From the NCBI GenBank assembly GCA_028290165.1, contig JAQGKJ010000542.1:1-44501 (forward strand): 44,501 nt of DNA, written 5' to 3'. Below the pieces are notes generated by a model that was not told the DNA's origin, searched no databases, and saw nothing but the letters and a program-made list of their open reading frames with translations. Origin of the DNA: Bradyrhizobium sp. (GTDB lineage: Bacteria > Pseudomonadota > Alphaproteobacteria > Rhizobiales > Xanthobacteraceae). Position numbers and translations under genes: made by a program. Shown here piece after piece: positions 1 to 44,501 of the stretch. Every line of letters starts with the position of its first letter. The first letter of the stretch is position 1.

Positions 1-92
1 CCCCCGATAGGTGCGGGCGGTGCCGGCGGGAGGCGGGCAAACGCCCCCGACGGCCCGCGATGATCAAAGCTGTGGAGAACGATAGGGGCGGC

Positions 93-507
93 CGGTAACG
101 CCCCCGCCCCGCGGAGCATTACCGCAAGCGTTACCGGCCCGCCGTTACCGGACGTCGAAGCGTGCGGCGTCGGGTGGATCCGGTAACGACGCCCTAAGGC
201 GTTACCGGGCGTTACCCGTCCCGACAAAACCGCCAGATCCGCGTCGTACTTGGCGCATTTTTGGGGGGTGGGCCGTCGGGATGAACGCAGGAAGTCGCTG
301 CGGCACAGCGGTTTCCTCATTTGTCGATTCCCGTTCGAATCTGGCAATCGATTCTCGAAAATCCCCGTCGTTATTGGACTTCTTGCAACATCCCGACGAG
401 CTCGGGGCGTGTCATCCCGACGGCGCAGAGGGTGCCCGGTAACGGCGGTAACGCCTGCGGTAACGGCCCGGCCGCCTTTGTTATCGCTGTTACCGACGGC
501 GTTACGG
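93..507. repeat. Cluster of CGGTAACG / CGTTACCG octamers
   Basis: Eight exact copies of the octamer CGGTAACG or its complement start at 93, 129, 143, 181, 200, 437, 446 and 458. Four one-mismatch copies start at 117, 210, 488 and 500. They form two groups, 93-217 and 437-507, in both orientations, immediately upstream of the recombinase gene. Random 500-bp DNA should hold essentially none. Possible roles are arm-type sites for the recombinase or an excisionase, iteron-like replication sites, or a transfer origin. The function is inference; the repeats are plain in the sequence. Confidence 0.8.
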
Positions 508-595
508 GTCGGCTCAAAATCTGAATTTCCCGGCATTTGCGGCATGAAACACCACTCTTTCGCTGGGGCTCAGCATCGCATAATCTGTGAAAACT

Positions 596-619
596 AATCA
601 ATGGTATTCATCATTGATT
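596..619. promoter_or_regulatory. Inverted repeat upstream of the recombinase gene
   Basis: Perfect 8-bp arms AATCAATG (596-603) and CATTGATT (612-619) flank an 8-nt spacer. The repeat ends 25 bp before the recombinase start codon, in an AT-rich patch of otherwise GC-rich DNA. This fits an operator or core promoter region for the recombinase gene. The binding protein is unknown. Confidence 0.5.
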
Positions 620-644
620 TTTAACCAAGAGGAGTTAGCAGACA

Positions 645-2012
645 ATGCCCAACATCGTAGTTCCCGCGACCGCGGTCGTGCTGCCGCACTATGTGCGCGC
701 CCACTGGTCGCCGACCGACCAGCGTTACACCTATCGCTGGGAGGTGAACGGAGCGATCAAGCGCGCCGGCTTCAAGCCGACCCGGAAGCGGTTCGGAACG
801 GACCTCGCCCTCGCGATCCGGGTGGCCCAGGAGGAGCTGCTCCCGGCGCTCCGCGCCTTCCGCAAGGACGGCAATGCGATCGAGGTTCTCGGCAGCGGCG
901 GCAACGGCTCGGTCGACGCGCTGATCGAAAAATTCGAGAACGACGACTCCTTCAAGTCCTTGAGGAAGCGGACCCAGCGTTCCTACCGCCAGGTTCTCAG
1001 GGCCGGCGCCAACCACGTCTTCCGGTCCGGGCCCTACGAAGGCCGCCGGTTCGGGAGCCTGCAGATCGCCGAAGTCACCGTGCTGGTGACCAGGCAGTTG
1101 ATCGCGGAGTACTCGGTGGCTCTCAAGAGCGGGCCCGACGGCGCCACGATCGAGCAGGACCGTTCGGGTCAGGCCAACCATGGGAAGGTCACGTTCGGCA
1201 CGATGTTCTACTCGATGTACGGCCTCGACAAGGACGTGCCGTTCGAGAATCCTTTCGCCCGCACCAAGCGCCGCAAGAGGAAGAAGCGGAAGACCGTTCA
1301 CGCGACGATCGAGGATCTTGCGTTCTTCGTGATGTCCGCGCGGGAGTTCGGCAAGCCGAACCTCGGCGTCGCCGCGTGGTTCGCCTTCGAACTCGAGATG
1401 CGGGTGGAGTCGATACTCACCGGCCTCTTGGTCGAGCACTACAAGCCGATCGAACGGCCGAACGAAATCCTGATCACGCACTTCAAGACCGGCGACGAGT
1501 ACTGGGTGTCGCTGCGCGACTCCGACGGCGAATCCTTGTACCCGGGTCTCGAGACGGCCCTGGACGAGCTCAAGGGCTCCCGTACGTCGGGAATCCTGAT
1601 CCCGAAGGACGGCACGTTGGGAGCATGGGCGCCCCCGGAAGAGCCTCTCGGGGATGATTTCTACACGTTGTTCCACGATATCGCCGGACCGAAGCTCAAG
1701 AAGAAGAAGCTCTCGTTCACCTCGTTTCGGCACGGCGGAATCACCGAAGGCGCCGAGGCGGGGTGCACCGAGTTCGAGCTGATGACGCTCAGCGGACACA
1801 AGGATCCGAAAACGATCCAGGCCTACGTCAAGCGCACGAAGGCCCTATTCGAGACCGCCCAGAAGAAGCGGCTGGCTCATCGCAGCCGGGTAATCGAATC
1901 CTTGCTCAGGCAGGGCATCATCGACGCGAAGATGCTCGACGACAGCGGGGTTCAGGACGTCATCGAGCGGCTGCCCCGGGTTCCTCGGCCGATCGAGCAC
2001 ACCGAAGAGTAG
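645..2012 (+). CDS. Tyrosine recombinase / phage-type integrase
   Basis: A 455-residue site-specific recombinase expected to integrate and excise the island. The C-terminal catalytic domain shows R253 (motif EMRVESIL), R362-H363 (motif SFRHGG), H385 (LSGHKD) and the nucleophile Y394 (IQAYVK). The usual HxxR histidine three residues before R362 is a threonine, which is unusual. The N-terminal ~190 residues should be the arm- and core-binding part, followed by a very basic linker (KRRKRKKRK, about residues 207-217). The ATG at 645 follows AAGAGGAG (627-634) at good spacing. The gene is alone on its strand and ends in a strong terminator. The family assignment is firm; the exact att site it uses is not visible. 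Confidence 0.92.
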   Translation: MPNIVVPATAVVLPHYVRAHWSPTDQRYTYRWEVNGAIKRAGFKPTRKRFGTDLALAIRVAQEELLPALRAFRKDGNAIEVLGSGGNGSVDALIEKFENDDSFKSLRKRTQRSYRQVLRAGANHVFRSGPYEGRRFGSLQIAEVTVLVTRQLIAEYSVALKSGPDGATIEQDRSGQANHGKVTFGTMFYSMYGLDKDVPFENPFARTKRRKRKKRKTVHATIEDLAFFVMSAREFGKPNLGVAAWFAFELEMRVESILTGLLVEHYKPIERPNEILITHFKTGDEYWVSLRDSDGESLYPGLETALDELKGSRTSGILIPKDGTLGAWAPPEEPLGDDFYTLFHDIAGPKLKKKKLSFTSFRHGGITEGAEAGCTEFELMTLSGHKDPKTIQAYVKRTKALFETAQKKRLAHRSRVIESLLRQGIIDAKMLDDSGVQDVIERLPRVPRPIEHTEE

Positions 2013-2020
2013 ACCTGCAA

Positions 2021-2049
2021 GAAGCCCGGCCAGGCCGGGCTTCTTTTTT
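2021..2049 (+). terminator. Intrinsic terminator after the recombinase gene
   Basis: A 10-bp GC-rich stem (GAAGCCCGGC, 2021-2030, with its complement at 2034-2043), a 3-nt loop, and a run of six T (2044-2049). It lies 8 nt after the recombinase stop codon and isolates that gene from downstream DNA. Confidence 0.92.
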
Positions 2050-2112
2050 GTTCGACGAGGGCACCCGGTTCTTGTCCCCGGGGTTGAAATGTAACCACAC
2101 CGTTGCTCCACA

Positions 2113-2608
2113 TGGCAATCCGGTTCGGTCTCGCTATTCGCCGACTCGGTCGGTTTTCTCGAAGACGCCTCGCTCAATCTGCTGATCGCTATCGCCCTCA
2201 ATTGGTCGCTGCCGCGCTCGGGTGGCCATCGCACTCGCGGCGATTCTGCTCGTTCCGGGACTTGCCACGCTTTGCACCGCCTGGAGCAAGTTCAACGATC
2301 CGGTAGCGCCGGCTCCGACCGTGCTTTCCCTCGCGGGTCTGGGGGCGCTCATCGTCAATCTCACATGCGCGTTCTTACTGGCGAGGTACCGCCGCCATGC
2401 AGGAAGTCTCATGCAAGCCGCGTTTCTTTCGGCCCGGAACGATGCCCTCGCGAGCGTCGCAATCATCGCGGCAGCGGCCGTGACGGCTTTCATATGGCGG
2501 TCGGGTTGGCCGGACCTGTTCGTCGGGCTCGGTATCGCGGTCATGAGCATCGATGCCGCGCGGGCAATATGGGCTGCTGCACGCGAAGAGCACGCCGCCG
2601 CTTCGTAG
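2113..2608 (+). pseudogene. Broken cation-efflux (CDF-family-like) transporter gene
   Basis: Two frames together encode one membrane protein. Positions 2113 to about 2216 read WQSGSVSLFADSVGFLEDA and then NLLIAIALNW. The shifted frame from about 2217 continues RVAIALAAILLVPGLATL through SARNDALA to WPDLFVGLGIAVMS and a stop at 2608. The pieces match the transmembrane core of cation diffusion facilitator-type transporters, with hydrophobic helices and an RND motif in the fifth helix. A net one-base shift around 2214-2220 breaks the frame. A stop codon in frame at 2089 and the lack of a start codon show that the N-terminus is gone. It is a relic squeezed between the integrase terminator and the next gene. 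Confidence 0.7.
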
Positions 2609-2711
2609 CGGGCTCCCATCCGTCCAACTCGACGGGCGCCCGCGCCCACGTGCCGGACCGTTCCTGTTGGTCGGGTTTCCGGACAAAGCTTGTGTTGGAA
2701 GGCGTAGTCTC

Positions 2712-3443
2712 TCAGCGTCTATTGAGCCGAACCGTCCTTGGTTTTCGGTTTCGTTTTCTTTCCGTGTGCTCGTTGATCGCCTTGACCGCGGCGTCAAGTA
2801 CGTTGCCCTTGAAATGGAAAGCCGTGAAGCCCGAGACGTTCGCATCGAACGCCGTGAACAAGTCCGGTAGCTCCTTATCGGAGCGAGGTTTGGCTTCCCA
2901 AGTCGAATAGACGTTGAAAATCCTCGTTCGGTTCCAGGAGCCGGTCTGCAGAAGAGCGAAGCCGCCACTCTTCTCCAGATCCATTCCGACGGTCAGGGAG
3001 AGATCCTCGGGCCTGTCGAAGGCGTTGTACTCCGGCTCTTCCGGGTCTGCACGTTCGTACCATTCGTCCGGCTTGATCTCGGCTTCTATGACCGAATTCA
3101 ACCCCTGGAAGAAATTGTGAGCGCCCGTCATGGAATAGAACGCGTGGTAGCGTGTCTGGCGCAGTCCGGAGAAGCCCTTCAATTCGGGCCGGCTGCCGAA
3201 TCTATAGGGCATGTCCATCAAGAGTCGCGTCGCGGCGGCCACATGCGAGGTCGCGGCTTGGCTCCCGATGGCCATCAGCAGGATTGCGGCATCCTTGCTC
3301 GTCATGTGAGCCGCGCTCGTCCCGCGACCGCGCACGGAGATCATCTCGGCGGGGCGCAGGCCTTTCATCGTGGTCATGACGATCGCGCGGGGAAGCCGCA
3401 GCGCGTCCGAGACGGAGTCGATAAGTCTTCCTGAAGTGCTCAA
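2712..3443 (-). CDS. Protein of unknown function downstream of the XRE regulator
   Basis: A 243-residue protein I do not recognise. It has no signal peptide or membrane segment. The middle is acidic and aromatic (AEIKPDEWYERADPEEPEYN, about 122-141). The C-terminus is strongly basic (HTERKRNRKPR), which could contact nucleic acid. The likely start is TTG at 3443, since no ATG gives a longer product; an internal ATG about 22 codons in is an alternative. It lies 60 nt downstream of the XRE regulator on the same strand and is probably cotranscribed with it. A regulatory or immunity role is possible but not shown. Confidence 0.6.
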   Translation of the reverse strand: MSTSGRLIDSVSDALRLPRAIVMTTMKGLRPAEMISVRGRGTSAAHMTSKDAAILLMAIGSQAATSHVAAATRLLMDMPYRFGSRPELKGFSGLRQTRYHAFYSMTGAHNFFQGLNSVIEAEIKPDEWYERADPEEPEYNAFDRPEDLSLTVGMDLEKSGGFALLQTGSWNRTRIFNVYSTWEAKPRSDKELPDLFTAFDANVSGFTAFHFKGNVLDAAVKAINEHTERKRNRKPRTVRLNRR

Positions 3444-3499
3444 GAGCGCTGTTCCGTAAAGGGCTTGACGTGGTCGCTGGTTTGGTGGCTCACGATATT

Positions 3500-3580
3500 C
3501 GCTTCAGGCGCACGCCTTCGCCCTTCTTGCCGTCGGCGAGCGCTTCAGGCGCACGCCTTCGCCCTTCTTGCCGTCGGCGA
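3500..3580. repeat. 41-bp tandem duplication in the XRE gene's 3' end
   Basis: The 40 bases at 3500-3539 recur without a mismatch at 3541-3580, a 41-bp period. The unit covers the last codons of the XRE regulator on the minus strand. Because 41 is not a multiple of three, the second copy is read in another frame and replaces the original C-terminus. Confidence 0.95.
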
Positions 3581-3806
3581 AGATGAACTCGACATCGTGG
3601 TCTTCCTCCAGCACTTCCCTGATCTTTCTTTGAACGTCACCGCGACGCGCATCCGTGCGCGCTTCGTCTTCATATCGGATGATCGTTCGTTTCGTCACGC
3701 CGACCTCCTTGGCGAGGTCCGCCTGGCTCATGTTGAGCAGGCTCCTGGCCGCCCGGATCATTCGCGCCGATAGAACCTGATCCTCATCGGCGTCCTCAGC
3801 GGTCAA
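3504..3806 (-). CDS. XRE/Cro-type helix-turn-helix regulator
   Basis: A small DNA-binding repressor-like protein. Its helix-turn-helix reads ARMIRAARSLLNMSQADLAK then EVGVTKRTIIRYEDE, followed by VQRKIREVLEEDHDVEFIF, a pattern common in Rhizobiales XRE regulators. I prefer the TTG start at 3806 (100 aa), preceded by GGGGGA. The frame stays open to an ATG at 3902 (132 aa), but that start has no clear ribosome binding site and would put one operator inside the coding region. The end is altered: without the 41-bp duplication the protein would finish VRLKRIS, and now it finishes RSPTARRAKACA. It is divergent from the HNH operon and probably controls both promoters. Confidence 0.8.
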   Translation of the reverse strand: MTAEDADEDQVLSARMIRAARSLLNMSQADLAKEVGVTKRTIIRYEDEARTDARRGDVQRKIREVLEEDHDVEFIFADGKKGEGVRLKRSPTARRAKACA

Positions 3807-3853
3807 AGCTCGAATCCCCCATTTACCCGATATTAACCATACAGAATTTGGAT

Positions 3854-3870
3854 TGTCACCGAAGATGACA
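3854..3870. promoter_or_regulatory. Operator-like repeat TGTCA-N7-TGACA (copy 1)
   Basis: A perfect 5-bp inverted repeat with a 7-nt spacer in the region between the divergent XRE and HNH genes. An identical architecture recurs 43 bp away. It is the natural candidate for the XRE protein's binding site. Confidence 0.6.
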
Positions 3871-3896
3871 TTTCGCTTGCGTCCGACGGTTCCTTC

Positions 3897-3913
3897 TGTC
3901 ATCTTTAGTGACA
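3897..3913. promoter_or_regulatory. Operator-like repeat TGTCA-N7-TGACA (copy 2)
   Basis: The second copy of the same half-sites with a 7-nt spacer, centre to centre 43 bp (about four helical turns) from copy 1. It ends 22 nt before the HNH start codon, so occupancy could block HNH operon expression. Looping between the two sites is inference. Confidence 0.6.
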
Positions 3914-3934
3914 GTTTCTCTGGAGCATCGGGAC

Positions 3935-4270
3935 ATGACCAAGCGCTACCGGGAATATATTCGAAGCCATCGATGGCTGGCCAGCGCCGCGCGCCTCGGC
4001 GAGCTCGCAGCCTCCGGCTTTCGGTGCCGCACCTGCAATGCGGGCCGCAGCGAAGCCGTCCTGCACGTTCACCACCGCACCTACGTCCGGCTGGGAGCGG
4101 AACGTCAGGACGACCTCACCACGCTCTGCGTCGAGTGCCATGTCGCCATCACGGACAGCATCCGCCGCCGTCGGTATGCGGGACTGACGATCGTCTACGC
4201 CGACGTGAAGCCCGCCATCGACGTCAGCGTGCCGCTGTTCGATCCCAAGCATTCTGGAGTTCTGTCATGA
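3935..4270 (+). CDS. HNH endonuclease-type protein
   Basis: A 111-residue HNH-fold protein. It has a CRTC zinc pair (C31, C34), the catalytic HHRTY block (H46, H47) and a second pair in LTTLCVECH (C65, C68, H69), the usual ββα-metal arrangement with a structural zinc. Small stand-alone HNH proteins of this kind are frequent in phages and mobile elements, where they nick or cut DNA. The ATG at 3935 (MTKRYREYIR) is chosen over an upstream in-frame GTG-like start because TGGAG lies 9-13 nt before it. It is the first gene of a plus-strand operon and overlaps the next gene in an ATGA. Confidence 0.85.
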   Translation: MTKRYREYIRSHRWLASAARLGELAASGFRCRTCNAGRSEAVLHVHHRTYVRLGAERQDDLTTLCVECHVAITDSIRRRRYAGLTIVYADVKPAIDVSVPLFDPKHSGVLS

Positions 4271-4836
4271 AGGCCGAGACCATCAACATCCGCATCGTCG
4301 GAGTGACGCCGATGCTGCACCACGCGGGGCGCCTGGCCGACCCCCTGGATCCTGCCACAATCGAGCTCGCCTCCCTGACCGCCAAGCGCATGAAGACGCG
4401 CGCCGACCACGAAGCGATCTCGCGCGCGGAATGGGCGGCAGGGTTGTGGCTCGACCAGGGCAGGCCTTGCATCCCGGGCGAAGCAATCGAAGCCGCCATC
4501 GTTGCCGCAGCGCGCTCGAGGAAGAAGGGCAAGACGGCGAGGGCGGGCTTTCAGGTCGCGGATCCGGCCGTCCTGAAATATGACGGGCCTTCCGATCTCG
4601 ACGAGCTCTCGGAGCGCCCCGAGTTTCGGCTCCGTCGCGTGGTCCGCGTGAACACCGCGCGTACCATGCGGACCCGGCCCCGCTTTCCGAACTGGAGCGC
4701 CGACATCACCGCAACCTTCCTGCCGGGACTCCTGAATCGCGACGAGCTGATGGACTTCTTCAAGATCGCCGGCGCGCTCGAGGGCCTGGGCGATTGGCGG
4801 CCGAAGTACGGCAGGTTCACCGTGCTCGCCCGCTAA
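4267..4836 (+). CDS. Phage-type protein of unknown function, possibly RAMP-like fold
   Basis: A 189-residue protein that I associate with a family common in phages and mobile elements. It has an N-terminal β-strand and loop (VGVTPMLHHAGRLADPLDP), a central segment PCIPGEAIEAAIVAAARSRK, a conserved-looking MRTRPRFPNWS, and a C-terminal LGDWRPKYGRF. The glycine-rich IPGxxIxxA segment and the short TPMLHH strand recall RAMP (Cas7/Csm3-like) proteins. That resemblance is by eye only. The start codon overlaps the HNH stop (ATGA), so the two are translationally coupled. No catalytic site can be named. It could bind nucleic acid alongside the HNH protein. Confidence 0.7.
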   Translation: MKAETINIRIVGVTPMLHHAGRLADPLDPATIELASLTAKRMKTRADHEAISRAEWAAGLWLDQGRPCIPGEAIEAAIVAAARSRKKGKTARAGFQVADPAVLKYDGPSDLDELSERPEFRLRRVVRVNTARTMRTRPRFPNWSADITATFLPGLLNRDELMDFFKIAGALEGLGDWRPKYGRFTVLAR

Positions 4837-4902
4837 GACGAGATCCCGTGCCGGGGCGTGGTCCGGCGAGGCATGCCACCGCCCGGCGTGGCGAGACAAG
4901 GC

Positions 4903-4928
4903 GAGAGCTCCGAAGGGAGCTTCTCTTT
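4903..4928 (+). terminator. Possible weak terminator or attenuator
   Basis: The stem GAGAGCTCC / GGAGCTTCTC (one bulge) with a GAAG loop is followed by a short T-rich tract. It lies between the RAMP-like gene and the next gene, in a 160-nt gap. The stem is imperfect and the T-run short, so partial read-through into the rest of the operon is likely. Confidence 0.4.
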
Positions 4929-4996
4929 CCAAAATTTTCAATCGCATCCCGAGGGATGCAGACGCGCGCATCTCGCGCGAACAGGAGAGCTTTGCC

Positions 4997-5482
4997 ATGA
5001 ACAAGCATTCGAACTTCGACGGTTTAGCCAGGCCGCCGGCTTGCGCCATCCGCGCTCACGATCCGGACGACGCTCCGCTTCAGGCATGGCGCACGCTGCC
5101 GGCGCGCGCGTTCGACGCCGCCAAGCGGCGCGCCGTGGCCGCCTCGGTCGCCACGATCTCCTCCACCTGGGAGGATTGGCGCAAAGCAGTCGGAAGCGAT
5201 GCACCGGCCGCCATCAAACTGGCGCTGAGCCTCAACCCCCGGAAGAAGATCTCGTTGCGCGTTGACCTGGTCATGACGGTGCTCTTGAGGTGCGCGCTCG
5301 AGGGCAACGCGGCCGCCGCGTTGGTGCTGTCGCACCTCCTGCGCCGGATGCGGATCGACCCGAGCGTCAGGCACCAGCTTTCCACCAGTTGGCTCGCCTA
5401 CAACCTCACGTCCATCGCCCCGCTGCGCGGCCGCTTCTCCCTCGATGCCTTTGGTGGTGTCCGCCCCGGCGAGAAGGGCTGA
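4997..5482 (+). CDS. Hypothetical protein, helical
   Basis: A 161-residue protein with no recognised domain. After a loose N-terminus, the part from about residue 30 is rich in Ala, Arg and Leu and is probably all-helical (DAAKRRAVAASVATISSTWE; VMTVLLRCALEGNAAAALVL). It has no signal peptide, and the hydrophobic stretches are amphipathic rather than membrane-spanning. The ATG at 4997 follows AGGAG (4983-4987). The stop lies 5 nt before the metallophosphoesterase start, so the two are coupled. It may be a structural partner of the cargo operon; nothing in the sequence says more. Confidence 0.7.
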   Translation: MNKHSNFDGLARPPACAIRAHDPDDAPLQAWRTLPARAFDAAKRRAVAASVATISSTWEDWRKAVGSDAPAAIKLALSLNPRKKISLRVDLVMTVLLRCALEGNAAAALVLSHLLRRMRIDPSVRHQLSTSWLAYNLTSIAPLRGRFSLDAFGGVRPGEKG

Positions 5483-5487
5483 TCGAT

Positions 5488-6294
5488 ATGCGCATCCAGA
5501 TCTTCAGCGATCTGCATACCGACGTCGCATCCATCAAGGCCATCACGGTCCGTCAAGACGTGGACGTGGTGTGCGTGGCGGGCGATGTCGCCCAAGGCGC
5601 GGACAACGCCTTCGAGGTTTTGCGCCGGATCGTGCCGGCGTCGGTGCCGATCGCGTTCGTCATGGGTAACCACGAATTCTACGGTCGCTTCCATGGCGAG
5701 GAACTCGCCGCGGCAAGGACGCTGGCGCCGAGCTACGGCATCACGCTCGTCGAAAACGACGTCACGACGATGATCGGCAACGTCCGCTTCTGCGGCGGCA
5801 CGATGTGGACGAACTACAGGCTGTTCGGCGACCACAACGCGGCGGCCGCGATGAACGCCTCGCGTTACGGGATAAATGATCACCGCCGCATCGGCTGGAG
5901 CAAGCAGCCTTGGGAGAGGTTCCGGCCGCAGGAAGCGCTGGTCCTGCACGAACGGACGCGCAGGTTCATCGCGGACGTGCTCGCGACCCCGCATCACGGA
6001 CCCACCGTGGTGCTGACCCATCACGCTCCTCACTACCGCTCGGTCCCGGAGCGCTACGCGAGCGATATCCTGTCGGCCGCCTTCGCTTCCGACCTGAGCG
6101 ACATGATGTGGGCTGCCGCCGGCAGCGCGCCCGATCTCCGGGATTCGTCCCGCGCCGCTCGAATTTGGATTCATGGGCACATCCACTCCTCATCCGACTA
6201 CGTGGTCGGCGCCACGCGCGTGATCGCGAATCCGCATGGGTACGGCGGCGAGAACCCCGCCTTCGATCCCTGCATGGTGGTGGAGCTCGGCTAA
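5488..6294 (+). CDS. Calcineurin-like metallophosphoesterase
   Basis: A 268-residue dinuclear-metal phosphoesterase. The signature blocks appear in order: D8-L-H10 (IFSDLH), G-D33 (VAGDVA), G-N61-H62-E (VMGNHEF), a THHAPH histidine block, and the C-terminal GHIH. All metal ligands are present, so it should be active, though the substrate (nucleotide, nucleic acid or protein phosphate) cannot be read. It is cytosolic, with no signal peptide. The ATG at 5488 follows GAGAAGGG at 5471-5478. In this operon, next to an HNH nuclease and an AAA protease, it may process nucleic acid ends or a cyclic or di-nucleotide; that is inference. Confidence 0.9.
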   Translation: MRIQIFSDLHTDVASIKAITVRQDVDVVCVAGDVAQGADNAFEVLRRIVPASVPIAFVMGNHEFYGRFHGEELAAARTLAPSYGITLVENDVTTMIGNVRFCGGTMWTNYRLFGDHNAAAAMNASRYGINDHRRIGWSKQPWERFRPQEALVLHERTRRFIADVLATPHHGPTVVLTHHAPHYRSVPERYASDILSAAFASDLSDMMWAAAGSAPDLRDSSRAARIWIHGHIHSSSDYVVGATRVIANPHGYGGENPAFDPCMVVELG

Positions 6295-6370
6295 TGACCG
6301 AAGGAATTTGTCGCGCGCCGCGTTGCGCCGGCAAGCCGCCGGTGCACGAACGGTCGCAGCCGCCACCAAT

Positions 6371-6395
6371 GGCGCGCCGTGACCGACGGCGCGCC
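6371..6395. other. Perfect 10-bp hairpin between operon genes
   Basis: The arms GGCGCGCCGT (6371-6380) and ACGGCGCGCC (6386-6395) are fully complementary around a 5-nt loop. There is no T-run, so it is not a standard terminator. It sits in the 156-nt gap before the small DUF6634-like gene and could act as an RNA-stability or translation-control element. Confidence 0.55.
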
Positions 6396-6450
6396 GCGAT
6401 CCACCCCGAATCGTTGCACGCCGTCCTTCACCGCGAACGCCGAGACCGAC

Positions 6451-6804
6451 ATGCTGACCGACATCTTTCCCTTCCTCGCTCCGCGACATCAGGAGCGCTC
6501 GCTGCCCGAACGCCTCCGCCAACTCGCGGACGACGTCGGCGCCATCCGCGACGGCGCCGCTCCGTCGCCCGACCAGATCGATCGCGCGCCGCTGTTGAGC
6601 AACTGGGGGATCGTAGTGACGCCGCTCGGCGTCCGGCTGGTCGGGTTCGTCTCGGGGCATCCCCGGCTCGGCAAATGCACCGTGATGACCTCCCAGCTAT
6701 GGGCCGCGGATCCCGCCGGCGCCTGGGTGCGAACTCTTTCCAGGTTCTACAGGCTGGGCGAGCCGGCCGTCGAGACCGCCGAGGACGGCCCGCGCCATGT
6801 GTGA
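6451..6804 (+). CDS. Small protein resembling the DUF6634 family
   Basis: A 117-residue protein. Its second half has a conserved-looking core: LLSNWGIVVTPLGVRLVGFV, SGHP, TSQLWA and TLSRFYRLGEP. From memory this matches a Rhizobiales family called DUF6634, with no known function. The ATG at 6451 (MLTDIFPFLAP) is preferred because the upstream open stretch is low-quality coding sequence containing a hairpin. No strong Shine-Dalgarno is visible. The 3' end overlaps the AAA protease start by 8 nt, so it is probably coupled to that protein. Confidence 0.65.
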   Translation: MLTDIFPFLAPRHQERSLPERLRQLADDVGAIRDGAAPSPDQIDRAPLLSNWGIVVTPLGVRLVGFVSGHPRLGKCTVMTSQLWAADPAGAWVRTLSRFYRLGEPAVETAEDGPRHV

Positions 6805-9082
6805 GTCCACCATCGACGCCACCATCCGGAGCGGAAACGCGAGCCCGGTCGCCACCGGGATGGGTCCTCTCGAACTCGCCGTGTACAAGGCCGGCTGGAT
6901 GGTTTCGCGGCGATATCTCCGCCATGTCGCCGACGTGGCGATGCAGCGGGAGCTCGAGGCCGCGGCCAAGACGGCGCAGGACGAGATACTCAAGACCGCG
7001 GGCAGAAGGTTCGACCGCGCCGCCGCCGATCAGGCGGCGCACAAGCCCAAGAGCGGATTTGCCGCTCTGCGCCGCGCCGTCCGCGACTTGGACGAGGACG
7101 ACGACGAGGCGCGCGACATCGACGCGCCGACGCCGGGCCGGATCGCCGCGCGCCTCCTGCTCGCACGCCTGTTCGACGCCGCGCCTGGTTCGATAGAATC
7201 GCTTCGCACCGGCTCGCCGGTCATCACCGTCGACGTGCCGGACGCGGCGATGTTCAGCCGCGTGTCGCATCAATGGAGGAGCGCCTTGGCGCTCGAGTCG
7301 CTCGCCTCGCTCGACCTCGCCCAAATCTCCGACCGCGCGAAGCGCGAAGACTACGACCTCATCTATCTGGCGACGGCCGACACTCTTTCCGCGAAGGAGG
7401 CGCCGGCTGCGGAAGCCCGCGCATTCAACGCGATCCAACTCGCGCTGCCGGTGCTGGCGTTCAGCCCCCGTGCCCGCACGCACCTGGCGAAGGCGCTGCT
7501 CGACGCGGCGAGCCACTCGCTCGCGCTGCCGGCGATCGATGCCACCGTGATCGCGCGCGTGATCAGGATCGTCACCGGCAGGCCGTTCCGGTCGGTGCTT
7601 CCGCAGCGCGTCGTGGCCGACACCGGCATCCACGAACTGATCCTCTCGGTCCGGTTCGACCGCTCTCCGGAGGAATGCGTCGCGCACCTCGTCCGGCTCG
7701 CCGAGGCCAAGGATTCGCGGCGCGGCTCCAGGGACCTGAGCCTCGACGAACTGCACGGCATCGACGAGGGCGTCGCCTGGGCGAGGTCCACCCTCCGCGA
7801 TATCGAAGCCTGGAGGCGCGGCGAGATCGCCTGGGACGCGGTCGATGCCGGCGTGGTGCTCAACGGTCCTCCCGGCACCGGCAAGACAACGTTCGCGAAG
7901 GTGTTCGCCGCGGAAAGCGGGCTTCCCCTAATCTCGGCGACGCTGGCGAAATGGCAGGGGAGCGGTGAGGGGCATCTGGGCCATCTGCTGCGGGCGATGC
8001 GCAGGGATTTCGACGAGGCGAGAAGCAAGTCCCCCGCCATCATGTTCGTAGACGAACTGGATTCGTTTCCGAACCGGTCGGGCGTGCTGCATTCGCACCG
8101 CGACTACGTGGTGGAGGTGGTCAACGGCTTCATCGAATCCTTGGACGGCGTCGCCGGGCGCCAGGGCCTGATCTTCATCGGCGCCACCAACGACGTGTCG
8201 CGCTGCGACCCCGCGATCGTGCGGGCGGGGCGACTCAACCGCATCATCCAGGTGAGGCTTCCGGGAGCGGACGACCTCGAAAAGATGATGCGGGTCAGGC
8301 TGCGCGGCCGGCTCGCGGACCAACCGATCGACAAGGTCGCGCTCCTGGCGGTCGGATCGTCGGGCGCGGACGTCGAGCGCATCGTCAAGGACGCCGCCCG
8401 CGCCGCTCGGCACGCGGCACGACAATTGACCGTTGACGACCTCCGCCGCGCCGTGACCGGAGTAGACGACATTCGGGACGACATTCTCGACCGCGTCTCT
8501 GTGCACGAAGCCGGACACATCGTCGTCCACGTCGTCAACAACGGGCCCGACGACGTCCGCGCCGTCATCGGAGGGACCATGGAAAAGGCCGGGTACGTGG
8601 CTTGGCAGGCGTCGGCCGGATCTGCCGGCACGGCCGAGGAATGTCGCCGCACGCTGCAGGCTCTGTTGGCCGGTCGCGCGGCCGAAGAGATCGAACTCGG
8701 TGCCGGCGGCAACGGTGCCGGCGGCTCCCCTCACTCGGACCTCGCCCAAGCAACCAGACTGGCCGCGGCGATGGTGGGGTCTTACGGTCACAGCGGGCCT
8801 CACCCCTTGCTGTACGTCGGCGACCACCGCCGGAGCGACGAGATTCTCGATCACGCCTACCTGAGGACCGCGGCGCATGAGGAGCTTTCGGCAGCCCACG
8901 CCGAAGCCAGGCGGATACTGCAGGAACACCGGCCCGCCCTGCGCGAAGTCGCGCGGCGGTTGCGAATCCATCGCCGCATCGACGGCAACGAGGTGGCCGC
9001 GATCCTGGAGAAATTCGCGCGGTCGCACGCATCGCCGGAGCCGGCGCGTCCGGGCGGCTCGGAGCAAATACGGCCCGCATGA
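6797..9082 (+). CDS. FtsH-like AAA+ ATPase with M41-type zinc peptidase domain, no membrane anchor
   Basis: A 761-residue ATP-dependent protease. Residues 1-340 are a helical region with no transmembrane helix. The AAA+ module has Walker A GPPGTGKT (357-364), Walker B IMFVDELDSF (D419, E420) and a GATNDVSRCDPAIVRAGRLNR region carrying sensor 1 and the arginine fingers. The peptidase domain has HEAGH (570-574) and a third zinc ligand, probably D648 in SDLAQATRLAAAMV. Housekeeping FtsH has two N-terminal membrane helices and is ~600-650 residues, so this is a soluble relative with a new N-terminal domain, perhaps a substrate receptor. It overlaps its neighbours at both ends, placing it firmly in the cargo operon. 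Confidence 0.9.
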   Translation: MCESTIDATIRSGNASPVATGMGPLELAVYKAGWMVSRRYLRHVADVAMQRELEAAAKTAQDEILKTAGRRFDRAAADQAAHKPKSGFAALRRAVRDLDEDDDEARDIDAPTPGRIAARLLLARLFDAAPGSIESLRTGSPVITVDVPDAAMFSRVSHQWRSALALESLASLDLAQISDRAKREDYDLIYLATADTLSAKEAPAAEARAFNAIQLALPVLAFSPRARTHLAKALLDAASHSLALPAIDATVIARVIRIVTGRPFRSVLPQRVVADTGIHELILSVRFDRSPEECVAHLVRLAEAKDSRRGSRDLSLDELHGIDEGVAWARSTLRDIEAWRRGEIAWDAVDAGVVLNGPPGTGKTTFAKVFAAESGLPLISATLAKWQGSGEGHLGHLLRAMRRDFDEARSKSPAIMFVDELDSFPNRSGVLHSHRDYVVEVVNGFIESLDGVAGRQGLIFIGATNDVSRCDPAIVRAGRLNRIIQVRLPGADDLEKMMRVRLRGRLADQPIDKVALLAVGSSGADVERIVKDAARAARHAARQLTVDDLRRAVTGVDDIRDDILDRVSVHEAGHIVVHVVNNGPDDVRAVIGGTMEKAGYVAWQASAGSAGTAEECRRTLQALLAGRAAEEIELGAGGNGAGGSPHSDLAQATRLAAAMVGSYGHSGPHPLLYVGDHRRSDEILDHAYLRTAAHEELSAAHAEARRILQEHRPALREVARRLRIHRRIDGNEVAAILEKFARSHASPEPARPGGSEQIRPA

Positions 9083-9528
9083 GCACCGACGATACCACGG
9101 ACCGTCATGACGTATCCCCGGCCGAGAAGAAGGCGCGGGGGCCGATCAACTTTGCGCGGCAGCCGCGCAGGCCAGCTCCGGCACCGGAGCCGGCGTTCGC
9201 GGTGCCGGTGTCGCCGGCGAAGCGGCCGGTCCAGTACCTGCAGGCGGCGCAGCGCAAGTCGTTGGTGCACGTCGTCAATCGCGAAGCCCGGTTTCCTCCG
9301 GGAGGATCGTGGCCGATCGAGATGCGGGCGGACACCGTGGCGGCCTATCTCGACTTCGGCACCACGCGCGAACTTTGCAAGGCGATCGGCCGCGGAGAAG
9401 CCCCGGCGCCCAACGCCACGCGCGGCGCCGGCAAGGAGATCGAGTTGGTCTGGTACTGTCGCGCGGTGGAGGATTTCGTCGCGCGCCGGAATCTGTTCGC
9501 CACTGCGCCGACGCGGTCCCGACAGTAG
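9079..9528 (+). CDS. AlpA/excisionase-like small DNA-binding protein
   Basis: A 149-residue protein whose first ~65 residues are disordered and rich in Pro, Ala and Arg. The C-terminal part reads WPIEMRADTVAAYLDF then TTRELCKAIGRGEAPAP and ends in VEDFVARRN. That layout (a helix-turn-helix recognising AAYLD, a wing, then a final helix) fits the MerR/AlpA/excisionase-like winged-helix group used by mobile elements to control integrase or excision. The start overlaps the AAA protease stop (ATGA). It is the last gene of the operon. DNA binding is likely; its role as an excisionase is inference. Confidence 0.6.
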   Translation: MSTDDTTDRHDVSPAEKKARGPINFARQPRRPAPAPEPAFAVPVSPAKRPVQYLQAAQRKSLVHVVNREARFPPGGSWPIEMRADTVAAYLDFGTTRELCKAIGRGEAPAPNATRGAGKEIELVWYCRAVEDFVARRNLFATAPTRSRQ

Positions 9529-9970
9529 CGTCCAATTCGCGTCCGCCGCCACGTGTGCAAGTACGAGCGCATCCTTGTTGGCGACGGGCGTTGGCCGGAC
9601 ATAGACGCAATATGCGGGATGCCGGCTCAGACCGGACCGGCGTCCCAGCGCGTGAGTCGGACGAAATCATGAAAGTCGCAGGTGGGCGCGGGACAGACGA
9701 CGCTGGGATGCACGGTGCCGTCGGTATCGATCGAGTGGCCCTTCAGAATTATGCCATGCCCGTTCGGGCAGGCGAACTCGGCCTTGAAGCGCCTGACCGT
9801 CGCCGGATGACAGGGCTGGATCCATGGCGACCGCCGATACCGGTGCGCAGGTTCGAGCCGCGACGCGACGGCTGCGAGTTCTGCGGCGATCCGGAGTTGA
9901 AAGCGGTCTCGCCTCGGTGTGGGACCTTCCGTCCGTCACCTGACCGGCTTGGGCGACGGCAGTCGGGCCG
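9529..9970. other. Gap between the cargo operon and abiE, with one decayed frame
   Basis: No intact gene is visible. On the minus strand it holds the Cys/His-rich frame listed separately. The two flanking operons converge here (plus-strand cargo operon, minus-strand abiE). No clear terminator was found. Confidence 0.5.
9627..9825 (-). pseudogene. Cys/His-rich small ORF, frameshifted or lacking a start
   Basis: A minus-strand frame ending at 9627 encodes a convincing small zinc-binding-like protein: FKAEFACPNGHGIILKGHS, then DGTVHPSVVCPAPTCDFHDF and VRLTRW. It has three cysteines and several histidines in CPNGH and CPAPTCDFH blocks. No start codon exists in this frame before an upstream stop. 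An ATG at 9825 starts MDPAL in the neighbouring frame, and a one- or two-base shift near 9805-9815 would join the two. It is probably a damaged gene, or a real frame with an undetected start. The family is not recognised. Confidence 0.45.
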
Positions 9971-11008
9971 TCATGCGCCGTTGATCGTTTTCTCCAACTC
10001 GGCGATCCGCTTCAGGATGTCGTCGAAGCTCGGCGGCGGATCGTCGAACATCATCGGCACCATCTTTCGGTAGTCGGCGCGCAGATCGGCGATCCGGCGG
10101 GGATGTGGCGAGAGCCGCAGAGTGCCGGCGCGGGCGGTGTCGTAACTCGCCCATCCCGAGCGGAAGAACAGCGACTTGTGGTCGGCGACCTGCTTCAGCA
10201 GATCGGTATCCTTCATCCCCTTCTTGCCCTCGTCGGTGTCAGCCAGCGTCGCGAGGTCGTAGTAGTGCCGGGAGAAATATTGCGGCGTCGCGGATTCGAG
10301 GTCGCGGTGATGTTCGGCGTGAAGCGCCGTCGCCTTCTCCCAAAAGGTGCGCCGCAGCGCCAGAACGTCGACCGAACAACCCGGTGCTTCGAAGAAGTCC
10401 GGAAACTCCTGCGCGGCATACGATACGATTTCCCGCTTTTCGGTCGGCCAGGGATCGCCGCGCGCGCCGAACTCCAGCGTGACCCTGCTGCTCATGTACG
10501 CGAACCCGGCATAGTCGTTCTCGGGCAGGCTGACCGGATACTCGAAGATCAGGTTCTGCGGTTCGCCCGGATCGATTTTCAGGCTCCAGTCGGCCTCCGC
10601 CGCGGGACCCAGTTCGCGCTCGATGGCCGCGCTCAGGCGCGGCAGCACGACGGTCTCGATGTGCTTTGCGACGGCGGCGACGAGATCGTGGATCAGTTTA
10701 TCGGCCTTCTTCCGCGAAGGTGCGGCTTCCGGATCGCGGTCGCCTCCGTAACCGAGATCGGCGCGGTCGAAGGATAGATCGATGTCTTCCGAGAACCTGC
10801 GGATCGCGTCGTAGCCCTTCGAGAGCGACGTGCCGCCCTTGAAGACGAGTCCCGGCGAATCCTCGCCCTGGATGCCGAAGAGCCGCTTCAGCGTCCAGCA
10901 GACCCAGAAATCCTTTTCGATGATGGCGTCGGCCAGGCCGCGGGCCGCGCCCGCCTGGTTGAACAGGGCGGCGCGGTCCGCCGCCGGCATCAGGGCGACC
11001 TTGTCCAT
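9971..11008 (-). CDS. abiEii: AbiEii-type nucleotidyltransferase toxin
   Basis: A 345-residue toxin of the AbiE (type IV) toxin-antitoxin and phage-abortive-infection family. The diagnostic nucleotidyltransferase block is present: FKGGTSLSKGYDAI (GGTSLSK at 58-64), then RRFSEDIDLSF with acidic residues E74, D75 and D77. The remaining ~250 residues are the helical nucleotidyltransferase-like body. Known AbiEii proteins transfer nucleotides (GTP-favouring) and are bacteriostatic until restrained. The gene follows abiEi by a few bases, the standard antitoxin-first order. It is full length with no damage seen, so the pair is probably functional. Confidence 0.92.
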   Translation of the reverse strand: MDKVALMPAADRAALFNQAGAARGLADAIIEKDFWVCWTLKRLFGIQGEDSPGLVFKGGTSLSKGYDAIRRFSEDIDLSFDRADLGYGGDRDPEAAPSRKKADKLIHDLVAAVAKHIETVVLPRLSAAIERELGPAAEADWSLKIDPGEPQNLIFEYPVSLPENDYAGFAYMSSRVTLEFGARGDPWPTEKREIVSYAAQEFPDFFEAPGCSVDVLALRRTFWEKATALHAEHHRDLESATPQYFSRHYYDLATLADTDEGKKGMKDTDLLKQVADHKSLFFRSGWASYDTARAGTLRLSPHPRRIADLRADYRKMVPMMFDDPPPSFDDILKRIAELEKTINGA

Positions 11009-11012
11009 GGCG

Positions 11013-11618
11013 TCAGCCCGAGGCCTGCCGTACGATCCGATCCAACGCGGGGCGCATCCAGGCCGGCGCCTGCTTCATGCCGTTGGCCAACGCGCGCCGG
11101 TCCGAGTCCTTCAGACGCGGAGCCGCGGCGTCGACGACGGCCGAAGCAGAGTCGGGTCCCAAATGGCGCAGGGCCTGAACGACAGTGCCTGCCATGCTGC
11201 CCGGCGCGACGAGATGCTTGGGCGAAGCATGGCGGATGTCCACGGTCCGCTTGCCAAGCACGACGCGTCGAGAAGGACCGTCCGTCAGATACACGCTGCG
11301 TGCCGGCACCTGCGTGGACAATCCGAGTGCGTTGGCCGCCTGAGCGCCGGCCATCTGCAAGTTGGAGCCGGTCTCGCGCGCGAAGGCCTTGGCGACGACG
11401 TCGGGAGCAGGCGCCAAGGCTCCCAACCGCGCGTGGACACGGGGGTAGTCATAGAGACCGTGAGCAAGACGGCGAAGCCGCTTGTCCTTGCACAGACGCG
11501 ACAGAGCCTGGTCCACTGCAGCGCGGCTTCCCAAGCCCACGAAATCGGAAGGCGTGAAGACGCTGCCCGGGCCCCGGGCCCGGACCTGCCGCAAAATCCT
11601 GTCCGCTATCGAATTCAT
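11013..11618 (-). CDS. abiEi: AbiEi-type antitoxin / transcriptional regulator
   Basis: A 201-residue antitoxin partner of AbiEii. It has an N-terminal winged helix (IADRILRQVRARGPGSVFTP, then SRAAVDQALSRLCKDKRLRR) and a C-terminal domain with YLTDGPSRRVVLGKRTVDIR. Known AbiEi proteins bind inverted repeats before their own operon and neutralise the toxin. The ATG at 11618 (MNSIADRIL) is chosen because GAGGAG lies 6-7 nt upstream; the open frame runs further but adds poor sequence. It ends a few bases before abiEii. An inverted repeat 18-43 bp upstream fits autoregulation. Confidence 0.9.
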   Translation of the reverse strand: MNSIADRILRQVRARGPGSVFTPSDFVGLGSRAAVDQALSRLCKDKRLRRLAHGLYDYPRVHARLGALAPAPDVVAKAFARETGSNLQMAGAQAANALGLSTQVPARSVYLTDGPSRRVVLGKRTVDIRHASPKHLVAPGSMAGTVVQALRHLGPDSASAVVDAAAPRLKDSDRRALANGMKQAPAWMRPALDRIVRQASG

Positions 11619-11635
11619 GTCTCGCTCCTCTTCCG

Positions 11636-11661
11636 TCAGAAAATAGTACAAGTTTTTCTGA
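11636..11661. promoter_or_regulatory. Inverted-repeat operator before abiEi
   Basis: Perfect 8-bp arms TCAGAAAA (11636-11643) and TTTTCTGA (11654-11661) around a 10-nt AT-rich spacer, starting 18 bp upstream of the abiEi start codon. AbiEi-type antitoxins are known to bind inverted repeats at this kind of place, so this is a good autoregulation site. Confidence 0.6.
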
Positions 11662-11767
11662 CACGCAAGCCTCATCGTTATGCCAACAAGCCTTTCTCTT
11701 TCAACAACATAGATAACAGTTCCTGTCCGGCTTGGTTCCAGACCAAAAGATTTTCCGCCGGCAGTAC

Positions 11768-11795
11768 TTGACCTGCACGATAGTAAGATTATCTT
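11768..11795 (+). promoter_or_regulatory. Promoter-like elements for the nucleotide operon
   Basis: TTGACC (11768-11773) and TATCTT (11790-11795), spaced 16 nt, resemble sigma-70 -35 and -10 boxes. They lie 26 nt before the first gene of the plus-strand operon. The -10 box falls inside a perfect palindrome, as expected for a repressed promoter. Confidence 0.5.
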
Positions 11796-11797
11796 AC
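11783..11797. promoter_or_regulatory. 15-bp palindrome GTAAGAT-T-ATCTTAC
   Basis: Perfect 7-bp arms around one base, covering the putative -10 box 25 bp before the small first gene. This is a classic XRE-repressor operator position. The likely binder is the XRE protein encoded two genes downstream, at 12121. Confidence 0.65.
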
Positions 11798-11821
11798 CAT
11801 GCGTCAGACAGGAGCACGTTT

Positions 11822-12124
11822 ATGGAACCCAAAGACCTCGTCGATGCGCTGATCGCCATCATCGGCCAGATTCAGACCGACAGCGAACTCGAATGTCCCC
11901 CGCTCACGGGCGCGACCAAGCCCGTGGGCACCGTTCCGGAGTTCGACAGCAAGATCTGGCCCGTCGCGACGACGATCCTGGCGACCGAGATCAACATCCC
12001 GATTCCGGACGACGTCAATATCTTCATCGACGAGACGACGAAGGCACCGCGTTCGATCGAGGAAATCGCGGTGTTCGTGTGCGAGCTCCAGAAGAAGCAG
12101 GGCAAGAAGCAAGCAGCAGCATGA
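11822..12124 (+). CDS. Small protein of unknown function, first gene of the nucleotide operon
   Basis: A 100-residue acidic protein with no recognised domain (MEPKDLVDALIAIIGQIQTD at the start; a Lys/Gln/Ala tail). It has no signal peptide or membrane segment. The ATG at 11822 has AGGAG at 11810-11814. Its stop overlaps the start of the XRE regulator (ATGA), so it is coupled to that gene. Its place right after the operator suggests an accessory, antitoxin-like or anti-repressor role, but the sequence gives no direct evidence. Confidence 0.7.
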   Translation: MEPKDLVDALIAIIGQIQTDSELECPPLTGATKPVGTVPEFDSKIWPVATTILATEINIPIPDDVNIFIDETTKAPRSIEEIAVFVCELQKKQGKKQAAA

Positions 12125-12483
12125 CCGATCAGGATTCAGTCACACGCAGCCAGATCGCCGAACGTCTCAAGGAGGCGCGGAAGCTTGCTGGACTCTCGCA
12201 GGGGCACGTCGCCCGGATGCTCGGATTGCACCGGCCTTCGGTTTCCGAGATCGAGGCGGGCAACCGGCGGGTCTCCGCCGACGAACTCGCAAAGTTGGCC
12301 GCCCTCTACGACGTGAGCGTCGCCTGGCTGCTGCGGGAAGTGCCCGATTCCGTCGACGCGGAAGACCCGCGCCTCGAACTTGCCGCCCGCGAACTCTCCA
12401 AGCTCAAACCGGAAGACCTGCAGCGGCTGCTCAATCTGCTCGCGGTGATGCGGAACGACAAGGACGAGGGGAGCGGCGGTTGA
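12121..12483 (+). CDS. XRE-family transcriptional regulator
   Basis: A 120-residue repressor. Residues ~10-70 are a standard XRE helix-turn-helix: ERLKEARKLAGLSQGHVARM then LHRPSVSEIEAGNRRVS and LAKLAALYDVSVAWLL. The C-terminal ~45 residues are helical (LAARELSKLKPEDLQRLLNL) and probably dimerise. It is directly followed by an ImmA/IrrE metallopeptidase. In mobile elements such a pair works as a repressor plus the protease that inactivates it on a stress signal. Its likely operator is the palindrome at 11783-11797. Starts and stops overlap on both sides. Confidence 0.88.
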   Translation: MTDQDSVTRSQIAERLKEARKLAGLSQGHVARMLGLHRPSVSEIEAGNRRVSADELAKLAALYDVSVAWLLREVPDSVDAEDPRLELAARELSKLKPEDLQRLLNLLAVMRNDKDEGSGG

Positions 12484-13367
12484 TGACTGCGATGCGGACG
12501 AACAAGCCGAGCCTGGATCGCCGCTCGTTGGCAACCCAAGCGATGCAGACCGCGGTGGCCACGCGGGCTGAAGCGGGGGTCGGCCAGGCAGGGCCGATCT
12601 GCATCTACGCTGTCTGCGAGACGCTCGGCGTGAACGTGCGCTTCAACAACATCAATATGGAAGGGATGTACCAGCGCGGCGCGCAGCCGCGCATCCATCT
12701 GTCCGCGCGGCGCCCGCTGCCGCGGCGGGCGTTCAATTGCGCTCATGAACTCGGTCACCACAAGTTCCGCCACGGCACCTCCATCGACGAACTCCGCGAG
12801 GATGCGAAGTCGAACCCCTGGGAGGACCCCAAGGAATTTCTCGCCGACACGTTCGCGGGTTTCGTGCTGATGCCGACGATCGGCTTGCGACGCGCCTTCA
12901 AGGCACGCGGCTGGACGCCGGCGACGGCGACGCCGGCGCAGATGTTCACCATCGCCTGCGAATTCGGCGTCGGCTACAACACGCTCCTGACGCACCTCTC
13001 CGGCGGCATGAACATGCTGCCGTACGGGCGGGCAAAGATCTTGAAGCGAACGAAGCCCAGCGCGATACGCGCCGAGCTTCTCGGCGCGCTCACCCCGGAG
13101 CCGCTCCTCGTCGCCGATCTTCATCGCGTTTCGCCGACGCTCGATACCGAGGTCGACTCGCTGCTGCTGCTTCCAGAGGGTACCCAGGCGGGCGGCGGCG
13201 CGCTCGTCCACGAACGCGACCTCGAGACCGGCCGCCTCTTCCGCGCCGTGCGCTCCGGCATCGTCCGGGCGACCGCCGGCGATTGGGCGGCGTTCGTTCG
13301 CGTCGCACCCGAAGCCTATGTGGGACTGGCCCGATACCGACACTTGGAGGATGATTCCGATGAGTAA
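12483..13367 (+). CDS. ImmA/IrrE-family zinc metallopeptidase
   Basis: A 294-residue protein with the M78-type motif: AHELGHHKF with HELGH at 88-92, followed by the acidic stretch EFLADTFAGFVLMP, which carries the likely third ligand. ImmA-type peptidases cleave a partner XRE repressor to switch on a mobile element or stress operon. The domain after ~residue 180 (LLVADLHRVSPTLDTEVDSL, then AGDWAAFVRVAPEAY) is longer than the minimal family and may sense something. The ATG at 12483 overlaps the XRE stop (TGATG). The gene overlaps the next one by 8 nt. Confidence 0.88.
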   Translation: MTAMRTNKPSLDRRSLATQAMQTAVATRAEAGVGQAGPICIYAVCETLGVNVRFNNINMEGMYQRGAQPRIHLSARRPLPRRAFNCAHELGHHKFRHGTSIDELREDAKSNPWEDPKEFLADTFAGFVLMPTIGLRRAFKARGWTPATATPAQMFTIACEFGVGYNTLLTHLSGGMNMLPYGRAKILKRTKPSAIRAELLGALTPEPLLVADLHRVSPTLDTEVDSLLLLPEGTQAGGGALVHERDLETGRLFRAVRSGIVRATAGDWAAFVRVAPEAYVGLARYRHLEDDSDE

Positions 13368-14211
13368 GTCCAATTCGCACGCCGACGAACCGACGATCAT
13401 CGCCGACACCAACCTTTCCCGGGCATGGGCGCGTCTCTTCCTCCGGATCTTCGACAGCCGTCGGACGGAGCTCTCGCCGCTGACCTTGAGCCTCACCGGC
13501 TTCGACACCGACGGCGGCATCGCGGAGATCGCAGGCGTCCGCGAATCCCTCGACCGCACGCTCAAGCTCAAGCGCAAGTTTTCCGTCGAAACCGTCGCGT
13601 TCACGATCTTTCCCGACAGGCTGTGGAAGATCGCCCGCGGCGACCGAAAGCGCCTCTTTTCGCTGTATGCCGGAGCCTTTCCGCGCTACGTCGCGATGAA
13701 CCGCGCGGCCAACGGACGGGGACTTTATTTCGAGCGCATGACCAATTTCAGCAAGGCGGTCCCCTGCGACGGCAACCAATTGGAATTCATCCTTTCCAGC
13801 TACAATGAACGAGCGGGTGTCCGCGATACGATGCTGCAGGTGGCCATCTTCGACCCCGCCCGCGATCACATCAAGATGGCGCGGGTCGGCTTTCCGTGCC
13901 TGCAGCACCTCTCCTTCGTGCCCACCAAGGAGGGCCTTGCGGTCAACGCCTTCTATGCAACGCAGTACGTGTTCGACAAGGCCTACGGCAACTACCTGGG
14001 CCTCGCCCGACTCGGCGCCTTCATGGCACATGAACTCAATCTTCCGCTGGCGCGGCTCAACGTTACGGTGGGCGTCGCCAACCTCGACGGCGTCAAGAAA
14101 TCCGACGCCTCGCTGGCGCCCCTGATCGCCGCGGCACGCGCCGCCGTCGCGCCTGCGGCTCCGCCGAAGGCTCCGCGGCCGGGCGTGACCGCGAGGGGAG
14201 CTTCGGCTTGA
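13360..14211 (+). CDS. Divergent thymidylate-synthase-fold protein
   Basis: A 283-residue protein with the core of the thymidylate synthase / dNMP hydroxymethylase superfamily. GFPCLQHLSF holds the likely catalytic C180. AFYATQYVFDKAYGN lines up with the YQRSADVFLGxPFN block, keeping the Asn (N211). GLARLGAFMAHEL is the following helix. The phosphate-binding Arg-Ser of that block is Ala-Thr and the Asp is Tyr, so it probably does not use dUMP in the usual way. The ATG at 13360 follows TTGGAGG and overlaps the metallopeptidase stop. The stop overlaps the next start. It may alter pyrimidine C5 or simply bind a nucleotide. Confidence 0.7.
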   Translation: MSKSNSHADEPTIIADTNLSRAWARLFLRIFDSRRTELSPLTLSLTGFDTDGGIAEIAGVRESLDRTLKLKRKFSVETVAFTIFPDRLWKIARGDRKRLFSLYAGAFPRYVAMNRAANGRGLYFERMTNFSKAVPCDGNQLEFILSSYNERAGVRDTMLQVAIFDPARDHIKMARVGFPCLQHLSFVPTKEGLAVNAFYATQYVFDKAYGNYLGLARLGAFMAHELNLPLARLNVTVGVANLDGVKKSDASLAPLIAAARAAVAPAAPPKAPRPGVTARGASA

Positions 14212-15320
14212 AGGAGAAGGCGCGTAAACCCCCTGCGGGAAAACCGCGCGGCGGTACGGCGAAACCGAAAGTCTCGGCATCGGTGAGCAAATCGGTTCCG
14301 GCGTCGCCGCTTATTTTCTCCCACCTGGCCCCGGCGAAGGTCTCGGAAGTCTATGAGAGCTATTGGCGCTTCGCCACGGAACGACAGGCGGTATTCTTTC
14401 GCAGAGCCCGAGCTGAGGCGAGCCCCTGGACGCAGGATGCCGTGATCTCGACCTACAAGTTCACAAACGCCTACAGAGCCTCCGACCGTGTAAGTCAGTA
14501 CCTGATCCGGAACGTCATCTACCGCGAAGATCTGCCGAAAACCCCTCCGGAGGTGTTCTTCCGGATCCTGCTGTTCAAGCTGTTCAACAAGATCGAAACC
14601 TGGGAACTTCTGGAAAACGCGCTCGGTCCGATCACCTTCGAGAGCTATCGCTTCGATCGCTTCGACGAGGTCCTGGCCCGCGCGAAGGCCGCAGGCAAAC
14701 GGATCTATTCCGCCGCATACATCATGCCGCCGGGTAGCGCCGCGTTCGGCCGACCTGCCAAGCACCAGAATAATCTGCTAATGCTCGAGCGGATGATGGC
14801 CGATCGCCTTCCCGATCGCCTCGCGCAGGCTCGTTCGATGCAGGACGGTTTCGAGAGATTGCGGTCGTATCCGACGATCGGCGACTTCCTGGCCTATCAG
14901 TTCGTGATCGACGTCAACTACAGCGAGATCACCAACTTCAGCGAAATGGATTTCGTCGTCCCCGGCCCGGGTGCCCGCGACGGCTTGCGCAAGTGCTTCG
15001 TCGATCCTGGAGGACTGAACGAGCCCGAGCTCATCCGCATGATGGCCGATCTTCAGGAGCAGGAGTTCGAGCGCTACGGACTCGATTTCGAACCCTTGTG
15101 GGGCCGTCGGCTTCAACTGATCGATTGCCAGAACCTTTTCTGCGAGGTCGACAAGTATGCGCGCGTCGTTCACCCGCACGTCGTCGGCAAGACAGGCCGG
15201 ACCCGGATCAAGCAGAAATTCCAGCCGATTTCGACGCGGGTCGATCCGTTCTATCCGCCCAAATGGAAGATCAACGACAAGATCCAGACGACCGCATCGA
15301 AACTTCGGGCGACCGGATAG
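14208..15320 (+). CDS. Stand-alone helical-domain protein of the 5-hmdU DNA kinase / thymine pyrophosphorylase group
   Basis: A 370-residue protein that I match to the HMUDK_hel type (the helical domain of phage 5-hydroxymethyl-dU DNA kinases, related to α-glutamyl/putrescinyl thymine pyrophosphorylases). Key blocks are YKFTNAYRASDRVSQYLIRN (about 83-102), FFRILLFKLFNKIETWE, IYSAAYIMPPG, DFVVPGPGARDG and IDCQNLFCEVDKYARVVHP. There is no Walker A P-loop, so the kinase module of the phage enzymes is absent. The start is TTG at 14208, after GAGGGGA, overlapping the previous stop (TTGA); no good ATG exists. In phages these enzymes build hypermodified thymine; here the target is unknown. Confidence 0.7.
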   Translation: MKEKARKPPAGKPRGGTAKPKVSASVSKSVPASPLIFSHLAPAKVSEVYESYWRFATERQAVFFRRARAEASPWTQDAVISTYKFTNAYRASDRVSQYLIRNVIYREDLPKTPPEVFFRILLFKLFNKIETWELLENALGPITFESYRFDRFDEVLARAKAAGKRIYSAAYIMPPGSAAFGRPAKHQNNLLMLERMMADRLPDRLAQARSMQDGFERLRSYPTIGDFLAYQFVIDVNYSEITNFSEMDFVVPGPGARDGLRKCFVDPGGLNEPELIRMMADLQEQEFERYGLDFEPLWGRRLQLIDCQNLFCEVDKYARVVHPHVVGKTGRTRIKQKFQPISTRVDPFYPPKWKINDKIQTTASKLRATG

Positions 15321-15336
15321 CGAACAGGAGCGTAGC

Positions 15337-16233
15337 ATGGACTTCGAGACCTATCAGAAGGAAGCCCTGCGTACTGACCGCGTGCCGGCACACGGCAATG
15401 ATGACGTGGCCTCCCTTATCGTGCCGATGCTGGGGCTCGCCGGCGAGACCGGACAACTGCTGAGCGAATACAAGAAGCACCTGCGCGACGGCGAAGCCCA
15501 TCGGCTCTTCAAGGAGCGCGTTTCCGAAGAGCTCGGCGACCTCATGTGGTACATCGCGAACGTCGCCAGCAAGTTTGGGCTCGCGTTGGATGACGTGGCC
15601 GTCGCCAACCTCGAGAAGACCCGCAACCGCTTCCTGTCCGACAACGTCGTGCCGGACAGTTTCGATACCGATCTTCCGGACGCCGAACGACTGCCGCGCA
15701 GGTTTGAGGTCCAGCTCATTGACAGAGACGGCGCCGAACGACAAAGCGTCCGCGTGATCATCGACGGAGAGCCCTTCGGGGCCGAACTGACGGACAACGC
15801 ATACGATCCCGACGGCTACCGCTTCCACGACGTTTTCCATCTCGCGTATGCGGCCGTGCTCGCATGGTCGCCGGTGACGCGGTCGTTGATCCGCCGAAAG
15901 CGAAAAAGCAGGCCGCTGCTCGACGAAGTCGAGGACGGCGGTCGGGCGGCGGCGATCGAGGAGGGCATCGCCGCGCTGGCGTTCGACTATGCCCGCCGGC
16001 ACCGGATGCTGGCGGGCGTGGCACGGCTGGATTTTCAGCTTCTACGGACGGTCAAGGACATGACCTCGCACCTGGAAGTCAACCGGCGCACCACCGGCGA
16101 GTGGGAGCAGGCGATCCTTTTGGGCTTCGAGGTCTGGCGCGCCGTGCACGCCGCCGGCGGCGGACGGATCGCGGTCGACCTCGACGCGCGCCGCATCGCC
16201 TATCTGGGACCGGCCGGGGTTACCGCGGCGTGA
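15337..16233 (+). CDS. MazG-type NTP pyrophosphohydrolase with a second C-terminal helical domain
   Basis: A 298-residue protein. The N-terminal MazG-like all-α module has GLAGETGQLLSEYKKHL (first acidic pair) and RVSEELGDLMWYIANVA (the E-E-x-x-D metal block). The second half, from about residue 160, has YRFHDVFHLAYAAVLAWSP, then DEVEDGGRAAAIEEGIAALA and DMTSHLEVNRRT. It looks like a MazG-related C-terminal domain known from conflict-system proteins. Family enzymes cleave (d)NTPs to monophosphates and pyrophosphate. ATG at 15337 follows CAGGAG. It is the fifth metabolic gene in the operon and its 3' end overlaps the opposite-strand AcpS gene by 34 nt. Confidence 0.85.
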   Translation: MDFETYQKEALRTDRVPAHGNDDVASLIVPMLGLAGETGQLLSEYKKHLRDGEAHRLFKERVSEELGDLMWYIANVASKFGLALDDVAVANLEKTRNRFLSDNVVPDSFDTDLPDAERLPRRFEVQLIDRDGAERQSVRVIIDGEPFGAELTDNAYDPDGYRFHDVFHLAYAAVLAWSPVTRSLIRRKRKSRPLLDEVEDGGRAAAIEEGIAALAFDYARRHRMLAGVARLDFQLLRTVKDMTSHLEVNRRTTGEWEQAILLGFEVWRAVHAAGGGRIAVDLDARRIAYLGPAGVTAA

Positions 16234-16619
16234 GCCGCGTCGCCGAGCGCGATGGCACTGGCGATGGCCATGCCGCCGGCGTGGCTGATGCTCAACCGCC
16301 AGCCGGTGACGCCGAGACCTTGCGCGGCCAGGGCGGCCCCGCCGCACAAAACGACCTCCGGAGGCCCGCCCGGTTTGCGGCGAACGACGACATCCTTGAA
16401 CGCGACGCCGGCGCCGAAACCCGTGCCGAGAGCCTTCAGCACCGCCTCCTTGGCGGCGAACCTGCCGGCAAGCCGTTCGATCCGGTCGGGACCCTCGCTG
16501 ATCTCCGCGAGCTCGTCGGCGGTGAAACAGCGCGAAACGAGCGGATCGCGAGGGTCTTCGATCCATCGGCGCAGCGCGGCGACTTCGACCAGATCAATTC
16601 CGTGTCCGATCACGTTCAT
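16200..16619 (-). CDS. acpS: AcpS-type 4'-phosphopantetheinyl transferase (holo-ACP synthase)
   Basis: A 139-residue AcpS-like enzyme that loads phosphopantetheine from CoA onto a carrier protein. The catalytic metal site is complete: GHGIDLVEV with D9, and RFAAKEAVLKALG with E58, at the same numbers as classical AcpS. The C-terminal LSISHAGGMAIASAIA is the family's SxSH block. It is slightly longer than E. coli AcpS (~126). It lies on the opposite strand inside the nucleotide operon and overlaps the mazG-like 3' end. No acyl carrier protein is seen in the window, so its target is unknown. It is probably an extra copy, not the housekeeping one next to lepB/pdxJ. Confidence 0.88.
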   Translation of the reverse strand: MNVIGHGIDLVEVAALRRWIEDPRDPLVSRCFTADELAEISEGPDRIERLAGRFAAKEAVLKALGTGFGAGVAFKDVVVRRKPGGPPEVVLCGGAALAAQGLGVTGWRLSISHAGGMAIASAIALGDAAHAAVTPAGPR

Positions 16620-16715
16620 CCTTCACGGTCCCTTCGGGTCGCCATCGTCGTTGACGGCGCCACCCAGGGCGGCGCGACGAGACAATAACCATAAAATGCA
16701 GCGGGGAAATCGGCC

Positions 16716-17468
16716 ATGATGACGGGATCATTCTGGAGCGGCGAAACGCTGACCGAGCGCCTGGCCGGTCTGATCGAGCCATTCTCGCCCGAACGGATCG
16801 ATTGCGCGGCGTATACCCTCGCGGTGGGGCCCGAGGTGTACGTCTCCCCGAACGATCAGACCGTCGATCCGACCACGGTCACCGTGCGCAAGCTTGCCGA
16901 CGGCGAAGCTTTCACCATCCCTCCGGGACAGTTCGCATTCCTTTTGACGGAGGAGGTCGTGTCGGTACCGGCGGACGCGATCGCCTTCATCTCGATCCGG
17001 GCCAGGACGAAGTTCAAGGGTCTGGTGAACGTGTCCGGATTTCACGTCGATCCCGGCTACCGCGGCCAGTTGACGTTCGCGGTCTTCAACGCAGGCCCGG
17101 TCCCGATCCACATCAGGCGCGGCCAGCCGACCTTTCTCATCTGGTACGCCCGCCTCGATCGCGAGACCGCCTTCAAGAAGGATGGCCAGGTCCACAAGGG
17201 CATCGATATCGACGCCGTGACCTCGGTCGCCGGCGAGCTCCAATCCTTTGCCGGCCTGTCGAAGAAACTGAAGGATCAGGACAAGTCGCTGGGCGACCGG
17301 ATTCATGCGATCGAGCGCGAGCAGACCTACTACCGCGGCATCGGCGCGCTCGTCCTGGCGATTGCGGTGGCCTTCAGCGTGAACTGGGTGAAGGACACCT
17401 TCGCCGCCAAGCCGCAGCGCGACCTCCCCGCAGCGGGCTCGGCATCGGCGCCGCCCAAGGGACCGTAG
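16716..17468 (+). CDS. dCTP deaminase/dUTPase-fold protein with C-terminal membrane anchor, active-site altered
   Basis: A 250-residue protein with a dCTP deaminase/dUTPase jelly-roll fold: ERIDCAAYTLAVGPEVYVSP, IPPGQFAFLLTEEVV, ISIRARTKFKGLVNVSG, HVDPGYRGQLTFAVFN and IHIRRGQPTFLIWYARL. The deaminase Glu in the LEFxN block is Ala (A122), and the RSSxxR motif is degenerate. The Asp of HVDPGYRG (D112) is kept, as in dUTPases. Residues ~182-203 are coiled-coil-like, and ~207-225 (GIGALVLAIAVAFSVNWV) form one membrane helix, so it should be inner-membrane anchored. ATG 16716 follows GCGGGGA. It may be a nucleotide sensor or effector rather than a deaminase. Confidence 0.8.
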   Translation: MMTGSFWSGETLTERLAGLIEPFSPERIDCAAYTLAVGPEVYVSPNDQTVDPTTVTVRKLADGEAFTIPPGQFAFLLTEEVVSVPADAIAFISIRARTKFKGLVNVSGFHVDPGYRGQLTFAVFNAGPVPIHIRRGQPTFLIWYARLDRETAFKKDGQVHKGIDIDAVTSVAGELQSFAGLSKKLKDQDKSLGDRIHAIEREQTYYRGIGALVLAIAVAFSVNWVKDTFAAKPQRDLPAAGSASAPPKGP

Positions 17469-18057
17469 CCGGAGGCGGGCCCCGCCCGCCGGCGGGGACC
17501 GTTTGGACGCGTTCCATAGCATGGGTGCAACCTTCGCCGAAGCCCAGTAATCAGCTTAAGCTATTGATTTCGCTTACGTGGAAACATGTTCGGCTAATTG
17601 GTTGATGCCGGCGATTCCGGCGGCGTCGCAAGGCCGCTTCTCCGGGGCGCGACCGTCCATTGACCTCACGTCGGCCAGCGAAGTGCGCGCCGCCGCGTGC
17701 TCGCTGAACGAATAGCGATGGCCGACCAGAACCGTTGGCGCCTTGCCGTGAATGGGGTACACAACGGTGGTACACGGCTTCCACCGGCCGTCGCGAGAAG
17801 TCCTTGTTTTAGCAGAATTTTCGAGTGGCTTGGGTTTATGGGTGAGAGTCCCACTCTCTCCGCCACCGATTTTCAGTAGCGAAAAAGTCCTTCAAAATCA
17901 GACTCTTCTCGAACCGCCGGAAAATGACGGTGTAGCACTCTCCCCAAGCTACCACTTGGGACCGGCGGTCTCGACTCAAAACTCTGCAGCCTTTCATTCC
18001 CCCAAAGCCGAGGTTTGGCGGGTGCTGAGGCACTGGCGAGCCGAAGTCGCAGATCCG
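17469..18057. other. Island right edge, no intact gene
   Basis: No convincing gene in 589 bp. It contains a GC-rich hairpin just after the dCTP-deaminase-fold gene (about 17471-17497, no T-run), a short minus-strand open stretch of unknown origin (17574-17762), a GGTACAC direct repeat near 17757, and the tRNA-like scar. The next gene on the right is on the minus strand and ends at 18058. Confidence 0.5.
17839..17865 (+). repeat. tRNA-Ser 3'-end-like attachment scar
   Basis: The sequence GGGTGAGAGTCCCAC followed by TCTCTCCGCCA resembles the T-arm, acceptor strand and CCA of an alphaproteobacterial tRNA-Ser. The upstream bases do not form a tRNA, so only the 3' end is present. Partial tRNA 3' ends are the usual mark of integrase att sites. 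The T-loop is degenerate (TGAGAGT against TTCGAGT). The matching copy is not in the window and would lie left of position 1. Confidence 0.5.
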
Positions 18058-19737
18058 CTATCGGCAGGCCTCGACGAGAGATCTGGCCAAATCCACCATG
18101 CTAAGCGGCTCAAAGACACGGCTGATCGTCACGACCGCCCGTTCCGGCTTCGTGAGGTTGTCGGCGTGAACTGTGCATTCGACGGCGCCTTGGGCCTCGT
18201 CGTCGTTTACGAAGAGAACCTCGAATTCAAATGTCTTCTCAGCTGTTCGGTGCCGCCAGAGGTCGGCCGTGAGGGCGCCTTTCGTAACCGGCCGGCCCCG
18301 CCTCCAATTGTCAAAATAGAACGCCTCGGGGTCATGCGGCTCCGGTCTAGGAACCAGAGGGGTACGTAACGGTTCGATCGCGAACGGCGTAATCGTCGCG
18401 AAGGAGTGGGGGTTCGCCAAGGCGTCCAACCTGGACGCTGCCAGCAAGCTCGGATCGATCCACCGCCTAACGAGATCCGAAGCTGTATTGATCGACTGCA
18501 GATAGCTCGGATCGGACAACCGATCTAACCCCAGACGCTTGGCGGCGCTCGCGGCGCTCGCGAATTGCTTGTGCACCTCTGTCGCGGACTTGATCGACGC
18601 AATATCGAAGCTGCCGGCCAACTTCGGCACGGTGGGTACGGGCGCCTGCGTGCCCGTGACGCTTTGGCCGAATGCGGGAGGTTTCGGTGGGGCCGGAAGG
18701 CGAGGCGCAGCCGGTGAGGAGAACTTTGCCGGCGCTTCGGCGCCCGCGTCGTCGTCTTGTGCAAGCGGGCGCATGAGCTCAAGCGGTCCCTTCGCTTCAA
18801 ACTCCAAACGGACCTGCGACGCCGGTCGAGTGCCTTCGTTTAAGATCGACCAGCGCAGTAAGACTTCGGGTTCGACCTCATCGCCGTTCATGTGCACGCT
18901 TTTGAGCACCTTACGGCAGTTCTCGATCCATTGCGGATAGCGCGTGTCGACGTAGTCGGCGATTTCGTCGTTCGAGGGCGCGGAATACTCGGTGTTTTCG
19001 ACCTCTCCGAAAACCGTCCGCTTCGTCGACGTAGGGGGCGGCGTGAAGTCCGCCTGTCGTGGGTGCTTGCGGCGGAGATCGTCGACGAACTGCTCGATTT
19101 GGGCGTCCGACAACGGTTGCGCGACCATGCGCGCGACGCGAACCTTGTTCGCCGTGCCGGCGGTTTCGCAACGTATGACGATCTTCGGTTCTTGCGCGCG
19201 ATACAGCGACAGATCTTTCTCGAGCTCCCTTACGCGCTTTCCCTCCGGGGATTCCGCCGCCGGCCGCCTCCAATCCTGGCTGATCATAAGAAATGGAAGA
19301 CCTAGATCGTCGGCGATGCCAGCCGGCCCACCGTCGTCCGTGAACAGCTTTACGTCGTAGCCGACCGCCCCTGCGCTCAAGGTGGAGACGATACCGATCA
19401 ATCTTTCGTCGGGCTTCCCGTAGTCCAACCGGTCCTTGAGGTCCTGGTCGGGAAGCGCGCTCGCCATCCTGCGCAGGATGACCCTCGGAGCCGACGATCG
19501 TATGTCGACCTCCTGTCTTCCGGTGATCAACATCTCGCGGATGCACCCAAAAATTTCGAGGGCGCGAGATCGTGTGCGGCCGGTCGCCTTCTTGTGCTTG
19601 TCGATCTCATCGAGGACGGGTTTGGTCAGGATAATGACGACGGTGTCGTAACCCAACTCCTGCCAAGGCAGTTCTTCGAGCGTTTTGAACTCGAAGAACA
19701 GATTGGTATCCGCGATTAGATGAATTTCCATCGTCAT
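18058..19737 (-). CDS. Large PIN-domain protein
   Basis: A 559-residue protein with an N-terminal PIN nuclease domain (~1-160). The expected acidic set is visible: D10 in LIADTN, the DEID cluster at 43-46, D110 in KPDERLI and D134/D135 in LFTDDGGP. PIN domains are Mg-dependent ribonucleases. After it come a middle region of unknown type (~165-330), a Pro/Ala-rich linker (~335-375, PRLPAPPKPPAFGQ) and a C-terminal region (~400-559) with β-rich segments such as FEFEVLFVNDDEAQGAVE. It is much longer than VapC toxins (~130 residues) and has no antitoxin gene beside it. It may be a stress or defence RNase with its own sensor domain. Confidence 0.82.
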   Translation of the reverse strand: MTMEIHLIADTNLFFEFKTLEELPWQELGYDTVVIILTKPVLDEIDKHKKATGRTRSRALEIFGCIREMLITGRQEVDIRSSAPRVILRRMASALPDQDLKDRLDYGKPDERLIGIVSTLSAGAVGYDVKLFTDDGGPAGIADDLGLPFLMISQDWRRPAAESPEGKRVRELEKDLSLYRAQEPKIVIRCETAGTANKVRVARMVAQPLSDAQIEQFVDDLRRKHPRQADFTPPPTSTKRTVFGEVENTEYSAPSNDEIADYVDTRYPQWIENCRKVLKSVHMNGDEVEPEVLLRWSILNEGTRPASQVRLEFEAKGPLELMRPLAQDDDAGAEAPAKFSSPAAPRLPAPPKPPAFGQSVTGTQAPVPTVPKLAGSFDIASIKSATEVHKQFASAASAAKRLGLDRLSDPSYLQSINTASDLVRRWIDPSLLAASRLDALANPHSFATITPFAIEPLRTPLVPRPEPHDPEAFYFDNWRRGRPVTKGALTADLWRHRTAEKTFEFEVLFVNDDEAQGAVECTVHADNLTKPERAVVTISRVFEPLSMVDLARSLVEACR

Positions 19738-20308
19738 AACTCTGAAGACCCGACCATATCATATTTGCAGGAGCCAGTCGAACTTCAAGTATTCGCGGAT
19801 TGGAATCCAGTACCGCTTTCGGCTACACGCCCAGACCTGAAGATTGCCGTCTGTTGGTAAGCCTCGAGACTTGTAGCGGCGCAGTTTTTAAACTGAAGCC
19901 TTCAACTGGAGATATGAGTGAATTCACTCAGTCAACAGCCAGACCTATTTGACTTTCCCGATTTCGGAAGAGGTCGAAGCCTTTGTTAGGAGAACCTCGG
20001 CCAACCGCCTTTTGGACTGTCATTCCGATTTTCACCCTTGTTTCATCGATGCTTCGGCCCGAGGCTGAATTTTCAGATCGGTAGATTGCCTGGTGTCACC
20101 CTATGCAGCCCCGAACGGATGCTGAATTCGCCAGAGCGCAGACCGGCTATAGCGGCTTTGTATCGGCGCACTTTTCTAGCCTGCCGTTTCGATGCCTATA
20201 GAAGATCGGCATTACAGCTTGAAGCAGATGCGAAGGTCCTCGATTGGAAACGGTGCAATAGCTTTCGTGAAGGGTTGGCGCCGCGTGCGCCTGATTTGCG
20301 AGGGTACG
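19738..20308. other. Intergenic region before the ThDP decarboxylase genes
   Basis: No convincing gene. The stretch is less GC-rich than its surroundings. It holds a 14-bp inverted repeat CAGTTT-TT-AAACTG (19882-19895) and a perfect 16-bp palindrome (19915-19930). It probably carries promoters for the genes on both sides, which point away from each other. Confidence 0.5.
19915..19930. promoter_or_regulatory. Perfect 16-bp palindrome TGAGTGAATTCACTCA
   Basis: The sequence equals its own complement over 16 bp. It lies 178 bp upstream of the PIN gene start and ~380 bp upstream of the ThDP decarboxylase pair. It looks like a dimeric-regulator operator; which gene it serves cannot be decided. Confidence 0.45.
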
Positions 20309-20863
20309 ATGGTCGCTGCTATTTCAAGGGAAGATGCGGTTTCGAGCCGTGACTGGCCGCTCGATATCTACAACACACTCAAGAAATTCGAGGTCGGGCA
20401 GGTTTGTTATGTTCCCGATGCGGGGCATTCACGGCTGATCACGCTGTCGCACGAGGATGCAGCGATCCAGACCACCGTGCTGACCACGGAAGAAGAGGGC
20501 ATTGCGCTTTGTGCCGGCGCCTGGCTCGGCGGTGACCGCGCCGTATTGCTGATGCAATCGAGCGGTGTCGGCAATTGTGTCAACATGCTTTCGCTGATGA
20601 ATTCGTGTCGTCTGCCGCTGCTGACGATTGTGACGATGCGCGGCGAATGGGCGGAGTTCAATCCCTGGCAGATCCCAATGGGCAGGGCGACCCCTGGCGC
20701 GTTCAAGCTGATGGGCGTGACGGCGCTTCGCATTTATCATCCGGAAGAAGCCGAGGAAGTGATTTCGGCGGCGGCGAACCTCGCTTTCGATGGCGATCAG
20801 CAGGTCGCAGTACTGATCTCGCAACGCATGCTGGGACGAAAGAAGTGGGTGGAGGCAAAGTGA
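20309..20863 (+). CDS. ThDP-dependent decarboxylase, alpha subunit (sulfopyruvate/phosphonopyruvate decarboxylase-like)
   Basis: A 184-residue pyrimidine-binding (PYR) half of a thiamine diphosphate enzyme. TTEEEGIALCAGAWLGG carries the ThDP-activating Glu; MQSSGVGNCVNMLSLMNSCR and PLLTIVTMRGEWAEF are the following conserved strands. The next gene encodes the other (PP) half, so the two form one enzyme of the ComD/ComE or phosphonopyruvate decarboxylase type, removing CO2 from a 2-oxo acid. ATG at 20309 (MVAAISREDA) is chosen by alignment length and a nearby GCGAGGG. The stop overlaps the next start. Confidence 0.85.
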   Translation: MVAAISREDAVSSRDWPLDIYNTLKKFEVGQVCYVPDAGHSRLITLSHEDAAIQTTVLTTEEEGIALCAGAWLGGDRAVLLMQSSGVGNCVNMLSLMNSCRLPLLTIVTMRGEWAEFNPWQIPMGRATPGAFKLMGVTALRIYHPEEAEEVISAAANLAFDGDQQVAVLISQRMLGRKKWVEAK

Positions 20864-21456
20864 TGATCGCAGCGTTTGGAACGATGGACCGCCGTGAAGC
20901 GGTCAAGAGCCTTCTGGTCGACAGGAAGAACCTGCTCGTCGTCACCGGGTTGGGATCGCCATCATACGACGTCTTCGCCGACGGCGATCACGATGGCAAT
21001 TTCTACCTGTGGGGCGCGATGGGGGGCGCCGCCATGGTCGGCCTCGGATTGGCGCTCGCGCAGCCCAAGCGGCCGGTCGTCGTCGTAACCGGCGATGGCG
21101 AAGCCTTGATGGGTCTCGGTAGCCTGCTCACGATCGCCGTCAAAAAGCCGTCAAATTTGACGATCGCCGTTCTCGACAACGGTCACTACGGTGAGACCGG
21201 CATGCAGCTGAGCCATTCGGGACTAGGCTCGCGTCTGGATGTCATCGCGGAAGGAGCGGGGTTTGCATCCGTTACCCAGATAACGGACCTCAAGGGAATT
21301 GCCGATTTCCATCCCCGCCTGCATGAGATCGGGAGCGGGCCGCGCTTTGCCCGGATCAAGATTGCACCCGGCAATCCGGACCGCTCGCTGCCGCCGAGGG
21401 ATGGCACGTTTGTCAAGAACCGGATCCGACAGCACCTCGGTTTCGCCTTGTCCTGA
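20863..21456 (+). CDS. ThDP-dependent decarboxylase, beta subunit (sulfopyruvate/phosphonopyruvate decarboxylase-like)
   Basis: A 197-residue diphosphate-binding (PP) half. The ThDP/Mg motif is intact: GDGEALMGLGSL (77-88) followed by N106 in VLDNGHYGETG. It pairs with the alpha subunit just upstream, sharing a TGATG junction with GGAGG before it. The substrate is a 2-oxo acid carrying a sulfonate, phosphonate or related group by family analogy; the real one cannot be read here. The stop codon directly abuts the stop of the opposite-strand LysR gene with no spacer. Confidence 0.86.
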   Translation: MIAAFGTMDRREAVKSLLVDRKNLLVVTGLGSPSYDVFADGDHDGNFYLWGAMGGAAMVGLGLALAQPKRPVVVVTGDGEALMGLGSLLTIAVKKPSNLTIAVLDNGHYGETGMQLSHSGLGSRLDVIAEGAGFASVTQITDLKGIADFHPRLHEIGSGPRFARIKIAPGNPDRSLPPRDGTFVKNRIRQHLGFALS

Positions 21457-22401
21457 TCAGGGTCCTGATTCGGCGGCCGTCGACATCCGGATATTCCAAA
21501 GCCCTTCCGCAGCGACGCTCTCGATTTCCTTGCGGATGAGAGCGGAGATCGTCGTCGTCGCGACGGACGCTCGCCGGTCCGCAGGAGAGGCGAGGATCAG
21601 CTCGCGCGTGATGGCAGGCTTAGCGATCGGGACAGCCTCAAGTCTGCCCTCCGTGACTTCGGTGCGGACTGCGGAGGGCGGCAGCAAGGTGAAGCCGATT
21701 CCTTCCTCGACAAAGCTGGTGAGAACCCGAAACGAATCCGCTTCCATCACGACCTTGAGGGGCAAGTTCTTACGGGCGGCAGCGCGTTCGATCAGTGCAC
21801 GCAACCCGTGGGAGTGGCTCGGAAGCACGAGTTTTTGTTCGGCAAGCCAACCGATATCGACTTCTCCAAGTTCCTTCAATCCGCTGCCGCGTGGGCCGAC
21901 GGCGACAACATCGTCTCTGCCGAGCGTTTCCACCGTGAGATGAAGGTCGACGGACCGACCGTATATAATGGCAAGGTCCATTTCGCCGCGATGAAGCCAT
22001 TCAACGAGATGGCCACCGTAGCTCTCGACGATCAGGAGTGAAATGTCAGGCAATGCTTCGATGACGCGGCGGGCGAAACGCGCCGAGAGCACGCAGCTGA
22101 CTGTCGGAACCAGACCCAGCACGACCTGTCCGGATGGCGTACCTCCGGCGGATTGCAGGTCGTCACGCACCTGTTCGATCTGACGGACGAGCCCTGTCGT
22201 CCGGTCGAGCAATAACTGGCCCGCGCTTGTGAGCACCATGCCACGGCCGTTGCGGGTGAACAGCTCGACCCTTAGTTCGTGCTCAAGCAGCTTGATCTGT
22301 CGGCTAAGGGCGGGCTGCGCGATGCGGAGCCTGTCCGAGGCTTTGCTAAGGCTCCCCAGCTCCGCGACCGACCGAAATGTGCGAAGTTGACGAAGATCCA
22401 T
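21457..22401 (-). CDS. LysR-family transcriptional regulator
   Basis: A 314-residue LysR regulator. The N-terminal helix-turn-helix is typical: MDLRQLRTFRSVAELGSLSK then IAQPALSRQIKLLEHELRVE. The rest is the periplasmic-binding-protein-like co-inducer domain (GQVVLGLVPTVSCVLSARF; DLAIIYGRSVDLHLTVETL). The ATG at 22401 (MDLRQL) is the standard LysR start; the open frame continues upstream only into recombinase debris. It is tail to tail with the ThDP decarboxylase pair. LysR genes usually face their target; here the facing DNA is decayed, so the target may be lost or be the decarboxylase. Confidence 0.93.
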   Translation of the reverse strand: MDLRQLRTFRSVAELGSLSKASDRLRIAQPALSRQIKLLEHELRVELFTRNGRGMVLTSAGQLLLDRTTGLVRQIEQVRDDLQSAGGTPSGQVVLGLVPTVSCVLSARFARRVIEALPDISLLIVESYGGHLVEWLHRGEMDLAIIYGRSVDLHLTVETLGRDDVVAVGPRGSGLKELGEVDIGWLAEQKLVLPSHSHGLRALIERAAARKNLPLKVVMEADSFRVLTSFVEEGIGFTLLPPSAVRTEVTEGRLEAVPIAKPAITRELILASPADRRASVATTTISALIRKEIESVAAEGLWNIRMSTAAESGP

Positions 22402-22518
22402 GCTACTGCCTTGCAGATCGGGTAAGTCTGCGGCCACTGTTATAACATTTTGGGTGCGGCGACCATGAGTCAACGGCCTCCTGGTGGCAAGTTGAAAAGA
22501 TCTGCCCCACGTCACGAG

Positions 22519-22670
22519 GTTGCCCAGTTCTTCGACCTTTCGAACACCAGCTTGACGGCTTCCTGGACGCGCCGATCCGGATTCTTTCTCATAACGGTCG
22601 CCGGCCTTCACGAAGCCGACGGGCGCCGCCACAACTCGCCCCGGCGCGCCTTCTCGTAGCGGGCTGAGAG
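22519..22670 (-). pseudogene. Fragment of a large serine recombinase, frameshifted
   Basis: Reading the minus strand across three frames gives RYEKARRGELW, then APVGFVKAGDRYEK, then KNPDRRVQEAVKLVF, then KVEELGN. These join into the middle part of a serine recombinase (the DUF-type Recombinase domain after the resolvase domain). At least two frameshifts and the loss of both ends show it is dead. It extends into the long open frame upstream of the LysR start, which is why that frame should not be used for LysR. Confidence 0.55.
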
Positions 22671-22698
22671 CGAGCGATGGCGCAACAGATCCAGTCGC

Positions 22699-22755
22699 GA
22701 TGCTCTCTGTCGCGATCTCGAAGTGGCGCGCTATGCCCTGGACCGGGCGTTCCTA
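22699..22755 (+). pseudogene. Second serine-recombinase fragment, opposite strand
   Basis: The plus strand encodes DALCRDLEVARYALDRAF, which matches from memory the helical C-terminal region of large serine recombinases from Rhizobiales. After it the sequence degenerates. It is inverted relative to the neighbouring minus-strand fragment, so the debris has been rearranged. Evidence is short (18 residues). Confidence 0.4.
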
Positions 22756-23290
22756 AGGTTCAGCCACGGCTCGATCCCACCGTCTCGAATGAGGCACATC
22801 TGCGCCGGAATCTAATTTCTTATGCTGCTTACGACAATTCCGTCAGTTGCACGAGGATTCGCCGATTTTTCGACCGTTTCAACAGATTGGAATCATTCGT
22901 TCACACCCGATCCTCGGTGGGCTCACCGTCATTACGTCCGGGTTTGAGTTTTCGGCACACCCAGGTTGAGATTGCGCTCGATGCATCGAGATCAATGACG
23001 AGGGCCAATGTCGCCACCTCGGCGATCGGATCGCCCATCCGTGCCGGAACGTCATATCCGGGCCCTCATGCGAAATCGTCCGCCTGTTTCGCCTGGAAAG
23101 CTGTTTTAATCGTCTTGCATGCTGCCGAACGCACATTGCATCCGGAGCTGTCCCTTGCGATGATGGAGGCCTTGGCCAACGTGAATGGGAATTTCCCATC
23201 CGGGCTGATCGCGGCGACGCTGCACGCACTGGCTTCGTCGGTAAACGACGCTTATGATGAGGTTCTCTCCGAACCGAGGGTGATGTCGAG

Positions 23291-24196
23291 ATGGAGTTCC
23301 GCACCCTCGAGGTGTTCCGCGCCGTGGCGACGCTGAGGAGCTTCGCGCGCGCGGCCGAGGCGCTGCGCATGACGCAGTCGGCCGTGTCCCAGAGGATCCT
23401 GAACCTCGAGGGGGAGATCGGTGACCGCCTGCTCGATCGCACGTTGAAGGGCGCCGCACTGACGCCCAAGGGCCACCTCATGCTGAGCTATGCTGAGCGG
23501 CTGCTCGCTCAGCGCGACGAGCTGATCGAGGCAATGGCCGAAGCACGCACCGTCCGCCGCATGATCCGCCTTGGTGTTTCCGAAACGATCGCTCAGACAT
23601 GGCTTCCCACCTTCATAGGTGCGGTGAGCGAGAAATATCCGCTGATCACTTTCGAGATCGACGTGGATGTCACCCCCAACCTGCGCGCGCGGCTACTCAC
23701 ACAGGAGATTGACCTCGTCTTCCTCCTCGGCAAGGTGATCGAGCCCGGCATCGATAATGTGGAATTGTGTTCCTATCCGCTGTGCTTCGCGGCGAGCACC
23801 AAGCTGAAATTCGAGCGGACGCCGGTTTCCGCCGAGCAGATGTCCCGCCATCCGCTGATCACCTTCCCGCGTAGCACCCCCATCTACTCCGCCTTGCAGC
23901 AGGTGTTCCAGGAGAGCGCCATCCGGCTGCCTCAGATCCACTGCAGCTCGTCCGTCTCCACCATCATCAAGATGACGCTCGACAATAGAGGCATCAGCGT
24001 GCTCGCGCCGTTCCTCATCGAGGCCGAGCTGCAGGCCGGGAAGCTCACCATCCTCGACACCACCATCAGCCTACCCATGCTCGACTATTCCGCGAGCTAT
24101 CGCGTCGCTCCCGGAATGCAGATGGTCGCCACCATTGGCCGCATGGCGAACATGGTGGCTACAGATTATGCACAGAGCCATAAGCTCGGTCGATAG
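23291..24196 (+). CDS. LysR-family transcriptional regulator upstream of the hyu operon
   Basis: A 301-residue LysR protein. The helix-turn-helix is MEFRTLEVFRAVATLRSFAR then MTQSAVSQRILNLEGEIGDR; the remainder is the effector-binding domain (IRLGVSETIAQTWLPTFIGA; LTQEIDLVFLLGKVI). It is read in the same direction as the hydantoinase genes, with 177 bp between, so it may be the activator of that operon or the first gene of a longer transcript. ATG at 23291 is the normal family start. Confidence 0.93.
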   Translation: MEFRTLEVFRAVATLRSFARAAEALRMTQSAVSQRILNLEGEIGDRLLDRTLKGAALTPKGHLMLSYAERLLAQRDELIEAMAEARTVRRMIRLGVSETIAQTWLPTFIGAVSEKYPLITFEIDVDVTPNLRARLLTQEIDLVFLLGKVIEPGIDNVELCSYPLCFAASTKLKFERTPVSAEQMSRHPLITFPRSTPIYSALQQVFQESAIRLPQIHCSSSVSTIIKMTLDNRGISVLAPFLIEAELQAGKLTILDTTISLPMLDYSASYRVAPGMQMVATIGRMANMVATDYAQSHKLGR

Positions 24197-24373
24197 GGTC
24201 GGTTACTGATTAAGATTGGACTTCCTCTTCGTTTCATCCGAACCTCGAATGCGTTGGCCGGGCAGCATCCGGCCAAGAGCAGCTAGGTACAACACCTCGA
24301 CGCAACGCAATCCGTTCGCCGCGCGCAACAATTGCGGTTCGAGACGTTCGGCACGACGAAGAAAGTTCGAAAA

Positions 24374-26179
24374 ATGCACGATGAAGTCTTCGATCCATTC
24401 GAACTCGAGCTATTCCGGAACGCCTTGCTGTCGGTTGCCGACGAGATGGCGTTGACGGTCCAGCGCACCACCTATTCTGCTGTACTGCGCGACAACCTCG
24501 ACTATTCGACCGGCTTCTTCGATGCCACGGGCCGAATGATCGCGCAGGGCTTTTCGCTGCCGGCCCATCTTGGCTCCATGCCGACTGCTCTCGCCGCCGT
24601 GCTGAAGCGCTTTTCCAGCGAGATTCGGCCGGGCGACGTCTTCGCGCTGAACGACCCGTTCAACGGCGGCATGCACCTGCCGGATATCTTCATTTTCAAG
24701 CCCATCTTTTTCGAGGGGAAGCTTGTCGCCTTCGGCGGCTCCATCTCCCACCATACGGATGTCGGCGGCCGGGTGGCCGGCTCCAACGCGCCGGATTCCA
24801 CGGAGATCTATCAGGAAGGCGTGCGCATCCCGCCCATGCGCATCTTCGACAGCGGCACGCGCAACGAGACCTTCTTCGAGCTGATGGCAGCCAATGTGCG
24901 CGTGCCCGAAATGGTGGCCGGCGACCTCCGTGCCCAGCTCGCCGCCTGCCACGTGGCGGAAGTAGCCTTCACTGAGCTGTGCCGCACCTACGGCGTGGAG
25001 AAAATTGAGGGTCTCGTCGAAACCATGCTCGACCATTCCGAGCGCCTCGCCCGCGCCGAGATCGCCAAGCTGCCGGACGGTGAATTCAGCTTCGAGGATT
25101 ATCTCGACGACGACGGCGTCGATATGGGCCAGCCGATCCGCCTCAAGGTATCCATCACCAAGCGCGGTGACCGCATCACCTTCGACTGGACCGGTACTTC
25201 GCCCCAGGTCCGGGGCGCGCTCAACGCGACGCTCTCCTACACGCAGGCTGCGTGCTATTGCGGACTTCTTTCGGTGATGGAAGGCAGCATTGCTAACAAT
25301 GAGGGCGCATTCCGCGCGGTGGAGGTCATCGCGCCGGAAGGTACGATTGCAAACTGCGTTCTCCCTGCCGCCACCGCCGCCCGCGGCCTCACCGGCTTCC
25401 GCATGGTCGACACGGTTTTCGGCGCCCTGGCAAAAATGGTGCCGGACCGGGTGTTCGCGGCCTCCGACGGCGGCAACACCAACATCTCCATTGGCGGCTA
25501 CGACGCGGACCGCAAGCCCTACATTTTCTGCGACTTCACCTGTGCCGCGTGGGGCGGACGTCCCTGGGCTGACGGGCTCGACGGCAATTCCAGCGTGTTC
25601 GCCAACATGGCGGGCCAGTCGGTGGAGGTCACCGAGGCCGAGCAGCCGCTTAAGGTGGAGTGTTACGAGCTGATCGGCGACCGCGGCGGCGCCGGCACCT
25701 TCCGCGGCGGTGCTCCCTTCCGGCGGGCCTACCGCTTTCTCGGCAACGAGGCAACCATTTCGGTGCGCTCCGACCGCCGCACCATCCGCCCCTATGGGCT
25801 CTATGGCGGTTATCCGGGCGCACCGTCCATGAACTACATGGTGCGCGACGGCGCGACGCCTGAGGTCATGCCCTCCAAGTTTTTCGACCGGCTGCGCCAT
25901 GGAGACCTGTTCATCCACGAGGTGGCCGGGGCTGGCGGCTGGGGCGACCCGCTGGAGCGCGATGCGACGCGGGTGCTGAAGGACGTGCGCAACGGCTTCG
26001 TCTCGCCTCAAGCGGCCGAGAGCCTTTGCGGCGTCGTCCTCCAGTCGGGCGGGGAGGTCGTGGACGAAAAGGCCACGCTGGCGCTGCGGGCGCAGCTCAA
26101 GAGCGCGCGCGGTTGGCAGGAACTACCCTTCTTCTTGCGCGAAGAGCCTGTCATAGCCTTCAAGGCGGCGGCGGAATGA
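24374..26179 (+). CDS. hyuB: Hydantoinase B / oxoprolinase family protein
   Basis: A 601-residue HyuB-type subunit that works with HyuA to hydrolyse cyclic amides (hydantoins, 5-oxoproline or related rings) with ATP. Conserved segments include LSVADEMALTVQRTTYSAVL, DYSTGFFDATGRMIAQG, FALNDPFNGGMHLPD, GGSISHHTDVGGRV and GYPGAPSMNYMV. The ATG at 24374 (MHDEVFDPFELE) is preferred over a TTG at 24332, with GAAGAAAG 8-15 nt upstream. Length is typical (~570-600). The substrate is not fixed by the sequence. Confidence 0.92.
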   Translation: MHDEVFDPFELELFRNALLSVADEMALTVQRTTYSAVLRDNLDYSTGFFDATGRMIAQGFSLPAHLGSMPTALAAVLKRFSSEIRPGDVFALNDPFNGGMHLPDIFIFKPIFFEGKLVAFGGSISHHTDVGGRVAGSNAPDSTEIYQEGVRIPPMRIFDSGTRNETFFELMAANVRVPEMVAGDLRAQLAACHVAEVAFTELCRTYGVEKIEGLVETMLDHSERLARAEIAKLPDGEFSFEDYLDDDGVDMGQPIRLKVSITKRGDRITFDWTGTSPQVRGALNATLSYTQAACYCGLLSVMEGSIANNEGAFRAVEVIAPEGTIANCVLPAATAARGLTGFRMVDTVFGALAKMVPDRVFAASDGGNTNISIGGYDADRKPYIFCDFTCAAWGGRPWADGLDGNSSVFANMAGQSVEVTEAEQPLKVECYELIGDRGGAGTFRGGAPFRRAYRFLGNEATISVRSDRRTIRPYGLYGGYPGAPSMNYMVRDGATPEVMPSKFFDRLRHGDLFIHEVAGAGGWGDPLERDATRVLKDVRNGFVSPQAAESLCGVVLQSGGEVVDEKATLALRAQLKSARGWQELPFFLREEPVIAFKAAAE

Positions 26180-26209
26180 ACGGCAGCGAACCATAAATTG
26201 GGGGGAACC

Positions 26210-28330
26210 ATGGATCAGATCCGCGTCGGCGTCGACATCGGCGGCACCTTCACCGACATCGCCATCATGACCGGCGACGGCGGCATGATCACCAAGAAGG
26301 TGTCCTCCACTGTCGACAATTACGCCCGCGCCATCAGCGAGGGCCTCAAGGAAGTTTTTGCCGAGCATGGATTCTCCGGCGCTGCGGTGGCGGAGTTGCT
26401 GCACGGCACGACGGTGGCCTCCAACGCCATCCTGGAGCAGAAGGGCGCCCGCACTGCGCTCATTACCACCAAGGGCTTCCGCGACGTGCTGGAACTACGT
26501 CTCCTGCGCATGCCGCGGCTGTACGACCTCACCTGGGAAAAGCCGCCCATGCTAGTGGAGCGCCGGCTTCGCCTGGAACTCGACGAGCGCATCAACGCTA
26601 GGGGGGAGGTCGAGCGACCGCTCGATCCCACGGAAGTCGAGGCGCTGCTGGACAGGCTGTTGGAAGAAGGCGTGGAAGCGATCTCGGTCTGCCTGCTGCA
26701 TTCCTACGCCAACGATGCCCACGAGCGCATGGTCAAGGACATCATCCGTCGCCGTGCGCCGGATATGGTGCTCTCCATTAGCTCCGAGGTGCTGCCCGAG
26801 ATCAAGGAATACGAACGCACCTCCACCACGGTGATCAACGCCTATGTGAAGCCCGTCGTCAGCCGCTATCTCAAGGCGCTAGAGACGGACTTGAAGCGCA
26901 TCGACATCTCGGCGCCTCTGCTGCTGATGCAGTCCAACGGCGGACTCACCACGGCGGATACGGCCGCTGAGATGCCCATGAACATCGTAGAATCCGGCCC
27001 TGCCGCGGGCGTGATCGGTGCCCAGGCGCTTGCCCGTCGGGCCGGGTTCGACAAGGTCATCTCCTTCGACATGGGCGGCACCACAGCCAAGGCCGCCCTG
27101 GTGGAGAACGGTGATGTGACGCGCGCCGAGGAATATTCGGTGGGCGGTGGCATCATGATCGGCTCTCGCCTAATGTCCGGCGCAGGCTATGTGCTGAAAG
27201 TGCCCGCCATCGACCTTGCCGAGGTAGGGGCCGGCGGCGGCTCGATCATCTCCATCGATGCGGGCGGGGCGCCGCAGGTAGGGCCAGAAAGTGCCGGCTC
27301 CTTCCCCGGCCCGGTCTGCTACGGCCTGGGCGGAACCGAGCCCACCGTCACCGATGCCAATGTAGTCCTCGGCTACATGAACCCCGAGCACCTCGCCGGT
27401 GGCAGGGTGAAGCTGGATGCGCGAAAATCCCGCGCGGCGCTTGAAGAAAAGGTCGCTGCCCCGCTCGGCCTCTCCGTTGAGCGCGCGGCCCACGGCGCCC
27501 ATCTTGTCGCCGCGGCCAACATGATCCGCGCCATCAAAGCAGTGTCTTCCGAGCGCGGGCGCGACCCCCGCGGCTTCGCCCTCGTGGCGTTCGGCGGCAA
27601 CGGGCCGCTGTTCGCCGCCGGCATGGCACGGTCGCTCGGCATCCGCCGCGTTATCGTGCCGCCCTCGGCGGGCGTGTTCTCCTCCGTGGGCCTGCTCCAC
27701 TCGGATGTGGAGTATCACCTCTCCCGCACCTTCCGGCGGCTCACCCGCACACTCGACCTTTCCGCCCTCGCGGCGGCATGGCAGACGCTGGAGGACCAAG
27801 CTGGCGAGAAGCTGGCGGCAGACGGCTTCTGTCCGGACCAGATGCGCCTGCGCCGCTTCGCCAAGCTGCATTATCGCGGCCAGGCCTACGAGCTCACCGT
27901 GAAGATGCCGGACGGACTCATCGGCGCGGAGACGCCGGCGCTGCTCGAACTCGCCTTCGGAGACGAGCACGAACGGACCTATGGCCACCGGGCCGGGCCC
28001 GACGAACCGGTGGAGTTGGTGAGCCTCAACCTGGTGGCCGGCGCGGAACTGGATGCGATGCGCGGCATCGCGCCCCGTCCGCCTGAGGCCGTAACAAAAT
28101 CGCCCGGCGTGCGGCAGGCTTATTTCGGCCCCGAGCACGGCTGGATGGCAGCGCCGGTGATCGAGCGCGGCCACCTGGCGGGACAGAGCTGGAGCGGGCC
28201 GCTCGTCATCGAGGAATATGACTGCACCTGTGTCGTCCTGCCGGGTATGACCGCGCGGCTCGACGCCCACGGCAACATCGCCATCGACACCTGCGCCGAA
28301 GAGATGCGCGGGGGCCGCATCCATGGCTGA
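26210..28330 (+). CDS. hyuA: Hydantoinase A / N-methylhydantoinase-type protein
   Basis: A 706-residue HyuA-type subunit with the actin-like ATPase fold: RVGVDIGGTFTDIAIM at the N-terminus and ISFDMGGTTAKAALVENGDV in the second half, separated by LHGTTVASNAILEQKGARTA. It completes the HyuA/HyuB complex. ATG at 26210 follows GGGGGAA; it starts 30 nt after hyuB. The 3' end overlaps the FAD oxidoreductase by 8 nt. Full length for the family (~690). Confidence 0.93.
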   Translation: MDQIRVGVDIGGTFTDIAIMTGDGGMITKKVSSTVDNYARAISEGLKEVFAEHGFSGAAVAELLHGTTVASNAILEQKGARTALITTKGFRDVLELRLLRMPRLYDLTWEKPPMLVERRLRLELDERINARGEVERPLDPTEVEALLDRLLEEGVEAISVCLLHSYANDAHERMVKDIIRRRAPDMVLSISSEVLPEIKEYERTSTTVINAYVKPVVSRYLKALETDLKRIDISAPLLLMQSNGGLTTADTAAEMPMNIVESGPAAGVIGAQALARRAGFDKVISFDMGGTTAKAALVENGDVTRAEEYSVGGGIMIGSRLMSGAGYVLKVPAIDLAEVGAGGGSIISIDAGGAPQVGPESAGSFPGPVCYGLGGTEPTVTDANVVLGYMNPEHLAGGRVKLDARKSRAALEEKVAAPLGLSVERAAHGAHLVAAANMIRAIKAVSSERGRDPRGFALVAFGGNGPLFAAGMARSLGIRRVIVPPSAGVFSSVGLLHSDVEYHLSRTFRRLTRTLDLSALAAAWQTLEDQAGEKLAADGFCPDQMRLRRFAKLHYRGQAYELTVKMPDGLIGAETPALLELAFGDEHERTYGHRAGPDEPVELVSLNLVAGAELDAMRGIAPRPPEAVTKSPGVRQAYFGPEHGWMAAPVIERGHLAGQSWSGPLVIEEYDCTCVVLPGMTARLDAHGNIAIDTCAEEMRGGRIHG

Positions 28331-29564
28331 AACGGTGCTGGTGCTCGGCGCCGGCATAGTCGGCGTCGCGGTGGCCGTCCATCTCCGCCGCCGGGGCTTC
28401 GACGTGGCCCTGGTGGACCGGCAGGGGCCGGGGGAGGGGGCCTCCTTCGGCAATGCCGGCCTGATCCAGCGCGAGGCGGTCTTTCCGGCCGCCTTTCCGC
28501 GTGCGGTGTCGGAACTCTTGCGCGTCGCCGGCAACCGTGCGGTCGACGTGTCCTATCACCCGCTGGCGCTACCAGGTTTCGCGTCTCCTCTGTTGCGCTA
28601 CTGGTGGAATTCCGAGCCGCGGCGCTATGAGCAGGCCATCCTCGGTCAGTCGCGCCTCGTGGCGCACGCGTTGGAAGCGCATTTCGATCTTGCGCGGGAG
28701 GCCCGCGCGACACATCTGTTGCGCCCCGTGGGTTGGCTCAACGTGTTCGAGAGGAACGCCACGCTGGAACTGGCCATGGCGCGGGCAGAACGTGCGCGGC
28801 GCGAATTCGGCGTCAACTTCACTCTCCTTAGCCAGGAGCGCCTCGCGGCGCTGGAGCCGCATCTGCGCGCCGGGCAGGCGGGCGCGATCCACTGGACCGA
28901 TCCGAGCTTCGTGGACGATCCGCACGCTCTGACTCTCGCCTATGCGCGCCTTTTCACCGACCACGGCGGCGTACTCGCCACCGGCGATGCCGAAACCCTC
29001 GAACGCACCGGCGTCGGCTGGCGCGTTTCGACCAGCGACGGGCCGGTGGAGGCTGCCCGCACGGTGGTGGCGCTCGGTGCCGCCTCGGCGCGCGTCACGC
29101 GGCGCTTCGGCTATGCGCCGCCGCTGTTCGGCAAGCGCGGCTATCACATGCATTATGCCCTCAAGGGCGATGCGGTGCTCAACCGTCCGGTGGTGAACGG
29201 CGACATCCGCTTCGCCCTTACCCCCATGCGCCGCGGCATCCGTTTGACCACCGGCGTGGAGTTCGCCCGCCAAGGGGCGGAGCCCACCCCGGTCCAACTC
29301 GCACGTGCGGAGCCCGTGGCACGCGGCATGCTTCCTCTGGATCGGCGGCTGGATGGAGTCCCCTGGATGGGCGTGCGCCCCGCTACGCCCGACATGCTGC
29401 CGATCATCGGGCCGATGCCGGGCGAAGGCAGTCTGTGGTGCGCCTTCGGGCATGCGCACCAGGGCCTGACCAATGGTCCCGCCACGGGTCGGATGATCGC
29501 CGAGATAATGACGGGCGAGACGCCCTTCATTGACCCCGCGCCTTATCGTCCCGAACGGTTCTGA
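28323..29564 (+). CDS. FAD-dependent oxidoreductase (DadA/glycine-oxidase type)
   Basis: A 413-residue flavoenzyme. It has the N-terminal Rossmann motif GAGIVGVAVAVHLRRRGFDV, and near the end the DAO-type block GVRPATPDMLPIIGPMPGEG with GHAHQGLTNGPATGRMIAEI. These mark the D-amino acid dehydrogenase / glycine oxidase group, which turns an amine or amino acid into an imine. It is coupled to hyuA by overlap, so it probably acts on the amino acid released by ring opening. The RidA-like protein further down could clear the imine. Confidence 0.9.
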   Translation: MAETVLVLGAGIVGVAVAVHLRRRGFDVALVDRQGPGEGASFGNAGLIQREAVFPAAFPRAVSELLRVAGNRAVDVSYHPLALPGFASPLLRYWWNSEPRRYEQAILGQSRLVAHALEAHFDLAREARATHLLRPVGWLNVFERNATLELAMARAERARREFGVNFTLLSQERLAALEPHLRAGQAGAIHWTDPSFVDDPHALTLAYARLFTDHGGVLATGDAETLERTGVGWRVSTSDGPVEAARTVVALGAASARVTRRFGYAPPLFGKRGYHMHYALKGDAVLNRPVVNGDIRFALTPMRRGIRLTTGVEFARQGAEPTPVQLARAEPVARGMLPLDRRLDGVPWMGVRPATPDMLPIIGPMPGEGSLWCAFGHAHQGLTNGPATGRMIAEIMTGETPFIDPAPYRPERF

Positions 29565-29690
29565 GGCGAAAACCAGCCGCCCGCAATAGTGCGGCATCAC
29601 GATGGTTCAGGAAGGCACGAAAAGCGAATAGTCCAGAGCAATCCCGGTCGTGCCCGGCGCGGCGCATCGGAAATAATGAGGAGTGTAAGC

Positions 29691-31268
29691 ATGTTGAATC
29701 AGAGAAGTCATACCCGCCGCGCGTTCCTGCGCAACACGGTGGTCACCGGCACATCGCTGGGCCTCGCACCGCTGATGGGCAGTACGCTACTGAAGGCGGC
29801 ACCGGGCGCCGAAGGCACGCTCACGCTCGGCATTCCTGGCCTCGCGCCGACGCTAGATCCGTTGAACCTGCTGAACCACGACTGGATGGTGGTGACGCAG
29901 ATGATGTACGAGAACCTGATCGAGTTCGACGTCGACGGTAACCTGAAGCCGCAGCTCGCCGTCGAACTACCCAAGATTTCGGCGGACGGTCTCGTTTACG
30001 AGTTCACGCTGCGCTCCGACGTCACGTTCGGCAACGGCGCGCCCTTTTCCGCGGAGGACGTGAAATACAGCTTCGACTATCTGCTAGACCCGGCGAACAA
30101 GGCAACTCGGCGCCCTGTCTTCTCGCGGATCAAGGAAGTCACTGTCCTCGATCCCATGCACGTGCGCTTCACCCTGAGCGAGCCCTACGCGCCCTGGCTC
30201 GCCTTCATGACCAAGTGCATGGGGATCTTCCCCAAGGGATCGCGGGAGGCCGCGACCGCGGATGCCTTCCGCGCTGCCCCGGTGGGGTTCGGAACCGGCC
30301 CGGCCATCTTCGAGAACTGGCAGGCGAACGACCACATCGCCCTGAAGCGTAATCCCAATTACTGGGGCAAGGGCGTGCCGGCCTGGGAGCGCCTCGTCGT
30401 GAAGCAGTTGCCCGAGGATGCGGCGCGCGTTGCCTATATCCGCACCGGGCAGGCGGACATCATTAGCGCGCCGCCGCCGCGCGAGTTCGCCCAGCTCAAG
30501 AGCGTGACGGGCCTCGCCGGCGCCAGCCGGCCAACGCTCGGTGGCTGGTTCGCCTTCTACATGGACAATTCGAAGCCACCCTTCGACGACGTGAACGTGC
30601 GCCGGGCCATCTCCCATGCTATCGACCGGGAGATGCTTGCGAAGCGAATCTATTTCGGCCTGCTGGACGCCTCCGGCACCATCGCGCCGCCCAGCGCCTG
30701 GTGGTACAGTGCCGCCGCGGACAAGGCGGTGAAGTACGACATCGATCTCGCCAAAAAGTACATGGCCGAGTCCAAGTATAAGGACGGCTTCACCTTCGAT
30801 CTCACCATTCCTTCCACCGCATATCTGCTCGACGTGCGCGACGCGGCCCTGGTGGCGCAGGCGGCGTTCGCCACGATCGGCATCACGGCGAAGATCAAGG
30901 TGATGGAGTTCGCGCCCATGCTCTCTTCCATCATCGCCGGCAACGAGCAGGCCTCCCTGTGGATCCAGATGTCCCCCGGCGAGCCGACCTATCACGTGCA
31001 GAACTGCCTCACGCCCGGACAGGCGCTGCTCGGCACCACCAAGTTCCAGAACCCGAAGATCGTCGAGTACCTGAAACAGGCCTTTGCCGAGACGGACCAA
31101 GAGAAGCTGAAGCCCATCTACGACAAGATGGCGCTGTTCCTGGCGGAGGAATCCCCCATCGTCTGGATCGGCTTCGTCCATGCCGCGAACGTCTGGCGCC
31201 AGAGGGTGCACGACTTCACCGTCAATCAGGGCATCACCTTCAATCCAAAGCCGGTAAAGCTGTCCTAA
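29691..31268 (+). CDS. ABC transporter substrate-binding protein (peptide/opine SBP family 5), Tat-exported
   Basis: A 525-residue periplasmic solute receptor. The N-terminus carries a twin-arginine signal: HTRRAFLRNTVVTGTSLGLA. Family-5 hallmarks follow: TLDPLNLLNHDWMVVTQMMY, FTLRSDVTFGNGAPFSAEDV (drug/peptide SBP type) and the repeated ARVAYIRTGQADIISAPPPR region. ATG at 29691 is preferred over 29676 because GAGGAG precedes it at good spacing. It starts 126 nt after the oxidoreductase and heads the transporter genes. Confidence 0.93.
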   Translation: MLNQRSHTRRAFLRNTVVTGTSLGLAPLMGSTLLKAAPGAEGTLTLGIPGLAPTLDPLNLLNHDWMVVTQMMYENLIEFDVDGNLKPQLAVELPKISADGLVYEFTLRSDVTFGNGAPFSAEDVKYSFDYLLDPANKATRRPVFSRIKEVTVLDPMHVRFTLSEPYAPWLAFMTKCMGIFPKGSREAATADAFRAAPVGFGTGPAIFENWQANDHIALKRNPNYWGKGVPAWERLVVKQLPEDAARVAYIRTGQADIISAPPPREFAQLKSVTGLAGASRPTLGGWFAFYMDNSKPPFDDVNVRRAISHAIDREMLAKRIYFGLLDASGTIAPPSAWWYSAAADKAVKYDIDLAKKYMAESKYKDGFTFDLTIPSTAYLLDVRDAALVAQAAFATIGITAKIKVMEFAPMLSSIIAGNEQASLWIQMSPGEPTYHVQNCLTPGQALLGTTKFQNPKIVEYLKQAFAETDQEKLKPIYDKMALFLAEESPIVWIGFVHAANVWRQRVHDFTVNQGITFNPKPVKLS

Positions 31269-31284
31269 TCGGAGGGAGATGGCG

Positions 31285-32229
31285 ATGCTGAGGCTGCTCA
31301 TCGATCGCATCCTGTTCTCCGTGGCGACCCTGCTCGGTGTCGGGCTCTGCCTGTTCGTGCTGACCCGCTCCATCGCGGGGACCCCGGCGATCATGGTGCT
31401 CGGCGCCGAAGCAACGCCGGAGCAGATCCTCCAGTTCAACCGCGATCACGGGCTCGACCAGCCCGTGATCGTGCAATACTGGGACTGGCTCAAGGGCGTC
31501 GCGGGGCACTTCGACTTCGGGACCTCCCTGCTCACCAACCAGCCGGTCGGGCCTACCGTGCTCGCCGGCTTCCCCATCACCTTCGAGATCGTGGGCTTCG
31601 CCTTCGCCTTCGCGGTGGCGGTGGCTCTTCCTCTGGGCGTCCTCTCGGCGACGCTGCGCGGCAGCGCCGTCGACCATATCGCCCGCATCGTGGCCGTGCT
31701 CGGCGTCTCGGTGCCCGGCTTCTGGATCGGGCTGATGCTGATCCGCTATCCGGCGGTGGAGTTCGGCTGGTTCCCGCCCGGCGGCTTCGTGCCGCCTTCC
31801 GCGGGGCTGTGGCCCCACCTGCAGTCGGTGATCCTGCCGGCCTTCGCGCTCGGCATATACTACATCGCCATCCTGAGCCGCATGACGCGTTCGGGCCTCG
31901 TGGACGTCAGCTCCCGCGATTACATGCGCACGGCCCGGGCGATGGGGCTCGGGCGGGGACGTGCCCTCGCCTATGCGCTCAAGAACGCGCTCGTCCCCGT
32001 CGTCAGCGTCGGCGCCATGTCGTTCGGCTATATGTTCGGCTGGGCCCTGATCATCGAATACCTGTTCAACATCCCCGGCATCTCCAATGCCCTGCTGACC
32101 GCGATCACCAATCGCGACTTCACCATGGTGCAGGCGATCGTCTTCGTCTTCACGCTGGTCTTCATCCTCTCCAACCTCCTGGCGGACATGCTCAACGCGT
32201 TTCTCAATCCGAAGCTGGCGAGGGCGTGA
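31285..32229 (+). CDS. ABC transporter permease, DppB-type
   Basis: A 314-residue inner-membrane permease of the dipeptide/oligopeptide ABC family. It starts with the canonical helix LRLLIDRILFSVATLLGVGL and carries the EAA-like loop DVSSRDYMRTARAMGLGRGR. I choose ATG 31285 because GGAGG (31271-31275) sits 9 nt before it; an ATG at 31279 is too close. Overlaps the next gene's start in an ATG/TGA junction. Confidence 0.92.
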   Translation: MLRLLIDRILFSVATLLGVGLCLFVLTRSIAGTPAIMVLGAEATPEQILQFNRDHGLDQPVIVQYWDWLKGVAGHFDFGTSLLTNQPVGPTVLAGFPITFEIVGFAFAFAVAVALPLGVLSATLRGSAVDHIARIVAVLGVSVPGFWIGLMLIRYPAVEFGWFPPGGFVPPSAGLWPHLQSVILPAFALGIYYIAILSRMTRSGLVDVSSRDYMRTARAMGLGRGRALAYALKNALVPVVSVGAMSFGYMFGWALIIEYLFNIPGISNALLTAITNRDFTMVQAIVFVFTLVFILSNLLADMLNAFLNPKLARA

Positions 32230-33146
32230 TGGCCGCAAGCTCCCTCACTCCCTTGCTCCGGCTGCCCGGGCGCGTGCTCCGTCTCGGCGGGGGCGCCTCG
32301 AGCGTCGCCGGTGCCATAATCGTCGTATCGATAGCGATGGCTGCCGTTCTTGCGCCGTGGATCGCGCCCCACGACCCGGTCAAGATCGCCATCGAGAACA
32401 GCCTCATGCCGCCGGACGGCGAATTCCTGCTTGGCACCGACCAAGGGGGCCGTGATGTGCTCAGTCGCATGATCTGGGGGGCGCGCATCTCGCTCATGGT
32501 AAGCCTCATCGCGGTGTGCATCGGCATGACGCTGGGCATCGCCGCTGGGCTCGTCGCCGCCCAGTGCCGCGACACCTGGATCGAGCAGGCGATCATGCGC
32601 GCCATGGAGGCCGTGGCCTCCATTCCGCTCCTTATCTGGGCCATCGCCCTCATCGGCATACTGGGTGTGGGGCCCATCGTCATCTTCGGCCATTCGTTCG
32701 GTAACGAATGGAAGCTGCTCGTGCTCATCGGCGTGCTCTACACGCCGACTCTCACTCGCATCATGCATGACGTGGCGGTGGTCGAGATCGCGGCCGATTA
32801 TGTGAAAGCGCGGCGCATCCAGGGCGTCTCCAGCGTCGCGATCCTTCTCGGCGACGTGCTGCCCAACTGCATGGGCCCACTGATCGTGCAGGGCACGCTG
32901 CTCATCGCCATCGGCGTGGTGGTGGAGGCTTCGGTGAGCTTTATCGGCATCGGCGTGCAGCCCCCAATCCCGAGCTGGGGCTCCATGCTGGCGGAGTCAC
33001 GCAACTACGTCTTCTCAGGCGAATGGTGGCTCTCCATCTTCCCGGGCATCGCCATCTCCCTCACCGTGATCGGCTTCAACCTTCTGGGCGACGGCCTGCG
33101 CGACCTTCTCGACCCGCGGAGCGCATCACGAGGAATTGCCGGATGA
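32229..33146 (+). CDS. ABC transporter permease, DppC-type
   Basis: A 305-residue second permease. Typical features are LGTDQGGRDVLSRMIWGARI (the DppC N-terminal signature) and the EAA loop AADYVKARRIQGVSS, with five or six membrane helices. The start overlaps the DppB-type stop (TGATG), and its own stop overlaps the DppD-type start, so the transporter genes are one transcript. Confidence 0.93.
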   Translation: MAASSLTPLLRLPGRVLRLGGGASSVAGAIIVVSIAMAAVLAPWIAPHDPVKIAIENSLMPPDGEFLLGTDQGGRDVLSRMIWGARISLMVSLIAVCIGMTLGIAAGLVAAQCRDTWIEQAIMRAMEAVASIPLLIWAIALIGILGVGPIVIFGHSFGNEWKLLVLIGVLYTPTLTRIMHDVAVVEIAADYVKARRIQGVSSVAILLGDVLPNCMGPLIVQGTLLIAIGVVVEASVSFIGIGVQPPIPSWGSMLAESRNYVFSGEWWLSIFPGIAISLTVIGFNLLGDGLRDLLDPRSASRGIAG

Positions 33147-34123
33147 AGCCGCAGGCCGCGCCGCCCGCATTACTCACCGTCGAAGACCTGCGTGTCGCCT
33201 TTCCCGTGGATGAGGTGCTGGCGGAGGCGGTCCGCGGCGTCGACTTCCGTATTGCACCGGGCGAGGCTCTCGGCCTCGTGGGCGAGAGCGGATCGGGCAA
33301 GAGCTTGAGCGCCATGGCCCTCATGCAGCTCGTGGCCGCCCCCGGCCGCATCACCGGCGGGCGCGCCTTGTTCGACGGGGTGGACCTGATCGCCCTCGAC
33401 GAGAAGGCCATGCGGCGGCGGCGGGGGCGAGACATATCCATGGTCTTCCAGGACCCCTCCACCTCGCTCAACCCGGCTTTCACCATCGGTCAGCAACTCG
33501 TGGACACCATCCGTACCCATCGCCCCGACCTCGGCCGCCACGCCGCGCGTGAGCGGGCGGCGGAGGTGCTGGCGCTCGTGGGCATTGCCTCGCCGGCACA
33601 GCGGCTCGACCATTATCCGCACGAATTCAGCGGCGGCATGCGCCAGCGCGTGCTGATCGCCATGGCGGTGGCCTGCGAGCCCAGGCTCCTTATCGCCGAC
33701 GAGCCGACCACGGCCCTCGACGTGACGGTGCAAGCGCGCATCGTCGACCTGCTGAATGACCTGAGGGAGCGCCTCGGCCTCGCCATCCTTTTCGTATCGC
33801 ACAATCTCGACCTCGTCGCCGAGGTCTGCGACCGGGTCTGCGTCATGTATGCCGGTCGCATCGTCGAGACCGGGCCGGTGCGGGCGCTCTTCACTGTGCC
33901 GCTCCATCCGTATACGCGCCTTCTGCAGCGCTGTGTGCCGCGGCTTGACGATCGAGATGATGTGCTCGAGAGCATTGTCGGTTCGCCGCCGCGCTTCGGC
34001 GAAACGCCGCCGGGCTGCGCCTTCGCCTCGCGTTGCCCACAAGCACATGACCGCTGCCGGGCGGAAGATCCCATCACACGTCGCACAGGCACGCAGGAGG
34101 TCGCATGCTGGGCCATCCCGTGA
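33143..34123 (+). CDS. ABC transporter ATPase, DppD-type
   Basis: A 326-residue ATPase. Walker A GESGSGKS at 47-54, Q-loop MVFQDPSTSLNPAF, signature FSGGMRQR and Walker B LLIADEPTTALD are intact, followed by the oligopeptide-type C-terminal extension with a Cys-rich FASRCPQAHDRC block. Start overlaps the DppC-type stop (ATGA); its end overlaps the DppF-type gene. Confidence 0.94.
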   Translation: MKPQAAPPALLTVEDLRVAFPVDEVLAEAVRGVDFRIAPGEALGLVGESGSGKSLSAMALMQLVAAPGRITGGRALFDGVDLIALDEKAMRRRRGRDISMVFQDPSTSLNPAFTIGQQLVDTIRTHRPDLGRHAARERAAEVLALVGIASPAQRLDHYPHEFSGGMRQRVLIAMAVACEPRLLIADEPTTALDVTVQARIVDLLNDLRERLGLAILFVSHNLDLVAEVCDRVCVMYAGRIVETGPVRALFTVPLHPYTRLLQRCVPRLDDRDDVLESIVGSPPRFGETPPGCAFASRCPQAHDRCRAEDPITRRTGTQEVACWAIP

Positions 34124-35142
34124 ACGAGTCCGAGCCGCGCGTGCGCCTGCTGGAGCTCACCGAGGTGAATAAGACCTACGGCGCCAAGCGCGGCCTGTTG
34201 GGCGGCGCTAAAGCATCATACCGCGCCCTCGACAACGTGACGCTTACTGTCCATCGGCAGGAGGTGGTGGGTCTCGTCGGCGAGAGCGGCTGCGGCAAGT
34301 CCACTCTCGCTCATGTCGCCATTCGCCTTCTGGATGTGGACGGCGGCAGCGTGGCTTGGAACGGCAACAGCGTTACCGGGCTTTCGGCCCGCAGTATGCG
34401 CACCTTGCGGCAGGGCGTGCAAATGGTGTTTCAGGACACGGGCAGCTCGCTCAACCCCCGCAAGACCGTGGAGCGCCATCTGTTCGAGACGCTTGCCATT
34501 GCCGGCACGCCGCGCGCGGAGCGTCAGGCGCGGGCGCACCAGCTGCTCGGCATGGTGGGGCTCGATCCCGCCGTCGAGAAGCGCCTGCCACATCAATTGT
34601 CCGGCGGACAGCGGCAGCGCCTTGGCATCGCCCGCGCGTTGGCGATGAAGCCCGAGCTGATCGTCGCCGACGAGCCCGTGGCCTCGCTCGACGTTTCGCT
34701 CCAGGCCCAGATCATCAATCTGCTGGACCGCCTGAGGCGCGAACTAGGGCTCGCCATGCTCTTCATCAGCCACGATCTCGCCCTGGTGGCGCGCATCAGC
34801 GACCGCGTGGCGGTGATGTTCGCCGGCGCCATCGTCGAGGATGGTCGTCCGCAACAGGTCTTGAGCGCGCCCGCCCATCCCTATACGCGCGCCCTGCTTG
34901 ATGCCATTCCCCGCGGCATCGAAGGGCGCGAGAGGCCGCGCAAGGTGCAGGCCGAGGCGGCGGCGCTCCCGGGGACCGGATGCCGTTTTGCCCCGCGCTG
35001 CCCGCTTGCGGAAGATGTGTGCCGCACCACCGAACCGGAGCCTTTGAAGGTCACCGGCGGCCATTTCGCGCGCTGCCACTTTGCCGGGCGCGTAACCGCC
35101 GGCGGCCCTGTCTCGGTTCCCACCGTCAGCGCCGTTCCATGA
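34105..35142 (+). CDS. ABC transporter ATPase, DppF-type
   Basis: A 345-residue second ATPase. Walker A GESGCGKST (59-67), MVFQDTGSSLNPRKTV, LSGGQRQRLGIARALA and ELIVADEPVASLDVSLQAQI are present, plus the C-terminal CRFAPRCPLAEDVC extension. ATG at 34105 has GGAGG just before it. It closes a five-gene ABC importer that should bring in a peptide-like or opine-like substrate for the hyu enzymes. Confidence 0.94.
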   Translation: MLGHPVNESEPRVRLLELTEVNKTYGAKRGLLGGAKASYRALDNVTLTVHRQEVVGLVGESGCGKSTLAHVAIRLLDVDGGSVAWNGNSVTGLSARSMRTLRQGVQMVFQDTGSSLNPRKTVERHLFETLAIAGTPRAERQARAHQLLGMVGLDPAVEKRLPHQLSGGQRQRLGIARALAMKPELIVADEPVASLDVSLQAQIINLLDRLRRELGLAMLFISHDLALVARISDRVAVMFAGAIVEDGRPQQVLSAPAHPYTRALLDAIPRGIEGRERPRKVQAEAAALPGTGCRFAPRCPLAEDVCRTTEPEPLKVTGGHFARCHFAGRVTAGGPVSVPTVSAVP

Positions 35143-35310
35143 AGCTGGCGCGCGCCCTCAGGACAGACGGCCGTGCCGCGACAGGCACCACCCCGACCGC
35201 CGTCGCGAGTGGGATATCGGATAATTGGAATATCTTCGGTGCTGACGCGCCGCCACCGCATCCAACGTCCATTTTGCGAGTTCCAAAGTTCAATCCAGAG
35301 AGGGTTCAGC

Positions 35311-35661
35311 ATGATCGAGCGCTTCGAAACCACCGGCCGCTTCGCTAAAGCGGTCATCGCCAACGGTACGGTCTATCTTTCGGGCATCATGGCTCGAGAC
35401 AAATCCGGCGGCGTCGTCGAGCAGACGAAAGATATCTTCGCACAGATCGACGCCCATCTCGCCACCTGCGGCATCGACAAGAGCCATGTGGTGGTGGCAA
35501 ACATCTGGCTGGCGGATATCGCGGACTTCGATGCCATGAACACCGTTTGGGATGCTTGGGTCGATCCCGATAACAAGCCGGTCCGCGCCACCGTGGAAAG
35601 TCGTCTCGCCGGTGTCGGCGGAAAGGTCGAGATCATGGTCCAAGCGGTTCTCGCCAAATGA
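35311..35661 (+). CDS. RidA-family imine deaminase
   Basis: A 116-residue RidA/YjgF-type protein that hydrolyses reactive imines or enamines. Typical blocks are GTVYLSGIMARDKSGGVVEQ, ANIWLADIADFDAMNTVWDA and the end RATVESRLAGVGGKVEIMVQ. The family Arg of the RATVE block, which binds the carboxylate, is present. ATG at 35311 follows GAGAGG. It lies 168 nt after the transporter genes; given the FAD amine oxidoreductase upstream, it probably finishes imine hydrolysis in the same pathway. Confidence 0.9.
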   Translation: MIERFETTGRFAKAVIANGTVYLSGIMARDKSGGVVEQTKDIFAQIDAHLATCGIDKSHVVVANIWLADIADFDAMNTVWDAWVDPDNKPVRATVESRLAGVGGKVEIMVQAVLAK

Positions 35662-35709
35662 CCTACGCGGGCGAGGGCTTGAGGACTTGCCCCATCGACG
35701 GCGCGCCCG

Positions 35710-35922
35710 GTCTGCCCGGGTGGGGTTCTCGGCAACTGGACGCGCAAGATCTTGTCGGAAGAAGCCTACGAAGCGAAGGTACGTGGACAGGAAACCGAAT
35801 TCCCGCTCCGCCGTGCGATCTGGCCGGTGGATGTCGCCAACACCGCGCTTTGTCTGATTGAGGGCGCATCGACCATGACCGGCGAGCTGATCCGCATGGA
35901 TTCCGGCAAGCACCTTCTGTAA
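35710..35922 (+). pseudogene. C-terminal fragment of a short-chain dehydrogenase (SDR)
   Basis: One frame encodes VCPGGVLGNWTRKIL, EEAYEAKVRGQETEFPLRRA and PVDVANTALCLIEGASTMTG then ELIRMDSGKHLL and a stop at 35922. This is the C-terminal third of an SDR/FabG-like reductase (PG loop, PxDVA, SxxxTGxxxxxDGG). No start, Rossmann GxxxGxG or catalytic YxxxK is present, so it is a remnant between ridA and the ThDP enzyme. Confidence 0.65.
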
Positions 35923-35978
35923 TTCACATTCATTCACGCACCTTCACTTCAGCCTTTGCAGGCGACCAGAGAAATATC

Positions 35979-37682
35979 ATGACCATCCCCTTCTCCAATA
36001 CGCGTACCGGCGGCCAGTTGCTGGTCGATCAATTGCTCATTCACGGCGCCGACATGGCGTTCTGCGTGCCGGGCGAGAGTTATCTGGAAGTGCTCGACGC
36101 GCTGTTCGATGCGCGCGACCGCATCAAGCTCGTCAATGCCCGTCACGAAGCGGGCGCTGCCAATATGGCCGAGGCTTACGGCAAGCTCACCGGAAGACCG
36201 GGCATCTGCATGGTGACGCGAGGGCCGGGCGCCTGCCATGCCGCGGTCGGCGTGCATACCGCGTTCCAGGATTCGACTCCAATGATCCTGCTGATCGGAC
36301 AGGTTGGCCGCGACATGATGGACCGCGAGGCCTTTCAGGAAATCGACTACCGGCAGATGTTCGGTCCGGTCGCCAAATGGGCGGCGCAGATCGACCTCAC
36401 GGCACGGATTCCCGAATATATGGCGCGCGCGTTTCATGTGGCGACATCGGGCCGGCCCGGTCCGGTGGTCCTGGCGCTGCCGGAGGATATGCTGACCGAG
36501 GTTGCGCAGGCCGGCGACGCGCTTGCCTATAGCCCGGCCCAGCCCGACGTGGCGCCCGACACGCTGGACCGGATTCGCGTTCTGCTCAGCGGCGCGAAAA
36601 AACCGTTGATGCTGGTTGGCGGTCCCAACTGGAGCGACCGTGCCTGCGGGCAGCTGCGGCGTTTCGCCGAAACCAACGGGCTTCCGGTGGCCACCTCGTT
36701 CCGGCGCCAGGATATTTTCGACAACAGGTCGCCGAATTTCGCCGGCGATCTCGGCACCTCGGGGCCGCCGGCGCTGGTGCAGCGCTTCAAGGACGCCGAC
36801 CTTTTGTTCGTGGTGGGCGCACGGCTCGGCGAAATGACGACGCAAGGCTATAGCATCCTCGACGCGCCGACGACCCGCCAGAAGCTGATCCATGTCCACG
36901 CCGATGCCGATGAACTCGGAAAAGTCTTTACACCCGAACTTTCGATCCAGGCGTCTTCGGATCGTTTCCTGAACCGCCTCGCCGATGCCCAGTGGTTTGC
37001 CGCGGAGCAGTGGGACGCGTGGCTCGCATCCGCGCGCGCCGACTATCTCGACGCGGTCAAGACGCCCGCCGAACCGCCAATGCTCGACCTAGCCACGGCG
37101 ATGATTCACATGCGCGGCCGGATCGGAGACGACGCGATCGTTACGCTCGATGCCGGCAATCACACCGGCTGGCCGCAACGCTACCTGACCTATGCCCGGC
37201 CGGGCCGCCAGGTTGGGCCGACCAACGGCGCGATGGGTTATTCGGTGCCGGCAGCGGTTGCCGCTTCTCTGGTCTATCCCGACCGCATCGTGATCGGCTG
37301 CGTCGGCGACGGCGGCTTCATGATGAGCGGACAGGAAATCTCGACCGCCCTGCAACACGGCGTCAAGCCGATCATCCTGCTCTTCAACAACAACATGTAC
37401 GGCACGATCCGGATGCACCAGGAACGAGAGCACCCCTCGCGCGTCGTCGGCACCGACCTGGTCAATCCCGACTTCGTGGCTATGGCACAGTCGATCGGGG
37501 CCCACGCCGAGCGCGTTCACCGCACTGAAGAATTTGCGCCTGCATTGGACCGCGCCCTAGCGGCCGGCCGGCCCGCCCTGATCGAGCTCTGCACCGACCC
37601 CGAGCAGATTTCGACGCGGACGACCATCGCCGAGCTGCGTGCAAAGGCCGAAATTCGGAAGTTGGCCCCCGCTACGAACTGA
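35979..37682 (+). CDS. Acetolactate synthase-like ThDP enzyme
   Basis: A 567-residue full-length ThDP enzyme of the acetolactate synthase/benzoylformate decarboxylase group. ThDP-activating E57 lies in NARHEAGAANMAEAYG; the central FAD/Rossmann-like domain follows; the diphosphate motif is GDGGFMMSGQEIS (D444) with a later NNNMYG. It has the general layout of the catabolic members rather than the biosynthetic ilvB, with no regulatory subunit gene nearby. It sits downstream of the SDR remnant and its substrate is unknown. ATG at 35979 is the only reasonable start. Confidence 0.9.
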   Translation: MTIPFSNTRTGGQLLVDQLLIHGADMAFCVPGESYLEVLDALFDARDRIKLVNARHEAGAANMAEAYGKLTGRPGICMVTRGPGACHAAVGVHTAFQDSTPMILLIGQVGRDMMDREAFQEIDYRQMFGPVAKWAAQIDLTARIPEYMARAFHVATSGRPGPVVLALPEDMLTEVAQAGDALAYSPAQPDVAPDTLDRIRVLLSGAKKPLMLVGGPNWSDRACGQLRRFAETNGLPVATSFRRQDIFDNRSPNFAGDLGTSGPPALVQRFKDADLLFVVGARLGEMTTQGYSILDAPTTRQKLIHVHADADELGKVFTPELSIQASSDRFLNRLADAQWFAAEQWDAWLASARADYLDAVKTPAEPPMLDLATAMIHMRGRIGDDAIVTLDAGNHTGWPQRYLTYARPGRQVGPTNGAMGYSVPAAVAASLVYPDRIVIGCVGDGGFMMSGQEISTALQHGVKPIILLFNNNMYGTIRMHQEREHPSRVVGTDLVNPDFVAMAQSIGAHAERVHRTEEFAPALDRALAAGRPALIELCTDPEQISTRTTIAELRAKAEIRKLAPATN

Positions 37683-37860
37683 TTGGACAGGACCGTGGTG
37701 GCGGCTCTTGACAGCTCGGACACTGTCAGGCGTCGCCCACCGACAAGGATTTCATACAAAATGAGTCAGTTCGCTTACGGACATGGTTTAGGCAGACACG
37801 ATCCATTATCGAACTGGCTAGGAAAGACAGAAAACCTTATCAGTCGTTGAGTGACCGCTG

Positions 37861-37908
37861 TTGGACTAAGCGAACGTTCGACAATTGGCCGAACTCTGCT
37901 AAGTCCAA
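37861..37908. other. Inverted repeat between two convergent genes
   Basis: TTGGACTAAGC (37861-37871) and GCTAAGTCCAA (37898-37908) match over 11 bp with one mismatch, around a 26-nt loop that holds a GAACGTTC palindrome. A weaker repeat, TGACAG/CTGTCA, lies at 37709-37728. No T-run follows on the plus strand, so termination is uncertain. The rest of the 240-bp gap shows nothing else. Confidence 0.4.
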
Positions 37909-37922
37909 AAAAGCGCACCTAT

Positions 37923-38684
37923 CTATGCTGATTGGGTACGAATGTCTTGGGCCGTCTTTTGGAGCCGCACGAGGTACCGCTTTTTCGCAGCGGCCTCATT
38001 CAACGTACCAGAAATCAAGTTGACGCTGATCGCCGCGACCACGCTGCCGCTTTGGTCGCGAATTGGAACAGCTATGCCGCAAATTGCGGGATCCAGCTCC
38101 CCATCGACCCAGGCGTAACCACGTTCACTGGCCAACTGTAATTCTTGGGCAAGCCGTGTTGGATCGACGATGGTGCGCGGCGTGATGGATTTCAGTGGCG
38201 TATTCGCGAGATAGTTGTCGCGGTCTTCCGGGCGAAGGTTTGCCAGGAGGACCCGCCCCAATGAAACCACGTACGCAGGAAGCCGGCTTCCAATACCGAG
38301 ATTGGCCGAAAGAATGCGCCGCGCCGGAAGCCGCAATGCATAGACGATGTCGGTTTCATCGAGCACGGCCAGTGCACAGGACTCGCCGATTTCATTGCGG
38401 AGGTCTTCAAGCGCGCGTTGTGCGTATCCCCAATACGGCAACGCATTGAGATAGGACAATCCAAGACCCAGCGCGCGAGGTCTCAATCGGAAGTAACGTC
38501 CGTCGGCCTCGCAGTATTTCAGCGTGACGAGTGTCGCGAGCATGCGCCGCGCCGTTGCGCGGTTAAGCCCTGAGTGGTCTGCAGCCTCCGATAGCGTGTG
38601 TCGTCCCGGTGCGCGGCCCAGCGCTTCGATCAATGCGAAACCTCGCGCGATCGCGCGTACGTATCCGTCACTCTCTTTCGGCAT
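37923..38684 (-). CDS. IclR-family transcriptional regulator
   Basis: A 253-residue IclR/PcaR-type regulator. The winged helix is RGFALIEALGRAPGRHTLSE then SGLNRATARRMLATLVTLKY; the effector domain follows (SYLNALPYWGYAQRALEDLR; GIAVPIRDQSGSVVAAISVN). PcaR/CatR-like members respond to aromatic catabolites. ATG at 38684 (MPKESDGYV) is chosen over upstream in-frame codons. It is divergent from the MaoC operon, with a palindrome between. Confidence 0.92.
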   Translation of the reverse strand: MPKESDGYVRAIARGFALIEALGRAPGRHTLSEAADHSGLNRATARRMLATLVTLKYCEADGRYFRLRPRALGLGLSYLNALPYWGYAQRALEDLRNEIGESCALAVLDETDIVYALRLPARRILSANLGIGSRLPAYVVSLGRVLLANLRPEDRDNYLANTPLKSITPRTIVDPTRLAQELQLASERGYAWVDGELDPAICGIAVPIRDQSGSVVAAISVNLISGTLNEAAAKKRYLVRLQKTAQDIRTQSA

Positions 38685-38751
38685 GGCTATTTCCAATCGC
38701 CCTTGCGCAACCGCGTCGCGCCACGCATAGTGTTCGCAACGCGGCAAAATC

Positions 38752-38766
38752 GTTCGCCAGGCGAAC
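38752..38766. promoter_or_regulatory. 15-bp palindrome GTTCGCC-A-GGCGAAC, likely IclR operator
   Basis: A perfect 7-1-7 palindrome lies in the 104-bp gap between the divergent iclR-type and MaoC genes, 22 bp before the MaoC start. A half-site GTTCGC occurs at 38732-38737. IclR regulators usually bind such palindromes in the shared promoter, so this is the likely operator. Confidence 0.6.
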
Positions 38767-38788
38767 AATATGGGAAAGGTCCTCAACG

Positions 38789-39262
38789 ATGCAAGCGCAA
38801 CCATTCGAAACGGACTTCTGGAAAGACGCCAACCTGCGAAAGGTGTGGGATGACATCGTGCCCGGCGAGCCGCGCAAGACGATCCCTTACAAGCTGACGC
38901 TGGAGGCGATTCAGCTTTATTGCCGCTCGGTCGGCGAAGACCATCCGCTCTATTTCGACGAGGCCTATGCGAGGACCACGCCCTACGGCGGTTTAATTGC
39001 GCCTCCGTCGATCCACATTCTGCTGATGTTCGCTTGCACCCCGACGGACGACTGGATGCGCACGCCGGGCACCGTCAATGCCGGCCAGTCTTGGAGCTAC
39101 AACAAGCCCGCGCGCCCCGGTGACACCGTCACCCTGCAGGCCCGCGCGCTGGACAAATTTATCAAACGCGAGCGCCTCTTCGTCGTCCACGACAACGTGT
39201 TCTTCAATCAGCATGGCGACGTCATCTGTTCCGGCCGCGGCCAGACCATCAGACCTGCGTGA
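38789..39262 (+). CDS. MaoC-like hotdog-fold protein (first of a pair)
   Basis: A 157-residue hotdog protein. It has LTLEAIQLYCRSVGEDHPLY then FDEAYARTTPYGGLIAPPSI, the MaoC hydratase-2 motif, but the catalytic His position (usually NPLH) is Tyr in EDHPLY. It may be the non-catalytic half of a hydratase made with the next gene. ATG at 38789 follows GGGAAAGG. First gene of the operon divergent from iclR. Confidence 0.85.
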   Translation: MQAQPFETDFWKDANLRKVWDDIVPGEPRKTIPYKLTLEAIQLYCRSVGEDHPLYFDEAYARTTPYGGLIAPPSIHILLMFACTPTDDWMRTPGTVNAGQSWSYNKPARPGDTVTLQARALDKFIKRERLFVVHDNVFFNQHGDVICSGRGQTIRPA

Positions 39263-39288
39263 TCGCGAAAAGGGAAAGGAAACGCACC

Positions 39289-39741
39289 ATGACCACCAGC
39301 TTCGAGAACCTGGCCATTGGCGACACCATCAGCGGTCCGAGATTCGCCGTGTCGCGGGAGTCGATCCGCCTGTTTTGCGACGGATCGCTCGACTACAACC
39401 CGCTGCACCTCGACGACGACTACATGAAGAACAGTTTTGGCAAGACCAACTTCGGCGGCATCATCATGCACGGCATGAACAATTTCGGGCTGATCACCCG
39501 CATGCTGACGGACTGGGCTTATCCCGCCGGCGCCATTCACCGCCGGTTGGAAACGCGCTGGCTCAAGCCGGTGAAGCCGGGGGACACGATCCAGCCGACG
39601 GGTGTGGTGAAGTCCCGGCAGACCACGCAGAACTCGCGTTGGGTGCTCATCGATGTGCTAGTCCGGAATCAAAACGACGAGCACGTCGCGACCGGTGAAG
39701 CCATGGTCGAATTCCCCGCCTCCGGGTCGGTAGCGGCCTGA
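39289..39741 (+). CDS. MaoC-like enoyl-CoA hydratase (second of a pair)
   Basis: A 150-residue hotdog protein with the catalytic Asp/His block kept: LFCDGSLDYNPLHLDDDY, then FGGIIMHGMNNFG. This is the R-specific enoyl-CoA hydratase type acting on a CoA thioester. It starts 27 nt after its sister, with AAAGGA as ribosome site, and the two probably form a heterodimer. A role in CoA-ester degradation fits the CoA-transferase further down. Confidence 0.88.
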   Translation: MTTSFENLAIGDTISGPRFAVSRESIRLFCDGSLDYNPLHLDDDYMKNSFGKTNFGGIIMHGMNNFGLITRMLTDWAYPAGAIHRRLETRWLKPVKPGDTIQPTGVVKSRQTTQNSRWVLIDVLVRNQNDEHVATGEAMVEFPASGSVAA

Positions 39742-39755
39742 CAGGGTTGAGTCCA

Positions 39756-41012
39756 ATGAGGATCGCGATCGTAGGGGCCGGCGTCGGCGGCTTGACCGCG
39801 GCGCTCAGCCTGCATGCGGCGGGCTATGACGACGTCGTCCTGCTCGAAGCAGCGCGCGAAATTCGCGATGTCGGCGTGGGCATCAATCTTCCGCCGCATG
39901 CGGTCCGCGAGCTCAGCGAATTGGGCCTCGAAGAGGAGTTGGCGCGGTCGGGACTGCCCACCAAAGAACTGGCTTATTACGATCCGGCAGGGCACCTGAT
40001 CTGGGCCGAACCACGAGGTCTCGATGCCGGATATCGGTGGCCGCAATATTCGATTCATCGTGGTCACCTGCAGCGCATCCTGGTCGACGCGGTTGGCAAA
40101 CGCCTGGGCCAATCGGCCATCAAGACTGGGCAGCGCGCAACGCGCATCAATCAGGAAAGCGCCGGGCAGGTCGACATCGAAGCCATCGACCAGTTCACGG
40201 GCCGCTCCGTGTCCCATGCGGCAGACGTCGTCGTGGCGGCCGACGGCATTCGCTCGGCGGCCAGGGATAGCCTGAATGGCGGCGTGACGCCGCTCGCGTC
40301 GAATGGCTGGGTCATGTATCGCGGCACCACGCGCGCCCAGCCGTTCCTCACCGGCGCGACGATGGTTATTTTGGGCGATGAGACCCAGCGCATCGTGGTC
40401 TATCCAATCGCTCCGGGCCTGCTCAATTGGCTGCTGGTGCGCCCGAGAGGCGCGGCTGCGGCCGCCGAGCTTGGAAACTGGAATGTACCCGTGGCCCCGG
40501 ATGTCGTGGCTTCGCTGGTCGAACAGTACCGGTTCGACTGGCTGGACATTCATCGTCTGATCAGCACGGCATCGGAAGCCTACGAATATCCGATGGCCGA
40601 CATCGACCCGCTGCCACGCTGGGTCTTCGGCCGTTGCGCGCTGCTGGGCGACGCCGCCCATGCGATGTATCCGTTCGGATCCAATGGCGCCTCCCAGGCT
40701 ATTCTCGATGCGCGCGTGTTCGCCTACGAGATGGCGACCGCCGGCAATATCGACGAGGCGCTGCACGGCTATGAAGCGCACCGACGCCCGCTCGCCAGCG
40801 GCGTGCAACTGGCCAACCGGCGTCAGGCCGGGGACGTCATGGCGAAAGTCAGCGCCATGGCCCGGCGCGGCGCTCATGGAGATGCGGCGGCCGAGCTTCA
40901 GGACGCCGAGCGCAGCTACCGGCAATTGGCCGGGTTCGATGTCGACGAATTGAACAACCGCAAATCCTGGAGCGCGCAGCGGCGCCGGAGTGACCGGACA
41001 GACAGAATTTGA
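39756..41012 (+). CDS. FAD-dependent monooxygenase (salicylate/phenazine hydroxylase type)
   Basis: A 418-residue class A flavoprotein monooxygenase. The N-terminal FAD loop is IVGAGVGGLTAALSLHAAGY; the middle motif is VVVAADGIRSAARDSL; and the FAD-ribityl block is CALLGDAAHAMYPFGSNGAS. The family hydroxylates aromatic rings with NAD(P)H and oxygen. ATG 39756 starts 15 nt after the MaoC stop. No membrane segment. The substrate is not known, but an aromatic acid would suit the neighbouring regulators and CoA enzymes. Confidence 0.9.
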   Translation: MRIAIVGAGVGGLTAALSLHAAGYDDVVLLEAAREIRDVGVGINLPPHAVRELSELGLEEELARSGLPTKELAYYDPAGHLIWAEPRGLDAGYRWPQYSIHRGHLQRILVDAVGKRLGQSAIKTGQRATRINQESAGQVDIEAIDQFTGRSVSHAADVVVAADGIRSAARDSLNGGVTPLASNGWVMYRGTTRAQPFLTGATMVILGDETQRIVVYPIAPGLLNWLLVRPRGAAAAAELGNWNVPVAPDVVASLVEQYRFDWLDIHRLISTASEAYEYPMADIDPLPRWVFGRCALLGDAAHAMYPFGSNGASQAILDARVFAYEMATAGNIDEALHGYEAHRRPLASGVQLANRRQAGDVMAKVSAMARRGAHGDAAAELQDAERSYRQLAGFDVDELNNRKSWSAQRRRSDRTDRI

Positions 41013-41032
41013 TTTTGACAAGAGGTGCACGG

Positions 41033-42016
41033 ATGAACTCACTTAAGGCTGCGCTGCGTCATGGGATGCTTGCTGCCGTGTTACTTGCAGCGAACTGTCA
41101 ATTCGCCATGGCACAGGAAGCCTACCCGGTCCGGTCCATCCGATTGCTGGTTGGATTCGCCGCGGGCGGCGCTACCGACGTTACCTTCAGGAAACTCGGC
41201 GAGCTTGCATCGAGGCAGCTCGGCCAGCCGATCATCATCGAGAACAAGCCTGGCGCAGGCGCCACCCTCGCGCCCTCTACCATGGCAAAAAATGAAAAGC
41301 CGGACGGGTACACGATCGCGGCTGCCACGGCCGGATTGCTACGCTATCCGTATATGCAGAAGGTCGATTGGGATCCCATTAAGGACTTCACCTGGATCGC
41401 AGGTCTCGGGGGTTACAGCTTTGCGCTCGCGGTCAATTCTGACTCACCATTGAAGAACGTCAGTGATCTCATCGCTTACGCGAAGGAGAATCCGGGCAAG
41501 GTGACGATCGCCACCGCGGGCGCTGGCACCACCATGCATCTGCTCGCGGAGGCTCTTGCCGGCATGGCCGGTATAGAGATCACGCATGTCGGATACAGGG
41601 GAAGCAGCGAAGCCGGCACCGCCGTGCTCGGTGGTCACACCATGGCGACGGTGGATGCGGTCGGCACGATCCTGCCCTATGCAGAGTCAGGCAAGATGCG
41701 CGTGCTGCTTTCCTTTGATGCGCAGCCGATGGACTGGTTGCCGGGCGTCCCGACGGCGAAAAGCCTGGGTTACGATCTCGTCTATCCCGCGCCTTACGGG
41801 CTGGTAGGGCCGAAGGACATGCCGGCGCCGATCGTCGACAAGCTCTACCAGGCGTTCAAATCCGCGGCTGAAAGCGATGAGTATCGCAAGTTGCTTGAAA
41901 CGTTGAAGCAAACGGAATGGCATCGGTCGCCGCGCGAGTACGAACAATGGGCGCGGGAATTCTATGTATCGGAGCGTTCCCTGGTCGATCGCGCCAAGCT
42001 TTTGCGGCAGCCTTGA
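41033..42016 (+). CDS. Bug-family (tripartite tricarboxylate transporter) substrate-binding protein, copy 1
   Basis: A 327-residue periplasmic receptor. The signal peptide ends near CQFAMA|QEAYPV. Bug-type motifs follow: IRLLVGFAAGGATDVTFRKL, GQPIIIENKPGAGATLAPS and NPGKVTIATAGAGTTMHLLA. Bug proteins bind carboxylated or aromatic compounds, often with no linked TctA/TctB membrane genes, as here. ATG at 41033 has AAGAGG before it; it follows the monooxygenase by 20 nt. Confidence 0.9.
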   Translation: MNSLKAALRHGMLAAVLLAANCQFAMAQEAYPVRSIRLLVGFAAGGATDVTFRKLGELASRQLGQPIIIENKPGAGATLAPSTMAKNEKPDGYTIAAATAGLLRYPYMQKVDWDPIKDFTWIAGLGGYSFALAVNSDSPLKNVSDLIAYAKENPGKVTIATAGAGTTMHLLAEALAGMAGIEITHVGYRGSSEAGTAVLGGHTMATVDAVGTILPYAESGKMRVLLSFDAQPMDWLPGVPTAKSLGYDLVYPAPYGLVGPKDMPAPIVDKLYQAFKSAAESDEYRKLLETLKQTEWHRSPREYEQWAREFYVSERSLVDRAKLLRQP

Positions 42017-42063
42017 CGCCTTTCAGGGATGCGAGGTTCTTCCACTCCTTCAGGGGAAAACAC

Positions 42064-43053
42064 ATGAATTGGGCTGAAAAAATGAGAACGTTCCGCCTTG
42101 AGATCGGTTTGGCGCTTGTATCCTTCATGTTGGCGGTCGTCCCGGCAGCGGCCCAGCAGTTCCCGCCCGGCCAGATCAGGATCGTTGTTCCGTTTCCGGC
42201 GGGCGGCACAACCGACATTCTCGCGCGGTTCATCGCCCAATACCTCGGGGAGAAGTTGGCAGTCTCAACCATCGTGGAAAACCGCGCCGGCGCGTCGGGC
42301 ACCATCGGGTCCGAGATGGTGGCGAAATCCCCCGCTGATGGCAGTGTCCTGCTGCTTACCGCAACCCATCACGTCATCAATCCAAGCCTGTTCCGCAAGC
42401 TACCATATGACACCGAAAGCGCCTTCTCGCCGATTGCCGTTGTCGCCAGCGCGCCGAACGCATTGGTCGTCGCCAAGAACTTCCCGGCCAAGAACGTCGC
42501 CGAGCTCATCGCGATGGCCAAAAAGGATCCGGGCAAGCTGTCGTTCGGCTCTTCCGGGATAGGGGGCGCCAATCACCTGTCGGGAGAGTTGTTCAAGCAA
42601 ATGGCGGGCGTTGAAATCGTTCACATTCCCTACAAGGGGGCTGCGCCCGCGATGAACGATTTGCTCGGCGGCCACATTCCCATCATGTTCGATACGCTGC
42701 CGACGGTGCTTCCGGCAGCCTCGGCCGGAAACATTCGAGTCCTTGCCGTTACCAGCACGACGCGGGCTGCGTCGCTTCCCGACGTTCCGACACTGGACGA
42801 ATCCGGCGTCAAGGGCTTCGAGGCGACGGCGTGGTTTGGGCTCTATATGCCGGCGGCTAATGGCAATCCTGCGTACACGCGGCTGGTCGAAGTCATGAGG
42901 GACATTCTTGCCTCACCGGCAACTGCCGAGAAATTTGCGACGCAAGGCGTCGCGCCGGGCAAGCTGGCAGGCCCTGATTTCACCCGCTTCGTGGAAGCCG
43001 AGATCAAGAAATGGGCCGCTGTGGTGAATGCCGCCAATGTGCCCCTGGAGTAG
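42064..43053 (+). CDS. Bug-family substrate-binding protein, copy 2
   Basis: A 329-residue second Bug receptor. The signal peptide ends near VVPAAA|QQFPPG. Typical blocks are IRIVVPFPAGGTTDILARFI, IVENRAGASGTIGSEMVAKS and GKLSFGSSGIGGANHLSGEL. It is not a close copy of the first, so it may bind a different ligand. ATG at 42064 follows CAGGGGAAAA. No TctA/TctB transporter genes are in the window. Confidence 0.9.
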   Translation: MNWAEKMRTFRLEIGLALVSFMLAVVPAAAQQFPPGQIRIVVPFPAGGTTDILARFIAQYLGEKLAVSTIVENRAGASGTIGSEMVAKSPADGSVLLLTATHHVINPSLFRKLPYDTESAFSPIAVVASAPNALVVAKNFPAKNVAELIAMAKKDPGKLSFGSSGIGGANHLSGELFKQMAGVEIVHIPYKGAAPAMNDLLGGHIPIMFDTLPTVLPAASAGNIRVLAVTSTTRAASLPDVPTLDESGVKGFEATAWFGLYMPAANGNPAYTRLVEVMRDILASPATAEKFATQGVAPGKLAGPDFTRFVEAEIKKWAAVVNAANVPLE

Positions 43054-43107
43054 ACGCAAGTGGTCCGTCCTGAAGCAAACATCGACCGACGGCAGGCGGA
43101 ATCGACT

Positions 43108-44292
43108 ATGACCGACAAAGAAGCCTTTAGTGGAATTCGCGTCCTGGATCTCAGTCAAGGTATCGCGGGCCCTCATAGCGCGATGTTGCTTGCGCAGCAT
43201 GGCGCCGACGTCATCAAGGCGGAGCCGATTGCAGGAGATTGGGGTCGCACCCTCGGTAGGCCCTATGGCCAAAACACCGCGCACTCGATCGCATTCAACC
43301 GGGGAAAGCGGTCGATCGCCCTCGACCTGACAAAACCACGCGGACTTGAAGTCGCGCACCTCTTGATGAAGCAGAGCGATGTCGTCATCGAGGCATTTCG
43401 GCCCGGCGTGATGGCAAAATACGGGCTGGCATACGAGGACGCGAGGGCCGCTAACCCCGAGATCATCTACCTGTCCATCAATGGGTTCGGAAGTCGGGGC
43501 CCGGATTACATGCTGCCTGTCACGGATGCCGTGATCCAGGCCTTCTCAGGACTGATGACCGTCAGCCGATCAAGCGACGGTGTTCCTAACCGCCTCACCA
43601 TGATTCCGGTTGACGTGGTCACCGGTCTCTACGCCTTTCAAGCGCTTTCCACGGCACTTACGCGAAAGTTTCGGTTCGGAACAGGCGGCTACATCGAGGC
43701 CAGTTTGATGCAGTCGGCTGCGGCATTCCAGGCGGCAAAAATCATGGAATATCATCTCGAATGCGGCGAGCCTCAACCGCTCTATTCTCCGGTCGCTACT
43801 CTGCGTACCAGCGATGGCTATTTGAATGTCACAGCGATGAGAGAACAGCACTTCGCAGCTCTATGTGACGCAATAGGGCGGCCTGAGATGGCGACCGATC
43901 CGGCCTATCAGAATCGCGAACTGCGGATTCGGAATGAAGCACCGTTGCTCGCGATCCTTCGTGCGGAGTTTGCGAAGCAGCCGACCGCTTATTGGGCGGC
44001 CAAGCTAACGGCGGTCGGCGTCATGAATGCACCCGTGCAAACCTATGGCGATTTTCTCGATCACCGACAGACCAAGGCAATGCAAGCGGTCGATTATGTC
44101 GAGCATCCGGGCGTCGGCACGATCGCGATCGCGCAAATACCGGGTACGCCGCTGCTCGCGAGCCAAAACATCAGTCGCTTCAGGGCGCCCCTAATCGGCG
44201 AGCACACCTCGGATATTCTGGCTGAACTGGGTTTCAGTAACGATGACGTTGAAGCGATGCTGACCGACAAGTCTGTAGCTTTGCCGCAATAG
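43108..44292 (+). CDS. Class III (CaiB/BaiF-type) CoA-transferase
   Basis: A 394-residue formyl-CoA-transferase-like enzyme that moves CoA between acids. Blocks include RVLDLSQGIAGPHSAMLLAQ, GADVIKAEP, NRGKRSIALDLTKPRG and VVIEAFRPGVMAKYGLAYED. The usual catalytic Asp in the SMQDA block appears to be Gln (Q202 in IEASLMQSAA) by eye alignment. ATG at 43108 is chosen over an upstream GTG (43060). Last gene of the plus-strand run; convergent with the gene at the right end. Confidence 0.9.
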   Translation: MTDKEAFSGIRVLDLSQGIAGPHSAMLLAQHGADVIKAEPIAGDWGRTLGRPYGQNTAHSIAFNRGKRSIALDLTKPRGLEVAHLLMKQSDVVIEAFRPGVMAKYGLAYEDARAANPEIIYLSINGFGSRGPDYMLPVTDAVIQAFSGLMTVSRSSDGVPNRLTMIPVDVVTGLYAFQALSTALTRKFRFGTGGYIEASLMQSAAAFQAAKIMEYHLECGEPQPLYSPVATLRTSDGYLNVTAMREQHFAALCDAIGRPEMATDPAYQNRELRIRNEAPLLAILRAEFAKQPTAYWAAKLTAVGVMNAPVQTYGDFLDHRQTKAMQAVDYVEHPGVGTIAIAQIPGTPLLASQNISRFRAPLIGEHTSDILAELGFSNDDVEAMLTDKSVALPQ

Positions 44293-44336
44293 ACGCCTGG
44301 CAGCAGTTCAACGAACTGGTTTCGGGCGAACAGAGC

Positions 44337-44501
44337 CTATCGCTTCGCGGTGTCCGTGCCGGGCGCGCCAAGGTCCGGTACGGTGTCTGCTTTTGCGCGG
44401 AGCGCGAGCTCCGCGCGCACCCCGTGGGCGGAGTTGCTCAGGAGCGAGCGCGCCGCGGTTTCTGCACCGGCGCTGTCTCCACGTGCGATGGCATCGACGA
44501 C
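44337..44501 (-). CDS. Partial GntR/FCD-type regulator, C-terminus (cut by window end)
   Basis: The minus strand is open from the window edge to a stop at 44337. The 54 residues begin VVDAIARGDSAGAETAARSL and end in a charged tail. The pattern xxIVDAIARGDxxGAExAAR is the last helix pair of FCD-domain GntR regulators. Only the end is visible, so the identity is tentative. Convergent with the CoA-transferase, 44 nt apart. Confidence 0.6.
   Translation of the reverse strand, partial: VVDAIARGDSAGAETAARSLLSNSAHGVRAELALRAKADTVPDLGAPGTDTAKR

What the first reader, a model, noticed from the sequence alone, without database searches (positions are those of the whole stretch)
11822..17468. Candidate uncharacterised nucleotide-centred defence or DNA-modification system
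Eight genes in a compact block: a small protein, XRE repressor, ImmA/IrrE protease, thymidylate-synthase-fold protein, HMUDK-type helical protein, two-domain MazG-type protein, AcpS, and a membrane-anchored dCTP-deaminase-fold protein. The first six junctions overlap or are under 20 nt. Sequence shows the motifs and layout. Family knowledge links these domains to pyrimidine-nucleotide chemistry and phage DNA hypermodification. Inference: the XRE/ImmA pair senses damage or infection and releases a system that alters, depletes or signals through pyrimidine nucleotides. I know of no named system with this exact set.
Basis: partly seen in the sequence, partly recalled or inferred. Interest (0 to 1): 0.88.

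Follow-up and report, generated by a model that had tools for sequence, protein, structure and literature searches.

The report
Carrier-protein and glycosylase candidate immune operon
A cluster of bacterial genes that looks like a damage-triggered immune system which works on DNA building blocks, is built from parts that swap in and out between species, and unexpectedly includes a carrier protein of the kind used in fat and antibiotic synthesis.

Summary
The block is real and conserved. I read 34 loci (32 genomes) found by its MazG_C domain. Each has exactly one N-glycosylase-type gene: HMUDK_hel (15) or a UDG-superfamily gene (19). The AF2 model of HMUDK_hel best fits N-glycosylases, not kinases, which would explain the swap. 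In 32 of the 34 one of two modules could be called, never both: carrier protein/XRE/ImmA/(C1 peptidase)/TS-like (19, the window's type) or TIR/Nmad2 (13).

New here: the 'small protein' is acyl-carrier-like (Ser 31/31), which explains acpS. The membrane 'dCTP deaminase' has Ala/Ser at the deaminase Glu in 14/14, so it is probably a sensor or effector. GTAAGAnnnTCTTAC precedes the carrier ORF in 15/15 window-type loci.

Best reading: an XRE/ImmA (CapH/CapP-like) switch turns on a TS-like enzyme, MazG and an N-glycosylase that act on C5-modified deoxyuridine-type nucleotides or DNA. Defence and chemistry are inferred, not shown. Against: HMUDK_hel also occurs without MazG_C, and the carrier and TS-like calls are weak by sequence alone. 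A 2026 paper validated TS and 5hmdU-kinase domains in defence and predicted aGPT-Pplase, MazG-C, dUTPase and UDG systems, so the kind was partly foreseen.

The parts
11783..11797 (.). palindromic operator GTAAGATTATCTTAC, predicted XRE binding site
   Evidence: one match in the window at up to 2 mismatches, 0.01 expected; GTAAGAnnnTCTTAC begins 31-38 nt before the profile-defined carrier ORF start in 15/15 window-type loci tested; strict TAAGATnATCTTA 11 times in 1.26 Mb of fetched sequence, once in each of 11 of these loci
11822..12124 (+). acyl-carrier-like protein (P0001, 100 aa), Ser43 = predicted phosphopantetheine site
12121..12483 (+). XRE (Cro/C1) repressor
   Evidence: HTH_3 1.8e-15; PADLOC capH 4.1e-17
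12483..13367 (+). ImmA/IrrE metallopeptidase (ATG 12483; TTG 12480 possible)
   Evidence: Peptidase_M78 1.8e-17; capP 2.3e-11; HELGH conserved in 30 aligned sequences
13360..14211 (+). thymidylate-synthase-like protein, Cys180 and Asn211 invariant
   Evidence: NCBIfam thy_syn_methano 2.1e-5, below cut-off; best PDB relative CMP 5-hydroxymethylase E 0.053; C180 and N211 in 28/28 aligned
14208..15320 (+). HMUDK_hel protein (TTG start), N-glycosylase-like model
15337..16233 (+). MazG pyrophosphohydrolase with MazG_C domain
   Evidence: PF18722 6.4e-75, PF03819 1.5e-4; EExGD-type motif conserved in 41 aligned sequences
16200..16619 (-). AcpS, holo-ACP synthase (convergent)
   Evidence: ACPS 1.4e-16; D9, E58, K62 in 15/15
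16716..17468 (+). membrane-anchored dCTP-deaminase-fold protein, deaminase Glu replaced
   Evidence: DCD 3.6e-18; Ala/Ser at the Glu138 position in 14/14; C-terminal hydrophobic stretch in 13/13 full-length members, one of them weak

Best explanation
An inducible immune operon. At rest the XRE protein holds the palindrome at 11783-11797 and keeps the operon off. Single-stranded or damaged DNA made during infection activates the ImmA protease, which cuts XRE. The operon then makes a pyrimidine-processing set: the TS-like enzyme acts at C5 of a dUMP-type nucleotide, with a group carried by or handed to the phosphopantetheine arm that AcpS puts on the carrier protein; MazG hydrolyses the matching triphosphate; and the N-glycosylase (HMUDK_hel here, a UDG in sister systems) cuts the modified pyrimidine from its sugar, in phage DNA as Brig1 does or in free nucleotide as the queuosine glycosidase does. 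Either way phage DNA synthesis fails. The membrane DCD protein binds the altered nucleotide and acts at the membrane. Shown: gene set, its conservation, a shared palindrome, conserved and lost catalytic residues, swap rules. Predicted from models: carrier and glycosylase folds. Inferred: trigger, chemistry, order of steps, defence.
For: Each of 34 surveyed MazG_C loci has exactly one N-glycosylase-type gene (15 HMUDK, 19 UDG-type). HMUDK_hel models like an N-glycosylase. In 32 of 34 loci one module can be called, none with both by Nmad2. Palindrome 15/15. XRE/ImmA best PADLOC matches are capH/capP, a pair said to be ssDNA-activated and to control immune operons (PMC13373217, passages). Catalytic motifs conserved in MazG, ImmA, C1 peptidase, AcpS and TS-like Cys/Asn; carrier Ser 31/31. 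UDG-superfamily glycosylases Brig1 and Brig3 are reported phage defences (PMC11078745, PMC13160076, passages). Sister module II carries a ThsB-type TIR (9e-71 for one). Mobile: HMUDK in 22 and MazG in 37 of 72,556 plasmid records; in viral contig L024 the set lies between terminase and portal genes. AbiE pair beside the window block.
Confidence: 0.4

Rival explanations
1. Nucleotide second-messenger immunity: the enzyme core makes or edits a modified pyrimidine nucleotide that binds the catalytically dead DCD domain and disturbs the membrane through its C-terminal helix, with other effectors (patatin phospholipase, TIR) taking that place elsewhere.
For: DCD Glu replaced 14/14 with hydrophobic C-terminus 13/13; Gloeothece plasmid has a CBASS-type phospholipase directly before HMUDK and MazG, then ThsB-type TIR and Nmad2.
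Against: DCD-TM is in only 5 of 19 surveyed module-I loci, so it is optional; no nucleotide cyclase or ThsA-type effector among the eight window proteins; one CapV case only.
Confidence: 0.22
2. DNA hypermodification of the resident or mobile element's own DNA (a restriction-like self mark or a phage-derived shield): TS-like, HMUDK_hel and MazG build a C5-modified thymidine in DNA, as in phages with hypermodified thymine.
For: HMUDK_hel relatives in 477 of 50,697 phage records, one of the 30 listed annotated alpha-glutamyl/putrescinyl thymine pyrophosphorylase; public names 'putative DNA base hypermodification protein'; HMUDK beside exonuclease/dnaQ and dnaE genes on two plasmids.
Against: P0005 has no kinase domain; the same slot is filled by UDG in 19 of 34 loci, which fits removal better than building; a damage-type switch does not suit a constant mark.
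Confidence: 0.15
3. Plain nucleotide depletion: MazG plus glycosylase destroy dTTP/dUTP/dCTP pools on infection, with TS-like and DCD proteins as sensors.
For: MazG motif conserved; a nucleotide-type N-glycosidase is the best structural match of P0005.
Against: DCD deaminase Glu is replaced; the TS-like protein keeps its Cys and Asn; no role for the carrier protein.
Confidence: 0.13
4. Ordinary damage-induced housekeeping of oxidised or modified pyrimidines (pool sanitation and base excision), with no immune role.
For: MazG, UDG and HhH-type folds are sanitation and repair folds (recalled); ImmA/IrrE pairs can run damage responses (PprI abstract in listing).
Against: Patchy: 9 of 397, 4 of 398, 13 of 385 and 11 of 296 genomes in overlapping samples; on plasmids and in a viral structural block; exchange with a ThsB-type TIR module.
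Confidence: 0.1

Closest known systems
CapH/CapP (XRE + ImmA regulators of CBASS and other immune operons)
   Same: adjacent small XRE gene and ImmA metallopeptidase gene near the head of a multi-gene operon, best PADLOC matches capH and capP; shared palindrome upstream
   Different: preceded by a carrier-protein gene; controls no CD-NTase; scores are moderate (61 and 42 bits); ssDNA activation untested
Brig1 / Brig3 antiviral DNA glycosylases (UDG superfamily)
   Same: sister loci hold a UDG-superfamily gene in a mobile, defence-like context
   Different: in the passages read they excise hydroxymethylated cytosine-type bases from phage DNA; here the glycosylase is tied to MazG_C and a module, and in the window it is an HMUDK_hel-type protein
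DefensePredictor systems with TS, dNMP kinase, 5-hmdU kinase, NMAD (validated) and aGPT-Pplase, MazG, MazG-C, dUTPase, UDG (predicted only)
   Same: same domain vocabulary; Nmad2, UDG, HMUDK_hel and MazG_C co-occur in my loci too
   Different: figures and supplements not seen, so I cannot tell which domains share a system or their order; main text has neither 'acyl carrier' nor 'ImmA'
Phage thymidine hypermodification genes (5-hmdU DNA kinase / aGPT-Pplase)
   Same: shared HMUDK_hel domain (PF18723)
   Different: no kinase domain in P0005; bacterial operon with an XRE/ImmA pair
Thoeris
   Same: module II of sister loci uses a ThsB-type TIR (9e-71 to a ThsB model)
   Different: no TIR or ThsA match among the eight window proteins; ThsA was not sought in the sister loci

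Membership tests
CapH/CapP regulator pair | XRE repressor gene next to ImmA/IrrE peptidase gene with zinc motif | tested here: met
   HELGH conserved
CapH/CapP regulator pair | protease activated by ssDNA and cutting the repressor | not testable with these tools
   needs biochemistry; claim for CapP read in PMC13373217 passages
CapH/CapP regulator pair | operator upstream of the operon bound by the XRE protein | tested here: inconclusive
   palindrome in 15/15 window-type loci; binding not shown
5-hmdU DNA kinase | P-loop kinase domain beside the helical domain (recalled) | tested here: not met
   P0005 gives PF18723 only at E<=1
5-hmdU DNA kinase | HMUDK_hel domain | tested here: met
   370.6 bits, cut-off 25
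N-glycosylase (HhH-type / DUF2419-type) fold | fold match standing clear of unrelated folds | tested here: met
N-glycosylase (HhH-type / DUF2419-type) fold | catalytic acid and base pocket | tested here: inconclusive
   invariant D93, K185, D235, D306, E313 seen but not superposed on a known enzyme
Acyl/peptidyl carrier protein | Ser phosphopantetheine site at start of helix II | tested here: met
   Ser 31/31; helix 45-56 after Ser43 in a pLDDT 65 model
Acyl/peptidyl carrier protein | sequence match to PP-binding family | tested here: inconclusive
   6 of 36 members match PF00550 at E<=0.1, P0001 does not; P0001 subfamily profile finds nothing in PDB; mixed profile with Streptomyces members finds ACPs at 1e-4
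Thymidylate synthase superfamily | catalytic Cys and pyrimidine-reading Asn | tested here: inconclusive
   C180 and N211 28/28; that these are the TS Cys and Asn rests on the weak alignment to CMP hydroxymethylase and recall
Thymidylate synthase superfamily | profile score above a curated cut-off | tested here: not met
   24.1 bits against cut-off 174.55; no Pfam hit; no PDB hit for the profile at E<=0.01
dCTP deaminase (antiphage dCTP deaminases included) | catalytic Glu (E. coli Glu138, number recalled) | tested here: not met
   Ala in P0008, Ala/Ser in 14/14
Brig-type DNA glycosylase defence | UDG-superfamily protein | tested here: not met
   window protein is HMUDK_hel; sister loci do have UDG
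Thoeris | ThsB TIR with ThsA effector | tested here: not met
   no such match among the eight window proteins
CBASS | CD-NTase | tested here: not met
   no such match among the eight window proteins

The most novel reading that the evidence does not exclude
A carrier-protein-dependent nucleotide immune system: the TS-like enzyme takes its C5 group from (or gives it to) a phosphopantetheine arm instead of folate, the product is read by a dead dCTP-deaminase membrane sensor and cut by an N-glycosylase, and the whole is one input/output module plugged onto a MazG + N-glycosylase core that elsewhere plugs onto a ThsB-type TIR module.
Probability: 0.15. Interest if true: 0.92.

Novelty: new variant of a known kind. 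Interest (0 to 1): 0.72.

Why it matters
If true, phosphopantetheine carrier chemistry, known from fatty acid, polyketide and peptide synthesis, has been recruited to bacterial immunity, and two unrelated glycosylase folds swap in one slot, which gives a direct test of what HMUDK_hel proteins do. The two-by-two swap of core and module also gives a simple genetic handle: mixed pairs should work or fail predictably. It would link the orphan Nmad2, MazG_C and HMUDK_hel domains to one pathway.

Tried and rejected
P0005 as a kinase: no kinase domain found. DCD protein as an active deaminase: Glu replaced. Gene 1 as an unknown: replaced by the carrier reading, though the P0001-only profile finds nothing in PDB and hhalign of that profile to a viral-contig relative aligns only 38 C-terminal columns (probability 73). 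A protein with HMUDK and MazG_C in one chain (P0176) is not used: its end seems to run out of frame, so the join may be a sequence fault. L113 was first counted as 'neither' because my UDG profile missed a UDG fused to SocA_Panacea. In viral contigs L024/L025 my profiles found neither HMUDK nor UDG; a DUF1643 gene lies there; that DUF1643 belongs with the UDG fold is recalled and untested.

Limits of the 34-locus count: it is anchored on MazG_C. L059 (found through the TS query) and all plasmid and viral loci are kept out. L001 is in it, and G104's contig has the length of the Acuticoccus plasmid whose genes seeded my profiles. The profiles were trained on these loci, which could help presence but hardly exclusivity. 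Module II was called by Nmad2 in 13/13; the TIR profile passed my threshold in 9, with weak hits of 35-56 bits in L064, L106, L114, L115; module-I locus L061 also has a weak TIR hit (45 bits) but no Nmad2. L113 is module I by TS-like alone. L068's UDG is in two pieces. The 34 fall into 23 clusters at 70% MazG_C identity, so the 5e-10 for zero HMUDK/UDG overlap ignores kinship. The palindrome test took the 15 HMUDK-type module-I loci (Pseudomonadota and cyanobacteria) that have a carrier ORF and no C1 peptidase; L069 was left out (carrier gene beyond the contig end). The other 17 loci tested (14 with a C1 peptidase gene, 3 Streptomyces) lack it.

No fold was sought for the TS-like, MazG_C or DCD proteins (two structure jobs only). 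In the listings of paper searches I saw no description of this gene set beyond DefensePredictor. Burroughs 2015 and, by a DOI given from memory for Iyer 2013, the likeliest earlier predictions are not held, nor is a recalled DOI for the CapH/CapP paper, so prior prediction there is not excluded.
Full report
WHAT IS THERE. The eight genes exist as described, with domain matches. XRE, ImmA, HMUDK_hel, AcpS and DCD rest on clear family hits, and the MazG pair on MazG_C (6.4e-75) plus a borderline MazG hit. The TS-like protein has only a sub-threshold NCBIfam match (2.1e-5), a weak PDB match to CMP 5-hydroxymethylase (E 0.053) and a database name in four plasmid orthologues ('thymidylate synthase'). 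AcpS runs against the others, so the + strand unit is carrier/XRE/ImmA/TS-like/HMUDK/MazG, with DCD downstream. An AbiEi/AbiEii pair on the other strand lies just upstream.

CONSERVATION. The same order is kept on plasmids of Rhizobium, Sinorhizobium, Nostoc and Allocoleopsis and in three Bradyrhizobium contigs. To avoid choosing loci by the answer, I took every MazG_C hit from four overlapping samples: 9 of 397, 4 of 398, 13 of 385 and 11 of 296 genomes, in all 34 loci in 32 genomes, one of them the source of L001. I scored neighbours within 6 kb with my own profiles. Result: HMUDK 15, UDG 18, neither 1; the last has a UDG-SocA fusion, so 34 of 34 have exactly one N-glycosylase-type gene. Module I (XRE/ImmA/TS-like) 19; module II (Nmad2 in 13 of 13, TIR above my threshold in 9) 13; both 0; undecided 2 (L097, L101), where the contig ends within 400 nt of MazG. 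Cross-table after the correction: HMUDK-I 11, HMUDK-II 4, UDG-I 8, UDG-II 9, UDG-undecided 2. Of 19 module-I loci the carrier protein is found in 16, AcpS in 8 (all HMUDK-I), DCD-TM in 5, C1 peptidase in 9 (7 of 8 UDG-I, 2 of 11 HMUDK-I).

THE OTHER SIDE. Started from HMUDK instead of MazG_C the link is looser: of 15 plasmid loci read (of 22 hits) 8 have MazG_C and 7 do not; of 5 viral loci none does. Module-I plasmid loci L015 and L039 also lack a MazG_C hit. So the rule is 'MazG_C brings one glycosylase', not the reverse.

GENE 1 AND ACPS. By eye P0001 resembled a carrier protein. Across 31 distinct family members Ser is 31/31 and the preceding Asp 29/31; with one Pro these are the only columns at 85% or more. 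The AF2 model is modest (pLDDT 65) but has a helix starting just after Ser43. Of the 50 VIA-align rows listed most are named carrier proteins; the others are single chains of large complexes (respiratory complex I, Emb and MmpL5 complexes, one Ycf2 complex) whose titles do not all name the chain. Distant members are annotated acyl carrier protein, and a Streptomyces one passes the Pfam PP-binding cut-off. Against: P0001 has no Pfam hit and the narrow profile finds no PDB chain. AcpS positions D9/E58/K62 (role recalled) are 15/15.

DCD PROTEIN. P0008 aligns to E. coli Dcd with Ala where 1xs1 has Glu and the 1xs4 chain has Ala (that 1xs4 is the Glu138 mutant is recalled). In 14 of 14 family members this residue is Ala or Ser. 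Thirteen full-length members end in a hydrophobic stretch (19-residue mean hydropathy 1.45-2.89, one below 1.6). I read it as a nucleotide-binding membrane protein, not a deaminase.

SWITCH. GTAAGAnnnTCTTAC begins 31-38 nt before the profile-defined carrier ORF start (39 nt before the ATG in the window) in 15 of 15 window-type loci, from Bradyrhizobium to Nostoc; the strict form occurs 11 times in 1.26 Mb of fetched sequence, once in each of 11 of those loci. None of the 17 other module-I loci tested, Streptomyces included, has it. CapH/CapP are the best PADLOC hits, and CapP is reported to be ssDNA-activated and to cut CapH (PMC13373217, passages read).

FUNCTION. Defence is inferred from the regulator, exchange with a ThsB-type TIR module, mobile-element location (plasmids; between terminase and portal genes in viral contig L024) and defence-type genes nearby (Shedu in L037, SIR2 in L010, ABC-three-component in L011, AbiE in the window). 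DefensePredictor (PMC13092281; section 5, figure legends and passages read) reports phage protection by E. coli systems among whose newly validated domains are a thymidylate synthase and a 5-hydroxymethyluracil kinase, and lists aGPT-Pplase, MazG, MazG-C and dUTPase as predicted only (UDG appears in that figure's legend). Brig1 and Brig3 show that UDG-superfamily glycosylases can defend (PMC11078745, PMC13160076, passages). I could not test substrate, trigger or phenotype.

VERDICT. A real, conserved, modular system of a kind partly predicted before. The carrier protein with AcpS, the dead deaminase, the shared palindrome and the two-by-two swap I did not find described in the listings I searched. 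Overall mechanism confidence 0.4.

Noticed in passing
L012 (Gloeothece plasmid pP742404) 114-4660: CBASS-type patatin phospholipase gene directly before HMUDK and MazG, then ThsB-type TIR and Nmad2-profile gene; further TIR genes and a papain-like protease on the same 22.6 kb plasmid.
   Followed up: partly
L024 2880-6732; L025 5075-8906: DUF1643/carrier-like/XRE/ImmA/TS-like/MazG set after a terminase large subunit gene in viral contigs; in L024 also before a portal gene. My carrier profile missed both carrier-like ORFs; one has a sub-threshold PP-binding hit.
   Followed up: partly
L113 4973-6097: UDG fused to a SocA_Panacea antitoxin-type domain, downstream of MazG_C and TS-like genes.
   Followed up: no
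L014 5309-10679; L018 5309-11221: HMUDK_hel gene between an exonuclease/dnaQ gene and dnaE on Erythrobacter and Sphingosinicella plasmids, without MazG_C.
   Followed up: no
L021 1650-7053; L023 4850-7940: TIR + Nmad2-profile + HMUDK genes without MazG_C, joined by TS and O-methyltransferase genes or by a radical SAM gene.
   Followed up: no
window 17844-17865: GAGAGTCCCACTCTCTCCGCCA looks like a tRNA-Ser 3' end (recalled), a possible island boundary just after the block; ARAGORN finds no tRNA and the sequence occurs once in the window.
   Followed up: partly
window 9971-11675 (-): AbiEii nucleotidyltransferase and AbiEi-type gene, a type IV toxin-antitoxin pair, divergent from the block.
   Followed up: yes
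window 5290-9082: calcineurin-type phosphoesterase (5290-6294) and a 761-aa AAA + M41 peptidase protein (6797-9082) with partial IetA-type matches in its AAA part.
   Followed up: no
L004, L040, L042, L063 upstream of the carrier gene: palindrome TGTCGG.....CCGACA shared by 4 of 17 other module-I loci, perhaps their operator.
   Followed up: no
L115: The Nmad2 and MazG_C profiles seem to fall in one long open frame (780 aa frame; Nmad2 counted but hidden behind MazG_C), a possible fusion.
   Followed up: no
L011 683-1738: A true thymidylate-synthase-family gene (PF00303 1e-19) lies near the S. fredii copy, beside a DCD-TM gene.
   Followed up: no
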